Assembly (NCBI GenBank): GCA_037147175.1
Contig: JBAWVS010000004.1
Location: 25,934 to 89,933, forward strand
From: a bacterium
Lineage (GTDB): Bacteria > Cyanobacteriota > Vampirovibrionia > Gastranaerophilales > UBA9971
Length of the DNA: 64,000 nucleotides
Direction: 5' to 3'
Positions 1 through 64,000 of the stretch are shown here, in pieces. Below the pieces are notes generated by a model. That model saw only the letters and a program-made list of their open reading frames with translations. It was not told the origin of the DNA and did not search any database. The translations under genes and the position numbers were made by a program. Every line of letters begins with the position of its first letter. Position 1 is the stretch's first letter.

Positions 1-60
1 AAGATGATTGACACTGCCTTTAAAGAATACGGAGGATTACTAAATTGGCATTGGAACTAA
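1..60 (+). CDS. C-terminal end of an unidentified protein (partial)
   Basis: Frame 1 is open from the window edge to a TAA at 58-60 and encodes 19 residues ending in NWHWN. It overlaps the likely TTG start of prs by 16 bases, an arrangement typical of translational coupling. Too little is visible to name the protein. The call rests on the overlap and on the GGAGG ribosome site for prs lying inside this frame. Confidence 0.5.
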   Translation, partial: KMIDTAFKEYGGLLNWHWN

Positions 61-1043
61 GCGAAATGACTCAAAAAAATAAAATAAAAGTTATTCAAGA
101 TATCAAGATTTTTACGGGAAGAGCAAATCCTGAAATTGCAGAGGATATTGCAAAACACCTCGGCGAAGATCTTGGAATTTTACAAATCAAAAACTTTAGT
201 GACGGAGAAATTTATGTAAGAATTCAGGAAAGCATAAGAGGCGATGATGTTTTCGTCGTTCAATCATTATGTGATCCTGTTAACAAAAATATTATGGAAT
301 TGTTGATTATGCTTGATGCCTTTAAACGTGCGAGCGCAAAATCAATAACCGCAGTTATTCCATATTATGCTTACGGAAGACAGGACAGAAAAACTTCCGG
401 ACGAGAAGCAATTACAGCAAAGCTTGTTGCGGATTTGCTTGCAACAGCGGGGGCAACCAGAGTTTTGGCAGTTGATCTTCATACCGGTCAGCTTCAAGGT
501 TTCTTTAATATTCTTGTTGACCATATCAGCGTTACGCCTGTTCTAATCGACTATATAAATCAAAAAGGCTTTTCAACCGATGAATTGGTTGCTGTCAGTC
601 CTGACGGTGGCGGTGTTGCAAGAACAAGAAAATTTGCAGAAAAACTTAATTGCTCACTTGCTATTGTTGACAAAAGACGTCTTTCTCACAACGTAGCACA
701 AGTCGAACACCTCATAGGGGATGTGAAAAACAAAATTGCCATTATAGTTGATGATATGATTGATACAGCAGGAACTATAACTGAAGCAGCCAAGCTATTA
801 CTAAAAGAAGGTGCAAGAGAAGTTTATGTATGCGCAGCTCATGCTGTTTTTAGCGGTCCTGCCCTCGAAAGACTTGAAGAAAGTCCTATTAAAGAAGTTA
901 TAATAGCAAATACAATTCCTTTAAAAGGCGGCACTCCTTCAAAAATTACCCAGCTTAGTATTGCACCGCTTTTAGCAGAAGCAATAAAAAGGATTCAAAG
1001 CAACGAATCAGTAAGCGAAATTATCGAAACTTTTAACGGATAA
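45..1043 (+). CDS. prs: Ribose-phosphate pyrophosphokinase (PRPP synthetase)
   Basis: Makes phosphoribosyl pyrophosphate from ribose-5-phosphate and ATP, the cytosolic precursor for purines, pyrimidines, NAD, histidine and tryptophan. The 332-residue length fits class I bacterial enzymes. Visible family signatures are FSDGEIYVRIQESIRG near residue 51, PYYAYGRQDRK near 105, the VDLHTGQ metal-site segment near 143 and the PRPP-binding loop VDDMIDTAGT near 235. The start taken is TTG at 45 because GGAGG lies at 31-35, nine bases upstream; ATG at 66 is the alternative and loses only seven residues. A strong terminator follows at once, so this looks like the last gene of its operon. Confidence 0.97.
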   Translation: MALELSEMTQKNKIKVIQDIKIFTGRANPEIAEDIAKHLGEDLGILQIKNFSDGEIYVRIQESIRGDDVFVVQSLCDPVNKNIMELLIMLDAFKRASAKSITAVIPYYAYGRQDRKTSGREAITAKLVADLLATAGATRVLAVDLHTGQLQGFFNILVDHISVTPVLIDYINQKGFSTDELVAVSPDGGGVARTRKFAEKLNCSLAIVDKRRLSHNVAQVEHLIGDVKNKIAIIVDDMIDTAGTITEAAKLLLKEGAREVYVCAAHAVFSGPALERLEESPIKEVIIANTIPLKGGTPSKITQLSIAPLLAEAIKRIQSNESVSEIIETFNG

Positions 1044-1055
1044 AAAATTATTTAC

Positions 1056-1096
1056 AAAAGATAAAAGGGTCTGCAATGCAGACCCTTTTATCTTTT
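1056..1096. terminator. Bidirectional intrinsic terminator between prs and the CheW gene
   Basis: A perfect 20 bp inverted repeat (arms 1056-1075 and 1077-1096) with AAAAG and CTTTT ends gives a GC-containing stem and a U-run on both strands. It sits between the convergent ends of prs (+) and the tandem-CheW gene (-), so it can stop both. Confidence 0.93.
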
Positions 1097-1100
1097 TATT

Positions 1101-2213
1101 TTAAACAGCATCTTCTATGAATAATCTTTCATCTTCGAGGAATTTTTTCAGGTCAAAAACAGACATTATCTTGTCATTAAAAATAATTTCCGCGGAAGTA
1201 AAATTATTTTTCTCATATTTACCATGCATATTATGACTTAATTTTTCATTCGGAATGTTTTCAATACCAAAAATATCATCGACAAGTATTCCGATTTGCA
1301 TATTTTCTGTTCTTATAACAATAATCTTTGTTTTTTCAGTTATATCGGCCTTTGGGATATTCAAAAACTTTTTAATATCAACAATAGTGATAAAATCTCC
1401 CCTTAAATTTATGAGTCCGATAATAAAATCAGGAACACAAGGTACTTTTGTAAGGCTAACATGTTTTAACTTTGTTATTTCCTTAACAAATTTTAAATTT
1501 ATGCAATAAATTTCTCCGTTTAAAGAAAACGAAATAAAATAATCTTCCTGATAATTTAAGCTGTCCGTTTCATTTCTTAACTCTTTTTGAAGTTTTAAAG
1601 CTCTTTTCGCAAATTTTTCAACAGAAAGTTTGTCTACAGCAAATTTACTTGCTATATCATTTTTTATCTCTCCTGAATAAACTTTTTGCAAAAAATCATC
1701 ATTTTCATAAACACTTGCTCTTCGTTCTTCACTAATTTCAGGATTTTCTATATTATTAATAACTTTATCAAGGTCAAGAAAGGCGATAAGACCATTATCA
1801 TCCTTATATACACCTGTTATAGTATGTTCTTTTGAAGCGTAGGGAAGCGGCTCAAGCAATTTTTTTTCAAACTGCATTACATCTTTTACAGAATCAATAA
1901 TTATGCCGATTTTTTTATTATTAACATTTAAAATCAATACCTGACATTCTACGGAGTAAACTTTTCGGTGGAATCCAAGTATCATCGAAAGATCTATTAC
2001 ACTGACTACAGTTCCTCGCAAGTTCAAAAGTCCAACAATATACTCAGGAGCTTTTTCCAGAAGAGTTAAAGCAGGAAGCTGGACAATTTCAATAATTTTT
2101 TCCGCCTGAATCGCATAAACTTTTTCCAGAAGATTAAAAGTAATATACAATTCAGATGTTTTATTTTCCGTAAAATCACTTAGTGCAATAAGATTCTGTT
2201 CCATTAAATTCAA
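1101..2213 (-). CDS. Tandem CheW-domain chemosensory adaptor
   Basis: Predicted scaffold linking a methyl-accepting receptor to CheA. The 370 residues hold two CheW domains, roughly residues 22-155 and 222-362, each with the CheW core pattern (IVGLLNLRG and IIGLINLRG, followed by VVSVIDL and FITIVDI). A single CheW is about 150 residues, so this is a fused pair with a charged linker. The start ATG at 2213 could also be the ATG three codons later. It lies 12 bases downstream of the receiver-GGDEF gene and is surely co-transcribed with it. No receiver domain is present, so it is not a CheV. Confidence 0.9.
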   Translation of the reverse strand: MNLMEQNLIALSDFTENKTSELYITFNLLEKVYAIQAEKIIEIVQLPALTLLEKAPEYIVGLLNLRGTVVSVIDLSMILGFHRKVYSVECQVLILNVNNKKIGIIIDSVKDVMQFEKKLLEPLPYASKEHTITGVYKDDNGLIAFLDLDKVINNIENPEISEERRASVYENDDFLQKVYSGEIKNDIASKFAVDKLSVEKFAKRALKLQKELRNETDSLNYQEDYFISFSLNGEIYCINLKFVKEITKLKHVSLTKVPCVPDFIIGLINLRGDFITIVDIKKFLNIPKADITEKTKIIVIRTENMQIGILVDDIFGIENIPNEKLSHNMHGKYEKNNFTSAEIIFNDKIMSVFDLKKFLEDERLFIEDAV

Positions 2214-2225
2214 TAAATCCTTTAT

Positions 2226-3698
2226 TTAATCTTGATATATTGTGGTTTGGTTTCTACCATTTTTTTTAGATTGATATAGTGCTTTATCAGCTCTTAAAAT
2301 CAAATCCTCATAAGTACTTACATCTGGTTCTATTGATGCCAGTCCACAGCTTACGGTAACCTGAACAGGTTTTTCTCCGCAAGTAAAGCCATGTTCTTGT
2401 ATTTTAATTCTTATTCTTTCAATAGGAATCATTGTTTGACCAATTGGCGTTTCCGGAAGAATAAGAACTAGTTCTTCTCCTCCATATCTCGCTACATAAT
2501 CGGTTTTTCTTAATGAATTTCTTATAATTTTTGAAATTTCTGCAATAACTTTATCACCAAACTGGTGTCCATAAGTATCATTAATGCTTTTAAAGTGATC
2601 TATGTCAAAAAAAGCTAAGCTGAGAGGATTTTTGTATCTTTTACTTCTTGCAAATTCCTTGTCAAGCATTTGCTGGAAGTATCTTCTATTATAGAGTCCT
2701 GTCAAGCCATCAGTTATAGCCAGATATTTTGTTTCCGAATAAAGCCATTTAATTCTCATCAATATTTTTAATTCCTGAAGAATTATTTCCAGTACTCTTG
2801 AACAATCAAATCTGGCATTTCTTTTATGATACAAAGCAATACCACCAATAACTTTATTCGCATAAGTTATTGGAATAATTATTTTAGACTTTAAAACACT
2901 TAAACCTTCCACCAGTTCAGGTGTTTTAGTATGATTATCAACTATTTCATAATCATAAAGACTTTCTTCCTGATAATAGTCCTCTCCAAAACATGATAGA
3001 AAAAAAGCCTGTTTAAAGTCTTTGAAATCTTTATCATCAAGGACAATCCCCTGAAGACTCACATTAATTGTTTTCTTTTTCTTGTCGTCTCTTTCATTAA
3101 AAAAAATGGCTGCTGCATTAAAATCAATCAATGAAAATATAAGAGAAAAAATTTCATTTGAAAGGATTTTGGTGGCATAAATAAATTCAGAAAGATTTCG
3201 AAACTCGTTTATAATGGTAGATTCAATAAGAGATTGGTCAAGAAGATTATTTATTCTTGTCTGAATATTTTTATTTTCCAGCTTTTTTTCTTCAATAAAT
3301 TGTTGGCGTTCTTCCTGCGAAATAGTTGAAGCATTTTCAAGAAAATTTCTCACATTATTCAGGAAATCTTCGGGATTTTCGCTCTTTACTATAAAACTGT
3401 CGGCTCCTGCTTTTATTCCCCAGAAATTATCCAATTTTTCATTGAGCTGGGTAAGTAAAATTATTGGAATTCTTTTTAACAGGTCGTCATTTTTTAAAAG
3501 TCTGCAAAGCTGATAACCATTAATTTCAGGCATAATAATATCCGAAATAATCAAATCAGGAAACGTCTGATAAGCAATTTCTATTCCGTCTATTGCATTT
3601 TTAGCTGTTAATATTTCATGCCCGAGCTTAGAAAGAGTTAATTCAAGGCTCTTTAATTGTAGTTGGCTATCTTCTATTAATAGAATTTTCTTTTTCAT
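2226..3698 (-). CDS. Response regulator with C-terminal diguanylate cyclase (REC-GAF-like-GGDEF)
   Basis: Predicted phosphorylation-controlled c-di-GMP synthase. An N-terminal receiver (about 1-122) has the acidic pocket IEDS, the phospho-acceptor in LIISDIIMPEINGY and a lysine in FIVKS. A middle section (about 160-325) looks like a divergent GAF domain. The GGDEF domain (about 330-490) has the active-site variant GGEEL near residue 404, which is compatible with catalysis, and an intact inhibitory RxxD site (RKTD) five residues before it. The gene is the upstream member of a two-gene operon with the tandem CheW and is divergent from the MCP-CheA pair, so CheA is the likely phosphodonor. That partnership is inferred from position only. 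Confidence 0.93.
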   Translation of the reverse strand: MKKKILLIEDSQLQLKSLELTLSKLGHEILTAKNAIDGIEIAYQTFPDLIISDIIMPEINGYQLCRLLKNDDLLKRIPIILLTQLNEKLDNFWGIKAGADSFIVKSENPEDFLNNVRNFLENASTISQEERQQFIEEKKLENKNIQTRINNLLDQSLIESTIINEFRNLSEFIYATKILSNEIFSLIFSLIDFNAAAIFFNERDDKKKKTINVSLQGIVLDDKDFKDFKQAFFLSCFGEDYYQEESLYDYEIVDNHTKTPELVEGLSVLKSKIIIPITYANKVIGGIALYHKRNARFDCSRVLEIILQELKILMRIKWLYSETKYLAITDGLTGLYNRRYFQQMLDKEFARSKRYKNPLSLAFFDIDHFKSINDTYGHQFGDKVIAEISKIIRNSLRKTDYVARYGGEELVLILPETPIGQTMIPIERIRIKIQEHGFTCGEKPVQVTVSCGLASIEPDVSTYEDLILRADKALYQSKKNGRNQTTIYQD

Positions 3699-3876
3699 AA
3701 ATTTTTTATACCGGCACCTGTTTAAATTTGTAGTTTTTATTATTTATATTTAACTTTGCTGAGCCTGTTAATAAATTCAAAAACAAATCTTGATTTTATT
3801 CAATATAATTATACTATCAGTTATATCAAAAAACAGGAAGTGTTTAAATGATATTTACAGATTTTCAATATTATTG

Positions 3877-3906
3877 TTGATTTACTCTCACTTTATATTT
3901 TATACT
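3877..3906 (+). promoter_or_regulatory. Candidate sigma-70 promoter for the MCP gene, in the 3699-4029 divergent spacer
   Basis: TTGATT at 3877-3882 and TATACT at 3901-3906 are separated by 18 bases. A second -10-like TACAAT lies at 3977-3982. The 331 bp spacer is very AT-rich and separates the two divergent halves of the chemosensory cluster. I see no gene, repeat or strong hairpin in it. Confidence 0.4.
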
Positions 3907-4029
3907 AAAATAAAATTTTACATGTTTTACTTGATTTAAATATCTATAAAAAAATGCTTAAAATAAAAAGATAGTGTACAATTAGGTTAGCCAAATAAAG
4001 AGTTACTTTAATAATAAAGAGGAAAAATA

Positions 4030-5127
4030 ATGTTTGAAAAATTAAATCTTAAAGAAAAAATTAAATTAAAATCTTTATTGAGCCAGAGCTCAATTTTGAT
4101 AATAGCTTCTATAGCTCTAATAGCACTTTATAAAGTTCAAATTAATAATGAAAGCGCTCTTAACTGGGGAATAGCACTTCTTATTGTTACTGTTATCTTG
4201 ATTTTATTTATAGAAATAATCCAAAAAACAATAAAAGACTCTCTGACAAACCCTATATACAGTGCTTTATTCCATACAGGGATTGTTTCAAATGAAATTA
4301 AAAAAGAAACAAACCAGCAAGAAAATTTTGTAAATAAACATCTACAGCTTTTAAAAACCACTGATCTTGTTTTAGCTAAATTGAAAAAATCTTCTCAAAA
4401 AACAAAAGAAAGTGCCATAAAAGTAGCTGATAAATCTCAAGAATCCCTTGATTTATCTGTAAAAGAGCAAAAAGCCGTTAAAAGTAATATTGAAAAAATG
4501 AACACTCTTAAACAAAAAATTGAAATTATTGCAGAACTAATTCTTGAATTAAGCGAACATACTCAACAAATAGGAAGCATCGTAGGCGTTGTAGAAGATA
4601 TTACGGAGCAAACAAATATGCTTGCTCTCAATGCGGCTGTTGAAGCAGCTAGAGCCGGAGAACACGGAAAAGGTTTTGCGGTAGTTGCAAGCGAAATCAG
4701 AAAACTCGCAGATGAAAGCAAACAAGCAACTACTAAAATTACTTCACTTATTTATGATATCCAACAGGCGACAAATTCTACTGTTATGGCAACTGAAGAA
4801 GGAACCAAAGAAATTGAATCCGGTGTGGATCTCGCCCATCAAATAGCGCAAAATATTGATTTATTAAGAAACACCATCAACGAAACTGTTCATGCTGTTG
4901 ATAATATTGTTAAAGATGCAGATCAACAAATAGAATGCACCGGTGATGTCTACAATTCAATAACCCAAATTGACAAAGGGCTTCTTGAATCTGAAGCAAG
5001 TATAAAACAAAATCTTATATCCATCAGTGGACTTATAGAAGTATCAAAAACATTAAAAGAAAATGTTATGGGCGCTTCTGATGTCAATACAAATGACAGT
5101 TTTAAAAGCAGAGAATACCCGAATTAA
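4030..5127 (+). CDS. Methyl-accepting chemotaxis protein without a periplasmic sensor domain
   Basis: Membrane receptor that would control CheA. Two hydrophobic helices (about residues 18-38 and 46-66) are separated by only a few residues, so there is no extracellular ligand-binding domain. The rest is a long cytoplasmic coiled coil with the receptor hairpin tip, including [20 protein letters not shown] and [15 protein letters not shown] around residues 197-235. A ribosome site (AAAGAGG) precedes the ATG. It lies 60 bases upstream of the CheA gene. No CheR-binding pentapeptide is visible at the C-terminus and no cheR or cheB is in the window, so adaptation by methylation is doubtful. Input may be membrane state or a cytoplasmic cue. 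Confidence 0.93.
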
Positions 5128-5187
5128 ATTTATAACCGGCTGAAATATTAATCTAAAAAGAGCTAATCTACATAAAAGGTATCTTAA

Positions 5188-8100
5188 ATGGACTTCCTCG
5201 AAAGCGAAATCGAAGAAATTCTGAATATATTCAGAGAAGAAAGCGATGAGCAAATTCAAAAACTTAATAAAAATCTTTTAAAACTTGAAGCTAACCCAAA
5301 AGACAGTACGGCAATTTCTGAACTTTTTAGAGAAGCTCATTCGTTAAAAGGCGCATCAAGGATGATCGGATTAAACGATATCCAAAATATAGCTCATAAA
5401 CTTGAAGATGTTTTTGGGATGGCAAAAGAAAACCAACTTGTTGTAACTTCGGAAATAGTTGATGTTCTTTGCAAAGCGGTAGATTGTATAAGCTCAATAG
5501 TTGAAGAATCAATCAAAACAAGGGGTCAATCATCATTTGATCAAGTTCCGGATATGATAAAACTGCTTGAAACTATAATAAATCAAGAATCTTCTGAAAC
5601 ATCTGTCCAAAATAATATTTCTTTCAAAGAAAATTTCTATTCAAACAAACCTCCTTCCCTTCATGAATCTTTACCCATGAAAAAACCTGCTTATGTTGAT
5701 ATTAAAAAATTGGGAAAAGAAAACAAAACTCTTATAATTCAAATAAAAGTTAATATAGAAAAAATTAAAGTGTTTTCTTCAAGCTCTGACGCTATAGAAG
5801 AACTGCTTCATTTTATTATACGTCTTGATTCAGTAATAAAAACAATTAATAACCCGAGAATAAACGGAATCATTGAAGAAATAAAAATTAAACTTGAAGC
5901 AGCACTTAAAGGTAGAGGTATTTTAAATTCTGATGAAGTTTTGGAAATTGAAGAAAATTTTGAAACATTTTCTTCTTTGTTTGAAAGATTGACTACAGGC
6001 CTTGAAAATAATGAATCTTACACTCAGACTGAATCAAAAAGCACTGATATTATTGACGGTAATTTGCAAATAAAACAAGAATCCAAAAAAGAAGAAGATA
6101 ATACTTTTATTTTAGATGGAAGTATTGATGAAGAGTTAAAAACTGATATTTTAAATGCAAGCTCTAAAAATCAATCTCTGAATGAAGATCTAAAATTCAT
6201 AAAAAAGAATATAGCTGTTTTTTCTGTTCATTCACAAGAAAATTTATTGAAATTTGACGAAGTAATTAATAAATTAAACAATTTTATAAACAAAATCGAA
6301 AATGAAAACATAAGAAATATCATTGAGAAAATTACAGAATTACTTACTTATTCAAAAGAAAAAAATATTCCGATAAATAATGATGTTATTGAAATAATAA
6401 AAGAAAGTTTTGAAACATCAATTTTAATGGATAATTCTCCTTTTGAAACAGAGGAAAATCCTGTTTTGATGCTTCAACGGATATCTGTTCTTCTCCAAAT
6501 GATTAAATTATCAGCCCCTTCAAATCAACTGTCTGCTACCGAAGAAGAATCAAACGAAGAAACTTCATCTTACGAAGCAATCTCAAACAGAGCTAACTCT
6601 ATTTCACAAAAATTATCTACTGCAAACACAGGTACGGAAATTTTATCTAAAAATACGCTCATGGCAGAAAATGATAACTCTTCCTACGAAATAAAGCCCG
6701 GAGACAGTAATACCATAAAAACTCTCAGGGTCGACACAAAAAAACTTGACCAGCTTGTAAATCAGGTTGGAGAATTAATTATTGCTAAAATTAAAGCAAA
6801 AGAACATTTATCCGAATTGGCTAAGATGATTCAATCCGTTGAAGAATGGCACAGGGAATGGAACAAAACAAAACAATATTTCAAGCATCAAGATAAACTT
6901 CATTATAGATCTGCTGACTTGCCTGCAGGGTCATCCGTTTATTCCCAAAATAAAAATCTTCACGTATTTTTTGAGGAAAATTCTTCTAAACTTACCGGTT
7001 TAACGAATAAAATGAACTACCTTTATAAAATTATTCAGGAAGATGATACAAGACTTGATTTAATAGTAAATGAACTTGAAGAAAGAATAAAAAGCGTAAG
7101 GGTTTTGCCTCTTGCAACAATTTTTCATATGTTTCCCAGAATGGTTAGGGATATATCCCGAGAAAAAAATAAAAATATCGAGTTTGTAATTTCCGGCAGT
7201 GAAACAAGTGTTGATAAAAAAATAATTGAGGAAATTAAATCCCCACTAATTCATTTAATACGAAATTCTATAGACCATGGAATAGAAGACTCTGAAACAA
7301 GGATTAAAAATGGGAAAAATCCGGTCGGAAAGATTTTTCTTGCAGCTTATCACCTTGAAAATAGCGTTCTGATTGAAATAATTGACGATGGGCATGGCAT
7401 TAATATCGAAGCAATTAAAAGAAAAGTTCTTCAAAAACAGTTGCTATCTCAAGAAGAATTAGATTCTATGACAGAAGAACAAATTATGAACATAATCTTC
7501 TGGTCTGGATTTTCAACAGGAGAAACGATTACAGACATTTCGGGACGAGGAATCGGTCTTGACATAGTTTATACAAAAATTTCCCAGCTTAACGGAAAAG
7601 TTAAAATAAAATCAACTTTAGGAGAAGGCTGCAGAGTTTCAATACAACTTCCTGTTACAATGGCGACCATCAAGTCTTTCCTCGTTGAAATTAATCATCA
7701 AAAATTTGCCATTCCGACAAGTACTATCAAAACAACCCTTCTTATTTCTCCTGAAAGTATTTTTTACAAAGAAGGAAAGCAAACAATTATTGTTGAAAAT
7801 ACAACAGTGCCGATTTGTAACCTTTCTGATGCACTTGATTTGCCTGAAAGCAGGAAAAAAAATAAGAAGCTTGTAGTAATTGTAGTCCAGTCAGAAGATA
7901 TTCAAGTTGGGTTTATAGTAGACAAACTTATAGGCGATCAGGAAATTCTCCACAAAAACCTTTCTCCTCCTTTATTAAGAGTAAGAAATATTGCAGGAGT
8001 TACAACATTAGGTTCCGGTGAGCTTTGTCTTATTTTAAATATCGGAGATCTTGTAAAATCTGCTTATTCAACATTCGGAATGGTAGAAAAAAGATTAGTT

Positions 8101-8499
8101 ACCGAAAAAGTCCCTTTATCTAATGATTCAAGCGAAAAACATATACTTGTTGTTGATGATTCTTTAACTACAAGAATCCTTGAAAGGAATATTCTTAAAG
8201 CAGCCGGCTATAATGTAACCGTAGCTGTTAACGGTCTTGAAGCCCTCACGAAAATAACCTCTGAAGATTTTGACCTCGTCGTGACAGACGTTGAAATGCC
8301 TGAAATAAACGGCTTTGAACTTACAGAACGATTAAGATCGCAGGAAAAATTCAATAAAATACCTATAATCCTTGTAACCTCTCTTGCTTCGGAAATTGAT
8401 AAAAGAAAAGGCTTAAACTTTGGGGCAAATGCTTACCTTACCAAAGGGAATTTCAATCAAGATGAACTGCTTGTAACAATCAGGCAATTATTATCCTAA
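5188..8499 (+). CDS. cheA: Hybrid chemosensory histidine kinase CheA with C-terminal receiver
   Basis: Autophosphorylating kinase of the chemosensory cluster, 1103 residues. An N-terminal Hpt domain carries the phospho-accepting histidine in AHSLKG (His51). Residues about 195-272 and 342-420 are two related helical segments described under findings. Then come the dimerisation helices, an HATPase domain with N box HLIRNSIDHG, G1 DDGHGI and G2 GRGIGLDIV, a CheW-like domain, and a complete receiver (about 985-1103) with VVDDS and LVVTDVEMPEINGFE. Fused receivers are common in cyanobacterial and twitching-motility CheA proteins and can serve as phosphate sink or relay. The start has AAAAGG upstream. 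The stop lies 12 bases from the convergent serine hydrolase gene. Confidence 0.95.
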   Translation: MDFLESEIEEILNIFREESDEQIQKLNKNLLKLEANPKDSTAISELFREAHSLKGASRMIGLNDIQNIAHKLEDVFGMAKENQLVVTSEIVDVLCKAVDCISSIVEESIKTRGQSSFDQVPDMIKLLETIINQESSETSVQNNISFKENFYSNKPPSLHESLPMKKPAYVDIKKLGKENKTLIIQIKVNIEKIKVFSSSSDAIEELLHFIIRLDSVIKTINNPRINGIIEEIKIKLEAALKGRGILNSDEVLEIEENFETFSSLFERLTTGLENNESYTQTESKSTDIIDGNLQIKQESKKEEDNTFILDGSIDEELKTDILNASSKNQSLNEDLKFIKKNIAVFSVHSQENLLKFDEVINKLNNFINKIENENIRNIIEKITELLTYSKEKNIPINNDVIEIIKESFETSILMDNSPFETEENPVLMLQRISVLLQMIKLSAPSNQLSATEEESNEETSSYEAISNRANSISQKLSTANTGTEILSKNTLMAENDNSSYEIKPGDSNTIKTLRVDTKKLDQLVNQVGELIIAKIKAKEHLSELAKMIQSVEEWHREWNKTKQYFKHQDKLHYRSADLPAGSSVYSQNKNLHVFFEENSSKLTGLTNKMNYLYKIIQEDDTRLDLIVNELEERIKSVRVLPLATIFHMFPRMVRDISREKNKNIEFVISGSETSVDKKIIEEIKSPLIHLIRNSIDHGIEDSETRIKNGKNPVGKIFLAAYHLENSVLIEIIDDGHGINIEAIKRKVLQKQLLSQEELDSMTEEQIMNIIFWSGFSTGETITDISGRGIGLDIVYTKISQLNGKVKIKSTLGEGCRVSIQLPVTMATIKSFLVEINHQKFAIPTSTIKTTLLISPESIFYKEGKQTIIVENTTVPICNLSDALDLPESRKKNKKLVVIVVQSEDIQVGFIVDKLIGDQEILHKNLSPPLLRVRNIAGVTTLGSGELCLILNIGDLVKSAYSTFGMVEKRLVTEKVPLSNDSSEKHILVVDDSLTTRILERNILKAAGYNVTVAVNGLEALTKITSEDFDLVVTDVEMPEINGFELTERLRSQEKFNKIPIILVTSLASEIDKRKGLNFGANAYLTKGNFNQDELLVTIRQLLS

Positions 8500-8511
8500 A
8501 ATTATAAAAAA

Positions 8512-9576
8512 TTACTGATTTTGCCTCATATACGAGTCATAAGTGATTTTTGACGCGTTTATTATAAACTCTTTCGCGGCAAAAGAATTCCACGGACGTT
8601 TTACCATTATTACAATTATGTATTTTCTACCGTCAGGAAGTGCTACAACTCCTGCATCTCCGAGCATTCTTCCTATATCACCTGTTTTGTGAATAAATCC
8701 TGCATCAGCACCCAGTCCAGCCTGAATTAAACGATTATTTCTCACATGGCTCATAATATCTACAATTTCAACTCGTGTTTTTAGTGAAAGCAAATTTGTG
8801 TTTCCAATGTTATAAAGTAAAGTTCCCAGCTCTTTCGGAGTTGAAACATTTGTTCCGTCAAGATCAGGGAGCCAGTTTGACAGGCTTGTTACTTTCAGTC
8901 CCCATCTTTTAATTTCTCGGTCAAGTTCGTTCATTCCTCCTACTGAAGATAAAAGCATATTAGTAGCTGTATTATCGCTTTCTTGAATCATCAAGCCGGC
9001 AAGCTGCCTATAAGTATGTCTGGTTCCTAAAGGAGAATATTGTAAATAACCTGATCCGCCTGATACATAACAATTTGTCAGACTTATTTTGTCATTTAAG
9101 TTAATTAAACCCTTTTCAGCTCTTCTGAACAGCTGAAACATAACAGGTAATTTTATTATACTGGCTGTCGGGAAAACTCCGTCCCCATTAATATCTACAT
9201 ATCTTCCCGTATTGTAATCCCATACAAAAATCCCTGCCTTTAGCTGCGGGTATCCTGCAGAAAGATATTTAAGACGATTTGTAAGGTTATACATTTTTCC
9301 GCTAAATACAGGTGTCTTCATTAACGAATTTTTAGTGTTGATTTCGTCTAAAAACTTTGTATCAAGAAAATCCCCGTTATTTGCTATCGCAGATTCAGCC
9401 TGATTCAGATAAGAAATATTTTTTGGGATTTGTATATTTTGATTAGTCAATTTATTAAAAAAGAGATTATTATAATTTTCAATAAATATTTTTGGTAAGA
9501 CCATACTAAATACAACAAAAAATATAACTAAAAATCTTATTCTTTCAGATTGTTGTTTTTTTATATTTTTTCTCAT
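8512..9576 (-). CDS. Membrane-anchored or secreted serine hydrolase of the class A beta-lactamase/PBP fold
   Basis: An N-terminal basic stretch and hydrophobic helix (about residues 14-32) direct the catalytic domain outside the cytoplasm. The fold signatures are the SxxK nucleophile motif SIIK near residue 142, SDN near 201 and KTG near 296. In class A beta-lactamases the omega loop reads WEPELN, with Glu166 as general base; the equivalent here reads WLPDLD, so that glutamate is leucine. A wall-related serine hydrolase or D,D-peptidase role is therefore more likely than antibiotic hydrolysis. The frame stays open to 9753, but the ATG at 9576 is preferred because it precedes a normal signal-anchor and has AGAGA upstream. 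Confidence 0.8.
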   Translation of the reverse strand: MRKNIKKQQSERIRFLVIFFVVFSMVLPKIFIENYNNLFFNKLTNQNIQIPKNISYLNQAESAIANNGDFLDTKFLDEINTKNSLMKTPVFSGKMYNLTNRLKYLSAGYPQLKAGIFVWDYNTGRYVDINGDGVFPTASIIKLPVMFQLFRRAEKGLINLNDKISLTNCYVSGGSGYLQYSPLGTRHTYRQLAGLMIQESDNTATNMLLSSVGGMNELDREIKRWGLKVTSLSNWLPDLDGTNVSTPKELGTLLYNIGNTNLLSLKTRVEIVDIMSHVRNNRLIQAGLGADAGFIHKTGDIGRMLGDAGVVALPDGRKYIIVIMVKRPWNSFAAKEFIINASKITYDSYMRQNQ

Positions 9577-9872
9577 TTCGGATCTCTGCAAAGAACTGTT
9601 ACATGCTTCTTCAAGATGTTTTTTATTTATTATTCTATTATTTTTTATTTGGTCATTTCGGGACTCATTCCCGCCTATCGATTGTTTCAGTTCGCCTGAT
9701 TTATGTAAAGCCAAGATACAACTCTCCCGCTTCGCTATATTCAACAAACACACATAATAAATAAAATAATACTACAATCTGTTAAAAAAGATGAGAAAAG
9801 ATACATTTCTTAAAATAAATACTTTACTTATTTGATACAAAAATTTAAAAACCATTTAAAATAAAAGGTATT
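9577..9872. other. Divergent spacer with no supported gene
   Basis: About 300 bases between the serine hydrolase and the small secreted protein. Bases 9660-9735 are richer in GC than the surroundings and include a CGGGA/TCCCG hairpin at about 9659-9673. The minus-strand reading frame of the hydrolase continues through here but encodes a low-quality, polar sequence. The stretch 9760-9860 is AT-rich and presumably holds promoters. Confidence 0.4.
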
Positions 9873-10253
9873 ATGGATTTTATTTTAAATAAGCTTTTAA
9901 TAATTTTTATAGCATCAAATGTTTATCTGGGAACTGACTTTGATTTGCCGCGCCATGATCTTTTGATTCTTGATAACGGGGAGGAAATCAAGTGTCAAAT
10001 TCAATTTGCGGCTGGCGGAATGATTAGAGCAACGACAAAAAACGGCGAAAGAACTATTGTTAGAGAAATCAACGCAGATGCGGCAAGGGATATGGTTGAA
10101 GCGGGAATTATAAAAAATACCAGATATTCCGGCAAACTGCTGTCCTTTGATTCCGAAAATCTTGAACTTCAAACTTCTTCGGGAATTATAAAAATAAAAA
10201 AAGGATTGTTAAGAAAAATTGTAATCTCTCAGGAAAACTCTTTAGGTTTATAA
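9873..10253 (+). CDS. Small secreted or membrane-anchored protein of unknown function
   Basis: A 126-residue protein with a short hydrophobic N-terminus (about residues 4-19). The rest is rich in beta-strand patterns: two segments, starting LLILDNGEEIKCQI and YSGKLLSFDSENLELQ, look like repeated small beta units of SH3- or Sm-like type. I do not recognise the family. AAAAGG lies nine bases before the ATG. Its neighbours, a secreted hydrolase and a GGDEF protein, do not reveal its role. Confidence 0.65.
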   Translation: MDFILNKLLIIFIASNVYLGTDFDLPRHDLLILDNGEEIKCQIQFAAGGMIRATTKNGERTIVREINADAARDMVEAGIIKNTRYSGKLLSFDSENLELQTSSGIIKIKKGLLRKIVISQENSLGL

Positions 10254-10354
10254 AAAATAAAAGCTTTATAAATTTATAAAAATTTATTAAAATAATAATA
10301 ATCGGAATTAAAATGTAAAATTTAGAAAGAGAAGAATAAACAGGCGGTGTGAAA

Positions 10355-11230
10355 ATGAAAAACATTATAATCTACAATTCTGAAGGAAAATCAAAACTCG
10401 AATCACAGCTTTTAAAAGGCTTTGATTACTCTGTAATCGCTAAAAAAATTGATGAGATTAAACAGGCAGAATCATTAAGCCCTGACTTAATCATACTGGA
10501 AGGAAAACAGGAAGTTATAGAAGACGTTCTCGTAAGAAATAAAATTTCGGTGCCTTTGCTTATAGCAACTGATAAAGTGCTTGAAATTATGGTCAGGGCA
10601 GAAGCCTTTGATTATATTTTAAATCCTGTAGATAATACTGAATTAATGATACGTGTTGCAAATATGCTTAAAATCAAAGAGCTGAAAGATACAATTAAAA
10701 CAGTTTCAACTACAGACGAATTAACGGGCTTATACAACAGAAGCTGCCTTCACCAAAGGTTGGAAGAAGAATTATCAAGGGCAAAACGTTATAATTTACC
10801 TTTATCCACTATTTTGCTGGATATTGACTTCTTTAAAGTCGTAAATGATATCTATGGCTATGCATGGGGTGATGTGCTTCTTAAACAAATCACTGAAATA
10901 CTTAAACGCAGAGCCAGAAAAGAAGATGTACTTACAAGATACGGCGATGAAGAGTTTATCCTTGTTCTTCCTAACACAACAGAAGAAAATGCCTATATTT
11001 TTGCGGAAAGAATCAGAAAAGACATAGAAGAAATGGAATTTATTCCTGAAGGAGAAGAAGAAAAGCATCCTGTTACTGTAAGCAGCGGCATTTCCAGCTA
11101 TCCTTTCCTTTCTGCGATTGATGAAACAGCAGATACAATTATCAGATACTCAGAGCATGCTCTTTACGCAGCCAAAAAAAGAGGCAAAAATCAGGTTGTA
11201 CTTTTCTCCCAGATGAATCTTGAAATTTAA
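10355..11230 (+). CDS. Pseudo-receiver protein with a degenerate GGDEF domain
   Basis: The 291-residue protein has a receiver-like domain (about 1-115) and a GGDEF domain (about 130-290). The receiver lacks the usual phosphorylation residues: the acidic pair is replaced by YNSE, the acceptor aspartate position reads LIILEG and the lysine position reads ILNPVD. The GGDEF signature reads GDEEF near residue 201, losing the second glycine, while the inhibitory RxxD site (RKED) is intact. Known consequences in the family are weak or absent cyclase activity with c-di-GMP binding retained, so a receptor role is plausible. ATG 10355 is chosen because AGGCGG lies seven bases upstream; GTG at 10349 is in frame. 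Confidence 0.87.
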   Translation: MKNIIIYNSEGKSKLESQLLKGFDYSVIAKKIDEIKQAESLSPDLIILEGKQEVIEDVLVRNKISVPLLIATDKVLEIMVRAEAFDYILNPVDNTELMIRVANMLKIKELKDTIKTVSTTDELTGLYNRSCLHQRLEEELSRAKRYNLPLSTILLDIDFFKVVNDIYGYAWGDVLLKQITEILKRRARKEDVLTRYGDEEFILVLPNTTEENAYIFAERIRKDIEEMEFIPEGEEEKHPVTVSSGISSYPFLSAIDETADTIIRYSEHALYAAKKRGKNQVVLFSQMNLEI

Positions 11231-11250
11231 GAAACTTTAAAACTGATATC

Positions 11251-11304
11251 ATACAAAAAACCTCCGATAAAGTAATAAATTACGAAAACGGAGGTTTTTT
11301 GTAT
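11251..11304. terminator. Bidirectional intrinsic terminator
   Basis: Perfect 16 bp inverted repeat, arms 11251-11266 (ending CCTCCG) and 11289-11304 (starting CGGAGG), flanked by A and T runs on both sides. It separates the convergent GGDEF protein gene and GH65 gene. Confidence 0.92.
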
Positions 11305-11321
11305 AAAATTATTTACAAATT

Positions 11322-14099
11322 CTATACTAATTGAGTTTCAAGATTTTGATGACTTTGCGAATTGATTTTCTTTCCAGCATCTATCCATTTCCAGCCTGTT
11401 GAAGTTTTTTCTGCCGAATAAATTTTGCCGGCTTCAAGATTTCTAAATTTATCTTCTCCAAGTGTGTCTTTTGAGATACTCACAGGAATTGAGGTTTTAT
11501 TATCAATACCCACCTTAAATTGAACTTTCTGATCGTTGGTAATATTCTTGGTAATAGTTACATTTAATTTTTGACCATGCCATTTAACATTGTATGCGAG
11601 TCTGTTCCATCTATTAGGAAGAGTAGGAGCAAACGCTAAACCGTTTTCTTTAAGATCCAGACCGCCAAAGCCTTTTATCAAAGCTATCCATGTTGCTCCA
11701 AGAGTTGCAGCATGAATACCGCCTTTAGCATTGTTCATCACATCGTCAATATCCATCCCTCCTGATTGGATAAAATATTTGTATGCTTCTTCTTTTTTTC
11801 CAAGCCTACTGGCGATTTGACTATGTATACCTACACTCAAAGAACTGCCATGGCTTGTTTTTGGTTCATAGTAATCATAATTGGCTTGAATTATTTTTTG
11901 AACATCGATACAGGGAAAAATTTCTCGAAGTCTGTCAGGGAGTGCTGAAGCTATCATCAACACATCAGATTGTTTTACACCCTGATAAGCATTTGCATCC
12001 AGCGGCTCGCCATGTTCATCTAAAATATTTTTTTCCCTATTTTCTTTTTTTATTACAACATCAAATTTCTGCGCAGGTTCTTCTCCGTATTTTTCTCTAA
12101 AATACTTTAAATCAACAGGCGGCAGATCATTAAAACCCTTAAACTGTTCTATAACAAGATTTTTATAATTTTTAGACACATAAATTTTTTCTTTAGCCTC
12201 ATCCCAGTCTTGTAGTTCCGAGTCCTGCAATTTTATTTTGTTTGATACTGTTTTATAGTCGGCAGGATATTTTTCTTTAAGGAAGAAAGCTACTTCTCTG
12301 GCTTTATCCAGATTATGTTTGATAAAAATGTTGGTATACGCATTATCATGGACACCTTCTTTTTCACCGTTGCTTTTTATAGCAAACTGTTCATGATATT
12401 CATCAGGACCAACAACATTTTTAGTATGAAGTTTGCCGTCATTTTCTTCTACAAGTATACTTCTTGAATATCTGGCAGTTTCAAACATAATTTCAGCGCC
12501 GTGACTTTTCATAAATTCATCATCGCCTGTTGCTTTCCAATAATCATAGACAGCACAAGCAACATCGGGGACTATGTGTCTTTCTGCCACAGCACTCATA
12601 ATTTTAACTTTTTTCCCATCTTCGTTAAACACCCAGGGCGGAGTTCTTTCCTCTCCGTTTGATGAAGATTCCCATGCATATCTTGCGCCTTTATAATGAG
12701 TCCCTTCTCTTTTATTTTCTATCTCTGTATTTTTTCTTGCGCCCGCGAGTGTGTGGTATCTGTACATAAGCATGTCTTTAGCTTTTTCAGGGTTGGTAAG
12801 GATAGTATGGGGAAGATCAAATATTTCGTTATCCCAAAACACATGTCCTGCATAATTTGGTCCTGTAAGTGTTCTTGCGGAAACAGAGTGATACTCGTCA
12901 TTATTTTCAGCAGCCATTACAAGACGGGCATTTGCATAATTGGCATATCTTTGAGATTTGCTGTCACCGCAAATATTTATACCGCATTCTTCCATTCTTT
13001 CGTTCATTTTTGACACATGAGCTTTATAATTTTGAGCATAAAAATCATCTGACATGGAATCCAAATGGGTAATACTTTTTTCAGAAGGGTCTTTCACTTT
13101 TGTGTTTATATTTTCATTGGGATTTTTGTCATCTACGCTTGAATGTATTGCCACCAGACTGTCAATTTTATATTCTTTACCCTGTTTCGCATCAAAAGTC
13201 CAATTTTCATAAACGGTTTTATCTTCTTTGTTATATTGTTTTGATGAAGATTTTTGTTCAACGCTTATAGAATCATCATCAGAAGAAAAAGTGCTTCTTT
13301 GGGATACCGAAAGTTGTTTGGAATGCTCTATTATTCCATTTTCTTTACCGTTGCCGTCTTTAAATTGCTGTTGTGGTGTTTGTACGCTTACTGTGACTGT
13401 TTTATTTAAAATTTGAGGAGAAATTTTAGCGTTCGGGACATTATCCTTTGCTAATACCACACTTGCATCTATTCCCGATTTTACCGATATTTTTCCTTTA
13501 TAATTTACAAGAGTTACAGAAATGCTTTTTCCGCCAATATTTCTATCTTTTAAAGACGCGAATTTTTCTGTTTTTATTTTAGTAATTTGACCTTTATCAT
13601 CCTGAACTTCTAATTCTCTTACGGTAACACCTTTTTTTGTATCAAAATATCTAATATGGCTAATAATCTTTTGTTCGCTGATATTTATGTCTTTACCGTC
13701 AACAAAAACCTGCATTTTTGTCCAATCCGGCATAACAGCGAGTTTATCTGTTTGTTTGTTATCGGGGTTTACAATATACATGCCTGCAACATACGTACCT
13801 GCTGTTGAAGTAGCTTTATAGCCTTCTTCCAGATCACTTCTTGCGCCAAAATACCCGTTTTCTATCGATAAAACAGATGAAAGAGCAGCGATTTTGTCCT
13901 TGTTTTCGGGAACAGGTTTTATATTTGTCACATCATAAAAAACCATATCAGGATTTTCAATAAGTGATGTGTTTTTCTTATTAAGTTCTTTTATTTCTGT
14001 AGGAGAAAGGAGCGATTTAATACCAAAAGATAAACTTGAAAGTTGTCTTTCAATCGAATTCAAATCATTCAAATTTGTATCTTGAGAAATGTTTAACAT
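11322..14099 (-). CDS. Glycoside hydrolase family 65 phosphorylase-like enzyme
   Basis: Family GH65 enzymes cleave alpha-glucosides such as maltose, trehalose or kojibiose, usually with phosphate, giving beta-glucose-1-phosphate. The (alpha/alpha)6 catalytic domain shows GPDEYHE near residue 566, whose glutamate is the general acid, and the phosphate-binding HGSSLS motif further on. At 925 residues it is longer than the usual 750-800. There is a polar N-terminal extension of about 70 residues before GYFGARS, and a Ser/Lys/Gln-rich stretch inside the N-terminal beta-sandwich domain (about 240-350). No beta-phosphoglucomutase, transporter or regulator is adjacent, so the substrate cannot be told. 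AGAGGG lies eight bases before the ATG. Confidence 0.9.
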   Translation of the reverse strand: MLNISQDTNLNDLNSIERQLSSLSFGIKSLLSPTEIKELNKKNTSLIENPDMVFYDVTNIKPVPENKDKIAALSSVLSIENGYFGARSDLEEGYKATSTAGTYVAGMYIVNPDNKQTDKLAVMPDWTKMQVFVDGKDINISEQKIISHIRYFDTKKGVTVRELEVQDDKGQITKIKTEKFASLKDRNIGGKSISVTLVNYKGKISVKSGIDASVVLAKDNVPNAKISPQILNKTVTVSVQTPQQQFKDGNGKENGIIEHSKQLSVSQRSTFSSDDDSISVEQKSSSKQYNKEDKTVYENWTFDAKQGKEYKIDSLVAIHSSVDDKNPNENINTKVKDPSEKSITHLDSMSDDFYAQNYKAHVSKMNERMEECGINICGDSKSQRYANYANARLVMAAENNDEYHSVSARTLTGPNYAGHVFWDNEIFDLPHTILTNPEKAKDMLMYRYHTLAGARKNTEIENKREGTHYKGARYAWESSSNGEERTPPWVFNEDGKKVKIMSAVAERHIVPDVACAVYDYWKATGDDEFMKSHGAEIMFETARYSRSILVEENDGKLHTKNVVGPDEYHEQFAIKSNGEKEGVHDNAYTNIFIKHNLDKAREVAFFLKEKYPADYKTVSNKIKLQDSELQDWDEAKEKIYVSKNYKNLVIEQFKGFNDLPPVDLKYFREKYGEEPAQKFDVVIKKENREKNILDEHGEPLDANAYQGVKQSDVLMIASALPDRLREIFPCIDVQKIIQANYDYYEPKTSHGSSLSVGIHSQIASRLGKKEEAYKYFIQSGGMDIDDVMNNAKGGIHAATLGATWIALIKGFGGLDLKENGLAFAPTLPNRWNRLAYNVKWHGQKLNVTITKNITNDQKVQFKVGIDNKTSIPVSISKDTLGEDKFRNLEAGKIYSAEKTSTGWKWIDAGKKINSQSHQNLETQLV

Positions 14100-14480
14100 G
14101 TTCCAGCCCTCTTTAATAATTTATAATATTATTATTTTTCTGCTTTCCTTTATAGATTGTGAGATCTTAAAACTTTCTAAAAATATAAAACCTCTAAAAA
14201 TAAAAATTGACCCCCATGTAAATTGGTTTGTTAAAAAACTGTTACAAATAAATGCTTTAAATAACAAAAACCAAATTATACAAAAAATATTTGATCTAAT
14301 AAAAATTTATTAACCAAATATTTTCAACAAAAAGCCATGTCGAATTAAATCATGACATAATTTTTAATCTTTTATTATTAACGAAATCATTATCTTTAAA
14401 ATACAAATTGTCTGTATTTTATGTTATTAAATTATTATGAGAATATTAATGGTGTTTAATATTTCCAGATTATATTAATT
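14100..14480. other. AT-rich divergent spacer
   Basis: This stretch lies between the start of the GH65 gene and the repeat element ahead of mutS2. A 74-codon plus-strand frame begins inside the GH65 gene but has no ribosome site and an AT-driven composition, so I do not call it. No strong hairpin or repeat is visible apart from the element that follows. Confidence 0.4.
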
Positions 14481-14598
14481 AACTCGAATTGCTAAATCGC
14501 CAAAATCGTCATTGCGAGCATAGCGATGCAATCTATAAAAAATAAAATGGATTGCCGCGTCGAGTTTATAGCCTCTCCTCGCAATGACGCGTAAATTT
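14481..14598 (+). repeat. Dispersed ~118 bp palindromic repeat, copy A
   Basis: The copy contains GTCATTGCGAG at 14508-14518 and the matching CTCGCAATGAC near its other end, with internal GCAATCTAT/GGATTGC segments, so it can fold into a long hairpin. The reverse complement of 22814-22932 matches it nearly base for base over the whole length. It lies in the spacer upstream of mutS2 and is GC-richer than its surroundings. Confidence 0.88.
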
Positions 14599-14641
14599 AA
14601 CTATCAATTAGAGTTTATTAGTTGATTAAAAATATTGAATT

Positions 14642-17014
14642 ATGAATACAATTGAACAAACTATAAAAGTACTTGAATGGAAAACCATTCTTGAAGACCT
14701 TTCAAAGCACTCTACCTGCGAAATCGGCAAAGAGCGTTGTTTAAATGCAGAAATCTTTTTGAATGCCGAAAAAATCAGGTACGAGCTAAAACTTACAACT
14801 GAAGGGAAATATTTATTAGACCATACTATATATCCTCCTCTCAGCGGTATAAGAAATATTGCGGAGTTTCTCTCAATTGCCCGAACAGGAAAAACCCTGA
14901 GAGGTGAAGAATTAATTGATATAGCCAATACAATGGGGGCTTCAAGGCGATTAAAGTCGTTTTTTGAAAGGTACAAAGAAGAAGTACCCGCATTACACAA
15001 GATTTCAACGGGTCTATATGAAGATAAGCTTCTGGAAGAAGATATTCTCGATATTTTTGATGAGGCAGGGAATATGTACGATACAGCAAGTCCCGAGCTA
15101 AAAAGACTGCGAGTAAGCCTTAAAGACCAGACTTTTAATCTCAAAAACAAACTTAATTCCCTTATAAATTCAGCTTCTTTCTCGAAATTCCTTCAGGAAA
15201 GCGTTTTTACTTTGAGGGATGACAGGTATGTAGTACCAGTAAAAGCCGAACATAAGTCGCATGTTCCGGGTATTGTCCATGACATTTCGGCGAGCGGTTC
15301 AACAATTTTTATTGAACCTCGGATAATTGTTGAGCTTAACAACAAACTCAGAGAAATCGAGATAAAAATCGACGCTGAAGTCAAACGAATTTTGACAGAA
15401 CTAAGCGGCAGGGTCAAAGAAATTACGCAGGAGATGACTTATACGCTCGAGATTCTTGGCGATATAGATTTTGTTTTTGCTAAATCAAAATACAGTATAT
15501 CGATTAAGGCGACAGAACCTGAAATTAACACTGAAAAATATATTTCTCTCAAAAGTGTAAGGCATCCTGTTCTTTTGAGAGTTGTTGAAAAAGTCGTCCC
15601 GAACGATATAAAAATCGGGAAAAGCTTCAATATAATGATAATTACCGGTCCGAATACGGGAGGAAAGACGGTAGTTCTCAAAACAGTAGGAATTTGTACA
15701 CTTATGGCTCGAGCAGGTATGCATATCCCTGCTGTAGAGGCAAGTATTTATCCTTTTAAAAACATTTTTGCGGATATCGGGGATGAACAAAGCATTATCC
15801 AGAGCTTATCCACGTTTTCCGGACATATCAAAAACATTATCAATATTCTTGAAAACGCAGATGATGACACACTTATTTTGATTGATGAAGTCGGAGCAGG
15901 CACTGATCCTCTAGAAGGAACAGCTCTTGCCGAGGCAATCCTGCAAGATATTTTTGACAAAGGCTCAAGGGCAATCATTACGACCCATTTCAGCGAACTT
16001 AAAGCACTTGCTTACACAAAATCAGGCTTTTATAACGCAAGCGTAGAATTTGATACTGAAAGCCTCGAGCCTACTTATAAATTATTAATGGGAATGCCGG
16101 GCAAGAGTAATGCCATTTATATAGCGGGAAAACTTGGACTTAATGAAAATATTGCAAAAAAAGCACGGGAAATATATTTAACGAAAAAAGACCCGACAGG
16201 GCAGGTTCTTGAAGGACTTCAAAATACACAGCAAGAACTTTCAAAAAATGCCAAAAAAGTTGAGGAAACAAAGGAAAATCTTGAAAAGCTTGAAAAAGCT
16301 TACAATGAAGATATTGAAAAAATCAAAGACGAGAAAAAAAAGATTATCAGTGTTTACAGGAAAAAATTTGATGCGGAGCTGCTCAAAGCAAAGGAAGAAA
16401 TTAAAGATATTCTTGAAGAAATCAGGCGAACAAAAAGCGAAAAAGTTTCAAGGCGAACCCTTTCAAAGCTTGGCGGGACAGAAGCTGAACTCAGGCAGTT
16501 TAGTCAGGGAGAAAAAGAGCTGCTTGAACCTGAATTTCAGCCACTTGACTGGGACAATATTAAAATTGGCGATACAGTGCTTATAAAACATCTGGATCAG
16601 GAAGCTGTTGTTTCTGCTTTGCCTGACAAAAATAACAATGTTCAGGTGCAGATAGGTTTACTTAAAACAACAGTAAAAGCAGATGAGCTAGTAAAAACAA
16701 AATCGGGAAAATCTGCCAAATTTAAGACTAATATAGAAAAACCAAAATATATTCAGCTAAAAAGACACCAAATAAGCAATGAGCTTGACTTAAGAGGAAT
16801 GAGCGCAGAAGATGCGATAGACAAAGTAGAATTTTTTCTTGATGAAGCCAGTCTGGCGAATCTTTCTCCTATTTATCTTATTCATGGGCATGGGACGGGT
16901 ATTTTAAGAAAAGCAGTCAGAGAGTACCTCAAAACTTCGCCATATATCAGCAAATTCAGAGCAGGAGAACAGACAGAAGGCGGTGACGGAGTTACTGTCG
17001 CAGAATTAGCTTAG
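14642..17014 (+). CDS. mutS2: Endonuclease MutS2
   Basis: MutS-family ATPase lacking the mismatch-recognition domain, linked in other bacteria to suppression of homologous recombination and to rescue of collided ribosomes. The 790-residue length is normal. Walker A GPNTGGKT is near residue 336 and Walker B LILIDEVGAGTDP near 415. A long charged coiled coil (about 520-620) is followed by a C-terminal Smr nuclease domain with LDLRG near 713 and HGHGTG near 748. The ATG at 14642 gives the usual N-terminus. No close operon partner is upstream; the omega-like gene 190 bases downstream has its own promoter. Confidence 0.97.
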   Translation: MNTIEQTIKVLEWKTILEDLSKHSTCEIGKERCLNAEIFLNAEKIRYELKLTTEGKYLLDHTIYPPLSGIRNIAEFLSIARTGKTLRGEELIDIANTMGASRRLKSFFERYKEEVPALHKISTGLYEDKLLEEDILDIFDEAGNMYDTASPELKRLRVSLKDQTFNLKNKLNSLINSASFSKFLQESVFTLRDDRYVVPVKAEHKSHVPGIVHDISASGSTIFIEPRIIVELNNKLREIEIKIDAEVKRILTELSGRVKEITQEMTYTLEILGDIDFVFAKSKYSISIKATEPEINTEKYISLKSVRHPVLLRVVEKVVPNDIKIGKSFNIMIITGPNTGGKTVVLKTVGICTLMARAGMHIPAVEASIYPFKNIFADIGDEQSIIQSLSTFSGHIKNIINILENADDDTLILIDEVGAGTDPLEGTALAEAILQDIFDKGSRAIITTHFSELKALAYTKSGFYNASVEFDTESLEPTYKLLMGMPGKSNAIYIAGKLGLNENIAKKAREIYLTKKDPTGQVLEGLQNTQQELSKNAKKVEETKENLEKLEKAYNEDIEKIKDEKKKIISVYRKKFDAELLKAKEEIKDILEEIRRTKSEKVSRRTLSKLGGTEAELRQFSQGEKELLEPEFQPLDWDNIKIGDTVLIKHLDQEAVVSALPDKNNNVQVQIGLLKTTVKADELVKTKSGKSAKFKTNIEKPKYIQLKRHQISNELDLRGMSAEDAIDKVEFFLDEASLANLSPIYLIHGHGTGILRKAVREYLKTSPYISKFRAGEQTEGGDGVTVAELA

Positions 17015-17125
17015 ACTCTTGAAGCAGCAGCCCCTAAACTTGCCTTAAACGCTTATATATCTTGATTTTTGTATTTTTAACAAAATCGGCTCTTAATTTT
17101 AAAATCACAAAAATAAAAAGAACAA

Positions 17126-17154
17126 TTGATAAAGCATTTTTAGCGTAGTATAGT
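17126..17154 (+). promoter_or_regulatory. Sigma-70 promoter for the omega-like gene and rnhC
   Basis: TTGATA at 17126-17131 and TATAGT at 17149-17154 are separated by exactly 17 bases, close to consensus on both boxes. Transcription would begin near 17161, about 40 bases before the ATG at 17203. Confidence 0.65.
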
Positions 17155-17202
17155 TTAATAAAGCTAGCAAAATAAAAGATTTGAATTTCCGGAGAAAAAA
17201 TA

Positions 17203-17448
17203 ATGGATGCAATGATACGTGTTTCACTTGATACAACAGAAAAAGCAGAAAACAAGTACAAACTTGTTTATGAAGTAGCAGCTCTTGCTAAAAAACTTGT
17301 TGAAGAACAAATTGTTAAAAAACAGCACGAAGAGTTCGGCTATGACGTAGAGCCTACTTTTAACTCTTCAATCAAAAAAGAAAAACCTGTTCAGCATGCA
17401 ATAATGGTTAAAGCCAGTGAATCTGACGATAGCGGACTTGTTGGCTAG
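17203..17448 (+). CDS. rpoZ: RNA polymerase omega subunit-like protein
   Basis: An 81-residue protein. The segment NKYKLVYEVAALAKKL (about residues 17-32) matches the NRYxLVxxAAxRAKxL pattern of omega subunits, and KPVQHAIMVKA near residue 63 matches the KPVxxAI segment that follows in that family. Omega helps assemble RNA polymerase by holding the beta-prime subunit. The match is by eye and the acidic tail is short, so the call is moderate. GGAG lies before the ATG; a second ATG three codons in is possible. It is 13 bases upstream of rnhC and likely co-transcribed with it. Confidence 0.62.
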   Translation: MDAMIRVSLDTTEKAENKYKLVYEVAALAKKLVEEQIVKKQHEEFGYDVEPTFNSSIKKEKPVQHAIMVKASESDDSGLVG

Positions 17449-17461
17449 TTTTTAGTTTTTA

Positions 17462-18352
17462 ATGAACAACACTTATACAGCGAAATTTGATTTAACAAAA
17501 GAACCTGAATTAAAACAAAAGCTCGAAAAAAGCGGTTTTAATTTCCAGCAAGTTCAGTATGCTTTTTGGCGGGGACAAAAAAACGGTCTGTCTGTTACTC
17601 TTTACAATAGCGGAAAACTGCTTGTACAGGGAAAAGAAACCGATGCTTTCCTGAAAGAATATTTGGGGATAGAAAACAGCACGCAGAGTGTTTTGGCTTT
17701 GCCTGAAACAAAAGCAAAATACTCAAGCTGGATTGGTACTGACGAATCGGGAAAAGGGGATTATTTTGGTCCGCTTGTGATTGCAGGTGTGCTTGTCGAA
17801 GAAGAAAATATAAAAAAACTTTCCGCTTTTAATATTCAGGACAGCAAAAAGCTTAATGATTCCATAATAGAAAAAGTTGCCGTGCAGATTAAGGCAAACA
17901 GCACTTTTTCTGTGGTAGTAATTAATCCTGCAAAGTACAATGAGCTTTATTCAAAGTTTAAAAATTTAAATACACTGCTGGCGTGGGGACATGCCAGAGC
18001 TATAGAAAATATTCTTGAGAAAAAACCATGCCGGAATGTTCTTTCCGATAAATTCGGCAATGAATCTTTGATTAAAAATGCTTTATTGAAAAAAGGAAAA
18101 ACAATCAATCTGGAACAAAGAGTCAGGGCTGAATCCGATCTTGCAGTTGCGGCAGCCTCTATTTTAGCAAGAAATGAATTTGTTCAGAGAATAAAAAAAC
18201 TTTCTGTTGAACATGGAATAACTTTTCAAAAAGGCGCTTCACCTAAAGTTAAAGAACAGGCTTCTGAATTTGCAAGCAAACATGGATTCGAATCACTCAA
18301 AAATATTGCCAAATTACACTTTAAAACAACAAAAGAACTACACATCAAATAG
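17462..18352 (+). CDS. rnhC: Ribonuclease HIII
   Basis: Degrades RNA in RNA-DNA hybrids. The 296-residue length and the N-terminal TBP-like substrate-binding domain (about 1-85) distinguish RNase HIII from the shorter RNase HII. The catalytic domain opens with the conserved GTDESGKGDYFGP (about residues 92-104), containing the Asp-Glu pair, and continues with DSKKL and the RAESDLAVAAASILAR helix. It follows the omega-like gene after 13 bases. The 243 bp after it is AT-rich with TATATA runs and no recognisable gene. Confidence 0.96.
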   Translation: MNNTYTAKFDLTKEPELKQKLEKSGFNFQQVQYAFWRGQKNGLSVTLYNSGKLLVQGKETDAFLKEYLGIENSTQSVLALPETKAKYSSWIGTDESGKGDYFGPLVIAGVLVEEENIKKLSAFNIQDSKKLNDSIIEKVAVQIKANSTFSVVVINPAKYNELYSKFKNLNTLLAWGHARAIENILEKKPCRNVLSDKFGNESLIKNALLKKGKTINLEQRVRAESDLAVAAASILARNEFVQRIKKLSVEHGITFQKGASPKVKEQASEFASKHGFESLKNIAKLHFKTTKELHIK

Positions 18353-18595
18353 TATATATATACAAACTATATATATATAAATTCTTTGTATAAGAAAATG
18401 TAAATCAATAACATGGCTAAGTGATTTATGTATAAATTTTTTATATAGTTAATTAAGTTAGTTAATCTAGCTAAACTGTACATTAAATTGTTATACAAAA
18501 CATAAATTAAACACAAGAATTTTAATAATTTTTATCGAAATATATCAGCATAAATTAATTATTCTAAATTCACAACCGTAGAGGAAAAATTAAAA

Positions 18596-19021
18596 ATGAG
18601 AGAAAAAAATTTTTTCGTTAGTTATTATATGAGCCGTTCACCGGTTTACGTTCAAGAAACAGACACTCTTTACAGTGCAATTAAAGCAATGAAAAAATTT
18701 AAAGTAGATGCTATCTCGGTTGTTAATGAAGATTTTGCAATTATTGGCTGTATTACAAAGAAAAAAATTAAAAATATTCTCAAACTTAATTTAAGCAAAA
18801 ATATTAATCTTTTTGAAAACATAATGGTTAAAGATATTATCGGAAAAGACAAGTTTCCTGTGATTGTTTATCCAAACATGGAAATAGAAGATGCTTTTTC
18901 TATTATGAAATACCTTAACAATACCTGTATTCCGGTAGTAAATGAGCCATGGGAGAAAAAAATGGTTGGCGTTCTCTGGTTAGAGGATATACTTTCTATC
19001 ATAAAAAAATTGCCGGTATAG
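18596..19021 (+). CDS. Stand-alone CBS-domain pair protein
   Basis: A 141-residue protein made of two CBS motifs, about residues 8-65 and 74-138, ending each with the DAISVV...IIGCITKKKI and CIPVV...MVGVLWLEDIL patterns. CBS pairs bind adenine nucleotides or similar ligands and act as energy or ligand sensors. There is no effector domain fused to it and no obvious partner nearby, so the regulated target is unknown. GAGG lies upstream of the ATG. Confidence 0.87.
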   Translation: MREKNFFVSYYMSRSPVYVQETDTLYSAIKAMKKFKVDAISVVNEDFAIIGCITKKKIKNILKLNLSKNINLFENIMVKDIIGKDKFPVIVYPNMEIEDAFSIMKYLNNTCIPVVNEPWEKKMVGVLWLEDILSIIKKLPV

Positions 19022-19061
19022 ACTAAACTGTTAGTGTATTGAGAGATTAAAGTTACTACTG

Positions 19062-19150
19062 TTATACTGAACTCGTTAAAATGAGTTTAGCCTTCCAGAG
19101 AGGCAAAGCCGCTCTTCAGGCTTTCGCTCCTGCTTCGCGAAAAAAATTAA
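19062..19150 (+). repeat. Hairpin repeat family F, copy 1
   Basis: It begins TTATACTGAA and contains GAGTTT, the GGCAAAGCC hairpin core with flanking AGAG/CTCT arms, and TTTCGC. The same order of landmarks occurs at 50967-51062. It fills the spacer between the CBS gene and a small helical protein gene. Confidence 0.6.
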
Positions 19151-19210
19151 GATAAGAAAGAGTTTTTTGCGAAACATTTTATAGTCTCAATACATTATTA
19201 GGATAGATAT

Positions 19211-19477
19211 ATGAACAAAGTTAAAGCCGCTGAAGACTTCCTTAAAAGTCTCGAAAACCCTCAGATAACAATGGATATAATGGTTGACAGAATTGATGTC
19301 CAAATGCTTTATGTAATTAACAATTATGCCGATTTGATTTCAAAAGTCAGAAAAAAAACCAGCAGCCTTGAAGAAAAAGACATTGTAACCTGTTCTATGA
19401 TAATAGGCTATTTGTTAAAAAGCCATTTAGACCGTTACGAACTAGATCAGAGCTTAAAAATAAATGTTATGGATTAA
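19211..19477 (+). CDS. Small helical protein of unknown function
   Basis: An 88-residue protein that is predicted to be mostly alpha-helical by its heptad-like pattern and lack of Gly/Pro. It is acidic overall with a central hydrophobic helix (CSMIIGYLLKS, about residues 60-70) too short and polar to be a clear membrane span. I recognise no family. AGGAT lies upstream of the ATG. It is convergent with mnmE, the two stops being three bases apart. Confidence 0.62.
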   Translation: MNKVKAAEDFLKSLENPQITMDIMVDRIDVQMLYVINNYADLISKVRKKTSSLEEKDIVTCSMIIGYLLKSHLDRYELDQSLKINVMD

Positions 19478-19479
19478 TC

Positions 19480-20853
19480 TTACTTGCCAATACAGAAGTT
19501 ATCAAAAATATTATTAATAATTTCTTCTGAGATGACTTCTCCTGTGATTTCTCCAAGTGCGATGAGGGCAGACTTTAAATCAATTAAAATCAAATCCTGA
19601 ATTTCACTATTTTTGCAGGCACTTAATGATTGTTCAAGTGAAGCCAGGCTTTTTGCAAGACATTCCTGTTGACGTGTATTTGTACAAAATTCATTTGAAG
19701 CGTCTTCAGTTATTATAAGTTTTCTAATTTCTTTTTTGATTAAATCAAGCCCTATTTTTGCTTTTGCAGAAATTTTAATAGTGCTTTGACTGTCATTGCA
19801 GCTTTCCACTAAATCTGATTTTGAGCCGATTTTTATTACTTTTTTGTTTTTTATCTCTTCATAAATTGCAAGGTCTTCAGTTTTGAGTCCTTGAGTTAAA
19901 TCATAAATAAAAAGAATTAAATCTGCATTTTCTATACAGCTTTTAGTTTTATTTATACCGATAGATTCAATATAGTCGCTTGAATTATTGGAATCCAGAT
20001 TTCTTATTCCTGCCGTATCCATTAAAATTACAGGGATTCCGTCTATATCAACGGATTCTTGAATAATATCTCTTGTTGTACCGGGAATTTCTGTTACTAT
20101 TGCTCTTTCCATATCAAGAAGGGCGTTAAACAAAGAGGATTTTCCCACATTGGGTTTGCCTGCAAAGGCAATTTTTAAGCCATCTCTCATTAAATTCGAG
20201 GAATTTGCCGTTAATAAAATAAGATTTATCTTTTTTATAAAAAAATTGAGTTTTTCCTCTATAAAAAAATACTCGGGCTCATTGACTTCTTCGGGAAAAT
20301 CAATAGCTGCTGTCATCATCGATAAAAGATCTAGAACTTCCTTCCTTAAATTATTTATGTGATTAGAGAGATTCCCCGATAAATTTCCTGCCGCAGCTTG
20401 AGAAAACTTGTCAGTTTTCGAATGAATAAGGTCAAGAACAGCTTCTGCTCTACTTAAGTCCAATTTTCCGTGCATAAAAGCTCTCTTAGAAAACTCGCCT
20501 TTTTCCGCAAGTCTTGCTCCTTCTTTAAGGCAGAGCTTTAGGATGTTTTTTACAACATTAATGCCTCCATGACATTGAATTTCAAAAACATCTTCTCCCG
20601 TGTAGCTGTTCGGGTTTTTAAAACAGAGAACAATTACTTCATCTATAGGTTTTTTGTTACTGATTATCCAGCCATGATAAATTTTATTTGGCTTAAAATC
20701 AGGCAGGATCTTATCTTGCAGCGTTGTAGAAAATATTTTCGAGATAATTTCCTGCGATTTTTCTCCGGAAATCCTTACGATACCGACCCCGCCTGTTCCA
20801 AGAGGAGTTGCAATTGCTGCTATTGTATCATTTTGGTTATAAATTTTTTTCAT
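19480..20853 (-). CDS. mnmE: tRNA modification GTPase MnmE
   Basis: With MnmG it modifies uridine 34 of certain tRNAs (5-carboxymethylaminomethyl or related). The N-terminal folate-binding domain opens NDTIAAIATPLGTGGVGIVR. The G domain has P-loop GKPNVGKSS, PGTTRD, DTAG and a (N/S)KSD-type G4. The C-terminus ends in the family CIGK motif, whose cysteine is functional. ATG 20853 gives the standard N-terminus; a TTG at 20868 is in frame and has AGGG closer to it, so the true start is uncertain by five codons. It lies directly downstream of yidC, part of the conserved rpmH-rnpA-yidD-yidC-mnmE order. Confidence 0.96.
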   Translation of the reverse strand: MKKIYNQNDTIAAIATPLGTGGVGIVRISGEKSQEIISKIFSTTLQDKILPDFKPNKIYHGWIISNKKPIDEVIVLCFKNPNSYTGEDVFEIQCHGGINVVKNILKLCLKEGARLAEKGEFSKRAFMHGKLDLSRAEAVLDLIHSKTDKFSQAAAGNLSGNLSNHINNLRKEVLDLLSMMTAAIDFPEEVNEPEYFFIEEKLNFFIKKINLILLTANSSNLMRDGLKIAFAGKPNVGKSSLFNALLDMERAIVTEIPGTTRDIIQESVDIDGIPVILMDTAGIRNLDSNNSSDYIESIGINKTKSCIENADLILFIYDLTQGLKTEDLAIYEEIKNKKVIKIGSKSDLVESCNDSQSTIKISAKAKIGLDLIKKEIRKLIITEDASNEFCTNTRQQECLAKSLASLEQSLSACKNSEIQDLILIDLKSALIALGEITGEVISEEIINNIFDNFCIGK

Positions 20854-20878
20854 TTTGCAAGGAATCAATTTTCCCTAT

Positions 20879-22015
20879 TTACCACTTTGATTTATTATTT
20901 TTTTTCTCGGAAGAATTTTCTTTAGCCGCATCACCAACACCTTCTGTAAGACTTTTTGGTTCAGAAGCCACTATGTCTATAATATCAGGTTTTTTAGGAT
21001 TTTCTGCCTCTATTTGCTTGTTAATTACAACAGTTTGTATCACTTGAATAACATTGCTCACTACCATATACAGCAAAACACCAGCTGGAATCGGAACAAA
21101 TACAAACATACCCGTAACCATTATCGGCATCATCTTGCCCATACTGTCTTGCATTGCTTGTTGGGCAGGATCAGCAGGTACATTTTTCTTTCCTGATGTC
21201 ATTACCTTCTGAGAAAGGAACATTGTGAGACCGAACAGAATAACAAGCACTAAAACGTCAGGATGAAAGACTGTTTTTGCCTTGACTGTCGAAACTTGGG
21301 CTACCAAAAGGCCGTCTCTCTTATTAAATGTTACATTCTCAATTTCCTTTGTTGCATTGTTTATTATAGGAACTTGGGCTGTCTGAATTTTATCCATTTC
21401 ACTAAATTTCAAATCCGTTATTTGATTTTCAAGATTTATTTTTAAGTCAACAGGTTCTCCCGGAATTATATTTCCCTGAATTTCAACAGACTTATTAGGA
21501 TCTTTAACTGCCACTTCCTGTTTTTTATTATTAATATAAACAGTGATAGTTTTTTCTGTTGAAAATGTATCATGTTCTTCTACACCAAATATCTTGTCTC
21601 CCACGACTCCGGCATGGCTTCTCATTGTAGAATCGAGCCTTTTAACGAATAAAAATGATGTTTTGCCTGCCATTTGTATAAATTGAGGACTCATAAGGGC
21701 AGAGTAAAGCATAATGAATATCGGCAGCTGAATCAACATCGGAAAACACCCTGCAAACGGATTAAAACTGTGTTCTTTATAAAATTCCGCGATTTTTTTC
21801 TGCATCATTTGAGGATTGCTTTTGTATCTCTCCTGCAATTCTTTAAGTTTTGGAGCAAGCTGTTGAGTTTTTATCATTGAACGCTGCTGTGCAACACTCA
21901 GGGGCCACATTGCAAGCCTTATAATCACTGTCAAAAGAACTATAGCTAGACCGTAACTTCCTGCTATATCTGCAAGAGCTTTTAATATTTGTACTGTTAA
22001 AGCTGAAAAATCCAC
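20879..22015 (-). CDS. yidC: Membrane protein insertase YidC
   Basis: Inserts and folds inner-membrane proteins, alone or with Sec. The Oxa1/YidC core is complete: the first helix YGLAIVLLTVIIR, the cytoplasmic hairpin with QERYK, then NPFAGCFPMLIQLPIF. Between the second and third core helices lies a hydrophilic insertion of about 110 residues (about 132-245), predicted periplasmic. Cyanobacterial YidC proteins, as I recall them, have an insertion at the same place, while most bacterial forms do not. The N-terminus lacks the large P1 domain of proteobacterial YidC. The tail is short, charged and Lys-rich, as in ribosome-binding forms. Confidence 0.96.
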   Translation of the reverse strand: MDFSALTVQILKALADIAGSYGLAIVLLTVIIRLAMWPLSVAQQRSMIKTQQLAPKLKELQERYKSNPQMMQKKIAEFYKEHSFNPFAGCFPMLIQLPIFIMLYSALMSPQFIQMAGKTSFLFVKRLDSTMRSHAGVVGDKIFGVEEHDTFSTEKTITVYINNKKQEVAVKDPNKSVEIQGNIIPGEPVDLKINLENQITDLKFSEMDKIQTAQVPIINNATKEIENVTFNKRDGLLVAQVSTVKAKTVFHPDVLVLVILFGLTMFLSQKVMTSGKKNVPADPAQQAMQDSMGKMMPIMVTGMFVFVPIPAGVLLYMVVSNVIQVIQTVVINKQIEAENPKKPDIIDIVASEPKSLTEGVGDAAKENSSEKKNNKSKW

Positions 22016-22142
22016 TATATTAACCTCACTTCACGAATCTTCTTTTTGTTTATTTTTTTATAATCCCATAAAAAAAATTTTTATCCTACGCGTTTATTTA
22101 ATATTGTAGCTTATTTATGTAAAGTTTTGTAAACAACACAGG

Positions 22143-22167
22143 GGGAAACTGTCAATTTCCCTTTTTT
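22143..22167 (+). terminator. Plus-strand intrinsic terminator in the yidC upstream region
   Basis: GGGAAA (22143-22148) and TTTCCC (22156-22161) form a short stem followed directly by a T run. There is no plus-strand gene upstream, as yidC is on the minus strand, so it could end an antisense transcript or act as an attenuator for the small gene at 22226. Confidence 0.55.
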
Positions 22168-22225
22168 AGAGACCTTATAACATCTGGATTCAAAAATTAT
22201 TTAAAGAAAAATAGAGTGAAAAACG

Positions 22226-22537
22226 ATGCAAAATATTTCATTTAAAGGTGTTGTTAGAATCCCTACACCTAATAGTCAAAACGATTCTAAAATACAATCT
22301 GCTTATTATGACGCAATTAATCATCCAAACCTCGGATGTATGGAAATAAAAAAGAATGAAATTGTTGTGCGTTTTTATGAAGACAGTGTAAAAGATGGAA
22401 AAGAAAAAAAATTCTTGGACGAGTTAAATAAAATAGGGGTGGATTATTGTCATTTAAAAAATGATGCGTTGAAATATAAAGATGGAATATATCCTGAAGC
22501 AGAGCAATTTGAAAAAGCAAATATATGGACTGCTTAA
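22226..22537 (+). CDS. Small protein with N-terminal ISFKG motif, unknown function
   Basis: A 103-residue soluble-looking protein whose residues 4-8 read ISFKG. Similar hydrophobic-x-F-x-G motifs begin other unrelated small proteins in this window (see findings). The body has alternating strand and helix patterns and no family I know. It is transcribed against the flanking yidD and yidC genes and so splits an otherwise conserved cluster. There is only a weak purine-rich ribosome site. The composition is as AT-rich as its neighbours, so no sign of recent transfer. Confidence 0.68.
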   Translation: MQNISFKGVVRIPTPNSQNDSKIQSAYYDAINHPNLGCMEIKKNEIVVRFYEDSVKDGKEKKFLDELNKIGVDYCHLKNDALKYKDGIYPEAEQFEKANIWTA

Positions 22538-22565
22538 AATATTTTTGATTTTAACAAAACAGCTT

Positions 22566-22772
22566 CTAAGGAACAGGGTCATATCCGCCAGGATTAAACG
22601 GATGGCATCTTACAATTCTTTTAATCCCCAAAAAAATTCCTTTTAACAGTCCGTATTTTAATATTGACTGTTTTGTATATTCCGAGCATGTCGGGTAAAA
22701 CCGACAATTTTTCGGAAAAAATCCTGATATTCTCTGATATATTTTTATAAGTAAAATTGCTATTCTTTTCAT
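22566..22772 (-). CDS. yidD: Membrane protein insertion efficiency factor YidD
   Basis: A small protein found beside rnpA and yidC in most bacteria that helps membrane protein insertion. The family core is plain: [20 protein letters not shown], then a GxxKGIxLGIKRIxRCHPF-type tail ending in GGYDPVP. Start ATG 22772 gives 68 residues, the normal size. The frame is open 19 codons further upstream, but those codons come from the adjoining repeat element, so the shorter form is preferred. Confidence 0.93.
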
Positions 22773-22813
22773 GTTTTTCTTTTTTTTATTACTTAATGAC
22801 TTGAATTGCTGAA

Positions 22814-22932
22814 TAAATTTTCGCGTCATTGCGAGGAGAGGCTTTAGACTCGACGCGGCAATCCATTTTGTTTTTTATAGATTGCTTCGCTACACTCGCA
22901 ATAACGATTTTGACGATTTAGTAATTCCAGTT
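22814..22932 (-). repeat. Dispersed ~118 bp palindromic repeat, copy B
   Basis: Inverted copy of the element at 14481-14598, between yidD and rnpA. The same blocks occur in the opposite order: CGTCATTGCGAGGAGAGGC, GACTCGACGCGGCAATCCAT, then ATAGATTGCTTCGC. Differences from copy A are scattered substitutions. Confidence 0.88.
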
Positions 22933-22969
22933 TAATAATATTATACAGTAAAAGCATTTTTTTATTTAT

Positions 22970-23014
22970 AAAAGAGGCTAATCGCCACTTAAATCAAGCG
23001 TTTAATCTCTTTTT
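22970..23014 (-). terminator. Possible terminator after rnpA
   Basis: Imperfect inverted repeat with arms 22970-22985 (AAAAGAGG...CGC) and 22998-23014 (GCG...CTCTTTT). Read on the minus strand it follows the rnpA stop and ends CTCTTTT. Confidence 0.4.
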
Positions 23015-23027
23015 ACATAAAGATACC

Positions 23028-23417
23028 TTATAAATTAAATCTTTTAGCAGCTTTTTTAAAACAATCTATAACACCGGCATGCACTTGATTATAATCCGCT
23101 TCAAGAATAGGAATACGCGCTAGAAAAATCAAAAATTCATAATTTTTCAACAAAAATTCATCGGTTTTTCTGATATTTCTATAAGTTTCACGCATAAGCC
23201 TTTTAGCTCTATTTCTTTTAACGGCTCTCTTATGAACTTTTTTGCCTACAACAAAACCTACTTTTGTCGGGATAGACGGATCTGCCTTTTTTCTTCCCAC
23301 ATATAAAATAAGCAGAGGATTTGCAACTGACCTTTTCAGGTTGTAAATAGTTGAAAATTCTCTGCTTGTTTTTAATCTTTCATCTTTTGGCAGCACTATT
23401 TTTATACCGATTATCAT
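23028..23417 (-). CDS. rnpA: Ribonuclease P protein component
   Basis: Protein subunit of RNase P, which matures the 5' ends of tRNAs. The 129 residues contain the family opening LPKDERLKTSREF, KVGFVVGKKVHKRAVKRN and the RNA-binding RNRAKRLMRE signature (about residues 68-78). The ATG at 23417 has AGGA almost abutting it; a GTG seven codons in would give the textbook start before LPKDERL. It lies 86 bases after rpmH on the same strand, the usual order. Confidence 0.95.
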   Translation of the reverse strand: MIIGIKIVLPKDERLKTSREFSTIYNLKRSVANPLLILYVGRKKADPSIPTKVGFVVGKKVHKRAVKRNRAKRLMRETYRNIRKTDEFLLKNYEFLIFLARIPILEADYNQVHAGVIDCFKKAAKRFNL

Positions 23418-23503
23418 TCCTGGTTTAGATTTCTGTTTTCGGGACGGAACTATATTTTTTTACAAATCTTCAATATTTTCCCGAGAACAAACTCAAATAA
23501 GGA

Positions 23504-23659
23504 CTAAGCCCTTTTTTTAAGCTGAATACCAAGTTTATGACGACCTCTTCTTCTTCTTGATTTAATAACATTTCTGCCTTCAGAAGAACTCATTCTTATT
23601 AAAAAGCCGCTTACGCGCTGTCTTTTTCTTTTTGTACCTTCAAGTGTACGTTTACTCAT
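23504..23659 (-). CDS. rpmH: 50S ribosomal protein L34
   Basis: A 51-residue, very basic protein. It opens [19 protein letters not shown] and continues with [19 protein letters not shown], which is the L34 pattern throughout. AGGAG lies eight bases before the ATG. It heads the rpmH-rnpA-yidD-yidC-mnmE cluster. dnaA, its divergent neighbour in many bacteria, is absent; proC occupies that side. Confidence 0.96.
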
Positions 23660-23756
23660 TGCTAATTGCTCCTTATATATTTTAATATTGTTAATTTTTC
23701 AATCGTAAATTCATTTAATCATGATAATAAAAAATAATAAAGATTAATTTACAAAG

Positions 23757-23785
23757 TTTACAGCGACTTTAAAATTAGTTATAAA
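23757..23785 (+). promoter_or_regulatory. Sigma-70 promoter for proC
   Basis: TTTACA at 23757-23762 and TATAAA at 23780-23785 are 17 bases apart. Transcription would start near 23792, about 50 bases before the proC ATG, which has AAAGGAG upstream. Confidence 0.5.
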
Positions 23786-23843
23786 ATAAGTAGAATTATT
23801 TGAATTTAGAAATGATGCATAATTTATAAAAAAGGAGATTTTC

Positions 23844-24659
23844 ATGGCAATTAATAAAAAAATAGGCTTCATTGGCGCAGGAACAATGGCAAAAGCAATA
23901 ATAAAAGGTTTATTAAATTCCGGAGCTGTCCCTTCAGAAAACATTATGGCTTCCGAAGTTTCTGAAGAATTGGCTAAACAAGCTTCTGCTGTTCTTGGAA
24001 TCAATGTTATTACCGACAACAAAGAAGTTACAAAAAATTCTGACATAGTATTCCTATGTATAAAGCCTTATGGAGTTATAGAATCCGTTTTATACGAAAT
24101 AAAAGACTTTATTACCCCTGAGAAACTTGTTGTTTCAATAGCAGCAGGCGTAAGCACTGATTTTATTGAAGACACACTGAGCCGTAAAACTCATGTAATC
24201 AGAGTAATGCCAAACACTCCCGCAGTTGTCAACGAAGGAATGTCTGCAATCGCTAAAGGTCGTCATGCAACTGATGAACAGGCTGATTTAGTGCTTGAAT
24301 TATTTAAAAGCATTGGAAGAGCCATCAGAGTGCCTGAGAGGCTTATTAATACCGTAACCGGCATTAGCGGCAGCGGTCCTGCTTTTATTTTTCTGATAAT
24401 AGAGGCTCTTGCTGACGGTGGAGTCAGACTTGGATTGACAAAACAGGCAGCCCTAGAACTTGCAGCCCAAACATGTTTAGGTGCTGCAAAAATGGTTCTT
24501 GAAACAGGCAAACATCCCTCTGTACTCAAAGACGAAGTTACAACACCTGGCGGCTGTACAATAGCAGGCTTGTTGGTAATGGAAGAGGAAAAAGTAAGAG
24601 CAGCCATGTCCAAAACTGTTATAGAAACTGCTCATGCCGCTTCTGGTTTGGGAAAATAA
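23844..24659 (+). CDS. proC: Pyrroline-5-carboxylate reductase
   Basis: Catalyses the last step of proline synthesis with NAD(P)H. The 271 residues have the Rossmann start IGFIGAGTMAKAIIKGL, the RVMPNTPA segment near residue 117, and the C-terminal family signature around GSGPAFIFLIIEALADGGV and TTPGGCTIAGL. AAAGGAG lies nine bases before the ATG. The Xer gene follows after 33 bases and may share its transcript. Confidence 0.97.
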   Translation: MAINKKIGFIGAGTMAKAIIKGLLNSGAVPSENIMASEVSEELAKQASAVLGINVITDNKEVTKNSDIVFLCIKPYGVIESVLYEIKDFITPEKLVVSIAAGVSTDFIEDTLSRKTHVIRVMPNTPAVVNEGMSAIAKGRHATDEQADLVLELFKSIGRAIRVPERLINTVTGISGSGPAFIFLIIEALADGGVRLGLTKQAALELAAQTCLGAAKMVLETGKHPSVLKDEVTTPGGCTIAGLLVMEEEKVRAAMSKTVIETAHAASGLGK

Positions 24660-24692
24660 GATAATTGAAAACAACTTACAAAAAGGTCTTTC

Positions 24693-25607
24693 ATGGAAGT
24701 ATTCAAAGAAAATTCGGAAAACACAACTGATTTAAACACTTTTTATGAGTTTCTTTCCGAATACATAGAATATTTGTTTATAGAAAGAGGTCTTTCTCCT
24801 AATACAGAACAAGCTTACAGGAGAGATTTAACTTTTTTTATCGATTTTCTGGAACAAAACAGCATTCATTGTTTTGAAAAATTGACACGTTCTATAATAA
24901 ACGCTTATATCAGGGAAATGAAGCAAAATAAGCTCTCTGCTACGAGCATAACGAGAAAAATTGCTTCTCTTAGGGGCTGGTTCAAATGGATGACAGCCAA
25001 TGAACTAATTGAACACGATCCCACTCTCAGTATAGAGCAGCCAAAACTCGAGAGAAGGTTGCCTAAAGTTCTGACTACAGGAGAAATGGAGAATATTTTA
25101 TCCCAGCCGCTGTCTTTTCGTGATAAAGCAATTATAGAGCTTCTTTATGCGGCAGGATTGCGGGTTTCTGAACTGGTAAATCTCGACATAGGAAACATAA
25201 GTCTAGACGGCGGATATGTCAGGTGTTTCGGGAAGGGTTCAAAAGAAAGACTCGTGCCTGTAGGAGAAGAAGCAAAACTTAAAATTAAAAATTATCTAAA
25301 AGAAAGAGATTTTGTTCTTAGGAAAATCAAGAAAAAAACTGAAGTTTTGTTTGTTTCGGAAAAAGGGGAGCGAATTTCGAGGCAAGATGTTTATTTGCTG
25401 GTTAAAAATCTTGGGAAAGTTGTAAACAAGCACATAACTCCTCATACGATAAGGCACAGTTTCGCCACCCACCTGCTTGAAAATGGAGCTGACTTAAGAA
25501 TTGTTCAAGAATTACTGGGGCATTGCGATGTTTCAACAACACAACTGTACACCCATATAAGCAAAAAACGCCTTAAAGACGTTTATTTTGCTATTAATAA
25601 TGATTAA
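24693..25607 (+). CDS. Tyrosine recombinase of the XerC/XerD type
   Basis: Site-specific recombinase of the size (304 residues) and layout of chromosome-dimer resolution enzymes. An N-terminal SAM-like DNA-binding domain (about 20-110) contains the [15 protein letters not shown] pattern. The catalytic set is complete: Arg in AAGLRVSEL, Lys in [22 protein letters not shown], His in LLGHCDVST and the nucleophile Tyr in LYTHIS. XerC and XerD cannot be told apart by eye. It is coupled to proC and has no integrase-type neighbours, so a housekeeping role is likely. Confidence 0.94.
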
Positions 25608-25618
25608 ATAAAATATTA

Positions 25619-26668
25619 TTAACCCTGCGAAATCTTAAAAACAACATAAATCAGGTAAATAATATAAAACAATCCGCCTGTCATAAGTGCTGACGGCTGC
25701 AAAACTCCTTTGTTGCGGATGATATTGAGATAAACAACCCCTACAGAAAGATAAACAACTATCACATTTGCAAGAGCATCCATACTTAATACCCAAGGAG
25801 TAAGCGATAACCCAACCGCTGTAGGGATACAACTCTGAAAAACCATTGCTCCCGTTATGTTTCCTAAGGCAAGTGTATCTTTTTTTGCTCTTATCCAAAT
25901 TACGCTGTTGAATTTTTCAGGAAGTTCGGTTGCAATCGGTGTAATGATAAGACTTAAGATAAGCGGATTTATTTTGAAAAAAGTAGACAAAAACTCTATT
26001 TGCCCAACAAATACATGAGCAAGAAGAATTATGCCGACAAGAGAGAGCAATAATTGAAACAAAATAAAAGGTAGCTGCAAAGCCTCAGGCGGTTCTATAT
26101 ATTTTGTAAGGTAAAGGGCTGCAAGTTCTTCCTGTCCGCCTTCTTGCTCTTTACTTGCTGTTTGGATTGTTTTTACAACATATACCAGATAAATCAGCAA
26201 TAAAAGACCTGCCATAACTAATTTTAAAGGTTTAAACGGAATGAAAGAACTTAAAATAGAAATTGTATAGGCAAGTGCAAAATAATGAAGATCCCTAAAC
26301 ATAACAACTGTATTGACAGGCATTTCTTTAGTACGTCTTCCTGCCTTTGTAAAGATTATTACAGCAAGCCCTGTTACGAAAAAGGCAAGTGTACCGAGTA
26401 AAAATGGCGCACCAAGTATTGCTCCTATCCCTATTTCTTGGGCTTTTTCCATATTTGTCCCTGCAATATAAGCCCCTATTATTGCAACAAGTGGAACTAT
26501 TGTTTCAGGGAGAGCCGTTCCGACAGCAGCAAGTACACTTCCTACAGCGCCTTCAGATAAATTCAATTCTTCGCCCAGATGCTCCACTGCATTCGTAAAA
26601 ACCACACAGGCAAGCACTATCAGCGCTAAAATAATTAATATTGATACAAATGATAAAAAAACTTCCAT
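25619..26668 (-). CDS. Sodium/calcium exchanger family membrane protein
   Basis: A 349-residue integral membrane protein with about ten hydrophobic helices. Two inverted alpha-repeat signatures of the CaCA family are visible: GTALPETIVPLVA near residue 51 and PIATELPEKFNSV near 246, whose acidic residues bind the cation. A hydrophilic loop (about 168-185) separates the halves. It probably exports Ca2+ or another cation in exchange for Na+ or H+; the ion is not determinable here. It is convergent with the Xer gene, 11 bases between stops. Confidence 0.87.
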   Translation of the reverse strand: MEVFLSFVSILIILALIVLACVVFTNAVEHLGEELNLSEGAVGSVLAAVGTALPETIVPLVAIIGAYIAGTNMEKAQEIGIGAILGAPFLLGTLAFFVTGLAVIIFTKAGRRTKEMPVNTVVMFRDLHYFALAYTISILSSFIPFKPLKLVMAGLLLLIYLVYVVKTIQTASKEQEGGQEELAALYLTKYIEPPEALQLPFILFQLLLSLVGIILLAHVFVGQIEFLSTFFKINPLILSLIITPIATELPEKFNSVIWIRAKKDTLALGNITGAMVFQSCIPTAVGLSLTPWVLSMDALANVIVVYLSVGVVYLNIIRNKGVLQPSALMTGGLFYIIYLIYVVFKISQG

Positions 26669-26808
26669 AATTCACTCTTCTTTTTTAATTTATTTCAGAT
26701 TAGTTATGATTATGCTACAATTTTGAGGTAAACGCAAAAAATTTATTGCGAAGTGGCAGTTATATTTTTTTAAAATTAAAACCAGCCTAATAAAAAGAAA
26801 TTTAATTG

Positions 26809-27801
26809 ATGATGAATACAGTTCAAAAAGTAGCGGAAAGCATTAAAAAAGCAAAAACTGTTATAATTTTCCACCATGTCGCTCCTGACGGAGATGGACT
26901 TGGTTCTGCACTTGCTCTAAGAGAAATGATAAGCCAGCTTGGCAATGTGAGTAAACTGGACGCTGTTATTACAGGGAAAATCCCTGACTTATACAGATTT
27001 TTGCCCGGTATAGAATATTTAAAAAAATCAAATGATACCGAGCTGCATCAGAGCTATGATCTCGCAATCACGGTTGATTGCGCATGCAAAGACAGGTTAG
27101 GAGACGCTACTGAGTTATTTAACAACGCCAGAAACACAATAAATATAGATCATCACATAAGCAACGAAGGTTTTGCCGATATTGACTGGATAAACCCTAT
27201 AGCATCGGCTACAGGTGAAGTTTTATTCGGATTAATTGAACCTCTTGGCGTTAAGTTGACACAAAATATTGCTATTGACCTCTATACAGCCATATTGACA
27301 GATACCGGCGGGTTTAAATTCGAAAATACAAAGCCGGAAACATTTAAAATTTGCGCTGAATTGCTTGAAGCAGGAGCCAATCCGGTTAATATTTACGAAA
27401 AATGCTATGAATCAAAGCCTCTTGCCATGGTTCAACTTCATGCAAGGGCTATTGATAACGCAGTTTATATCGAAAACAATGAAATAGTATACACCACCAT
27501 AACAAGAAAGCTTCTTGAAGAGATAAATGCAAGTGATGAGTACATAGATGGGATTACAGAAGCATTAAGACAGATTAATTCGGTAAAAATGGCGCTTGTG
27601 TTTAAGGAAACCATTAAAGGCTCAACTAAGGTAAGCTTTAGAAGTAACGGCATAGATGTTTGCGAAATAGCAAGCTTCTTTGGCGGAGGCGGTCATAAGC
27701 TTGCAGCAGGATGTTTGCTGGAAAAAAACCTTAACGAAGCGGTAAATGATGTCATTAAAACTGTTCGAAAACAGGTTATAAAAGCTAAAATACACGTTTA
27801 A
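26809..27801 (+). CDS. DHH-family phosphoesterase (NrnA-like oligoribonuclease/pAp phosphatase)
   Basis: Predicted to degrade very short RNA, pAp or dinucleotides such as pGpG, the breakdown product of c-di-GMP. Motifs in order are HHVAPDGDGLGS near residue 24, VDCACKDRLGD, the DHH signature in NIDHHISNEGF near 110, and the DHHA1 substrate loop FGGGGHKLAAGC near 289. The 330-residue length matches NrnA. The start is one of a TTG-ATG-ATG run; ribosome site is weak. Which substrate it prefers cannot be told from sequence. Confidence 0.9.
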   Translation: MMNTVQKVAESIKKAKTVIIFHHVAPDGDGLGSALALREMISQLGNVSKLDAVITGKIPDLYRFLPGIEYLKKSNDTELHQSYDLAITVDCACKDRLGDATELFNNARNTINIDHHISNEGFADIDWINPIASATGEVLFGLIEPLGVKLTQNIAIDLYTAILTDTGGFKFENTKPETFKICAELLEAGANPVNIYEKCYESKPLAMVQLHARAIDNAVYIENNEIVYTTITRKLLEEINASDEYIDGITEALRQINSVKMALVFKETIKGSTKVSFRSNGIDVCEIASFFGGGGHKLAAGCLLEKNLNEAVNDVIKTVRKQVIKAKIHV

Positions 27802-27815
27802 ATAAAAATTTTATA

Positions 27816-29093
27816 TTATTCCGATTCATTAAGGAATTCCCACTCTCTGGAGATGAATTTCCCGTTTTTTGATATCTGAATCCCTTTAATAAAAACATTA
27901 TCAGGCTTCTCTTTATTCAAAATATCCTGATAATTCTCATCATCTGCCAGATTAAAAACTAAAAAATCAGCGTCTTTGCTTTTTTGAAGAGAACCTGTTT
28001 TGTCGTCAATTTTTAATATACGCGCTGAATTCATTGTTAACATATCGATAATTTTGTGAAACTCGAGCGTTGTGTGCGCTTTAGCATACTTCGCCTCATT
28101 TAAAATACTTAAATCATAATTACTGAACCTGCTGTCCGTTCCTATACCTGTATTTTCAAGAATATTTTGAGGCAAATTGTTTAAATTCAAAGTTTTTTTA
28201 TGAAGCAGAATATTACTTCTCGGACAGTGTGCAATTTTTACCCCGTAATTAACAAGTTTTTCCAGAGATTTTTCGTCCAATTCCACACAATGAGCGGCTG
28301 TTAAATTTTCCTTAAATACCTCTAAAACTCCAAGATTTTCCAGATATTCAACAGGCGTTAAGTTGGGCTCATAAGGCTTCATGTTATTCCAATTAATCAG
28401 TTTATGTATTTTATCTATGCCTGATGGCATATTATTCAGCCAGTTAGTTTCATCATGTGATTCTGCAAGATGTGTATGAACCAAAACATTTTCCACTGCT
28501 GAAAATTTAGCTATTTCTTCCCATAAAAGCCTGTGGACATTATAAATAGAATGTGGTGAAATTCCGATAGTAACATTTATTGAGGTTTTTTCTTTAATTT
28601 GTTTTTTGAGTTTTTCAATTTCTTTTTTACTGTTTTCCTCAGTATTTGAAAAAGTTTCCAGAAACACAAAGCTTTTCAAGTCAATATTATTCAGGATATC
28701 TATAAAATATTCTTCCTGTGAAAGCTGGGCTATACAGGTACATCCCGACAAAACAGCTTCTCTTAAGCCATTTTTAAATGATTTTATTTTTCTTGATTCT
28801 GACCAGAAATAATATTGTTTCATCAAACTTATTATCCAGTCCGCAAAATTAATATTTTCAGACTCTTGTCCCTGTTTAAATATCGGTTTTAAGTCTGTAT
28901 ATTGCAAATGAGTATGCAAATTTATAAAGCCTGAAGTTATTACAGCGTTACCAAAGTCAATAATTTCTGAAGTTTCAGGAAGTTCATTGTTTTTAATTAT
29001 GTCAAAAACTTTCCCATCTTTAACGGCAAGAATACTATCCTCGCAAACGGTTTCCCCTGAAGAGATTATATATTTTGATTTGTAAAATTTCAC
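27816..29093 (-). CDS. Amidohydrolase-family deaminase
   Basis: Metal-dependent hydrolase of the chlorohydrolase/cytosine deaminase-like group, 425 residues. Metal and catalytic motifs are in order: NLHTHLQ near residue 58, HTHLAES, AAHCVELDE, HCPRSN and GTDS. These suit deamination of a purine-like compound, for example S-adenosylhomocysteine, methylthioadenosine or aminodeoxyfutalosine. The last would belong to the futalosine route to menaquinone, but no other Mqn gene is seen here. The start is GTG at 29093. It follows the dCMP deaminase gene after 38 bases, so the two may form a nucleotide-salvage pair. Confidence 0.83.
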   Translation of the reverse strand: MKFYKSKYIISSGETVCEDSILAVKDGKVFDIIKNNELPETSEIIDFGNAVITSGFINLHTHLQYTDLKPIFKQGQESENINFADWIISLMKQYYFWSESRKIKSFKNGLREAVLSGCTCIAQLSQEEYFIDILNNIDLKSFVFLETFSNTEENSKKEIEKLKKQIKEKTSINVTIGISPHSIYNVHRLLWEEIAKFSAVENVLVHTHLAESHDETNWLNNMPSGIDKIHKLINWNNMKPYEPNLTPVEYLENLGVLEVFKENLTAAHCVELDEKSLEKLVNYGVKIAHCPRSNILLHKKTLNLNNLPQNILENTGIGTDSRFSNYDLSILNEAKYAKAHTTLEFHKIIDMLTMNSARILKIDDKTGSLQKSKDADFLVFNLADDENYQDILNKEKPDNVFIKGIQISKNGKFISREWEFLNESE

Positions 29094-29131
29094 AATTTCA
29101 GGCTTTCTTTATCATTGCAAAAAGGCAAAGA

Positions 29132-29593
29132 TTAAATAGTTGTTATTTTTTGACTGTTGTTCAAATCATATCGCAGGTCTTCAACTTTAAAATGAACAAT
29201 TTTTGAGCTTTCATTTTTTTGGATATAAATATCGTTCAATCCTGCCTGAACTATAAATCTTTTGCAGAGAATACAAATCTGGTCATGCCCGTAAATATAA
29301 ATTGTTCCATCCTGGCATGTTTTTTCTCCCGCCTGAATAATAGCATTTTGCTCGGCATGAATTGACTGGCATGTCTCATATCTGGTTCCGGAGGGAATGT
29401 TATTTTCTACACGATAGCATAATCCCTTTTCGAGGCAAGAAATTACTTTGCTTGGCGTACCATTATAGCCCGTGGATTTAATTTTATTATTTGTATCAAC
29501 AATAACTGCACCGACTTGCGCTCTTATGCAACTTGAACGAGTTGATGCCTGTCTGGCAAAACCCATAAAATATTCTGTAAAACTTGGACGCAT
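29132..29593 (-). CDS. dCMP/cytidine deaminase-family enzyme
   Basis: Zinc-dependent deaminase of the dCMP deaminase type, which makes dUMP for thymidylate synthesis. The 153 residues contain SCIRAQVGAVIV, then HAEQNAI (zinc His and catalytic Glu, about residue 78) and the CILC zinc pair (about residue 107). An extra Cys/His set between them is typical of dCMP deaminases and ComEB. It lies just upstream of the amidohydrolase on the same strand. Confidence 0.87.
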   Translation of the reverse strand: MRPSFTEYFMGFARQASTRSSCIRAQVGAVIVDTNNKIKSTGYNGTPSKVISCLEKGLCYRVENNIPSGTRYETCQSIHAEQNAIIQAGEKTCQDGTIYIYGHDQICILCKRFIVQAGLNDIYIQKNESSKIVHFKVEDLRYDLNNSQKITTI

Positions 29594-29658
29594 TTAATTT
29601 ATACCTCCCATATACCTGTTTTGATTTTCTATAACAGTATAACATTTGAAACTATAAA

Positions 29659-30423
29659 TTAAAAATTATTGCTCGCAGCAATAGCTCTTTGCATTGAGCA
29701 GAAAACTTTTTGTCTTGCTTTCTCATCAAATTTTATTGTTACATAACAGAAATTAAAAGAATTAATACTACAGCCATTTTCTACAGTAAGAAGAAAACTT
29801 CCCAGAGGAGTTCCTTCGACACCTCTCGTAATTGCACCGTCAATTCTTGTTTTGTCTATATCAGGATCGACAAAACCGGATACAAATCCTCCTAATGCTG
29901 ATGCTCCTATACTTACGGCTGCTATAACTCCGTTACTTAAGGGTGATGCTGCTCCCAACGAAATAGAAGTTGCCAGACCTCCAACAAAAACCGGCGCTCT
30001 TTGCAAAACTCGTCTTACAATATTTTTATAATTAGGATCGACTATTCTGAGTTTTATAGGTTCTTTTTCTAAACATATATTACAGCCTGAACTCATTTTT
30101 ATATTTGTAATTAAAAAATCAATATACGCATCAGATCTTAAGAAAAAACTGTTTTTGACCTTGACAACTTTTCCCTCGATTATACTATCGCATGGAATTA
30201 TAGTTCTATTGCCGCAATTTATATCCTCGAGAACCTTTAGTTCTATTTTATCGCAGGGTTTAGTTGTTTCGCTGCATAGCTCGGATAATGCTTTTGTCAA
30301 AACCAGATGTTCTTTTTCAAGTCTGCTTTTATAATCCGGTGTTTTTGCAGTTACGCTTTTTGAGAAAATTTGAGTTATAAATAACATTATTAATAAAATT
30401 AATAAAATTTTATTTAATTTCAT
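29659..30423 (-). CDS. Secreted cysteine-rich protein with a glycine-zipper segment, unknown function
   Basis: The 254-residue protein begins with a clear signal peptide (basic start, hydrophobic residues about 5-22, cleavage after SVTA likely). The mature part has nine or so cysteines, several in pairs such as CNIC, and a beta-rich first half. A Gly/Ala/Ser-rich hydrophobic segment (about residues 147-190) has small residues spaced like a glycine zipper, so it may insert in a membrane. I recognise no family. AGAGG lies 12 bases before the ATG. Confidence 0.65.
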   Translation of the reverse strand: MKLNKILLILLIMLFITQIFSKSVTAKTPDYKSRLEKEHLVLTKALSELCSETTKPCDKIELKVLEDINCGNRTIIPCDSIIEGKVVKVKNSFFLRSDAYIDFLITNIKMSSGCNICLEKEPIKLRIVDPNYKNIVRRVLQRAPVFVGGLATSISLGAASPLSNGVIAAVSIGASALGGFVSGFVDPDIDKTRIDGAITRGVEGTPLGSFLLTVENGCSINSFNFCYVTIKFDEKARQKVFCSMQRAIAASNNF

Positions 30424-30540
30424 GTTTCAAAATACCTCTTATTTTATTAAAAGTATTTTGACAAGAAAGCTCTTAAATTTATTTAACTATTTAGTTATCT
30501 ATAAGGGCTATTTATTATTTTTTCAAGACTAAAATGAGCT

Positions 30541-30574
30541 AAAAAAGACCTCCTTTTTTTAAGGAAGTCTTTTT
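30541..30574 (-). terminator. Intrinsic terminator after the NarL-type regulator
   Basis: AAAAAGACCTCCTT pairs with AAGGAAGTCTTTTT with one mismatch across a short loop. Read on the minus strand it follows the regulator stop at 30605 and ends in a U run. A-runs on the other side let it work both ways. Confidence 0.82.
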
Positions 30575-30604
30575 ATTTTAGTTATACTAAAGTCCAGCGA
30601 TATG

Positions 30605-31282
30605 CTAAATAATATTTTCCCTGATAGCTTTTACAGCTGCTTGAACTCTGTCATCCACACAAAGTTTTTGCAAAATGCTGCACACATGGGCTTTTGCGGT
30701 ATGAACACTTACAATAAGGTCTTTTGCAATTTCTGTGTTGCTTTTTCCTTGAACTAAAAGTCTTAGAACTTCCATTTCTCTTTCTGTGAGCTGAGCCCGT
30801 GCATCTGAAATTTCGGAAGGGTTAATAACTTTTGTAGATTGAGGCTTGGGGAAAAGATTTAATGCGACTTTTGCAACTGCAGGATCTAACCATGCTGCTC
30901 CTTGACTGACATTTTTAAGCACATTTACAAGTGTATTTGGTTCTATATCCTTAAGACAATAAGCGTTTGCTCCTGAACCAAGAGAGGCGAGAACTTCTTC
31001 ATCTCTGTCATGTGAAGTAAGAATAACGACTTTTATCTTGTCATCAAAAGCTTTTACCTGCTGTGTTGCTTCAATTCCGTTAATTCCGGGTAACCCCAGA
31101 TCCATAAGAACCACATCCGGCTTTAATTCTTTAATCAAAGCCATTCCTTTTTCTCCGTCTTCAGCTTCTCCTATTACTTGAATTCCTTCAAATTCATTTA
31201 AGGAAGACCTCAAACCCACACGTGTAAGCTTATAATCTTCTACAATTACTATTCTTACAGTTGATGTTTCAATAGACTGCAT
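30605..31282 (-). CDS. NarL/FixJ-family response regulator
   Basis: Two-component transcription factor of 225 residues. The receiver (about 8-128) has VEDYK, the acceptor aspartate in VVLMDLGLPGING, a Thr/Ser in ILTSHD and a lysine in YCLKD. The C-terminal LuxR-type helix-turn-helix (about 163-222) reads LTEREMEVLRLLVQGKSNTE. No histidine kinase is adjacent, so its partner is elsewhere. AAAAGGAAAAA lies before the ATG. A palindrome about 130 bases upstream may be an operator. Confidence 0.94.
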   Translation of the reverse strand: MQSIETSTVRIVIVEDYKLTRVGLRSSLNEFEGIQVIGEAEDGEKGMALIKELKPDVVLMDLGLPGINGIEATQQVKAFDDKIKVVILTSHDRDEEVLASLGSGANAYCLKDIEPNTLVNVLKNVSQGAAWLDPAVAKVALNLFPKPQSTKVINPSEISDARAQLTEREMEVLRLLVQGKSNTEIAKDLIVSVHTAKAHVCSILQKLCVDDRVQAAVKAIRENII

Positions 31283-31408
31283 AAATTTTTCCTTTTCTAA
31301 TACTAGTTAAGCTAACGCCTTTTTACACTTTTAAACAATTATTTGTATTTATATTTCAAGAGCAATACTACCATAAAATACAAATCAGATGAGCGAATTT
31401 ATGAAAAA

Positions 31409-31423
31409 TACCCTAGTCGGGTA
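31409..31423. promoter_or_regulatory. TACCC-N5-GGGTA palindrome upstream of the response regulator
   Basis: A 15 bp perfect inverted repeat in an AT-rich 167 bp spacer between folC and the NarL-type regulator. Its half-site resembles the TACyy core of NarL-family binding sites, so autoregulation is possible. This is inference. Confidence 0.4.
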
Positions 31424-31449
31424 GTAGTTGAAATTTAAAAGTATAATTT

Positions 31450-32676
31450 TTACACGTTATATTGAGACAAAAAATCACCTGCGCTATATAGCGATCCTGC
31501 CATTATACCTATATTTTTATTTGTTACCAATCCGGTATAAATATTTATAGCTTCTTTTGTGTTTTTAGTTGTATATATTTTACATGGCATGTTTGTTTTT
31601 ATCAATCTGGTTCTTAAAATTTCTGATGAAACAGCAGCACCCGAGTTTGACTGCGTAAATACTACTGTATCGCCATGCCGGAATAAAATTTCCATCACTT
31701 CTTCATAATTTTTTGTACTTATAGAAGAATAAATCCAGATTCTTTCTTTGTCGGCATAGTATAAATCAAGGCTTTCTCTCAGCAATTTGGCGGCATTCGG
31801 ATTATGCGCCCCGTCAAGTATTAAATTAAACTTTTTTATATATTGAAACCTTGCCACCCATTGAACATTTTCCAACCCATTTTTTACAGCCGAATCAGAA
31901 ATATCAATTCCTTGCGCCTTTAATATTTCAATAGCCTGCACCGCAAGCGAAAGATTTTTTTTCTGCCATAAACCCATTAAATTTGTTTCATAAAGATTGT
32001 TAACCTCTTCTGCCAATATCAAATTGCTATGGGATTGAGCAGCTTTTTCTCTTATAACCTCCAGCCCTTTGTTGTTTTTTAAAGTAATTGCAGGGGCATT
32101 TTGCTTTATAATCCCTGCTTTTTCAAAAGCAATTTTTTCGATAGTATCGCCCAGCCTGTCAACATGATCTAAGTCAATAGTTGTTATGATTGATACTAGA
32201 GGGTTTTTGATAATATTTGTAGCATCAAGTCTTCCGCCCAGACCTGTTTCTATAACCGCAAAGTCAATCTGCTGTTTTTTGAAATAAATAAAAGCTAAAA
32301 CAGTCAGGATTTCAAATTCTGTAACATGAATCTGATTTTCTTCAGATGTTTTGATAATATCAAAAATTAAATCTGCAAAGTCCTCTTTAGATATCTCACT
32401 TCCGCTAATTTTAATCCGTTCCGTATAATCCACAAGATGCGGGCTTGTATAAAGCCCTGTTTTATACCCTGCATGAGTTAAAACAGAAGCAAGCATTGCG
32501 CATGTTGAGCCTTTTCCGTTAGTTCCCGCCACATGAATACATTTTATTTTTTCCTGCGGATTGTTATAAAGCTCAAGTAAGCTCTTAACTCTATCCAGCC
32601 CGAGGTTTATATAAAACTTACCCTGAGAAGTCAGGATATCTATAGCTTTTTCGTATGAAATGATTTTATTCGGCAT
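31450..32676 (-). CDS. folC: Bifunctional folylpolyglutamate/dihydrofolate synthase
   Basis: Adds glutamate to dihydropteroate and to folates. The 408 residues follow the Mur-ligase plan: P-loop HVAGTNGKGST near residue 42, TSPHL and ERI that follow, ETGLGGRLDATNII, and DHVDRLG. The C-terminal domain has LDGAHNPNAA. ATG 32676 is chosen because MPNKIISYEKAI gives the normal N-terminus; the frame is open to an ATG at 32703, and neither has a clear ribosome site. Confidence 0.95.
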   Translation of the reverse strand: MPNKIISYEKAIDILTSQGKFYINLGLDRVKSLLELYNNPQEKIKCIHVAGTNGKGSTCAMLASVLTHAGYKTGLYTSPHLVDYTERIKISGSEISKEDFADLIFDIIKTSEENQIHVTEFEILTVLAFIYFKKQQIDFAVIETGLGGRLDATNIIKNPLVSIITTIDLDHVDRLGDTIEKIAFEKAGIIKQNAPAITLKNNKGLEVIREKAAQSHSNLILAEEVNNLYETNLMGLWQKKNLSLAVQAIEILKAQGIDISDSAVKNGLENVQWVARFQYIKKFNLILDGAHNPNAAKLLRESLDLYYADKERIWIYSSISTKNYEEVMEILFRHGDTVVFTQSNSGAAVSSEILRTRLIKTNMPCKIYTTKNTKEAINIYTGLVTNKNIGIMAGSLYSAGDFLSQYNV

Positions 32677-32913
32677 TTTTATTTTAAGTCTCAACCTACA
32701 CATGCAATTTTACTGAGAATCAGAAAAATAAACAGTTAATTAATATTAAGAATAGTTAAGAAGAATTATTTTAAGTGCTGATATTTTATGCCGTATTTTT
32801 TAAAAAACAATGTGGAGAAAAGGTATCAATTTTTTTCTTGTGTGGACTTTAGTTATTAAGAAATCAATAAATATAATTTATAAATTAAGTATAAAGGAAA
32901 GGAAAAGCAAAAA

Positions 32914-33384
32914 ATGATGAACGTAGCATTCAACCCAATTCAACAGAGCAAACAACAGCCAGGGTTTAGCGGAAAACAAGAAATTGTAGAAAATTTCGGA
33001 AAAGCATTAATGCATTCAGTTACGGCTGCAAGTGATATGGTGTGTGCTGAATGTAGACATTATAATAGCGGTCGTATGGAAAGTCATATAAATGCAGCCT
33101 TGTCAGATGGAACGATTTTAAAATTTTTAAAAGACCCCGGAACTTTTTTAGAGAAGCAATTATTATTGCATACTAATGAAGTAGGTTATTTGGGCACCGC
33201 AAAAGGTTCTTTGTCAGAATTAGCCTCGTACTACGGAAGTGGATTTAATGAATTTGCAGATTATTTAACACAAATAGTTAAGAGTTATGTAAATGAACAC
33301 ACCGGATCAGCTTTGTATGGTAAAAAAGGCGCTATTGTTCAAGTTGATGAATTAATACAAAAAATTAAACCTAAAGCACAATAA
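32914..33384 (+). CDS. Small protein with N-terminal GFSGK motif, unknown function
   Basis: A 156-residue protein. After a short polar N-terminus residues 16-21 read PGFSGK, one instance of the hydrophobic-x-F-x-G class described in findings. The remainder looks alpha-helical, with a Cys/His cluster CAECRH (about residues 44-49) that could bind a metal. No family is recognised. A strong purine-rich ribosome site (AAAGGAAAGG) precedes the double ATG. A palindromic repeat follows the stop. Confidence 0.72.
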   Translation: MMNVAFNPIQQSKQQPGFSGKQEIVENFGKALMHSVTAASDMVCAECRHYNSGRMESHINAALSDGTILKFLKDPGTFLEKQLLLHTNEVGYLGTAKGSLSELASYYGSGFNEFADYLTQIVKSYVNEHTGSALYGKKGAIVQVDELIQKIKPKAQ

Positions 33385-33421
33385 TTTATACCAATTCGCG
33401 TCCTTTAGAGTATTTTCTTTT

Positions 33422-33514
33422 TGTCATGCTGAGTGAAACGAAGCATCTGTCCATTTAAGAATCAAGTCTATAAACCTGATTAGACAGATTCTTCGGCTTT
33501 GCCTCAGAATGACA
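33422..33514. repeat. Palindromic TGTCATnCTGAG repeat, copy D
   Basis: The element starts TGTCATGCTGAG and ends CTCAGAATGACA, with inner ATCTGTCC and GACAGAT blocks, so it folds into a long imperfect hairpin. A relative lies at 60873-60969. It occupies the space between convergent genes and may also act as a transcription end. Confidence 0.83.
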
Positions 33515-33557
33515 TCTTTTTGCTTTCATATTTATAATTCTTTAAGGTCTTGAATTT

Positions 33558-34565
33558 TTACACCAATTTGTAGGTATCTTCCGGTTTTAATTTTCTTGTC
33601 ATGAGCTTGTTAACAACTTCTTCCGGTTTTATATCAGTATAAACAGCCTCATAAATTGCTTCTGAAACAGGAGTTTCTATGTTGAGCTTTTTTGAAAGCT
33701 CAACAACAGCTTTAGAAGTTTTAACGCCTTCTGCCACAGTGCCGACTTCTTTAAGAATAGCATCAAGCTTTTTGCCTTGACCTAAAAGGTATCCTACCCG
33801 ATAATTTCTGCTTAAAGGGCTGCTGCATGTGGCTATTAAATCACCAACGCCGGAAAGTCCGTATAACGTACTTGGATTCGCTCCCAAAGCCACACTTATT
33901 CTTACCATTTCGGACAGCCCTCTTGTTAAAAGAGCTCCTCTGGCGTTATCTCCCAGTCCCATTGCTTCAATAAACCCTGAAGCAATAGCTATAACGTTCT
34001 TTAAACTTCCGCCGAGCTCAACGCCAATAAGGTCGTTATTGCTATAAAGCCTGAATTTATCAAAAACAGTAAATTTTTCCTGAACCAAATTTGCTGTTTC
34101 CATATCTTCACAAGCAACGGAAGCCGCTGTCGGAAGACCTTTCAATACTTCTTTTGCAAGAGTAGGACCGGAAAGTACAACAACTTTATTCTCAGGCAGT
34201 TCTTGAGAAATAACTTCGCTCATCCTGTAAAGACCGGGCAGTTCAAGACCTTTGGAGGCATTCACAACTATTTGATCTTTTGTGATGCCTGCTTCTTTAA
34301 GCTGCTGACAAACAGGTCTTATCCCTGAAGTTGCAACAACCAGAAGTATAATTTTAGCGTCTTTTATCGCTTCTTTGAGATTAGAAGTTATTTGAACTTT
34401 GTTATCAAGCTTTATTTCAAAAGGAAACCTTGTTGATTTTGTTGTAATAAGTTCCTCGGAAAGGTCTTCTTCTCTTGACCAGAGGTAAACTTCTTCAAAA
34501 TTGTCGGTTAAAAGCCTTGTAAGACATAAACCCCAACTACCCGCCCCTAAAACTGTTAATTTCAT
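33558..34565 (-). CDS. gpsA: NAD(P)-dependent glycerol-3-phosphate dehydrogenase
   Basis: Makes sn-glycerol-3-phosphate for phospholipids. The 335 residues begin with the Rossmann motif VLGAGSWGLCL. SGPTLAKEV and VELGGSLKNVIAIASG, which holds the catalytic lysine, follow, then GLSGVGDLIATCSSPLSRN. GGAGG lies 13 bases before the ATG. plsY, which uses the product's acyl acceptor, lies two genes upstream on the same strand, so the cluster feeds phospholipid synthesis. Confidence 0.97.
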   Translation of the reverse strand: MKLTVLGAGSWGLCLTRLLTDNFEEVYLWSREEDLSEELITTKSTRFPFEIKLDNKVQITSNLKEAIKDAKIILLVVATSGIRPVCQQLKEAGITKDQIVVNASKGLELPGLYRMSEVISQELPENKVVVLSGPTLAKEVLKGLPTAASVACEDMETANLVQEKFTVFDKFRLYSNNDLIGVELGGSLKNVIAIASGFIEAMGLGDNARGALLTRGLSEMVRISVALGANPSTLYGLSGVGDLIATCSSPLSRNYRVGYLLGQGKKLDAILKEVGTVAEGVKTSKAVVELSKKLNIETPVSEAIYEAVYTDIKPEEVVNKLMTRKLKPEDTYKLV

Positions 34566-34601
34566 TATTTATTAAAAACCTCCAAATTAATTATATGCTT
34601 T

Positions 34602-35489
34602 TTAATAATACTGTATAGAATTAAATTTTCTTTTTATTCCCCTGTTAAATTTTTGGTCAGGATATCCCAACACAAATGCAGTTACCAGTGTTTCTCCTTT
34701 TAAGATTCCATATTTTTGTTTTAATTTTTCGTCAAAGCCGGGAACTACAGATCCTATTATACAGGTTCCTAACCCGAAAGCTTCTGCTGCTATAGAAGCA
34801 TATGTTGAAGCAATAATTTGATCCTCTTTATCAAGATTCATTTCCGTTCCGTAAAATAATAATACCGCAGGTGCATTATAAAAAAGAATATCTTTTCCTT
34901 TTTTTCTTTCCTCAATAATAGTTTTTAGAAGAGTAATAACAAATTCTTTAAATATTTTGTATTTACTTTTGCCCATAAATGGTCTAAAAAGACCTAAAAC
35001 AAAGGGGTTCATGATTTTCAGAAGCTTATCAAATCTTTTAACCAGCTGATCTGCAAGTTCTTGGACTTTATCAAACCCACTTATAACAAGGATTTTTGTT
35101 TCGGAAGGAGGAATGCTCACAGGTGCTGTAGAAGCTGCTTGTAAAATTTTCTCAATTATTTCCTGTTCAAGTTCTTGTTTCTTAAACTTTCTGATACTTC
35201 TTCTTTTTAGAAACAAAGAATTTACTTCATCAAAACTCGGCAAATCCTGACTTAAATCAAAAACATCACTTTCCGAAATTGATTCCCCTGTGATTTTTAT
35301 ACAGCTGTTAGGACAGACCATCATACAGTTACCGCATTGAATACATCCAAATAAAGACTTTTCATTGGCTTTTATTGAATTATTATCAAGTATAAGATAT
35401 TCACCTGGACAAATATTTGCACATAAAGAGCAATGTACGCATTTTGCTTCATTAATCTCAATATTTACATGTTTTTCCTTGTTAAACAT
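34602..35489 (-). CDS. Nitroreductase with N-terminal 2x[4Fe-4S] ferredoxin domain
   Basis: A fusion of a bacterial ferredoxin domain (about residues 8-72, two CxxCxxCxxxCP clusters: CVHCSLCANICP and CIQCGNCMMVCP) and an FMN nitroreductase domain (about 88-290, opening RRSIRKFKKQ). Such proteins are widespread in anaerobes, where reduced ferredoxin probably feeds the flavin; the substrate is unknown. It lies between gpsA and plsY on the same strand with short gaps, so it is co-transcribed, though no link to lipid synthesis is known. Confidence 0.92.
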   Translation of the reverse strand: MFNKEKHVNIEINEAKCVHCSLCANICPGEYLILDNNSIKANEKSLFGCIQCGNCMMVCPNSCIKITGESISESDVFDLSQDLPSFDEVNSLFLKRRSIRKFKKQELEQEIIEKILQAASTAPVSIPPSETKILVISGFDKVQELADQLVKRFDKLLKIMNPFVLGLFRPFMGKSKYKIFKEFVITLLKTIIEERKKGKDILFYNAPAVLLFYGTEMNLDKEDQIIASTYASIAAEAFGLGTCIIGSVVPGFDEKLKQKYGILKGETLVTAFVLGYPDQKFNRGIKRKFNSIQYY

Positions 35490-35505
35490 CTATATTTTCC
35501 TTTTA

Positions 35506-36117
35506 TCAATTTCTGATTTTGTTTTCGTTTCCTGAAAGAAGCCTTTTTATGTTTTCACGATGAAGATAAACAATGTATAAAGCCCCTAAAAGACAATAAA
35601 TTAGGTAACTTAAAGGCTGTTTAAATACAAACATCCATACAGGAGTAAGGAGAATAACTATTATGGAGCTTATAGAAACAATTTTTGTAAAATAAGTCAG
35701 GACAACCCAGCTCAAAATCGTAATAAGTCCAACAGGAGGGCATAATCCGAGAATTGTTCCAACACCTGAAGCAACTGATTTTCCGCCGGAAAATTTAAGA
35801 AATATTGATTTGCTGTGTCCCATAATAACCGCAACAGCAACCAGAACAGGCAAAATATGGAAACCTGAAAGAATACCCAGCTTTGAATCAATATATTTTG
35901 CTGCCAAAACAGGCAAAAGTCCTTTTAAGGCATCTACAAACATCACAAAAATATAAGCTTTCATTCCAAGAACTCTTTTTACGTTTGTAGCTCCGGTGCT
36001 TCCGCTGCCAATTTCTCTTATATCTATGCCTTTTAAGGCTTTTACAAGAATATAGCCTGTAGGAAAAGAGCCTGTAAGATAGGCAAAAATTATTGTGGTC
36101 AAATATAAAACAATCAT
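35506..36117 (-). CDS. plsY: Acyl-phosphate:glycerol-3-phosphate acyltransferase PlsY
   Basis: Membrane enzyme that acylates glycerol-3-phosphate at position 1. The 203 residues hold about five membrane helices, with the family motifs GSFPTGY near residue 16, GSGSTGATNVKRVLG near 36 and GGKSVASGVG near 108. AAAGG precedes the ATG. It is in one operon with the ferredoxin-nitroreductase and gpsA and begins 15 bases after purH. Confidence 0.95.
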   Translation of the reverse strand: MIVLYLTTIIFAYLTGSFPTGYILVKALKGIDIREIGSGSTGATNVKRVLGMKAYIFVMFVDALKGLLPVLAAKYIDSKLGILSGFHILPVLVAVAVIMGHSKSIFLKFSGGKSVASGVGTILGLCPPVGLITILSWVVLTYFTKIVSISSIIVILLTPVWMFVFKQPLSYLIYCLLGALYIVYLHRENIKRLLSGNENKIRN

Positions 36118-36132
36118 GTTAAGCCTTTCTCT

Positions 36133-37686
36133 CTAGTGTTTAAAGTGTCTTAATCCTGTCATAATCATTGCAATTTCGTATTTTTCGGATTCTGCAATGA
36201 CATCAGCGTCTTTTATGCTTCCGCCAGGTTGAATTATAGCCCCTATTCTTGACTGCATAGCCGCATGAATATTATCTACAGCAGGGAAAAATCCGTCACT
36301 TGCAATCACTGCGTCTCTTGCTTCATCACATGCCTGACTTAAAGCTATCTCCATAGAAGCAATTCTACTTGTTTGCCCCATTCCTATTCCCAGAGTTCTA
36401 AGGTCTTTTGCAACTACTATTGCATTAGAACCTACATGCTTTACAACTTTCCAGGCAAAAAGCATATCTTCGATTTGTTTTTCAGTTGGTTTATTAGAAG
36501 TTGCAACCTTGAAGTTATTTGCTGTAAGCTCTGCTTTGTCTGAATCCTGAATCAAAGTTCCGAACGGCAAATCTTTTATTGTATATTTTTGCGCTTGCCT
36601 GTATGCAAAGAGATTAACAGGAATTTTTACAAGCCTTAAATTTTTCTTGGTCTTGAGTATTTCGAGAGCTTCTTCTGTAAAATCAGGAGCGACAATAACT
36701 TCAAAAAATATTTTTACTGAATGTTCAGCTATTTCTTTGGTTACAGGTTCGTTTAATCCTATAATTCCTCCAAATGCACTTATAGGATCACAACAATGAG
36801 CCTTTAAGTAAGCATCTGTGATTGTATTACCAAGAGCAACACCGCAAGGATTGTTGTGTTTGATAATGCACGCGGCAGGAACATCTATAAATTCACTGAC
36901 AATATTTAATGCAGAAGCCAAATCCACCATATTGTTATAAGAAAGTTCTTTTCCATGCAAAAGCTCAAAATCTATAGTTGAATGTTTTTTGTATAAAGCT
37001 GCCTTCTGGTGAGGATTTTCCCCATATCTTAAATCCCGGACTTTATCGAGGTTTAAGCTAAATACCTGAGGCAGTCCCTCTTCTGATTCGTCCAGAAGTC
37101 TTTTTGCCAGTTGCTCTGAAATAATTGAATCATACGAAGATACATATCTGAAAGTTTGCACTGCCAGATCTCTTCTAAGTTCATAAGTTGTATTTCCCTC
37201 ATTTTCATAGAGATCATCGATAATTTTTTCATACATAGCAGTTGAAAAAACGGGGGTTACGCTGAAGAAATTTTTTGCAGCAGCTCTTAATAGAGCAACT
37301 CCGCCGATATCGATATATTCATAAAGCTTTTCTACAGGCATTTCTTGATCTTTCGAAGCTTCTTCAAAAGGGTAAAGATTTACTATAACCATATCAATAA
37401 GGTCAATATCGTTATTTTCAAGCTCTTTAATTTCCTCTTCACGATTTCTGGAGGCAAGAATACCTGCATGAATCTTGGGATGAAGGGATTTTACTTTTCC
37501 GTTAAGAAGTTCCGTAAATCCGGTTATCTCGGAAATTTCCGTTACTTCAAGCCCGTTTTCTTTTAGTTCTTTATAAGTTCCGCCTGTTGAAATAATTTGA
37601 TAGCCGAATTGATTCTGCAATTTGCCAGCAAAATCCACTATTCCGTCTTTGTCATAAACACTTATAAAAGCTTTTTTACTTCTCAT
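36133..37686 (-). CDS. purH: Bifunctional AICAR transformylase/IMP cyclohydrolase
   Basis: Catalyses the last two steps of IMP synthesis. The N-terminal MGS-like cyclohydrolase domain (about 1-190) opens RSKKAFISVYDKDGIVDFA and has STGGTYKELK. The C-terminal transformylase domain has KHNNPCGVAL near residue 265 and ends VDNIHAAMQSRIGAIIQPGGS and TGLRHFKH. The 517-residue length is normal. ATG 37686 is preferred, with AAGGAG eight bases upstream; a GTG three codons earlier overlaps that site. Confidence 0.97.
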   Translation of the reverse strand: MRSKKAFISVYDKDGIVDFAGKLQNQFGYQIISTGGTYKELKENGLEVTEISEITGFTELLNGKVKSLHPKIHAGILASRNREEEIKELENNDIDLIDMVIVNLYPFEEASKDQEMPVEKLYEYIDIGGVALLRAAAKNFFSVTPVFSTAMYEKIIDDLYENEGNTTYELRRDLAVQTFRYVSSYDSIISEQLAKRLLDESEEGLPQVFSLNLDKVRDLRYGENPHQKAALYKKHSTIDFELLHGKELSYNNMVDLASALNIVSEFIDVPAACIIKHNNPCGVALGNTITDAYLKAHCCDPISAFGGIIGLNEPVTKEIAEHSVKIFFEVIVAPDFTEEALEILKTKKNLRLVKIPVNLFAYRQAQKYTIKDLPFGTLIQDSDKAELTANNFKVATSNKPTEKQIEDMLFAWKVVKHVGSNAIVVAKDLRTLGIGMGQTSRIASMEIALSQACDEARDAVIASDGFFPAVDNIHAAMQSRIGAIIQPGGSIKDADVIAESEKYEIAMIMTGLRHFKH

Positions 37687-37781
37687 CCAACTCACTCCTT
37701 TAAATTTAATTCGCTGACGAATTGATAATTAATTATATGGCAATAGTTTATCGTATTCAAGAAAATAGGTTAAATCGACTG

Positions 37782-37811
37782 TTTATACTGAAAAGCATCA
37801 CTCCTAAAAGC
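37782..37811 (+). repeat. Hairpin repeat family F, copy 2 (internally deleted)
   Basis: Reads TTTATACTGAAA joined directly to AGCATCACTCCTAAAAGC. In copy 3 (50967-51062) the same two ends are separated by about 45 bases that hold a long hairpin and are bounded by CTGAAA direct repeats. It lies between purH and ubiD. Confidence 0.7.
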
Positions 37812-37823
37812 ACTATGGCACAA

Positions 37824-39281
37824 TCATCCTAAAAAGCTCTTTAATTTATCATCAACTTTTTTCTTAATGTCCTCTGACATTAAAATTTCTTCGGGCCATT
37901 CTCTTGTGAAACCTTCCGAGTCCCATTTTTTCGTGGCATCAATTCCCATTTTTCCGCCATAACCTGATAAATCACAGGAATGGTCAAGCACATCAAGAGG
38001 TCCTTTAGTAATAACGCAATCTCTGGAAGGGTCTGTATTGTTAAAAATTTTCCAGCTCACCGCAGAAATATCATGCACATCCACATCAGAGTCTACAATG
38101 ATAACAAACTTTGTAAACATAAGCTGTCCTAAACCCCAGACAGCATTGATGATTTTGTTTGCATGTCCTGCAAATTTCTTGTCAATGCTGATGATTGCGC
38201 AGTTATGGAAAACTCCCTCAAAAGGCAAATTCATGTCTGTTATTTCAGGCAAAATAAGTCTTAATACAGGCAGGAAAATCTGTTCAGTTGCTTTTCCCAT
38301 ATAGCAATCTTCCTGCGGAGGCTTTCCGACAATTGTTGCAGGATATACAGGATTTTTTTTGTGAGTCATACAGGTAATATGAAAAACAGGATACTTATCA
38401 GCAAGACTATAATAGCCTGTATGATCGCCAAAAGGTCCTTCTGTGCGTTCTTCTTCTAAATCTACATACCCTTCTAAAACAATTTCGGCATCAGCAGGGA
38501 CTTCTATATCAACTGTTTTGCATTTAACCAGTTTTACGGGTGTTTTACGGAGAAATCCGGCAAAAATCATTTCATCAATCCACGGAGGAACAGGAGCAGT
38601 TGCCGCATAAGTTATAGCAGGATCGCAACCTAAAGCAACAGCTATTTCAAACTTCTTGCCTGCCTTTTTCGCCTCTTGAAAATTCTTAGCCCCGTCGTGG
38701 TGCTTGTGCCAGTGCATGCCTGTCGTGGTATTGTCAAATTTTTGAAGCCTGTACATCCCCATATTTCTGTTTCCTGTACGGGGATTCTTTGTAATAACAA
38801 GAGGAAGCGTGATAAAAGCCCCGCCGTCTTCAGGCCAGCATTTCAAAATCGGCAATTTGTCCAGAATAGGCTGGTTTAAGTTTGTAATAACAACTTCCTG
38901 ACAAGCGGCGCTGAAACATCCCTGCGGAAAAAATTGGCTAACTTCCAATAATTTTGGCAGTAAAGCAGCTTTCCCCACAAGAGAATCAGGTATTTCCGGT
39001 TTTATTAATTCCTCTATCCTTGCGGCAATTTCTTTTACGTTATTAACTCCGAGAGAAGCAGCCATTCTGTCAAAAGACCCGAAAGCGTTTGTCAAAACAG
39101 GAATATCATAGCCTTCCACGTTTTTAAACAGCAGTGCTTTGTTTTTTAATCCGATGTTTTTACCGGATCTATCAGTAATTTCTGTAATTTCCAGCTCAGA
39201 GCTCACCGGAAAATCAATTTCCAGAAGCTCATTTCTTTCCTTAAGAGTGTTTATAAAATCCTGTAAATCTTTGTATGCCAT
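37824..39281 (-). CDS. ubiD: UbiD-family prenylated-flavin decarboxylase
   Basis: UbiD enzymes use prenylated FMN, made by UbiX, to (de)carboxylate aromatic or unsaturated acids, such as 4-hydroxy-3-polyprenylbenzoate in quinone synthesis. The 485 residues carry the family features NRNMGMYRLQ, GMHWHKHHDGA and the catalytic EERTEGPFGDHTGYY segment near residue 280. No ubiX, prenyltransferase or other quinone gene is nearby. A role in quinone synthesis (ubiquinone or futalosine-route menaquinone) is only a possibility. The start at the ATG 39281 gives the standard N-terminus. Confidence 0.93.
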   Translation of the reverse strand: MAYKDLQDFINTLKERNELLEIDFPVSSELEITEITDRSGKNIGLKNKALLFKNVEGYDIPVLTNAFGSFDRMAASLGVNNVKEIAARIEELIKPEIPDSLVGKAALLPKLLEVSQFFPQGCFSAACQEVVITNLNQPILDKLPILKCWPEDGGAFITLPLVITKNPRTGNRNMGMYRLQKFDNTTTGMHWHKHHDGAKNFQEAKKAGKKFEIAVALGCDPAITYAATAPVPPWIDEMIFAGFLRKTPVKLVKCKTVDIEVPADAEIVLEGYVDLEEERTEGPFGDHTGYYSLADKYPVFHITCMTHKKNPVYPATIVGKPPQEDCYMGKATEQIFLPVLRLILPEITDMNLPFEGVFHNCAIISIDKKFAGHANKIINAVWGLGQLMFTKFVIIVDSDVDVHDISAVSWKIFNNTDPSRDCVITKGPLDVLDHSCDLSGYGGKMGIDATKKWDSEGFTREWPEEILMSEDIKKKVDDKLKSFLG

Positions 39282-39417
39282 AAATTAAATAATACTTTAG
39301 ACAAAGAATTTGATTTGTAACAATTTCTTAAAATTATTCAAAACAGATATCAACTTTTTTTTTGAGGAGCGTTAAAGCAAATGTAATATTAAAATATTTA
39401 ATAAAAAAGGAAAAAAT

Positions 39418-39744
39418 ATGGAAGTAAAAAATTTTAACAGAGCTATTTTAACAAAATCAGCTTATTCAAGCCAATCAGCTCAAAAAAATCAAATTGCATT
39501 TCAGGGCTTAAAAGAAAAAGCATTTAAAGCAGGAGTGAAGTTGTCTCCTGTTGGAATAGTTGATAATCCTTTTGTTGTTGCCTCGATGGTTACACAAAAA
39601 GCATTAACAAGCTTAAAAGAAGCTGCCTTTAAAGCAGGAGTGAAGTTGTCTCCTGTTGGAATGGTTGATAACGCATTTGTTGCTGCTTCAATGCTTACAC
39701 AAAAAGTTGTGAAGTCCGTTATAAAATTTGCAAAGAAAATCTAA
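39418..39744 (+). CDS. Small duplicated protein with N-terminal IAFQG motif, unknown function
   Basis: The 108 residues begin with a polar segment ending in IAFQG (about residues 27-31). Then follow two nearly identical 35-residue units, each starting FKAGVKLSPVG and containing VDN.FV.ASM.TQK. The units are also nearly identical in DNA (39526 and 39631, 105 bases apart), so the duplication is recent. The basic, amphipathic units might bind membrane or nucleic acid; nothing more can be said. AAAAAGG lies upstream of the ATG. Confidence 0.72.
   Translation: MEVKNFNRAILTKSAYSSQSAQKNQIAFQGLKEKAFKAGVKLSPVGIVDNPFVVASMVTQKALTSLKEAAFKAGVKLSPVGMVDNAFVAASMLTQKVVKSVIKFAKKI
39526..39735 (+). repeat. In-frame tandem duplication, 2 x 105 bp
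   Basis: Bases from 39526 and from 39631 share a run of about 40 bases with one change (AAAGCAGGAGTGAAGTTGTC and onward), diverging later in the unit. The period of 105 keeps the frame. Confidence 0.85.
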
Positions 39745-39757
39745 AATTTTTTTAACC

Positions 39758-40588
39758 TTACAATGCCTCATAAGTTTTTTGCAAAAGCACCGCGTCGTCT
39801 TCGATGTCGGGGCTTTCGCATATTACAGCGCCTTTCACGTTAAAGGTCTTAAAAGCTTTCATTAAATCCTTATAATTAAAGTCTGATTCTTCGAGCATAA
39901 GATGTTTTCGCTCGCCTTTGGCGGTGTATTCTATTCCTGCAATATGGGCATGGAAGTTTTCTAAAGCATGTACACCAATTTCATTGCTCATTTTTTCAAA
40001 AACTCTTGAAAACTCATCATAAGTATTCCACGCTCCGCCGCTTCTGGCATGAAGATGCGCAAAATCTATGCAGGGAAGCACCATTTCAACCTCATTGGAA
40101 AGTTGGATTAATTCATCTAAATCGCCCCACTGCGAAGCCTTTCCTGTAAGTTCAGGGCGAATCCATATTTTGATGTTTTCTGATTTTAAAGTATTTATAA
40201 TTTCGGTTAATTTTGATTTGACTTTGTTATAAACCTGTTTTTTGTCCTGCCCCATATAAAAAGCGGCATGAAAAGTTATGCTGTAACCACCGCAGGCATG
40301 GGCAACACGGGCAGTATCAAGAATTCTTTTTACGCTGGCGTCGACTTTATCTTCTTCAGGAGAAGCCAGATTAATAAAATAAGGGCCATGTGCCGTTAAA
40401 ACAAGCCCTTTTTCATGTGCTGCCTGTTTTACAATAGGCGGAGATTTGGCGTTCATATTAACGCCTCTGACAAATTCTATCTCCATACAGCCAAGTTTCA
40501 TTTCAACAAGATCATGAAATGCGTTCTCATAAGTTCTCGGGTTGGTTTTTATCGGGATTCCGGCTGTACCGAACAAAAGCTCATTCAT
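39758..40588 (-). CDS. Endonuclease IV / sugar isomerase-like TIM-barrel protein
   Basis: A 276-residue TIM barrel of the AP endonuclease 2 fold. Segments line up with endonuclease IV zinc ligands: AHGPYFINLASP near residue 67, FHAAFYMG, RPELTGK, CIDFAHLHARSGG, NFHAHIAG and a C-terminal CESPDIE. Several differ from classical Nfo (for example FHAA in place of FHPG and PEL in place of ETM), so a role in AP-site repair is possible but not certain. AAGGAAA precedes the ATG. Convergent with the duplicated small protein gene. Confidence 0.82.
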   Translation of the reverse strand: MNELLFGTAGIPIKTNPRTYENAFHDLVEMKLGCMEIEFVRGVNMNAKSPPIVKQAAHEKGLVLTAHGPYFINLASPEEDKVDASVKRILDTARVAHACGGYSITFHAAFYMGQDKKQVYNKVKSKLTEIINTLKSENIKIWIRPELTGKASQWGDLDELIQLSNEVEMVLPCIDFAHLHARSGGAWNTYDEFSRVFEKMSNEIGVHALENFHAHIAGIEYTAKGERKHLMLEESDFNYKDLMKAFKTFNVKGAVICESPDIEDDAVLLQKTYEAL

Positions 40589-40655
40589 ATCTTGTTTCCT
40601 TAAAAATTAATTCCGGTATATTTTAACGTAAAAGTGCTTTATTCTAAACACGAAT

Positions 40656-40680
40656 AAAAAAGCCTGCTTTTTAAAGCAGG
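40656..40680 (-). terminator. Intrinsic terminator after the GGDEF/HD-GYP gene
   Basis: CCTGCTTT (40663-40670) pairs with AAAGCAGG (40673-40680). On the minus strand the stem is followed by CTTTTTT, 24 bases after the stop at 40704. Confidence 0.85.
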
Positions 40681-40703
40681 TCATATAAATTAAAATTTTG
40701 AAA

Positions 40704-42617
40704 TTAAGATTTTGTGCATAAAGACGGTGCTATAGAAATAAATTTGTTTACCAGTTCTCTATCCCATTGGGTTCCAGCACCTGATCTGAGAATTTCTATT
40801 GATCTGTCAAGGGTTAATGATTTTCTGTAAGGTCTATGACTTATTAAAGCATGGAAAGCATCTGCAATAGCAACTATTTTAGCTCCTAATGGGATTTCTT
40901 CGGCTTTTAACCTGTCAGGATATCCTTGTCCGTCAACTCTTTCATGGTGGTATTTAACTATCGGAATTAAATCTTTCAGCGACTTAATAGGCTCTAAAAC
41001 TTTTTTAGCTCCAATAACGGGATGTTGTTTCATAATTTCCCATTCATGATCTGTTAAAGAACCGGGTTTTCTTAAAACGGCTTCTGTTATACCAATTTTG
41101 CCTACATCATGAAGCAATGCCGCAAGTTTGATTCTTTGGACAGTTTTTTCAGGTAAATTTATACTTCTTGCAAGAGCTTCGGCAAAGTCTGAAACAGCCT
41201 GAGAATGACCTCTTGTATAAGTGTCTTTTGCGTCAATTGCCCCGACAAGAGAAGAAACTACATCAAGAGGAATTTTAGGCATTTTTTTAGACTTAAGGAA
41301 TCTTTTTACAAGCTCATCTTCAAAATTCACGCCCCATTGGGAATGTCTTTTCGCTATTACGCGCGCAAGAGTGTCCAGCGCTATTTTATTCCAGAAGTTC
41401 ATGTCCTGAGCGCTTACAACAGCTGCTGTCCCGCTTTTGTAACCGTCATGCTTCGAAATAAGCATTGCCTGTTCTGCAAGTATTAGCAATTTTTCTTGAT
41501 CTTTCGCGCATTCAGGATAAGTAGCAACACCTATGCTGGCTTTTACATGACCTATTCCTTCAATACAGCATGCTGATAACGAATTATTTATATGTTTTGC
41601 TACATAACATGCTTTTGTATTATCAGCCCCGGGGAGGATAATTGCGATTTCATCACCGCCGTATCGACCTGCTATATCTTTTGTTCTGATATTTTTCTTT
41701 GTTTGCTCGGCTATAAGTGAAATAATTTCGTCACCTTTTAAATGACCGTGTTCTCTGTTTATTCTTGCAATATTATTAATGTCAAAGATTATTACAGAAA
41801 CGCTTTCACCTGTTTTTTCCGCATTTTTAATTGTTTGTCTCAAACATTCCTGAAATTCTTTATGATTTCTAAGACCTGTCAGTCCGTCTATATTTTTGGA
41901 AGAACAGAGTTGTTCGTTTAATTGCTTATTTACTATTAAAACTGTCGCATAAGTGCAGAGAGTATTGATAATTTCATCATGGTTACTGTTTCTTAAGCTT
42001 GCTCCTGCAACAAAAACACCCTTGCTTTTATTTTGGTGAACAAGCGGAATAACTATACTTTGATTTTCTCCGACGTTGCCGATTCTCTGAAAGGAGTTCG
42101 ACCCGTCCATTGCTGATATTGAGCCTGCGCCTTGCGAATCTTGTTTTTCAAAACTGCTGTTTCTCCTTCTTTCAATGCCTGTTCCGGAAGAAAAACTTAT
42201 ATTATTAGCGTATTTTATTGTTTTGTCATTAAAGCTTTTTACAAGAATATTTTCTGATTCATCAGTTGAATATTTAAATGAATAAACATTTTTAGCAAAC
42301 CCCATCATTTTAATGGTTAATTCGGTTTCTTGAGGATCAGGTATTCCTAATGCCGTAAAGTTATAGCCTAATTTAATAGCAGCATAATGGAGATGACTGT
42401 ATATTTCTGCTATAGTATCACCCGATTTTACGGAATTATAAAATTCTGTTATTACCTCTATAGGGTTTGCAGAAGAAGGAGAAAAAAACCTTTGCGATTT
42501 TCCGCCATAACTCGCATAGAAGTTATTCAATGCTTTACGAGCATTAAGCTGTGTATTAGCTCTCTGTGAATTAAGCTTAGAGAGGTTTTCTATTGACAAC
42601 TCTTGATTATGACTCAA
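40704..42617 (-). CDS. GAF-like/GGDEF/HD-GYP dual c-di-GMP protein
   Basis: A 637-residue protein that pairs a c-di-GMP synthase-type domain with a phosphodiesterase-type domain. A GAF-like region (about 45-230) is followed by a GGDEF domain with GGDEI near residue 318 and an intact RTKD inhibitory site, and then by an HD-GYP domain with HDVGKIG near 501 and HHERVDGQGYPD near 557. Both active-site signatures look intact, so switching between activities is possible. Coupling of GGDEF to HD-GYP is rarer than to EAL. The start is TTG at 42617, with AGAGG ten bases upstream and no ATG in frame until about residue 105. Confidence 0.93.
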   Translation of the reverse strand: MSHNQELSIENLSKLNSQRANTQLNARKALNNFYASYGGKSQRFFSPSSANPIEVITEFYNSVKSGDTIAEIYSHLHYAAIKLGYNFTALGIPDPQETELTIKMMGFAKNVYSFKYSTDESENILVKSFNDKTIKYANNISFSSGTGIERRRNSSFEKQDSQGAGSISAMDGSNSFQRIGNVGENQSIVIPLVHQNKSKGVFVAGASLRNSNHDEIINTLCTYATVLIVNKQLNEQLCSSKNIDGLTGLRNHKEFQECLRQTIKNAEKTGESVSVIIFDINNIARINREHGHLKGDEIISLIAEQTKKNIRTKDIAGRYGGDEIAIILPGADNTKACYVAKHINNSLSACCIEGIGHVKASIGVATYPECAKDQEKLLILAEQAMLISKHDGYKSGTAAVVSAQDMNFWNKIALDTLARVIAKRHSQWGVNFEDELVKRFLKSKKMPKIPLDVVSSLVGAIDAKDTYTRGHSQAVSDFAEALARSINLPEKTVQRIKLAALLHDVGKIGITEAVLRKPGSLTDHEWEIMKQHPVIGAKKVLEPIKSLKDLIPIVKYHHERVDGQGYPDRLKAEEIPLGAKIVAIADAFHALISHRPYRKSLTLDRSIEILRSGAGTQWDRELVNKFISIAPSLCTKS

Positions 42618-43101
42618 AATTTGAAGCCTCTTTTATAATGAACCTTAACTCTATAAAATTTTTTACACGAATATACTTCCTAAAGTTTATTCTATTAAGT
42701 TTTTATTTAATTTACTAGACCCAATTCTATTTTTTTTTAATATTTGTATTGAAATTTTATTAAAAGTTTTTTATACCGCATAACAAAAAAAAAACAATAA
42801 AAATTGATACCCGAGGATATTGCGTATTGGTAATTGTTTATTTTTGTAACGGTTCTTCGGTTTTTCCGAAAAATCGTAATATTTCTTAGTATTGTTTAGT
42901 GCTTTTTTTCACGAATACTCTTAATCTTGCACTTGTTGCTATTGTGCATTCGGATTATTTTTTTTAAAAAACGGACTAAAGTATTGACATTTATGAAACA
43001 AATGTGTTGAGTTTTCGTCCATAATACTAGGCGTATTAATTAGTACTAATTAGTAATTTATTAACAAATATAGAAAAAATTAAACAAAAAGGTGGTTAGT
43101 A
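42618..43101. other. Long divergent spacer upstream of a sigma factor gene
   Basis: These 484 AT-rich bases separate the GGDEF/HD-GYP gene and the sigma-70 gene. A short TTCGG/CCGAA hairpin lies at about 42856-42870. TTGACA occurs at 42984-42989 but I find no -10 box at a normal distance. An in-frame coding region is not visible on either strand. The unusual length for this genome suggests regulation of one or both genes. Confidence 0.45.
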
Positions 43102-44133
43102 ATGACGAGTTTGGATTCAGTAAAATTAAACAGTAAAGCAAGCAGTGAAATGGATTTTGAATATCTTGCCAAAATGGAAGATGTTGGTGTTTTTGAAATT
43201 GAAGAAGATTTTACGGAAATTGATGAAGATATAAAGTCAAATGCCGCTGAATTGAAGGATGTTCCAAAGCATAAAAAGATTTTTAATCAGGAGTTCAGGG
43301 CAAATGATATCTTGCAAATGTATTTAAGAGATGTCGGCAGAAAATCTATGATAAACGCCTCAGAAGAAATTGAACTCGGAAGAAAAATCAGAGAAGGCAA
43401 AAAAGAAGAAGCTGAAATTGCTAAATCAAAACTGGTTCAGGCAAATTTAAGACTCGTTGTGAGTATCTGTAAAAAATATGTCGGACAGGGCGTGCTTTTT
43501 ATGGATCTGGTGCAAGAAGGAAGTCTGGGTTTAATGCGCGCAGCCGAAAGGTTTGATTATAGGCGAGGTTTTAAATTCAGTACTTATGCGACATGGTGGA
43601 TAAGACAGACAATAATCCGTTGTATAGCAAATACTTCAAGAACGATACGTATTCCTGTTCATATGTCCGACAAAATAAGGCAATATAAAAAAGTTAAAAC
43701 AACATTAACTCTTGAATTAGGCAAAGAGCCGAGTGTGCAGGAAATAGGAAAAGCCATGCGGCTTTCGGCCGAGAAAGTTGCCTGTATAAAAAAAGCTATG
43801 TCAAGAGAACCAATGAGTCTTGACTTACCTATAGGTGAAGACCTTTATCTGGAGGATTATGTGCCTGATACTGAGGCCGTTTCTCCTCATGTCAGAGCGA
43901 TGGATAATCTTCTTCATGAGAATGTAATGAAAGCTTTATCTATTCTTACAGAAAGAGAGCAGGCTATACTTAAAGAAAGATTCGGATTAAATGACGGTAG
44001 AAGCAAAACTCTCGAACAATTAGGAAGGATTTTCGGATTTTCAAAAGAAAGAATCAGGCAAATAGAAGATATAGCCCTTAGAAAGCTTCGAGAGTCAAAA
44101 GCAATGAAGCCTTTAAAAGAATATATTTTATAA
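43102..44133 (+). CDS. RNA polymerase sigma-70 family factor (group 1 or 2)
   Basis: A 343-residue sigma factor with regions 1.2 ([12 protein letters not shown]), 2 ([20 protein letters not shown], then TIRIPVHM), 3 and 4 ([17 protein letters not shown] and [11 protein letters not shown]). The acidic N-terminus is short and there is no long non-conserved region, so it looks like a group 2 alternative factor of the cyanobacterial SigB-type rather than the main RpoD. AAGGTGG precedes the ATG, the 484 bp spacer upstream suggests regulation, and a terminator follows the stop. Confidence 0.93.
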
Positions 44134-44138
44134 AAATA

Positions 44139-44181
44139 AATAAAGACTGCGAGATTTTAAATTTCGCAGTCTTTATTTTTT
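44139..44181 (+). terminator. Intrinsic terminator after the sigma factor gene
   Basis: AATAAAGACTGCGA (44139-44152) pairs perfectly with TCGCAGTCTTTATT (44164-44177) and is followed by a T run. A-rich bases in front allow some action on the opposite strand. Confidence 0.9.
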
Positions 44182-44228
44182 AGTTGTTTTTAATTTTCTG
44201 TTTCATATAAGTGTACGGGATGAATAAA

Positions 44229-44666
44229 TCAATGTGAAAGTATAAATGTAACAGGTCCGTCGTTTATGAGTGCCACATCCATATTTGCGCCAAATTGTCC
44301 TGTTTTTGTCGATATATTATAATTTTTTAAAATTTCAACAAATTTTTCATAGATTGGTATTGCTGTTTCAGGTTTTGCGGCATTATCAAAACTTGGTCTT
44401 TTCCCTTTTTTGCAGTCAGCTGCAAGGGTAAACTGCGAAACCACAAGGATTTCTCCTTTTATATCAAACAAAGACAAATTCATTTTTTCATTTTCATCTT
44501 CAAAAATTCTGAGATTCGCAATTTTATCCGCCAAAAATTGTGCCTGTTCAAAATCATCTCCTTTTTCAACCCCTAAGAGTACAAGGATTCCTTGCCCAAT
44601 ATCTGAATAAAGTTCGTTATTTATATTAACTGAAGCTTTTTTTACCCTTTGAATTACTGCTTTCAT
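44229..44666 (-). CDS. dtd: D-aminoacyl-tRNA deacylase
   Basis: Hydrolyses D-amino acids mischarged onto tRNA. The 145 residues show the DTD motifs [17 protein letters not shown] (about 76-92) and NDGPVTF near the C-terminus, with the usual opening [18 protein letters not shown] precedes the ATG. It lies nine bases downstream of recG and is co-transcribed with it. Confidence 0.96.
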
Positions 44667-44675
44667 TTTTCCTCT

Positions 44676-47072
44676 TTATAATTCTATTTCAACGACTTCT
44701 TTTGTGATTTTTTTGTTTAAAAGCGGGTAGCTCTCAATGTTGTCATTTTTGATTAAATTAAAAGAGGCTTCTCTTGCTATTTCAAGAATACCGGCATCTC
44801 TCACAAGATCAGCAAGTATTAAATCAGGAATACCGCTTTGTTTTATTCCCATGAGCTCTCCCTGACCTCTAATTTTCAGGTCGCTTTCAGCAATAACAAA
44901 TCCGTCATTGGTTTTTGTCATAACTTCAAGCCGTCTTAAGGTTTCCTGCGAGCTTGTTTCAGAAACCAATATGCAATAAGCCTGCTTAGAATCCCTGCCT
45001 ACCCGTCCTCTTAACTGGTGTAACTGGGAAAGACCAAATCTTTCAGTATTTTCTATCATCATAACCGTTGCATTAGGCACATCAACACCTACCTCGATTA
45101 CAGTTGTACTGACAAGTATATGGAATTTTCCTGACCTGAATTCCTCCATGACTTTGTCTTTTTCGGAGGATGTCAGCTTTCCATGAACAAGTCCTATTTT
45201 TAAATCGGGAAAAACATTTTTTTGAAGGCGTTCAGCTTCTTTTGTGGCGGCTTTTGCAGAAAGGGTTTCGGATTCTTCAATCAAAGGAAAAACTATGTAA
45301 GCCTGATGACCTTTTTCAATTTCTTTTGATATAAGCTGATAAGATTTTTTCCTGTCTTTTTGTCCTACCAATGCGGTTTTTACAGGCTTTCTTCCCGGAG
45401 GAAGTTCGTTGATTATTGTCAAATCCATATCACCATGCAAGGTCAAAGCAAGAGTTCTTGGTATTGGAGTAGCTGTCATTGCTAATAGTTCAGGATTTGC
45501 ACCCTTATTTTTCAACTCTGACCTCTGTTTTACACCGAATCTGTGCTGTTCATCTATAACAACAAGACCGAGATTATTAAATTCCACGCTTTCCTGAATA
45601 AGCGCGTGGGTTCCCACAGCTACGTTTATCTGACCGCTTTTAAGGTTTTGCAGCATCTCACGCCTTGTCTTTACGCCATGTTTCCCGACAAAAAGCCCCA
45701 CGCTAAGCCCCAAAGAAGTCAACCAATATACAAAATTCTTATAATGCTGTTCGGCAAGAATTTCCGTAGGAGCCATAATAGCACCTTGATAACCGTTTTC
45801 TACGGCAGAAAGAAGTGCCATTGCTGCCACTACTGTTTTACCGCATCCGACATCTCCTTGAAGAAGTCTTCTCATAGGTTCAGGTTTTGAAATATCAGCA
45901 ATAATTTCATCAAACGCTTCTTTTTGACCACCTGTTAGTTCAAAGGGCAATGAATCAACAAATTTATCAACAAATCCGCCTTTTTTATGATTTAAAACCA
46001 ATCCCTGCGCTTCTGTTTTTTGTTTTTTTCTTATCAGCGCCAACTTGAGCTGCATTATAAAAAATTCTTCAAAAACAAGTCTTTTTCGCGCTTCTTCCAG
46101 TTTTTGTAACGAATCAGGGAAATGTATCTGCCTTATCGCCTTTATTTTATCGGCAAGTTCATATTTATTACGAATTTCTTCGGGAATTAACTCTTCAATT
46201 TGGTCTGCATAAGTTTCAAGGGCATTATGTATGGCCCTTCTGAGTATTTTTATATTTAAATTTTCAGTAATCGGATAAACAGGAACTATTCTATTGAGAT
46301 GAAGCGAGTCAATTTCTTCAATATCACCGCTTACAGCTTCCATTTCCGCTTTATCAACAGTAAGTCCCCTGTTAAAATCATCAACTTTTACTACGCCGGA
46401 AATTATTATATTAGCTCCCTTCGGGAACTGAGCTTTCACTCTCTCAATCATATACCTGTTTGACTTGCCCATAAAGCGGTTTATCGAGATTATTCCTGTT
46501 TCATCGGAAACCGTTATAGTTATTATGGTCAAGTTAGAGCGTTTTATGCTTGTAAAATAAGTTACAGAGAGGATTTTTCCAAAGATAGTAACTTCTTCAC
46601 CGACTTTCAAGTTTGAAATAGGTGTTTTTGCTGCATAATCAAGGTGTTTTCTAGGAAAATAATGAAGAAGATCATGCGCAGTAAAAATCCCGAGTTTATT
46701 TAAAAGCGCGCTAACCTTTGGACCAACGCCTTTTACATACATTACATCAGTTTCTTCAGGATTTTTTATATCAAAAGAACTTTTTATTTTTTTATTATCT
46801 TGTTCAAACGGAGCTTTAATGTGATTTACGAGCTGTTTTATAGCTTTCATCCTTGTAGAAAGGTCTGTTGTCGGGTATGTTTCAAAAACAGCATAAAGAT
46901 TTTTCCATCCGGGATCTTCCGGAAAATTTTTACTTATTTTATACAATTCTTCGAGAATATATCTGGAAAATTTACATTTTTTTCCTGTAATATCCGTATA
47001 ATTATGTTTAATCTCGGCATTTACAGCCTTTTTTAAACTTTCAATATTTTCTATTTCTCTTACTTTTTCCAT
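44676..47072 (-). CDS. recG: ATP-dependent DNA helicase RecG
   Basis: Helicase that remodels stalled replication forks and branched DNA. The 798 residues comprise an extra N-terminal helical region (about 1-105), a helix-hairpin-like segment GVGPKVSALLNKLGI, the OB-fold wedge (about 145-260) and the helicase core with GDVGCGKT near residue 405, DEQHRFGV near 507, TATPIPRTL and the C-terminal QLRGRVGR box. Longer than the E. coli protein because of the N-terminal region, as in many Gram-positive and cyanobacterial forms. The ATG has no strong ribosome site. Confidence 0.97.
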   Translation of the reverse strand: MEKVREIENIESLKKAVNAEIKHNYTDITGKKCKFSRYILEELYKISKNFPEDPGWKNLYAVFETYPTTDLSTRMKAIKQLVNHIKAPFEQDNKKIKSSFDIKNPEETDVMYVKGVGPKVSALLNKLGIFTAHDLLHYFPRKHLDYAAKTPISNLKVGEEVTIFGKILSVTYFTSIKRSNLTIITITVSDETGIISINRFMGKSNRYMIERVKAQFPKGANIIISGVVKVDDFNRGLTVDKAEMEAVSGDIEEIDSLHLNRIVPVYPITENLNIKILRRAIHNALETYADQIEELIPEEIRNKYELADKIKAIRQIHFPDSLQKLEEARKRLVFEEFFIMQLKLALIRKKQKTEAQGLVLNHKKGGFVDKFVDSLPFELTGGQKEAFDEIIADISKPEPMRRLLQGDVGCGKTVVAAMALLSAVENGYQGAIMAPTEILAEQHYKNFVYWLTSLGLSVGLFVGKHGVKTRREMLQNLKSGQINVAVGTHALIQESVEFNNLGLVVIDEQHRFGVKQRSELKNKGANPELLAMTATPIPRTLALTLHGDMDLTIINELPPGRKPVKTALVGQKDRKKSYQLISKEIEKGHQAYIVFPLIEESETLSAKAATKEAERLQKNVFPDLKIGLVHGKLTSSEKDKVMEEFRSGKFHILVSTTVIEVGVDVPNATVMMIENTERFGLSQLHQLRGRVGRDSKQAYCILVSETSSQETLRRLEVMTKTNDGFVIAESDLKIRGQGELMGIKQSGIPDLILADLVRDAGILEIAREASFNLIKNDNIESYPLLNKKITKEVVEIEL

Positions 47073-47299
47073 TTTAAAGCTTTTGATTTTATATAAACCT
47101 TTTTATAATAGCTTACCTTAATTAATTTTTTTAAATTTTATTAATAATTATTAAGTTTGATTTTTTAGGCTATATTGAAAATTTCAAAAATCGGTTATTT
47201 TTTTTCAAAGTGAATGCAATTTTTATTATTCACATGTTTTATAAAACGTGTGATAAACATAAAAATAAACGTAAAAATAAACAAAGAAAGAATAAAAAA

Positions 47300-47902
47300 A
47301 TGAATATACGCTTTAGCGCTAATCAAAATGATGCTTTATATAACACAAAATATTTGCAGCTAAAAAAAGCCAAATCCCCTAACGGAAAATCTGATTGGGT
47401 ATATGCGCACAGACCGAATGCAAAAGACGTAGTAGTAATTGCACCTGTTATTCACAGCAAAGATGGCGACAGTGTGGTATTCATAGAGACAGAAAGACCG
47501 CCAATTAAAGCTGAAGGAAAAGCAGACAGATGCATAGAATTACCTGCCGGTCTGGTAGGTGATGAAAATTCTGCAGAAGAAACAGAACAGGCATTAGTTA
47601 AAGAATTATTGGAAGAAACAGGCTATAAACCTGATAAAATAACAATTCAAGGCAAAAATATCGCCAGTTCTCCCGGTTGTACTTCTGAAACCTCAACTAT
47701 TGCAATAGCTGATATTAATCAGGATACACTTTCACAAAGGCCTATAACTGATGGAGGTGTAATCAAAGCCATTCATAAAGTTCCGCTAAAAGAACTTTCA
47801 AAATGGTTAGGAGAACAACAGGCAAAGGGAAAAGCTGTCAGTGCGCAAGCATTATCGGGATTATACTTTGTTTTATCGAGATTACACGCAGATTCAAACT
47901 GA
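47300..47902 (+). CDS. Nudix hydrolase (ADP-ribose pyrophosphatase-like)
   Basis: Predicted to cleave a nucleoside diphosphate linked to another group. The Nudix box runs from about residue 81 (LPAGLVGDEN) to 107 (VKELLEETGY); the consensus arginine is lysine, a tolerated but uncommon change. The PAG before the box suits ADP-ribose/ADP-glucose-type enzymes. Start ATG 47300 is used; the frame is open 30 codons further upstream but those encode Lys/Asn-rich AT sequence. The N-terminus, MNIRFSANQ, resembles the F-x-G class motifs of other proteins here. Its 3' end overlaps the convergent cyclase gene by nine bases. Confidence 0.87.
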   Translation: MNIRFSANQNDALYNTKYLQLKKAKSPNGKSDWVYAHRPNAKDVVVIAPVIHSKDGDSVVFIETERPPIKAEGKADRCIELPAGLVGDENSAEETEQALVKELLEETGYKPDKITIQGKNIASSPGCTSETSTIAIADINQDTLSQRPITDGGVIKAIHKVPLKELSKWLGEQQAKGKAVSAQALSGLYFVLSRLHADSN

Positions 47903-49864
47903 GCGAACTTCGTAAATTTTAATCGGTTCTGAATTTTGTGCAATGCAGACAGAATCAACCTCTTGTGCTTCTACTGTGGATTTGACTCTTTGATAAGTAG
48001 CATCGCTAATTAAAATATTTGTTTTATAAAGTTTATTGAACGATTCAAGCCTGTTTGCCGTATTTACTGTATTTCCAATTGCGCTGTATTCATGTCTTTC
48101 GTCAGAGCCTATATTTCCAACAAAAGCAATCCCTGAACTTATACCTATTCCTATGTCAATAAGCGGTTTATTTTCTTTTTGCCACTTTTCCTGAAGTTTT
48201 TTAACTTTTTCAAACATCTCAACAGCGCATTTTACAGCCATTTGAGGGTGTTCCGAATTATCTACGGGTGCACCAAAAATAACCAGAAGCGCATCACCGA
48301 TAAATTTATTTACAGTGCCTCTATATTTGAAAACTATAGGAATCATTTCACTAAAATACTCGTTGAGTATGGAACTTACTTCTTCTGGCTCAAGATTATC
48401 AGAAATAGAAGTGAAATTTCTTATATCAGCAAACAAAACACTTATATCTGCTCGTTTTCCGCCGAGTTTTGAACTTTCTTCATCAGAAAGTATTTCATCA
48501 AGTACATCTTTTGAAACATATTTTGCGATTAAATTTTTAATGTCGTGTTTTCTTTGATTTTCAATAAAATAATTATAGCCATAGCCTATTAACATACTGC
48601 AAAACATTAATATTATTGGAGCTATGGGATCCAAAACATAATTTTTTGACGAAGCCATATAAAGACAAAATGAAAAATATGATAATGCAAGAATTGTCGA
48701 TGATATAGCACTGTATAAAACAGGTAAAGTCAACACTATAAAGAAAGTCAGCAAGGATATTATTAAAATAACAAGCAATTTTTCAAATTTGGTTGGTGTT
48801 TTGATAAAATCATTATTTAAAAAATTATTAATTATTGTTGCCTGAATATAAACCCCCGGATAATCTGCCGCCATAGGAGTTGTTTTCACATCTTTCAGAG
48901 CTGTTGCCGTAACTCCAACAACTATAATTTTATTTTTCAAATCTTCTTTTGAAATTATTGGCGGCTTTCCGCTCTTCAAATTGTTGTAAGAATTAATAAT
49001 TTCAGATGCGCTAATAGTTTTATAAGGGTAGATATAAGAATTTTGCTGTGTTTTATACCATTTAATATAACCAAAACTCCCGTTTCTGTTTGAAGACAAA
49101 GGAATATTAAAAGTATTACGGCTATAGCCTGTTGAAGAAAAATTATTTTCGGAAAGGTCATATTGCGAATGAAAATTTAATTTGTTCAAAACAGCCAGCG
49201 CTAAAGAAGGATAATACGCGCTTTTGTAATAAAAAACAGGTTCATATTTTCTTATAATACCGTCAGCATCCTGCCTTGATGACACAGAACCAAGTCCCAG
49301 TGCGGAATTAGCTATTTCTTTAAGAGTATAGCTGCTGTTGTAATACTCAGAAACTTTAATTAATTCTGTTTTTCTTTTATCAGCAACTTTTATTGAGAAT
49401 TTTTCTTTAAAATATTTTTTCTCTTTTTCAAAATTTATATTATCAGTGCTGATAAAAGATTTTTGTTTGCTAAAAAAGACACCTGCTACTACATTATTTA
49501 ATTTTGAAAGCCTTTCAAAGAACTTTGTATCATCATTTTTGTCGCCGTAAGAAGAAATTATTGAATCAAAAGCTATGATTTTTGCCTGTCCGTAGTTTTC
49601 AAGATATTCAAACATGTCTGTGTATTTAGTTCTTTGCCATGGCCATCTTCCGATTTTATTAATCGACTGATCATCAATAGCAACAACTATTATGTCTTTT
49701 GAAGGGTTAGTTTTAGCCGTTATTCTAACCAAAAAATCGTATGCTTTATCTTCCAAAAAATTTTTTGAAAGGCTGTATGCCGACCAGAACAATATAAAGC
49801 TAAATATAATAAGGACAAAAATATTATAGAAATTGCCAAATTTATATCGCGGGTTCAATTTCAC
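47894..49864 (-). CDS. CHASE2-domain class III adenylate/guanylate cyclase
   Basis: Membrane cyclase of about 656 residues. An N-terminal helix is followed by a periplasmic CHASE2 sensor (about 40-300), three membrane helices (about 310-410) and a C-terminal cyclase domain. Metal-binding aspartates sit in FADIRNFT and KFIGDALLVIFG, the latter also holding the base-selecting lysine; SAIGNTVNTANRLE carries the transition-state Asn and Arg. The Lys plus a small residue at the second selecting site favours ATP. The frame opens at an ATG at 49921 inside the upstream gene; GTG 49864 (or TTG 49858) follows GGAG and fits better. CHASE2 cyclases are common in cyanobacteria. Confidence 0.92.
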   Translation of the reverse strand: MKLNPRYKFGNFYNIFVLIIFSFILFWSAYSLSKNFLEDKAYDFLVRITAKTNPSKDIIVVAIDDQSINKIGRWPWQRTKYTDMFEYLENYGQAKIIAFDSIISSYGDKNDDTKFFERLSKLNNVVAGVFFSKQKSFISTDNINFEKEKKYFKEKFSIKVADKRKTELIKVSEYYNSSYTLKEIANSALGLGSVSSRQDADGIIRKYEPVFYYKSAYYPSLALAVLNKLNFHSQYDLSENNFSSTGYSRNTFNIPLSSNRNGSFGYIKWYKTQQNSYIYPYKTISASEIINSYNNLKSGKPPIISKEDLKNKIIVVGVTATALKDVKTTPMAADYPGVYIQATIINNFLNNDFIKTPTKFEKLLVILIISLLTFFIVLTLPVLYSAISSTILALSYFSFCLYMASSKNYVLDPIAPIILMFCSMLIGYGYNYFIENQRKHDIKNLIAKYVSKDVLDEILSDEESSKLGGKRADISVLFADIRNFTSISDNLEPEEVSSILNEYFSEMIPIVFKYRGTVNKFIGDALLVIFGAPVDNSEHPQMAVKCAVEMFEKVKKLQEKWQKENKPLIDIGIGISSGIAFVGNIGSDERHEYSAIGNTVNTANRLESFNKLYKTNILISDATYQRVKSTVEAQEVDSVCIAQNSEPIKIYEVRSV

Positions 49865-50861
49865 TTTCTCCGATTTCTGTTCCTGTTGTAATTTCTTCGT
49901 CAGAATCCAAATCGTTGTCAAATTCGACGGGGGCAGGCAATAGTTGCCCTTTTAAATAAAATATTGCACCAAATAAACTTGAGGATAATATTATACCGAA
50001 CCAAAAAATACTAAAAATTAAAGCATCTGATTCTTTTACACCTGCAAAAGACAGAAAATAAATGTAAGCCCACTCTCTCGGTCCAATCCCGTTAAAAGCA
50101 ACAGGCAAAAATCCTGCCATAGCCGCCATTGAATACGCCATAATATAGTAGCCTATCGGAATTGTAATTCCCATTGCGCTGCCTATAAGCATATGGATGC
50201 CCAAAACAAGCATATGATACAAAGTAGACCAGTAAATAGCTTTTACGACCAGTTTAGGATTGGACCAATAAGCCCTGATATCCCTTAACATGGTTCTTAC
50301 CCATTTTTTTCTTTTAAAAAACTGCATCCAAAAAGTCGGGAACGCAGGAGTAACTATAAAAATTAAAATTGTCAAAAAGCTCATTAATATCTTAAATGCA
50401 ACAGGAACAGGATTTCCTATAGGGGTAAACAACACTAATGCCCCTGCCCAGACTATAATTACGACACCTGAATATCTTTCTGCCAGTACTGAATATATTG
50501 CAGGAGCTTTTCTGCTTTGAAGATCGTGTTTAGAAAGATAATAAGCCTTTGAAATATCCCCGCCGACAGTTGTAGGCAGAAATAAATTAAAGAAAAGACC
50601 GACAAAGTAATAATCTATATATTCTTTTAATTTATTGCTAAATCCGGCGTTGTTTGCTATTAATTTCCATTTGTAAGCATTTAAAACCTGACAGAGCGTA
50701 TAAATCAAAATTCCAATTATCAAAACTGTATGATTTGTTTTGATTAGTGAGTTTTTAATATCATTAAAATCAATCTTGGTAAAAAGAAGTGATAAAATTA
50801 TTATGCTTATCGCTATCCTTGCGGATAAATTAAGCAGTTTATTTCGTATTTTTGTAGACAT
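49842..50861 (-). CDS. YbhN/lysylphosphatidylglycerol synthase TM-region family membrane protein
   Basis: A 339-residue membrane protein with about eight helices and the family pattern PTTVGGDISKAYYLS (about residues 95-110) and GIGPREWAYIYF (about 262-273). Members without the catalytic LPG-synthase domain are thought to move lipids or lipid-linked compounds across membranes, but the substrate is unknown. A hydrophilic acidic tail ends the protein. Its end overlaps the cyclase start by about 23 bases, implying translational coupling of the two. Confidence 0.85.
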   Translation of the reverse strand: MSTKIRNKLLNLSARIAISIIILSLLFTKIDFNDIKNSLIKTNHTVLIIGILIYTLCQVLNAYKWKLIANNAGFSNKLKEYIDYYFVGLFFNLFLPTTVGGDISKAYYLSKHDLQSRKAPAIYSVLAERYSGVVIIVWAGALVLFTPIGNPVPVAFKILMSFLTILIFIVTPAFPTFWMQFFKRKKWVRTMLRDIRAYWSNPKLVVKAIYWSTLYHMLVLGIHMLIGSAMGITIPIGYYIMAYSMAAMAGFLPVAFNGIGPREWAYIYFLSFAGVKESDALIFSIFWFGIILSSSLFGAIFYLKGQLLPAPVEFDNDLDSDEEITTGTEIGESEIEPAI

Positions 50862-50966
50862 ATTTTATATTTTTCTTGTTTTATTAAATTAATACCCTGA
50901 GCAAAAAGCTGTTTATTATATTACAGGAAAAATTTGTTTTATGGAACTTGTTCCGTTTTTCGTTAC

Positions 50967-51062
50967 TTTATACTGAAACGAGTTTGTTTTCAGGAAAACC
51001 GGCAAAGCCGGATTTTCCTGAAAAGCATCACTCCTAAAAGCTATAGTGCTTTCGCAAAAAAT
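50967..51062 (+). repeat. Hairpin repeat family F, copy 3 (complete)
   Basis: Starts TTTATACTGAAA. A long hairpin follows: arms 50986-51003 (from GTTTTCAGG to CCGGC) and 51007-51025 (GCCGG to CTGAAAAG) with an AAA loop and one bulge. Then come GCATCACTCCTAAAAGC and a CTATAGTGCTTTCGC tail. It lies just beyond the end of the nnr gene. Related copies are at 19062-19150 and 37782-37811. Confidence 0.8.
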
Positions 51063-51092
51063 ATTTCATTTCTTAATTACTTTTTCAGAGCA

Positions 51093-52655
51093 CTATATAT
51101 CAAAGACTTCTTTGAAAGCGAGAGGAATATATTTTAACAATTCTGAAGCTGTAAGAGAATATTCTGTGAGTTCTTTAGCGGCTATATCTCCTGCTAATCC
51201 ATGAAGATAAACACCGACAATAGCTGCATTTTTCATACTCAGTCCTTGAGCCGCAAAACCTGCTATCATTCCGGCAAGTACATCACCGCTTCCTGCCGTA
51301 GCAAGAGCGGAATTTCCCGTCTGATTTATATAAACATTACCGCAAGGCTCTGCTATAACAGTCTTTGCACCTTTCAAAACCACAGTCGTATTAAATTTTT
51401 GAGCGGCATCTCTGGCGGCTTTCACTCTATCTTTCTGTATCTCTTCTGCGGAAATTTTCGTGAGTCTTGAAAGTTCTTTTACATGCGGAGTTATGACAGA
51501 ATTTATCGGGAGAAATATATCTTGCTTTATCGAAAGACAATTTAGGGCATCTGCATCAATAACCAGATTTTCGCCTCTGTCTGTCAACTGTTGTATAAAA
51601 TCCGAAACAAACTCAACAGTGGATTCTTCTGTGCCAAGTCCGGGTCCTGTCAAATAGACATCAGCATCTTTGCTTTTTTCAAGTGCTTTGTTTAGAGCTT
51701 TATGAGAAATAGCTTTATCTTCTGTTTCTTCAAGCGGAATACAGACTATTTCAGGAGCCATTGAAGAAATTACAGGGACAGCACTCTCGGGAGTTGCAAG
51801 AATTGAATACCCTGCTCCGACTTTTAAAGAAGCAACAGCACTCATGTAAGCTGCTCCTGTCATTCCTATGCTGCCTGCAACATTAAATACTTTGCCGAAA
51901 GTTCCTTTATGGCTGTTTTCAATTCGTACAGGCAACGAAATACGAATATAATGATCCGTTATTAAATACGTATTAAAAATTTTTCCTTCTGTTAAAGATT
52001 CAGGAATCCCTATCGGGACAACTGTGACTTCTCCTGCATATTCCGCACCCGGATAACTTATCAAGCCATGCTTGAGTGCATGAAAAGTTACAGTATAATC
52101 CGCCACTACCGCGGCTCCTAATATTTCTCCTGTATCTGCATTTATACCTGAAGGCACATCAACTGAAACTATGATTCCCTCTGTATATTCGTTAATTGAG
52201 TCTATTATGTCCTTAATATTGCCTTTCACAACAGAGCCTAAACCCGTTCCGAAAATTGCATCTATTATTATTGAAGATGCAGAAATCATTTGTCTTAATT
52301 TATCAAGGTCAATTTCATCCAGATAAATAATTTCTGTAAAATTTTCCAAAATATCGTGATTAATAAGTGCTGAATCAGATAAATTATCTTTTCTAAACAA
52401 CGAAACTACTGTTGTTTGAATATTATTTTCGATTAAATGCCTTGCTGCGACAAAGCCATCCCCGCCATTATTGCCTTTTGCGCAAAGCACAAGTACGCTT
52501 GCTGATTCGTCCTGAGTTGTATTAATTATTTCAAGCACCTGTTCATATACTGCCCTGCCTGCATTTTCCATAAGCAAAATTCCTGGAATTTTAAGCTCTT
52601 CTATAGCTTTTTTGTCAATTTCCCTCATTTGAGTTCCTGATAATATTTTAAGCAT
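51093..52655 (-). CDS. nnr: Bifunctional NAD(P)H-hydrate repair enzyme (epimerase + dehydratase)
   Basis: Repairs damaged NADHX and NADPHX. The N-terminal YjeF-type epimerase domain (about 1-215) opens SGTQMREIDKKAIEELKIPG and has NNGGDGFVAARHL. The C-terminal ADP-dependent dehydratase domain (about 225-520) has TGPGLG, VIDADALN and the nucleotide-binding GSGDVLAGMIAG near residue 460. The 520-residue fused form is the usual bacterial one. GGAG precedes the ATG. Confidence 0.96.
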   Translation of the reverse strand: MLKILSGTQMREIDKKAIEELKIPGILLMENAGRAVYEQVLEIINTTQDESASVLVLCAKGNNGGDGFVAARHLIENNIQTTVVSLFRKDNLSDSALINHDILENFTEIIYLDEIDLDKLRQMISASSIIIDAIFGTGLGSVVKGNIKDIIDSINEYTEGIIVSVDVPSGINADTGEILGAAVVADYTVTFHALKHGLISYPGAEYAGEVTVVPIGIPESLTEGKIFNTYLITDHYIRISLPVRIENSHKGTFGKVFNVAGSIGMTGAAYMSAVASLKVGAGYSILATPESAVPVISSMAPEIVCIPLEETEDKAISHKALNKALEKSKDADVYLTGPGLGTEESTVEFVSDFIQQLTDRGENLVIDADALNCLSIKQDIFLPINSVITPHVKELSRLTKISAEEIQKDRVKAARDAAQKFNTTVVLKGAKTVIAEPCGNVYINQTGNSALATAGSGDVLAGMIAGFAAQGLSMKNAAIVGVYLHGLAGDIAAKELTEYSLTASELLKYIPLAFKEVFDI

Positions 52656-53022
52656 AAATTACACTCCTGAATTTATTTATATAAATCACTAAACTCAGCG
52701 ACCTACAAAAGATTTGTTAAGATTTATTACAAAATATCATTTCTTTAAAAGATAAACACAATTAAAGTAAAATATCTATAACATAAGATATAATATATAT
52801 TATATATTATGGAAATTTAAACTAAATATAGTAATGACTTAAGTTGATTATTCATGTTATATTATATTGAGTCTTGGGGTGAAATACCAACATAAATATT
52901 TTATTAAAATCAAGTCAAGTAAATTTAAAAATGGATGAAGTTTTGCAAGGGTAAATTTTATAAGATAGGGCACTCAAGAGAGAAAATCCTTGCTGAAAGG
53001 TAATGAGGGGCTAAATTAAGAG
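52656..53022. other. Divergent spacer with a possible structured leader for the zinc-ribbon gene
   Basis: The first half is extremely AT-rich, with TATAATATATATTATATATTA near 52791-52811 as probable promoter DNA. The last 160 bases, from about 52875, are less AT-rich and could form a leader: GCAAGG at 52945-52950 can pair with CCTTGC at 52988-52993, and GAGGGG at 53005-53010 is a ribosome site 12 bases before the ATG. I match it to no known riboswitch class. Confidence 0.35.
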
Positions 53023-54204
53023 ATGTATTTAAACAAATGTACTAAATGCGGCGCAGAATTTGAGACAAAAAATCCAAAGAGAGTTATCTGTCCTAATTGT
53101 TTGTATCCTGACAGAAAAGATTTATCACTAAATTCTTATAACGATGTTTTAAAACAACCTGAAGATGTTTCGGAAAAACAGCCGGAAAAACCGTCTGAAC
53201 AATCTACACAGGAAAAACCCGGCGGTTATTCAGCAGGTGGCGGCTACTCTGCAGGTGGAAATCAAAATTATAATTCCCCACAAAGAAGACCCTATCCGCA
53301 ACAAGGCGGATTTGGTGCGCAGGGCGGATATAATTCACCGAGACCACAGCAGGGAGGCTACAATAATCAAGGCGGCGGATATAATTCACCAAGACCGCAA
53401 CAAGGCGGATTTGGTTCACAGGGCGGATATAACTCACCGAGACCGCAGCAGGGCGGTTATAACAACCAAGGTGGCGGATATAATTCCCCGAGACCGCAAC
53501 AAGGCGGATTTGGCTCACAAGGAGGATATAATTCCCAAAGACCTCCACAGCAGGGCGGATTTGCTCCACAGAGCGGCGGATTCAGAAGACCTCCGCAGCA
53601 AGGTGGATTTACTCCACAGAGCGGCGGATTCAGAAGACCTCCGCAGCAAGGCGGATTTGCTCCACAAGGCGGCGGATTCAGAAGACCTCCGCAGCAAGGC
53701 GGATTCAACAGAGGACCGGGTGGCTTTAACAGAGGCGGCCCTCGCAGGCCTATGGCTTCTCAAAAACCATTATTAATTAGCAGGGAACAGGTTGCAGAGA
53801 TTGAAACACTTTATAAAGCAATGCTTCCGCTTCCTAATCCTGATTGTCACGAAGTAATCGGGCAGCAAATGCAACTTGAACCCAACAAAGTTTTCTTTGG
53901 CATAAACCTTATCAGACAAAAAATGTTTCTGCCGAAACTTCCTTATCCAAAAAGAAAACTCGCGGTTTCTCCCGATCAGTTGACTGCAATACAGAACTTA
54001 TACACTCCTTTGTTGCCATTACCTCCTATAGGCTGCCATAAATTTATTTCAAAACAGCTGAAAATGGATGAATGGCGAGTTCATGTAGGTATAGGCATTA
54101 TCAGGAAACAGATGGATCTTCCTCGCTGGAATCCGGATAGAGCCGACGCTCCTGAAGAATTCAAAAATCAGGTAAAGAAAACTGCTGAACCCGAACAGGA
54201 ATAA
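53023..54204 (+). CDS. Zinc-ribbon / Gly-Gln-rich low-complexity / duplicated helical-domain protein
   Basis: An unrecognised 393-residue protein with three parts. The N-terminus is a zinc ribbon (Cys6, Cys9, Cys23, Cys26). Residues about 62-245 are a disordered Gly/Gln/Pro/Arg/Tyr/Phe repeat tract with nine QQGG units, in two sub-arrays: RPQQGG(Y/F)..QGG.YNSP and 16-residue RPPQQGGF.PQSGGFR units. The C-terminus has two related 55-60-residue segments, beginning REQVAEIETLYKAMLPLP and PDQLTAIQNLYTPLLPLP, each with a conserved C-H pair and an IRxxMxLP end. The composition resembles RNA-binding condensate proteins, but that role is inference. The membrane protein and sppA follow closely. Confidence 0.8.
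   Translation: MYLNKCTKCGAEFETKNPKRVICPNCLYPDRKDLSLNSYNDVLKQPEDVSEKQPEKPSEQSTQEKPGGYSAGGGYSAGGNQNYNSPQRRPYPQQGGFGAQGGYNSPRPQQGGYNNQGGGYNSPRPQQGGFGSQGGYNSPRPQQGGYNNQGGGYNSPRPQQGGFGSQGGYNSQRPPQQGGFAPQSGGFRRPPQQGGFTPQSGGFRRPPQQGGFAPQGGGFRRPPQQGGFNRGPGGFNRGGPRRPMASQKPLLISREQVAEIETLYKAMLPLPNPDCHEVIGQQMQLEPNKVFFGINLIRQKMFLPKLPYPKRKLAVSPDQLTAIQNLYTPLLPLPPIGCHKFISKQLKMDEWRVHVGIGIIRKQMDLPRWNPDRADAPEEFKNQVKKTAEPEQE
53280..53730 (+). repeat. Coding tandem repeats, Gly/Gln-rich tract
   Basis: Imperfect units of about 48-100 bases built on CCGCAGCAAGGCGGATT-like blocks repeat nine times across this stretch. The second half has a clear 48 bp period (16 residues). Confidence 0.85.
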
Positions 54205-54213
54205 AAGTTTTTC

Positions 54214-54483
54214 ATGTGTAATGCAAAATTTTTAAATCTTTTGAATCCTGTTAGCTTCATAAGCTATGGATTTTTTCTTTATTCGATTTTTAATATATTT
54301 ACCGGTGTAACTTATGTTAAAAAAAGTTATGAACTCTGGTATACACCTGTTTATTACGCAGAAGACCGTGTTCGCTTTACTATAAACGTGGCTCTTAATA
54401 TGATTTTTGCTTTAATTTTATTTGACCTTGTTAATAATGTAGGGATAATTAATTTTTTTAAAAATTTAATAAATATTTCTTGA
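54214..54483 (+). CDS. Small two-helix membrane protein, unknown function
   Basis: An 89-residue protein with two hydrophobic segments (about residues 12-32 and 58-80) separated by a polar loop rich in Tyr. No family is recognised. It starts nine bases after the zinc-ribbon gene and ends 25 bases before the sppA ATG, so the three are probably one operon. The ribosome site is weak, suggesting translation coupled to the upstream gene. Confidence 0.6.
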   Translation: MCNAKFLNLLNPVSFISYGFFLYSIFNIFTGVTYVKKSYELWYTPVYYAEDRVRFTINVALNMIFALILFDLVNNVGIINFFKNLINIS

Positions 54484-54508
54484 AAACAACTCTAAATAGG
54501 TGAAAACA

Positions 54509-55354
54509 ATGTTTAAAAAACTAAAAGACGGCATAAATAAAATTAAATATACTGTATTCAAAGACAAAAGAATTGCCCTGATTAAACTGGAAGGAATTAT
54601 TTTGGATTCGGGTTACTTATCCAGCTCCTCAAAAATAATAGAATCTCTGAAAAATGTTAAAACTCTGGGCATAAAAACAATTGTGCTTCGAATTAACAGC
54701 CCTGGTGGGACTGTCGGTGCCTCTCAGGAAATTTACACAGAAATAAAAAAACTTCAGAAAGACGGCACAAAAGTTGTTGTTTCTCTTGGCGATGTGGCAG
54801 CAAGCGGAGGCTTGTATGTTGCTGTTGCGGGAGACAAAATTGTAAGCAATCCGGGAACAGTTACAGGCTCAATAGGTGTAATTATAAAATCAAGCGTAAT
54901 CAAGGATTTATATAAAAAAATAGGAATAGAACATCAAATAGTCAAGTCAGGTCCATATAAAGATATTCTTTCCCAGACAAGATTCTTTACTGAAGAAGAA
55001 AAAACAATTCTTCAAGAACTTATAGACGTTACTTATAACCAATTTGTAAAAACCATTTCTGAAAACAGAAACATAGACATAGAAGAAGTCAAAAAATTTG
55101 CTGACGGAAGAATATTTACGGGCGCTCAAGCTAAAGAGTACGGTATTGTTGACAGCATAGGTTCGCAATCCGATGCAATTGACCTTGCCGCAGAACTTGC
55201 AGAAATCAAAGGCGAGCCGGTAGTAGTTGAAATCACTTCCAAAAAGAGCCTTCTGCAAAAAATTTCAGGCGCAAACGTATCAGCAATCCTTGAAAAAGCC
55301 GGAATCAATTCCGTCCATTCCAGAATTCCTCTATGGATTATGCCTGAAAATTAA
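54509..55354 (+). CDS. sppA: Signal peptide peptidase SppA-like serine protease
   Basis: A 281-residue S49-family protease of the short, single-domain type. The catalytic serine is in AASGGLYVA (about residue 98) and the lysine in KSGPYKDIL (about 149). The family SPGG loop is near residue 64. The usual N-terminal membrane anchor is missing: the first 25 residues are basic and amphipathic, so the enzyme may be peripheral or cytosolic. ATG 54509 follows AGGTG. The end overlaps the convergent radical SAM gene by four bases. Confidence 0.92.
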   Translation: MFKKLKDGINKIKYTVFKDKRIALIKLEGIILDSGYLSSSSKIIESLKNVKTLGIKTIVLRINSPGGTVGASQEIYTEIKKLQKDGTKVVVSLGDVAASGGLYVAVAGDKIVSNPGTVTGSIGVIIKSSVIKDLYKKIGIEHQIVKSGPYKDILSQTRFFTEEEKTILQELIDVTYNQFVKTISENRNIDIEEVKKFADGRIFTGAQAKEYGIVDSIGSQSDAIDLAAELAEIKGEPVVVEITSKKSLLQKISGANVSAILEKAGINSVHSRIPLWIMPEN

Positions 55355-56373
55355 TCGCTATATCCATAAGTTTCTATTTTCCAAAGGCAATAAGGTGTTT
55401 CTTTGTCTGTACCTTTTGAACTGCAAGTATTTGCGCTGCATCCGCCCCTGCATAAATCACCATATTTGCATTTACGACAATAGCCTTTTAAGTTTTCTCT
55501 GGAAAACCTTCTGTTATATGCAAATTTATTATAATCATTCCATATTTCTTTAAGGGGGAGATGTTTAATATTTCCTTCAGAATTTTGATTATGCGGACAT
55601 CCTTTAACTTCACCGCTGCTGTTAATACAAACTATATTTATGCCGCATTGACAACCTTTCCAAGTTTTTATTTCCAGTTCAGATGACAATTTTGAGTAAT
55701 AACCTATACAATCAGCTTCGACAATATTTATCTTTTTTGAGTACTTTTTTCTTAATTTCACTATTTGCTCGGCTAGAGAATAATATTCTTTTTCATTCAA
55801 GACTAAGTTTTCAGGCATCCGTCCTTGTAATTTTCCAAGCTGTATCTGATGAAGAGGAACTCCTGATTTGATTGACAAATTTACTATTTTTTCCAGTTCA
55901 TCTAAATTTTTCTTTGTAACTGTCGTACTTACCGAAACGCTTAAATTATTTTTTACCGCTTTTTTTATATTAGAAGTAAGTTTGTCAAAAGCTCCCTGCT
56001 TTCCTCTTATATAATCATGTGTTTCAGGATTTGCACCATCAAGACTGAATGAAAGAGAGGATACCTCCAGATTTCTCAGAATATCAAAATCATCATCATC
56101 AAGAAGCGTTCCATTAGTCATAATATGCAATCCCATTCCTAATGAAATTATTTTTTGAGATAATATCACCCAATCGTTTCTTATAAAGGGTTCTCCCCCT
56201 GATAAAACTATATCTTTGCATCCTAAATCAGCCAGTTGTTCTATAAGAATTAATCCTTCATGAGTGCTAAACTCTTCAGGAAGGCTAAAATCACCTGATT
56301 CATTTATGCAATGCACACAATTTAAATTACATTTTGAAGTTATTTCCCAAACCGCCAACTCGAGTTTGTACAT
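55351..56373 (-). CDS. Radical SAM/SPASM-domain enzyme
   Basis: A 340-residue radical SAM protein: the SAM cluster is CNLNCVHC near residue 15, with LSGGEPF near 58 and FSLDGANPETHD near 112. The C-terminal SPASM domain (about 235-335) has a cysteine-rich pattern including GCQCG, GCPHN, CRKCKYGDLCRGGC and CLWK, which would hold two auxiliary iron-sulphur clusters. Such enzymes modify ribosomal peptides, proteins or cofactors. The substrate is unknown. GAGG precedes the ATG, and the divergent small secreted protein gene starts 60 bases away across a compound inverted repeat. Confidence 0.93.
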   Translation of the reverse strand: MYKLELAVWEITSKCNLNCVHCINESGDFSLPEEFSTHEGLILIEQLADLGCKDIVLSGGEPFIRNDWVILSQKIISLGMGLHIMTNGTLLDDDDFDILRNLEVSSLSFSLDGANPETHDYIRGKQGAFDKLTSNIKKAVKNNLSVSVSTTVTKKNLDELEKIVNLSIKSGVPLHQIQLGKLQGRMPENLVLNEKEYYSLAEQIVKLRKKYSKKINIVEADCIGYYSKLSSELEIKTWKGCQCGINIVCINSSGEVKGCPHNQNSEGNIKHLPLKEIWNDYNKFAYNRRFSRENLKGYCRKCKYGDLCRGGCSANTCSSKGTDKETPYCLWKIETYGYSD

Positions 56374-56383
56374 TACAATTCCT

Positions 56384-56423
56384 CTAATTAATGTTAAACT
56401 AATTATAACATTAATTAGTTTAA
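56384..56423. promoter_or_regulatory. Compound inverted repeat between the radical SAM gene and its divergent partner
   Basis: Perfect 12 bp arms CTAATTAATGTT (56384-56395) and AACATTAATTAG (56407-56418) overlap a second perfect 10 bp pair, TTAAACTAAT (56394-56403) and ATTAGTTTAA (56414-56423). The core TAATTA occurs three times. The position, covering most of a 60 bp divergent spacer, suits a shared operator. Confidence 0.6.
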
Positions 56424-56433
56424 GGAAAGTTAA

Positions 56434-56757
56434 ATGAGCTTTATAAAAACTGTCAAAAACACTATTCTTGCAGGAATTATGCTTATTAGTTCATTCGGTA
56501 TAGTTGCAGCAAATACAAAAGAAGCTAATGATTTTAAGATAATGCCTACATCAGGATTGGTTCCTATTATGCAGCAAAAACCTGCTGCGCCTAAATTAAA
56601 ACCTTTGGGCGGCAGTCCTCTCCCCCCTAAACAAAAAACAAATAAAGATGTTAAGAATTCAACCATATTTAAATTTTTTTCTACTAAGGAACCCCAAACT
56701 CCTACAAATTACCCTTATGCTGGAAAAATGCCTTTTAAAAAGAGCAACTCTAAATAA
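56434..56757 (+). CDS. Small secreted Pro/Lys-rich protein divergent from the radical SAM gene
   Basis: A 107-residue protein with a signal peptide (hydrophobic residues about 9-26, likely cleavage after IVAANT or nearby). The mature part is short, basic, and rich in Pro, Lys, Thr and Gly, with PAAPKLKPLGG and PLPPKQK segments. There is no cysteine. It may be a substrate of the neighbouring radical SAM enzyme, but the evidence is only their arrangement. AAGGAAA precedes the ATG. Confidence 0.68.
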   Translation: MSFIKTVKNTILAGIMLISSFGIVAANTKEANDFKIMPTSGLVPIMQQKPAAPKLKPLGGSPLPPKQKTNKDVKNSTIFKFFSTKEPQTPTNYPYAGKMPFKKSNSK

Positions 56758-56774
56758 TAGAAAAATAAAGAAGT

Positions 56775-57818
56775 TTATTCCAGTCTTTCTAGGGCTTTTC
56801 CTGCCTGTGCATCTTGAGGATTCAATTCAAGACATTTCGAATAGAATTTTTTTGCCAATGTTTTATGGTCCAAAACTTCAAGAGTAACTGCAATATTGAA
56901 ACAAACATCAGAATTTGACGGATTTATTTCCATTGCCTTGTTAAAACAGTCAAGAGCTTTATAATAATTGACTTTTTTATAGTACAAATTACCCAGATTA
57001 TAATAAGCATACATAAAATCAGGTTTTATTTCGGTTACTTTCAAAAAATATTTTTCGGCTAAACCTTTATTGTCATTTTTATAAAGACTTACAGCATAAC
57101 TATAAATGTACTCATATTTGGCAGGTTCAGCTTCCGAAATTTCTTTATACAGACTGCAAGCTTCATCAGGTCTGTTTGTTTTTTCATAAAGTCCTGCAAG
57201 AATAAAAAGATGGGAATTATTTTTTTTAGATTTTGTTCTTAAAAAATTTAAAGTTTCTGCTGCATTAGAAAAATCATTTTTTGCGATTAGTACTTTAACT
57301 TTTTCAACTGTTTTCTCAAAATTAAATTCGATATTATCTTCATCAACACCCATCATTGAATACATAAAAGAATTTGTACTAATTTTGGGATTATTATTAA
57401 CATTGATTATCTGCACATTTTGTCTTTGCTTTGAAAGATCGATATTATAAACACTGATAGAGGAATTAGATGAATTATTTGCATTTTCTTCAGCCTGTTT
57501 TTTTCTTATGGCTTTTAAAACATCAGGCTTGAATTTTTCATTATGAACAGAAAAAATATCTTTATATTCATAATTTCCTGTTAACAGGTTAAAATTTTCA
57601 AAAAATAAAGGATCCAGTTTTAATTTTTGCTTTTCATCAGGAATTACCAGAGAATCGCAAAATTCAGCAAAATTTTCTCTTGTAACTCTTACATTAAATT
57701 GCTCGCTTGAAATACTATTACTCGCAGAAACAGCAGAACAACATATAACCGTAGTGATAATATTTATTACACACACAAGGTTAAGAATTATTACCAATTT
57801 TTTTTGATAATGTTTCAT
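56775..57818 (-). CDS. Secreted or membrane-anchored TPR protein
   Basis: A 347-residue protein with a basic start and hydrophobic segment (about residues 7-33) acting as a signal or anchor. A polar, Asn/Ser-rich middle is followed by about five tetratricopeptide repeats (about 175-347), clearest at AYYNLGNLYYKKVNYYKALD and the following unit NPSNSDVCFNIAVTLEVLDH. TPRs mediate protein contacts, often in envelope machines. The partner is unknown. The frame is open nine codons further upstream (ATG 57845), and neither start has a clear ribosome site. Confidence 0.8.
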   Translation of the reverse strand: MKHYQKKLVIILNLVCVINIITTVICCSAVSASNSISSEQFNVRVTRENFAEFCDSLVIPDEKQKLKLDPLFFENFNLLTGNYEYKDIFSVHNEKFKPDVLKAIRKKQAEENANNSSNSSISVYNIDLSKQRQNVQIINVNNNPKISTNSFMYSMMGVDEDNIEFNFEKTVEKVKVLIAKNDFSNAAETLNFLRTKSKKNNSHLFILAGLYEKTNRPDEACSLYKEISEAEPAKYEYIYSYAVSLYKNDNKGLAEKYFLKVTEIKPDFMYAYYNLGNLYYKKVNYYKALDCFNKAMEINPSNSDVCFNIAVTLEVLDHKTLAKKFYSKCLELNPQDAQAGKALERLE

Positions 57819-57990
57819 TATGTAAACTAGCCCAACCATTTTCAATCCATGTTTATTTTAAACGATTTTTTGGAAAAATCTAGTGTATATTGCTATTTTC
57901 GACTTTTAGGAGTACTGCCTACCTGTCTATCCAAATATAGTTGCCAAATATAACTTATTAATAATTTAAAATAAACATTCGAAAAAGGTA

Positions 57991-58018
57991 TTGCAATTTT
58001 TTACATCTTAAATATAAT
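57991..58018 (+). promoter_or_regulatory. Sigma-70 promoter for the HU gene
   Basis: TTGCAA at 57991-57996 and a perfect TATAAT at 58013-58018, 16 bases apart. Transcription would start near 58025, about 36 bases before the GTG start. Confidence 0.68.
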
Positions 58019-58060
58019 ATATGTGTGGATTATAGGTTGATTTACGAAAGGAGATTATTC

Positions 58061-58336
58061 GTGAATAAAGAGGAATTAGTACAAGAGATAGCTAAAAAAG
58101 CAAAAGTTACCCAAAAAGAAGCTGCTGAAGTTTTATCAACTCTTATTGAAGTTGTTGAAAAAACAGTTTCAAAAGGTAAAAAAGTAACATTAGTAGGTTT
58201 CGGTACATTTGAAGCTCGCAAAAGAGCAGCTAGAACCGGTAGAAATCCTCAAACCGGCAAAGAAATCAAAATCCCTGCTAAAACAGTTCCTGCATTTACC
58301 GCTGGTAAAAAATTCAAAGAACTCGTTAACAAGTAG
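58061..58336 (+). CDS. HU-family DNA-binding protein
   Basis: Nucleoid protein of 91 residues that bends and compacts DNA. It opens NKEELVQEIAKKAKV and has the signature VGFGTFEARKRAARTGRNPQ (about 46-65), then AKTVPAFTAGKKFKELV. The start is GTG at 58061, with AAAGGAG seven bases upstream; a longer frame to 58025 has no ribosome site and begins at the predicted transcript start. A strong terminator follows, so it is a single-gene unit. Confidence 0.96.
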   Translation: MNKEELVQEIAKKAKVTQKEAAEVLSTLIEVVEKTVSKGKKVTLVGFGTFEARKRAARTGRNPQTGKEIKIPAKTVPAFTAGKKFKELVNK

Positions 58337-58355
58337 AAACTTGCTTAATAGTTTT

Positions 58356-58390
58356 AAAAAACCCTGCTTTTATTCAAAGCAGGGTTTTTT
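58356..58390. terminator. Intrinsic terminator after the HU gene
   Basis: Perfect 15 bp stem: AAAAAACCCTGCTTT (58356-58370) and its complement (58376-58390) around a 5-base loop, with T and A runs on either side. Also suits the convergent gmd gene. Confidence 0.94.
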
Positions 58391-58420
58391 GTATATTTAT
58401 AAAATGTTTTTTACAGACGA

Positions 58421-59443
58421 TTAATGACTTGCGATAACAGTTTCATTCTTGCTGCCCAAAGTAATGCCCTCTGTAGCAAGATCGGCTTCCACCATTATTC
58501 TTACAAGTTCTTTAAAGCTTGTTTTTGGTGTCCAGTTTAATTTTTGTTTTGCTTTTGTCGGATCACCTATAAGCAACTCAACTTCTGCGGGTCTAAAGTA
58601 TCTTGAATCGATTTCAACATACTTTTCCCAATCAAGATTAACTGTTTTAAAAGCCTGAGTGAGAAAATCTTTTACTGAATAAGTTTCTCCCGTTGCAACT
58701 ACATAATCATCAGGTGTATCTTGCTGCAACATAAGCCACATTGCTTCCACATAATCTTTTGCATAACCCCAGTCGCGCTTTGCGTCAATATTTCCAAGAT
58801 ATAATTTGTCCTGTTTTCCTGCAACTATTTTTGCAAGAGCTTTTGTGATTTTTCTTGTTACAAAAGTTTCCCCTCTTCTCGGAGATTCATGGTTAAACAA
58901 AATACCGTTACAGTTAAACATATCGTAGCTTTCACGATAGTTTACAGTTATCCAATATGAATATAACTTTGCTACGGCATAAGGACTTCTCGGATAAAAA
59001 GGAGTAGTTTCTTTTTGAGGGATTTCCTGCACTTTTCCGTACAATTCACTTGAAGAGGCCTGATAAAATTTTGTATTAATTTTAGTATCTTTAATAGCAT
59101 CAAGGAGTCTGAGAGTTCCAAGCCCGACAACATCGCCTGTATATTCCGGAGTATCAAAACTCACTCTTACGTGACTTTGCGCACCCAGATTATAAATTTC
59201 ATCAGGTTCAACTTTTTCGAGAATACGGCAGATATTTGAGGAATCCGATAAATCACCGTAATGAAGGAAGAGTTTTGTATTTTCGATATGCGGGTCGTTG
59301 TAGAGATGGTCAATTCTTTCTGTGTTAAAAGAGCTCGATCTTCTGATTATTCCGTGAACTTCATATCCTTTTTCCAACAGGAGCTCTGTGAGATAAGAAC
59401 CGTCTTGTCCTGTTATTCCTGTAATGAGTGCTTTTTTTGTCAT
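58421..59443 (-). CDS. gmd: GDP-mannose 4,6-dehydratase
   Basis: Converts GDP-mannose to GDP-4-keto-6-deoxymannose, the entry to GDP-fucose, GDP-rhamnose and related sugars for surface polysaccharide. The 340-residue SDR enzyme has the NADP motif [10 protein letters not shown] near residue 8, GDLSDSSN, and the catalytic YxxxK in [12 protein letters not shown] near 150. ATG 59443 follows AGGAGC; the frame opens further upstream without support. No fcl, rmd or glycosyltransferase gene is adjacent, so the end product is unknown. Confidence 0.95.
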
Positions 59444-59513
59444 TTTTTGCTCCTGAATGTTTATTTGATTCTGATTTACATAATTATAGATTAATTCAAA
59501 AAAGATATTCAAA

Positions 59514-60068
59514 TTATTTTATAAGTTCTTGAATTTGTTTAAATTTTTCATGAGAAGCACATTTAATAAGCTCAAAAACTATCATTTCTACACATGCCGG
59601 CACCGCTCCGCTAGAAATCATCCTTTCAAAGCCAATTTCGCATTCGTATTCTTTTCTTGAACCCACAGCGTCTTTTACGAGAAAAATTTCATACCCTGCT
59701 GATAATAAATCGCTTACTGTTTGGTGCACGCATACATGAGATTCTATACCGCAAACTATGACCTGATTTTTGCCTGTTTCTTTAATTAAATCCTCAAAAG
59801 CACTGTTTGCACAACAGCTAAAACTTTTCTTTTCGTAATATTTTGCATTTTCTGACAAATTTTCTTTAATTTCAGGGATTGTTGCCCCGAGTCCCTGAGG
59901 GTACTGCTCTGAGACAATAACGGGAATTCCAAGAATTTTTGCAGCTTTTGTGAGTATTACAGCATTTTTTTGTATTTTTTCTTTGTCATGCTGCGCCTTT
60001 AAAAGTTTTTCCTGTATGTCAATTATTAACAAAATGCTATTTTCACTATTAAGTAGTTTATTTTTCAT
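59514..60068 (-). CDS. Isochorismatase-family cysteine hydrolase
   Basis: A 184-residue cysteine hydrolase of the isochorismatase fold. The catalytic triad is visible: Asp in [10 protein letters not shown], Lys in YYEKKSFS and Cys in GIESHVCV (about residue 111). The YcaC-like spacing suggests a small amide or related substrate, unknown here. It lies about 70 bases upstream of gmd on the same strand, without obvious functional link. Confidence 0.9.
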
Positions 60069-60177
60069 AATTTATTTCCTGAATTTTATTCTCTATTTTT
60101 TTGTATCAAAAAATTTTCAAAACCATTATAATATAAGTAGTGTTGTCATAAAAATTTAATTTTTGGAAAGGCATATA

Positions 60178-60792
60178 ATGGATTACGAAACAATAATAAA
60201 CCGTGTCCCAATGGTAATAGAAACTACCAGCAAAGGTGAAAGAGCTTTTGATATTTTCTCAAGGCTTTTAAGAGAGCGTATTATCTTTCTCGGTGATGAA
60301 ATTGACGATGATTTGGCAAATGTTATCGTTGCACAGCTTCTTCTTCTGGATTCAGAAAATCCCGAAAAGGACATTATGCTTTATATAAATAGCCCCGGTG
60401 GTGTTATTACTTCAGGCATGGCCATTTACGATACAATGATGCACATCAGATGTGATGTAAGCACTATTTGCATAGGAGAAGCTTGCAGCATGGGCTCATT
60501 CTTGCTTAATGCAGGAGCCGCAGGCAAACGCCTTTCGCTTCCTCACTCCAGAATAATGATTCACCAACCATCAGGCGGTGCAAGAGGACAAGCGACCGAT
60601 ATTATGATTGAAGCGGCGGAAATTTCAAGAATAAAAAAAGAAATGAACGAGCTTATGGCTAAGCACAGCGGGCAGTCTCTGGAAAGAATAGAAAAGGACG
60701 TTGAAAGAGACTATTTCATGTCCGCAGAAGAAGCTAAAGATTACGGACTTATTGATAAAGTTCTTTATAAACCTGAAATTGTAAAAAATTAA
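60178..60792 (+). CDS. clpP: ATP-dependent Clp protease proteolytic subunit
   Basis: Serine protease that forms the Clp degradation chamber. The 204 residues show the ClpP pattern [19 protein letters not shown], the nucleophile Ser in [11 protein letters not shown] (about residue 104), His in MIHQPSGG (about 129) and Asp near 176. The residues before the Ser are C-S-M where most ClpP have A-S-M, a minor variant. ATG 60178 follows GGAAAGG. clpX and tig, common neighbours, are not present. Palindromic repeats follow the stop. Confidence 0.96.
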
Positions 60793-60872
60793 TCAATCTG
60801 TCAATTGCGAGGAAGTTCGAAGAGCAGGCAATCTATTTAACTCCGATTGCCAATTAATTTATTTTTACAAAT

Positions 60873-60969
60873 TGTCATTCTGAGGGTTTTAACCCGAAGA
60901 ATCTGTCCGGTAAGCATTTTTAGCTAAAATCATAAATTGGACAGATCCTTCGCTTTGCTCAGGATGACA
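60873..60969. repeat. Palindromic TGTCATnCTGAG repeat, copy E, with a degenerate second element beside it
   Basis: Starts TGTCATTCTGAG and ends CTCAGGATGACA, with internal AATCTGTCC and GGACAGATCC blocks, like 33422-33514. At 60803-60855 lies a short degenerate relative of the GCATTGCGAG-type repeat, with ATTGCGAGG and GCAATC. Both fill the 259 bp between the convergent clpP and M20 peptidase genes; no gene is seen there. Confidence 0.82.
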
Positions 60970-61051
60970 TTCTCAAAAATCAATATTTGCAATAATTTTA
61001 GCAAATTAGAGATTCGGGTTATTTAGGCTTTAAACAGATATTAAAAAACAA

Positions 61052-62359
61052 TTATTTTTTAAACTCTTCCGCAAAGGCAGAAACAATATCTTCAAGCCAT
61101 TTTCTGCCGATCAAAAAACTTTGCCAGTCGATTTTTTCATCAGAAGAATGAATATTTTCCAGATTCGCAAGCCCTGCTATCACTGGAATAAAAGCTTCTC
61201 CTGAAGCGTTTTTCTTTTCATTGGCAAAAACATGGGTTTCCGCTCCGGCATGAAAAGAACTTGGAATAACATTTAAGTTTTGTTTCTTTCCTGCTTTGAC
61301 GGCTATTTCCGTTAATAATTCATCTTCACTTCTTACAAACGGCTTGAGATGCTCTTTTATCTCCATATCAATTTTAATTAATCCTGCGTATTTTTCATTT
61401 AGTCCCGCGACTGTATTCTTAATTTTTTCAAGCAGCTCCTGCTCATTTTCAGGCTCAGAACTTCTCACAGAATAAGCAATCTGCGCTTCTGTCGAAATTA
61501 TATTCAGCGCAGAATTTTTATTTATGGAATCAAGAATATTTTTTGCATTAAATTTTTCAGAAACAGGTTTTTGAACTTTACCTGACTCGTAAGCTTCTTT
61601 TATGGCTTCTGCTATAAATGTATTGACAGCACCTCCTGAAATAACACCTGCGTTTATGGAAGTTATAGTTCCTTTTTGGTCATGTTTGAAGACCCCCTGC
61701 GGAATTTGCGAATCAAGTTCCGAAAGCACTTTAATAGCACTGATTCTGGTTGTGTCATGAATGTTGATGCCGGAATGTCCGCCTTTTGCTCCATGTACCT
61801 TGATATAGACATTTGTAAAACCTGCTCCTTCGCAATCTAATTCTCCCAATACTTCCCCGTCACAAATAATTGCATATTTTGAATTTAATTTTGAAGTATC
61901 AAGATTTTGCGCACCTGACATTCCCATTTCTTCATCACGCGTAAAAGTAATTTCTATAGGGCCATGAGGTGTTTTATTTTCATGCTTCACCAGAGCTATA
62001 GCAAGATCAAGTATTGCAGCGACACCTGCTTTATTATCAGCGCCAAGCGTGCGGGTTTTGTCTGTTTCTATAAATTTTTCGTCCGCAGAAAGCCTTATAT
62101 TGATTTCCTCTGATCCTCCAACTACATCCATGTGCGCTGAAAGCAAAATCGAAGGAGTTTTTTCATAACCTTTTGAGGGCGGAATTTTTGTTATTATATT
62201 TTTAAAGCTGTCGTATTCAGCATTAATCGAATTTTCTTTAAAAATTTCCAATATTTTCTTTGAAAGACTTTCTTCTTTAAGTGAAGGCGACGGTATTTCG
62301 CAAAGCTCAACGAATAGCCCAATCAGATTGTGAACTTTTGTTAATTCCCTGAGTTCCAT
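61052..62359 (-). CDS. M20-family metallopeptidase (PepT-like)
   Basis: A 435-residue zinc peptidase related to tripeptidase T. Metal ligands and catalytic residues are in SAHMDVVGG near residue 75, LGADNKAGVAA near 108 and TRDEEMGMSG near 143, with CDGEVLG following. A dimerisation domain (about 190-320) interrupts the catalytic domain, and AGAETHVF near 370 provides the last ligand. It is predicted to trim short peptides in the cytosol. The start ATG at 62359 is the usual position. Confidence 0.92.
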   Translation of the reverse strand: MELRELTKVHNLIGLFVELCEIPSPSLKEESLSKKILEIFKENSINAEYDSFKNIITKIPPSKGYEKTPSILLSAHMDVVGGSEEINIRLSADEKFIETDKTRTLGADNKAGVAAILDLAIALVKHENKTPHGPIEITFTRDEEMGMSGAQNLDTSKLNSKYAIICDGEVLGELDCEGAGFTNVYIKVHGAKGGHSGINIHDTTRISAIKVLSELDSQIPQGVFKHDQKGTITSINAGVISGGAVNTFIAEAIKEAYESGKVQKPVSEKFNAKNILDSINKNSALNIISTEAQIAYSVRSSEPENEQELLEKIKNTVAGLNEKYAGLIKIDMEIKEHLKPFVRSEDELLTEIAVKAGKKQNLNVIPSSFHAGAETHVFANEKKNASGEAFIPVIAGLANLENIHSSDEKIDWQSFLIGRKWLEDIVSAFAEEFKK

Positions 62360-62479
62360 AATTTACCCCTTTTTCATGAAGTTTTTTATAAAGTTAATTT
62401 TATATTTGTTTTTTATTCTATAATACAGTAGGAAATATACATAATAAAATTTATGTTCAGTTCAAAAAGGAGTATTATA

Positions 62480-62599
62480 ATGAGTGAATATGTTTTCAAA
62501 TTTAAAAAAGGCGAAGTTGAAATCGAATTAAAATCAGATGATCCAAAATTTGTAGAAGAACAGCTTGATAAATGGAGAGACGTTCTTTTAAAAGATTAA
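62480..62599 (+). CDS. 39-residue protein, stand-alone copy of a short FKKG...SDD domain
   Basis: ATG at 62480 to TAA at 62597-62599, with AAGGAG eight bases upstream. The sequence starts MSEYVFKFKKGEVEIELKSD. It aligns end to end with the first 40 residues of the next protein: F..KKG, SDD, F, Q.DK and L.K are shared. It looks like a beta-hairpin followed by one amphipathic helix. Function unknown; the good ribosome site and homology support a real gene. Confidence 0.78.
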   Translation: MSEYVFKFKKGEVEIELKSDDPKFVEEQLDKWRDVLLKD

Positions 62600-62650
62600 T
62601 CTTTTAATAAGAAGTCGAGAGCATTTAAAAGCCGGGGTTATTTAATTTTT

Positions 62651-63970
62651 ATGCCATATTATAGTTTTTATGTAAAAAAAGGTAAATATCAAGTCGAAAT
62701 GACTTCTGATGATATTTATTTCGCAAAGAGGCAGGTTGATAAACTCTTTGAAAAATTAGCTAAAAAGCAAGGAAAACTCAGAGTTGTCCTTCCGCCGATT
62801 GATCCTGAAAAATTAAAAAATGAACAAAAAGAATTTAAAAAAACAAGTGTAATTAAAGAACCAACCCCGGAACAAGAAAAACAAGCGATTAAAACTGAAA
62901 AAGCTGTTGAAATAACCAAAAAAACAGCTCAAGAAAAATCGGCAGAACTTATTTTTTCCGAAGAAGAAGAAGCGGTAATTGAAGAAGTAGACAAATTACT
63001 TCACGAAGAGATTCGCGAAAAAGAAGATGAAGCAGTAATTGAAGAAGTAGACAAATTGCTTCACGAGGAGATTCGCGAAAAAGAAGATGAAACAATTATT
63101 GAAGAAGTAGACAAATTACTTCACGAGGAGATTCGCGAAAAAGAAGATGAAACAATTATTGAAGAAGTAGACAAATTACTTCACGAAGAGATTCGTGAGA
63201 AAGAAGAGAAAGCAGTAATTGAAGAAGTAGACAAATTGCTTCACGAAGAACTTCGCGAAAAAGAAGATGAAACAATTATTGAAGACTCAGGTGAAAATCT
63301 TTTTGAAAATATTTTGGCAAAGAAAACACTTGAAATAAATAAAAATATAGAAGAGTTAAAAGCAAAAGAACAACAACCGGTAAAAAAGACAACTGTTGAA
63401 AAGAAAAAATTCAGCTTTAAAAATCTGACTAGAGACCCTCTTAAAGCTTCTAATCATACTGAAGCTTCTTCCAATCAAAAAACAGAAATTAAAACCTCTG
63501 TGAAGGAAGAAGATGATGAAGCAATCGCAAAAATTATTGAAGAAAAAATCAAAAAAAATCTTCCTAAGCCGGAAGACGAAACTGTTGTTGAAGACACAGC
63601 AATCGAGCAGGAATTTGAATTTATAGAACCGGCCGAACCTGATGTAATTTATACTGAATTATACGAAGATCATAATCTAATGACTCAAGATTTTGAGACA
63701 ATGGAAGAGCTTATAGCTATTAAAAAGCCTCAAACAAAACTGGATTATTTATTATTAACAGCTTATTATCTTCAAACAAAAGAAGACCTGTTTAAATATT
63801 CTCTTAAGCAGCTTAATTCAAAGTCAATGCCCTTTTTAGGTTCTTTAATAGATCATTCTATAATTCACAATGCGGTTGCTCATGATTTTATTGAGATTGT
63901 TCCTGATTACAATGGAACAGCGGAAGTTACAGAATACAGATTAACTCGGGACCTTAAGAAATTTTATTGA
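62651..63970 (+). CDS. Repeat-containing protein with an FKKG-type N-domain and winged-helix-like C-domain
   Basis: A 439-residue acidic protein with no recognised family. The first 40 residues are homologous to the 39-residue protein 51 bases upstream. Five near-identical 20-residue repeats follow (about residues 107-206, consensus IEEVDKLLHEEIREKEDE), then a partial sixth, all likely coiled coil. A Lys/Glu-rich spacer leads to a folded C-terminal domain (about 350-439) with LDYLLLTAYYLQ and FIEIVPDYNGTAEVTEYRLT, which looks like a winged helix. The length ends just before the window edge. It may be a scaffold or DNA-associated protein; this is inference. Confidence 0.75.
   Translation: MPYYSFYVKKGKYQVEMTSDDIYFAKRQVDKLFEKLAKKQGKLRVVLPPIDPEKLKNEQKEFKKTSVIKEPTPEQEKQAIKTEKAVEITKKTAQEKSAELIFSEEEEAVIEEVDKLLHEEIREKEDEAVIEEVDKLLHEEIREKEDETIIEEVDKLLHEEIREKEDETIIEEVDKLLHEEIREKEEKAVIEEVDKLLHEELREKEDETIIEDSGENLFENILAKKTLEINKNIEELKAKEQQPVKKTTVEKKKFSFKNLTRDPLKASNHTEASSNQKTEIKTSVKEEDDEAIAKIIEEKIKKNLPKPEDETVVEDTAIEQEFEFIEPAEPDVIYTELYEDHNLMTQDFETMEELIAIKKPQTKLDYLLLTAYYLQTKEDLFKYSLKQLNSKSMPFLGSLIDHSIIHNAVAHDFIEIVPDYNGTAEVTEYRLTRDLKKFY
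62969..63268 (+). repeat. Tandem repeats, five units of 60 bp
   Basis: Units start at 62969, 63029, 63089, 63149 and 63209, each GA(A/G)...GTAATTGAAGAAGTAGAC-like, with few differences, mostly at wobble positions and in one Val/Ile codon. A partial sixth unit begins at 63269. Exact 60-base spacing keeps the reading frame. Confidence 0.93.
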
Positions 63971-64000
63971 TTCTCCGATAAAAAAAGAAGAGAAAAATTA

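What the first reader, a model, noticed from the sequence alone, without database searches (positions are those of the whole stretch)
22226..22537. A recurring N-terminal hydrophobic-x-F-x-G motif on otherwise unrelated small proteins
Four proteins of this window with no other shared sequence carry a short motif near the N-terminus: ISFKG (22226 gene), GFSGK (32914 gene), IAFQG (39418 gene) and, more loosely, IRFSA in the Nudix protein (47300). The GH65 protein has LSFGI in its unusual N-terminal extension. The proteins are a small soluble protein, a Cys/His helical protein, a duplicated basic protein and an enzyme. A short tag shared by unrelated proteins suggests sorting, secretion or binding to one common partner. 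I recall similar motifs on many Gastranaerophilales proteins, but cannot verify that here.
Basis: partly seen in the sequence, partly recalled or inferred. Interest (0 to 1): 0.72.

Follow-up and report, generated by a model that had tools for sequence, protein, structure and literature searches.

The report
Shared N-terminal tag on unrelated proteins
Gut bacteria of the order Gastranaerophilales put a short common tag (roughly 'Ile-Ser-Phe-Lys-Gly') near the start of dozens of unrelated proteins, which looks like an address label, possibly for export by a flagellum-like machine that all of them keep even when they have no flagellin.

Summary
The motif is real and goes far beyond the window. 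The excess sits only in soluble, Asn/Gln/Ser/Thr/Pro-rich, acid-poor N-terminal leaders. Pooled over the order, one protein per family, window excluded, 20.3 of 215 families carry it against 5.3 in shuffled leaders; for the refined core [IVLP]-x-F-x-[GSA] it is 24.9 against 4.5. It fades after residue 40. Loci from other phyla show no excess; a sister order gives an inconclusive result. Of the five window proteins named, 22226, 32914 and 39418 are good examples; the Nudix case is not conserved in 28 orthologues; GH65 fails the stated pattern. Proposed mechanism, inferred only: the leader plus motif is a sorting signal for a divergent flagellar-type export apparatus. Its FlhA was found in 146/146 genomes, flagellin in only 54/146. 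For it: leader composition, Sec signals replaced by leaders in 5'-nucleotidases, and tagged genes beside flhB. Against it: canonical FliK lacks the tag. An unidentified intracellular receptor is nearly as likely.

The parts
22226..22537 (+). Orphan 103-aa protein carrying the tag; no convincing homologue found
   Evidence: 146 genomes: only a spurious hit in an aminopeptidase-P-like protein; no viral relative; AlphaFold model mean pLDDT 65, alpha/beta, no confident fold match
22235..22249 (+). Motif I-S-F-K-G, residues 4-8
   Evidence: translation
32914..33384 (+). 156-aa protein with leader MMNVAFNPIQQSKQQPGFSGK; paralogue in the same genome (C2:108715-109164, 45% identity) keeps LSFSG
32959..32973 (+). 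Motif P-G-F-S-G, residues 16-20
39418..39744 (+). 108-aa protein with internal duplication and leader ...AQKNQIAFQG
   Evidence: no Pfam family above cut-off
39493..39507 (+). Motif I-A-F-Q-G, residues 26-30
47300..47902 (+). Nudix protein with a lineage-specific N-terminal extension MNIRFSANQND; doubtful member of the set
   Evidence: PF00293; 28 orthologues start at the equivalent of residue ~11 and lack the motif
47306..47320 (+). Motif-like I-R-F-S-A, residues 3-7
11322..14099 (-). GH65-family protein with Asn/Ser-rich N-terminal extension; weak member (LSFG, not the full core)
   Evidence: PF03632/PF03636/PF03633
14019..14033 (-). Motif-like L-S-F-G-I, residues 23-27

Best explanation
In Gastranaerophilales a set of soluble, mostly unrelated proteins carries an N-terminal leader of about 5-40 residues. 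The leader is rich in Asn, Ser, Gln and Pro, poor in Asp, Glu, Gly and Leu, and contains a short linear motif [I/V/L/P]-x-F-x-[G/S/A]. (Shown statistically.) I propose that leader plus motif is a non-Sec sorting signal recognised by a dedicated partner, most likely on the order's divergent flagellar-type (type III) export apparatus, so that tagged proteins are exported substrates rather than cytosolic housekeeping enzymes. Shown: enrichment, position, restriction to leaders, presence in several families of the order, near-universal export gate without flagellin, leaders in place of Sec signals in 5'-nucleotidases. Inferred: recognition of the motif, export itself, destination.
For: (2) It recurs inside variable leaders of homologous proteins: 8 of 9 members of a ~450-aa family (by inspection of the 14 rows) and 8 of 44 5'-nucleotidase leaders against 1.5 shuffled. 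(3) Leader composition N/Q/S/P up, D/E/G/L down, resembling the Ser-enriched, coil-rich type III signals described in PMC3617162. (4) Other-phylum 5'-nucleotidases, and one own paralogue, have Sec-type hydrophobic N-termini; most Gastranaerophilales ones have leaders instead. (5) Divergent FlhA/FliF/FliE/rod/FliH/FliI/FliMN/FliPQR/FlhB set; FlhA in 146/146 genomes, flagellin in 54/146. (6) The ~450-aa tagged family and the leadered 5'-nucleotidase lie beside flhB and a sigma-factor-like gene in some genomes.
Against: Canonical flagellar FliK, a secreted substrate, lacks the tag: 2 of 21, both from one genus, shuffled mean 0.4. Sister-order genome G209 has the divergent apparatus but no clear motif excess; only 130 proteins. 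G006, in the same order, shows no significant excess either (151 proteins). Some tagged proteins look cytosolic (dephospho-CoA kinase, uridine-kinase-like, AAA). [quoted passage not shown] The flhB neighbourhood also holds unrelated genes (deoC, atp), so linkage may be incidental. No secretin or needle genes were looked for. No export data.
Confidence: 0.38

Rival explanations
1. The tag binds an intracellular receptor (scaffold, granule, pole, encapsulating shell or protease adaptor) and gathers proteins inside the cell; no export.
For: Several tagged proteins are nucleotide-using enzymes that have untagged paralogues in the same genome (CoaE-like, uridine-kinase-like, DHH), as expected of isozymes sent to a separate site. 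No hydrophobic segment or obvious cleavage site.
Against: No candidate receptor was searched for genome-wide except, incidentally, the soluble FlhA_C-like protein, itself an export-type domain; most tagged proteins match no Pfam family, which does not point to one pathway.
Confidence: 0.32
2. The motif has no receptor: it is a by-product of how leaders arise, for example a short hydrophobic patch capping the start of the folded domain.
For: In the low-confidence model of the 22226 protein the Phe starts the first strand; the pattern is short and degenerate; a wider 11-residue profile transfers poorly between genomes.
Against: Specific residues (Ser before, small residue two after the Phe) are preferred; excess over composition-preserving shuffles in independent loci; the motif sits at variable distance from the folded domain.
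Confidence: 0.2
3. Chance plus reader selection; there is no shared tag.
For: The loose pattern gives about 18 hits by chance in this sample; two of the five named cases fail.
Against: p=8e-7 with the unchanged pattern after removing homologues and the window; other-phylum controls are null.
Confidence: 0.05

Closest known systems
N-terminal signals of type III secreted effectors
   Same: Disordered-looking, Ser/Asn/Pro-rich N-terminal leaders on unrelated proteins without Sec signals
   Different: Known signals show no common motif (PMC3617162); here a five-residue core is shared. No secretion shown.
Export signals of early flagellar subunits (hydrophobic N-terminal signal plus gate recognition motif, PMC8983047)
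   Same: Small hydrophobic residue near the N-terminus (Ile/Val at position 3 in 29 of 63 tagged proteins) followed by a Phe motif
   Different: [quoted passage not shown] here the Phe is at residues 5-39, mostly 6-25
Flagellum-derived export systems without a filament (ancestral non-flagellar systems, PMC3459982)
   Same: Export gate, ATPase and rod-type genes kept without flagellin
   Different: FliF-like full-length ring protein and rod proteins present; secretin and needle not tested

Membership tests
Type III secretion substrate signal | N-terminal location (about first 30-50 residues) | tested here: met
   position profile
Type III secretion substrate signal | No hydrophobic Sec/Tat signal or transmembrane segment at the N-terminus | tested here: inconclusive
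   true by selection of the set (hydropathy filter), so not an independent test; independently seen in 5'-nucleotidases
Type III secretion substrate signal | Ser/Asn/Pro-rich, acid-poor composition | tested here: met
   partly biased because the 63 sequences were hand-picked
Type III secretion substrate signal | Genome encodes a type III-like export apparatus | tested here: met
Type III secretion substrate signal | Same signal on a known substrate (FliK) | tested here: not met
   2 of 21
Type III secretion substrate signal | Secretion depends on the apparatus | not testable with these tools
   needs an experiment
Divergent apparatus as a flagellar FlhA or injectisome SctV | FlhA above either curated equivalog cut-off | tested here: not met
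   658-701 bits against 772 for FlhA, 584-586 against 692 for SctV; own canonical FlhA scores 859
Non-flagellar T3SS (injectisome) | Secretin SctC and needle SctF | not tested
   no search run
Encapsulin or microcompartment cargo peptide | Shell protein in the genome | not tested
   no search run

The most novel reading that the evidence does not exclude
An order-wide N-terminal sorting code in Gastranaerophilales: a short Phe motif in a disordered leader that directs dozens of otherwise unrelated enzymes and orphans per genome to a filament-less, flagellum-derived export machine, possibly into other cells of the gut.
Probability: 0.3. Interest if true: 0.85.

Novelty: new variant of a known kind. 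Interest (0 to 1): 0.6.

Why it matters
If the tag is a sorting signal, it marks about 20 proteins in excess of chance in the 1.18 Mb sampled here (roughly 45 per genome by extrapolation), mostly without a Pfam family, in gut bacteria that are known almost only from metagenomes. It would give a sequence handle on their secretome, and a function for flagellar-type genes that were read as leftovers of genome reduction (PMC3787301). It would also be a rare case of a type III-like signal with a recognisable motif.

Tried and rejected
11-residue profile trained on one genome: overfits, little transfer. Plain count over all N-termini including membrane proteins: drowned by hydrophobic signals. FxxxPhi flagellar docking motif: position +4 after the Phe is mostly polar, not hydrophobic. 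FliK as positive control: failed. Orthologues of 22226: none found; the G012 hit is spurious. Nudix as a conserved member: rejected. Fold of the 22226 protein: model too weak, no match below E=0.001. Literature: three papers hold both 'Melainabacteria' and 'type III secretion'; judged by title and abstract only, none concerns such a tag or system.

Full report
Observation. The window lies in a 2.66-Mb, 109-contig genome; homologues in named records place it in Candidatus Gastranaerophilales. I called genes with my own simple caller (codon bias plus ribosome-binding site) on 1.24 Mb of this genome, 400 kb each of two relatives (G018, G013), 200 kb of a third (G006) and 200 kb of a sister order in the same class (G209). 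Start-site errors are the main technical risk.

Statistics. A tighter core chosen after inspection, [IVLP][SGAKNRP]F[KTSQNGRA][GSA], gives 33 against 6.2 and 11.1 in the same genome. It was then tested on 43 Gastranaerophilales loci not used to choose it: 21 against 6.1 and 7.2, whereas 36 loci from other phyla give 5 against 3.7 and 4.7. Those loci are centred on 5'-nucleotidases, which supply six of the 21 hits. The rule was set after seeing leaders, but shuffling is done within the class. Pooling the order, dropping the window and taking one protein per homologous family: 20.3 of 215 against 5.3 (reader), 24.9 against 4.5 (refined); refined hits fall from 2-5 per thousand positions before residue 40 to about 1 or fewer after it. 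An 11-residue profile does not transfer well, so only the short core is shared.

Unevenness. By single genome the refined core is significant in own, G018 and G013 but not in G006 (3 against 2.1-2.3, 151 proteins). Sister-order G209 gives 4 against 1.7-2.0, with no excess in leaders (1 of 22). The last two samples are too small to say whether the tag is uniform in, or confined to, the order.

Conservation. The 32914 protein has a paralogue at C2:108715-109164 that keeps LSFSG. 22226 has no convincing homologue in 146 genomes. Nudix orthologues in 28 genomes begin at the catalytic part and lack the motif. In a ~450-aa family next to 5'-nucleotidases, 8 of 9 members have [IVLPM].F.[GSA] inside leaders that otherwise vary; the script's 14 sequences included five unrelated ones, and 8 hits against 0.94 shuffled is for all 14. 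Leaders of related members are not independent. Among 44 distinct 5'-nucleotidase leaders, 8 have the motif against 1.5 shuffled. 39418 was not searched in relatives' genomes beyond the sequence held here.

What is tagged. Of 63 hand-picked examples most match no Pfam family. The rest include 5'-nucleotidase, M20 peptidase, HAD, DHH, Nudix, GH65, dephospho-CoA kinase, uridine-kinase-like, AAA/M41, DUF4258, STAND NTPase and one metallopeptidase-like protein with HEAT repeats. Leaders are enriched in N, Q, S, P and depleted in D, E, G, L; position 3 is Ile or Val in 29 of 63.

Candidate machine. FHIPEP (FlhA/SctV) is in 146 of 146 genomes of the order, most with a divergent copy (E about 1e-218), and flagellin in 54. 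The divergent copy passes neither the FlhA nor the SctV curated cut-off. Around it and elsewhere in the sampled genomes are FliF-like, FliE, rod, FliH, FliI, FliM/N-like, FliP, FliQ, FliR and FlhB genes, also in genomes with no flagellin hit such as G018, G001 and, from the hidden part of the list, apparently G046. FliQ, FliR and FliE were assigned by position and sequence look, not by a family search. Di Rienzi et al. 2013 (PMC3787301) already saw flagellar genes without filament genes in MEL.A1 and read them as reduction. In several genomes of family f2 the leadered 5'-nucleotidase lies beside flhB, and in two loci read in full the tagged ~450-aa gene and a sigma-factor-like gene are there too. 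This is suggestive only: deoC and atp genes are there as well.

Failed control. Canonical FliK, a protein secreted by the flagellar apparatus, does not carry the tag (2 of 21, one genus). So if the tag is an export signal it is not the general one for the flagellum.

Verdict. That the tag exists I hold at about 0.9. That it serves export by the divergent apparatus is a hypothesis at about 0.38, close to an intracellular receptor at 0.32. Nothing here shows localisation, binding or secretion.

Noticed in passing
L274-L278 (G018, G046, G013, G006, own C28:13932-15035): Soluble ~500-aa protein with a different N-terminal part and an FlhA cytosolic domain but no membrane part, in all five order genomes examined and not in sister-order G209; possible receptor for leaders.
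   Followed up: partly
own C31:16063-18039 and C31:21078-21605; C34:20519; C13:30221: Second, divergent flagellar-type export gene set in addition to the canonical flagellar one on C9.
   Followed up: partly
L110:10092-11849 (own C5:50089-51849): Tagged 586-aa protein with HEAT-like repeats and a weak match just above cut-off to the metallopeptidase-type family PF07737 (ATLF).
   Followed up: no
own C9:1371-3273; C15:6356-8131; C1:134292-135219: Tandem arrays of tagged small paralogues.
   Followed up: no
window 62651-63970: Predicted protein with a repeated acidic segment EEVDKLLHEEIREKE(D).
   Followed up: no
window 39418-39744: Internal duplication of about 30 residues (KEKAFKAGVKLSPVG / KEAAFKAGVKLSPVG).
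   Followed up: no
G018:C2 175638-179064, own C14:22154-23899, own C9:7371-8972: Family of about 530-580 aa with tagged leaders; the member scanned singly has no Pfam match.
   Followed up: no
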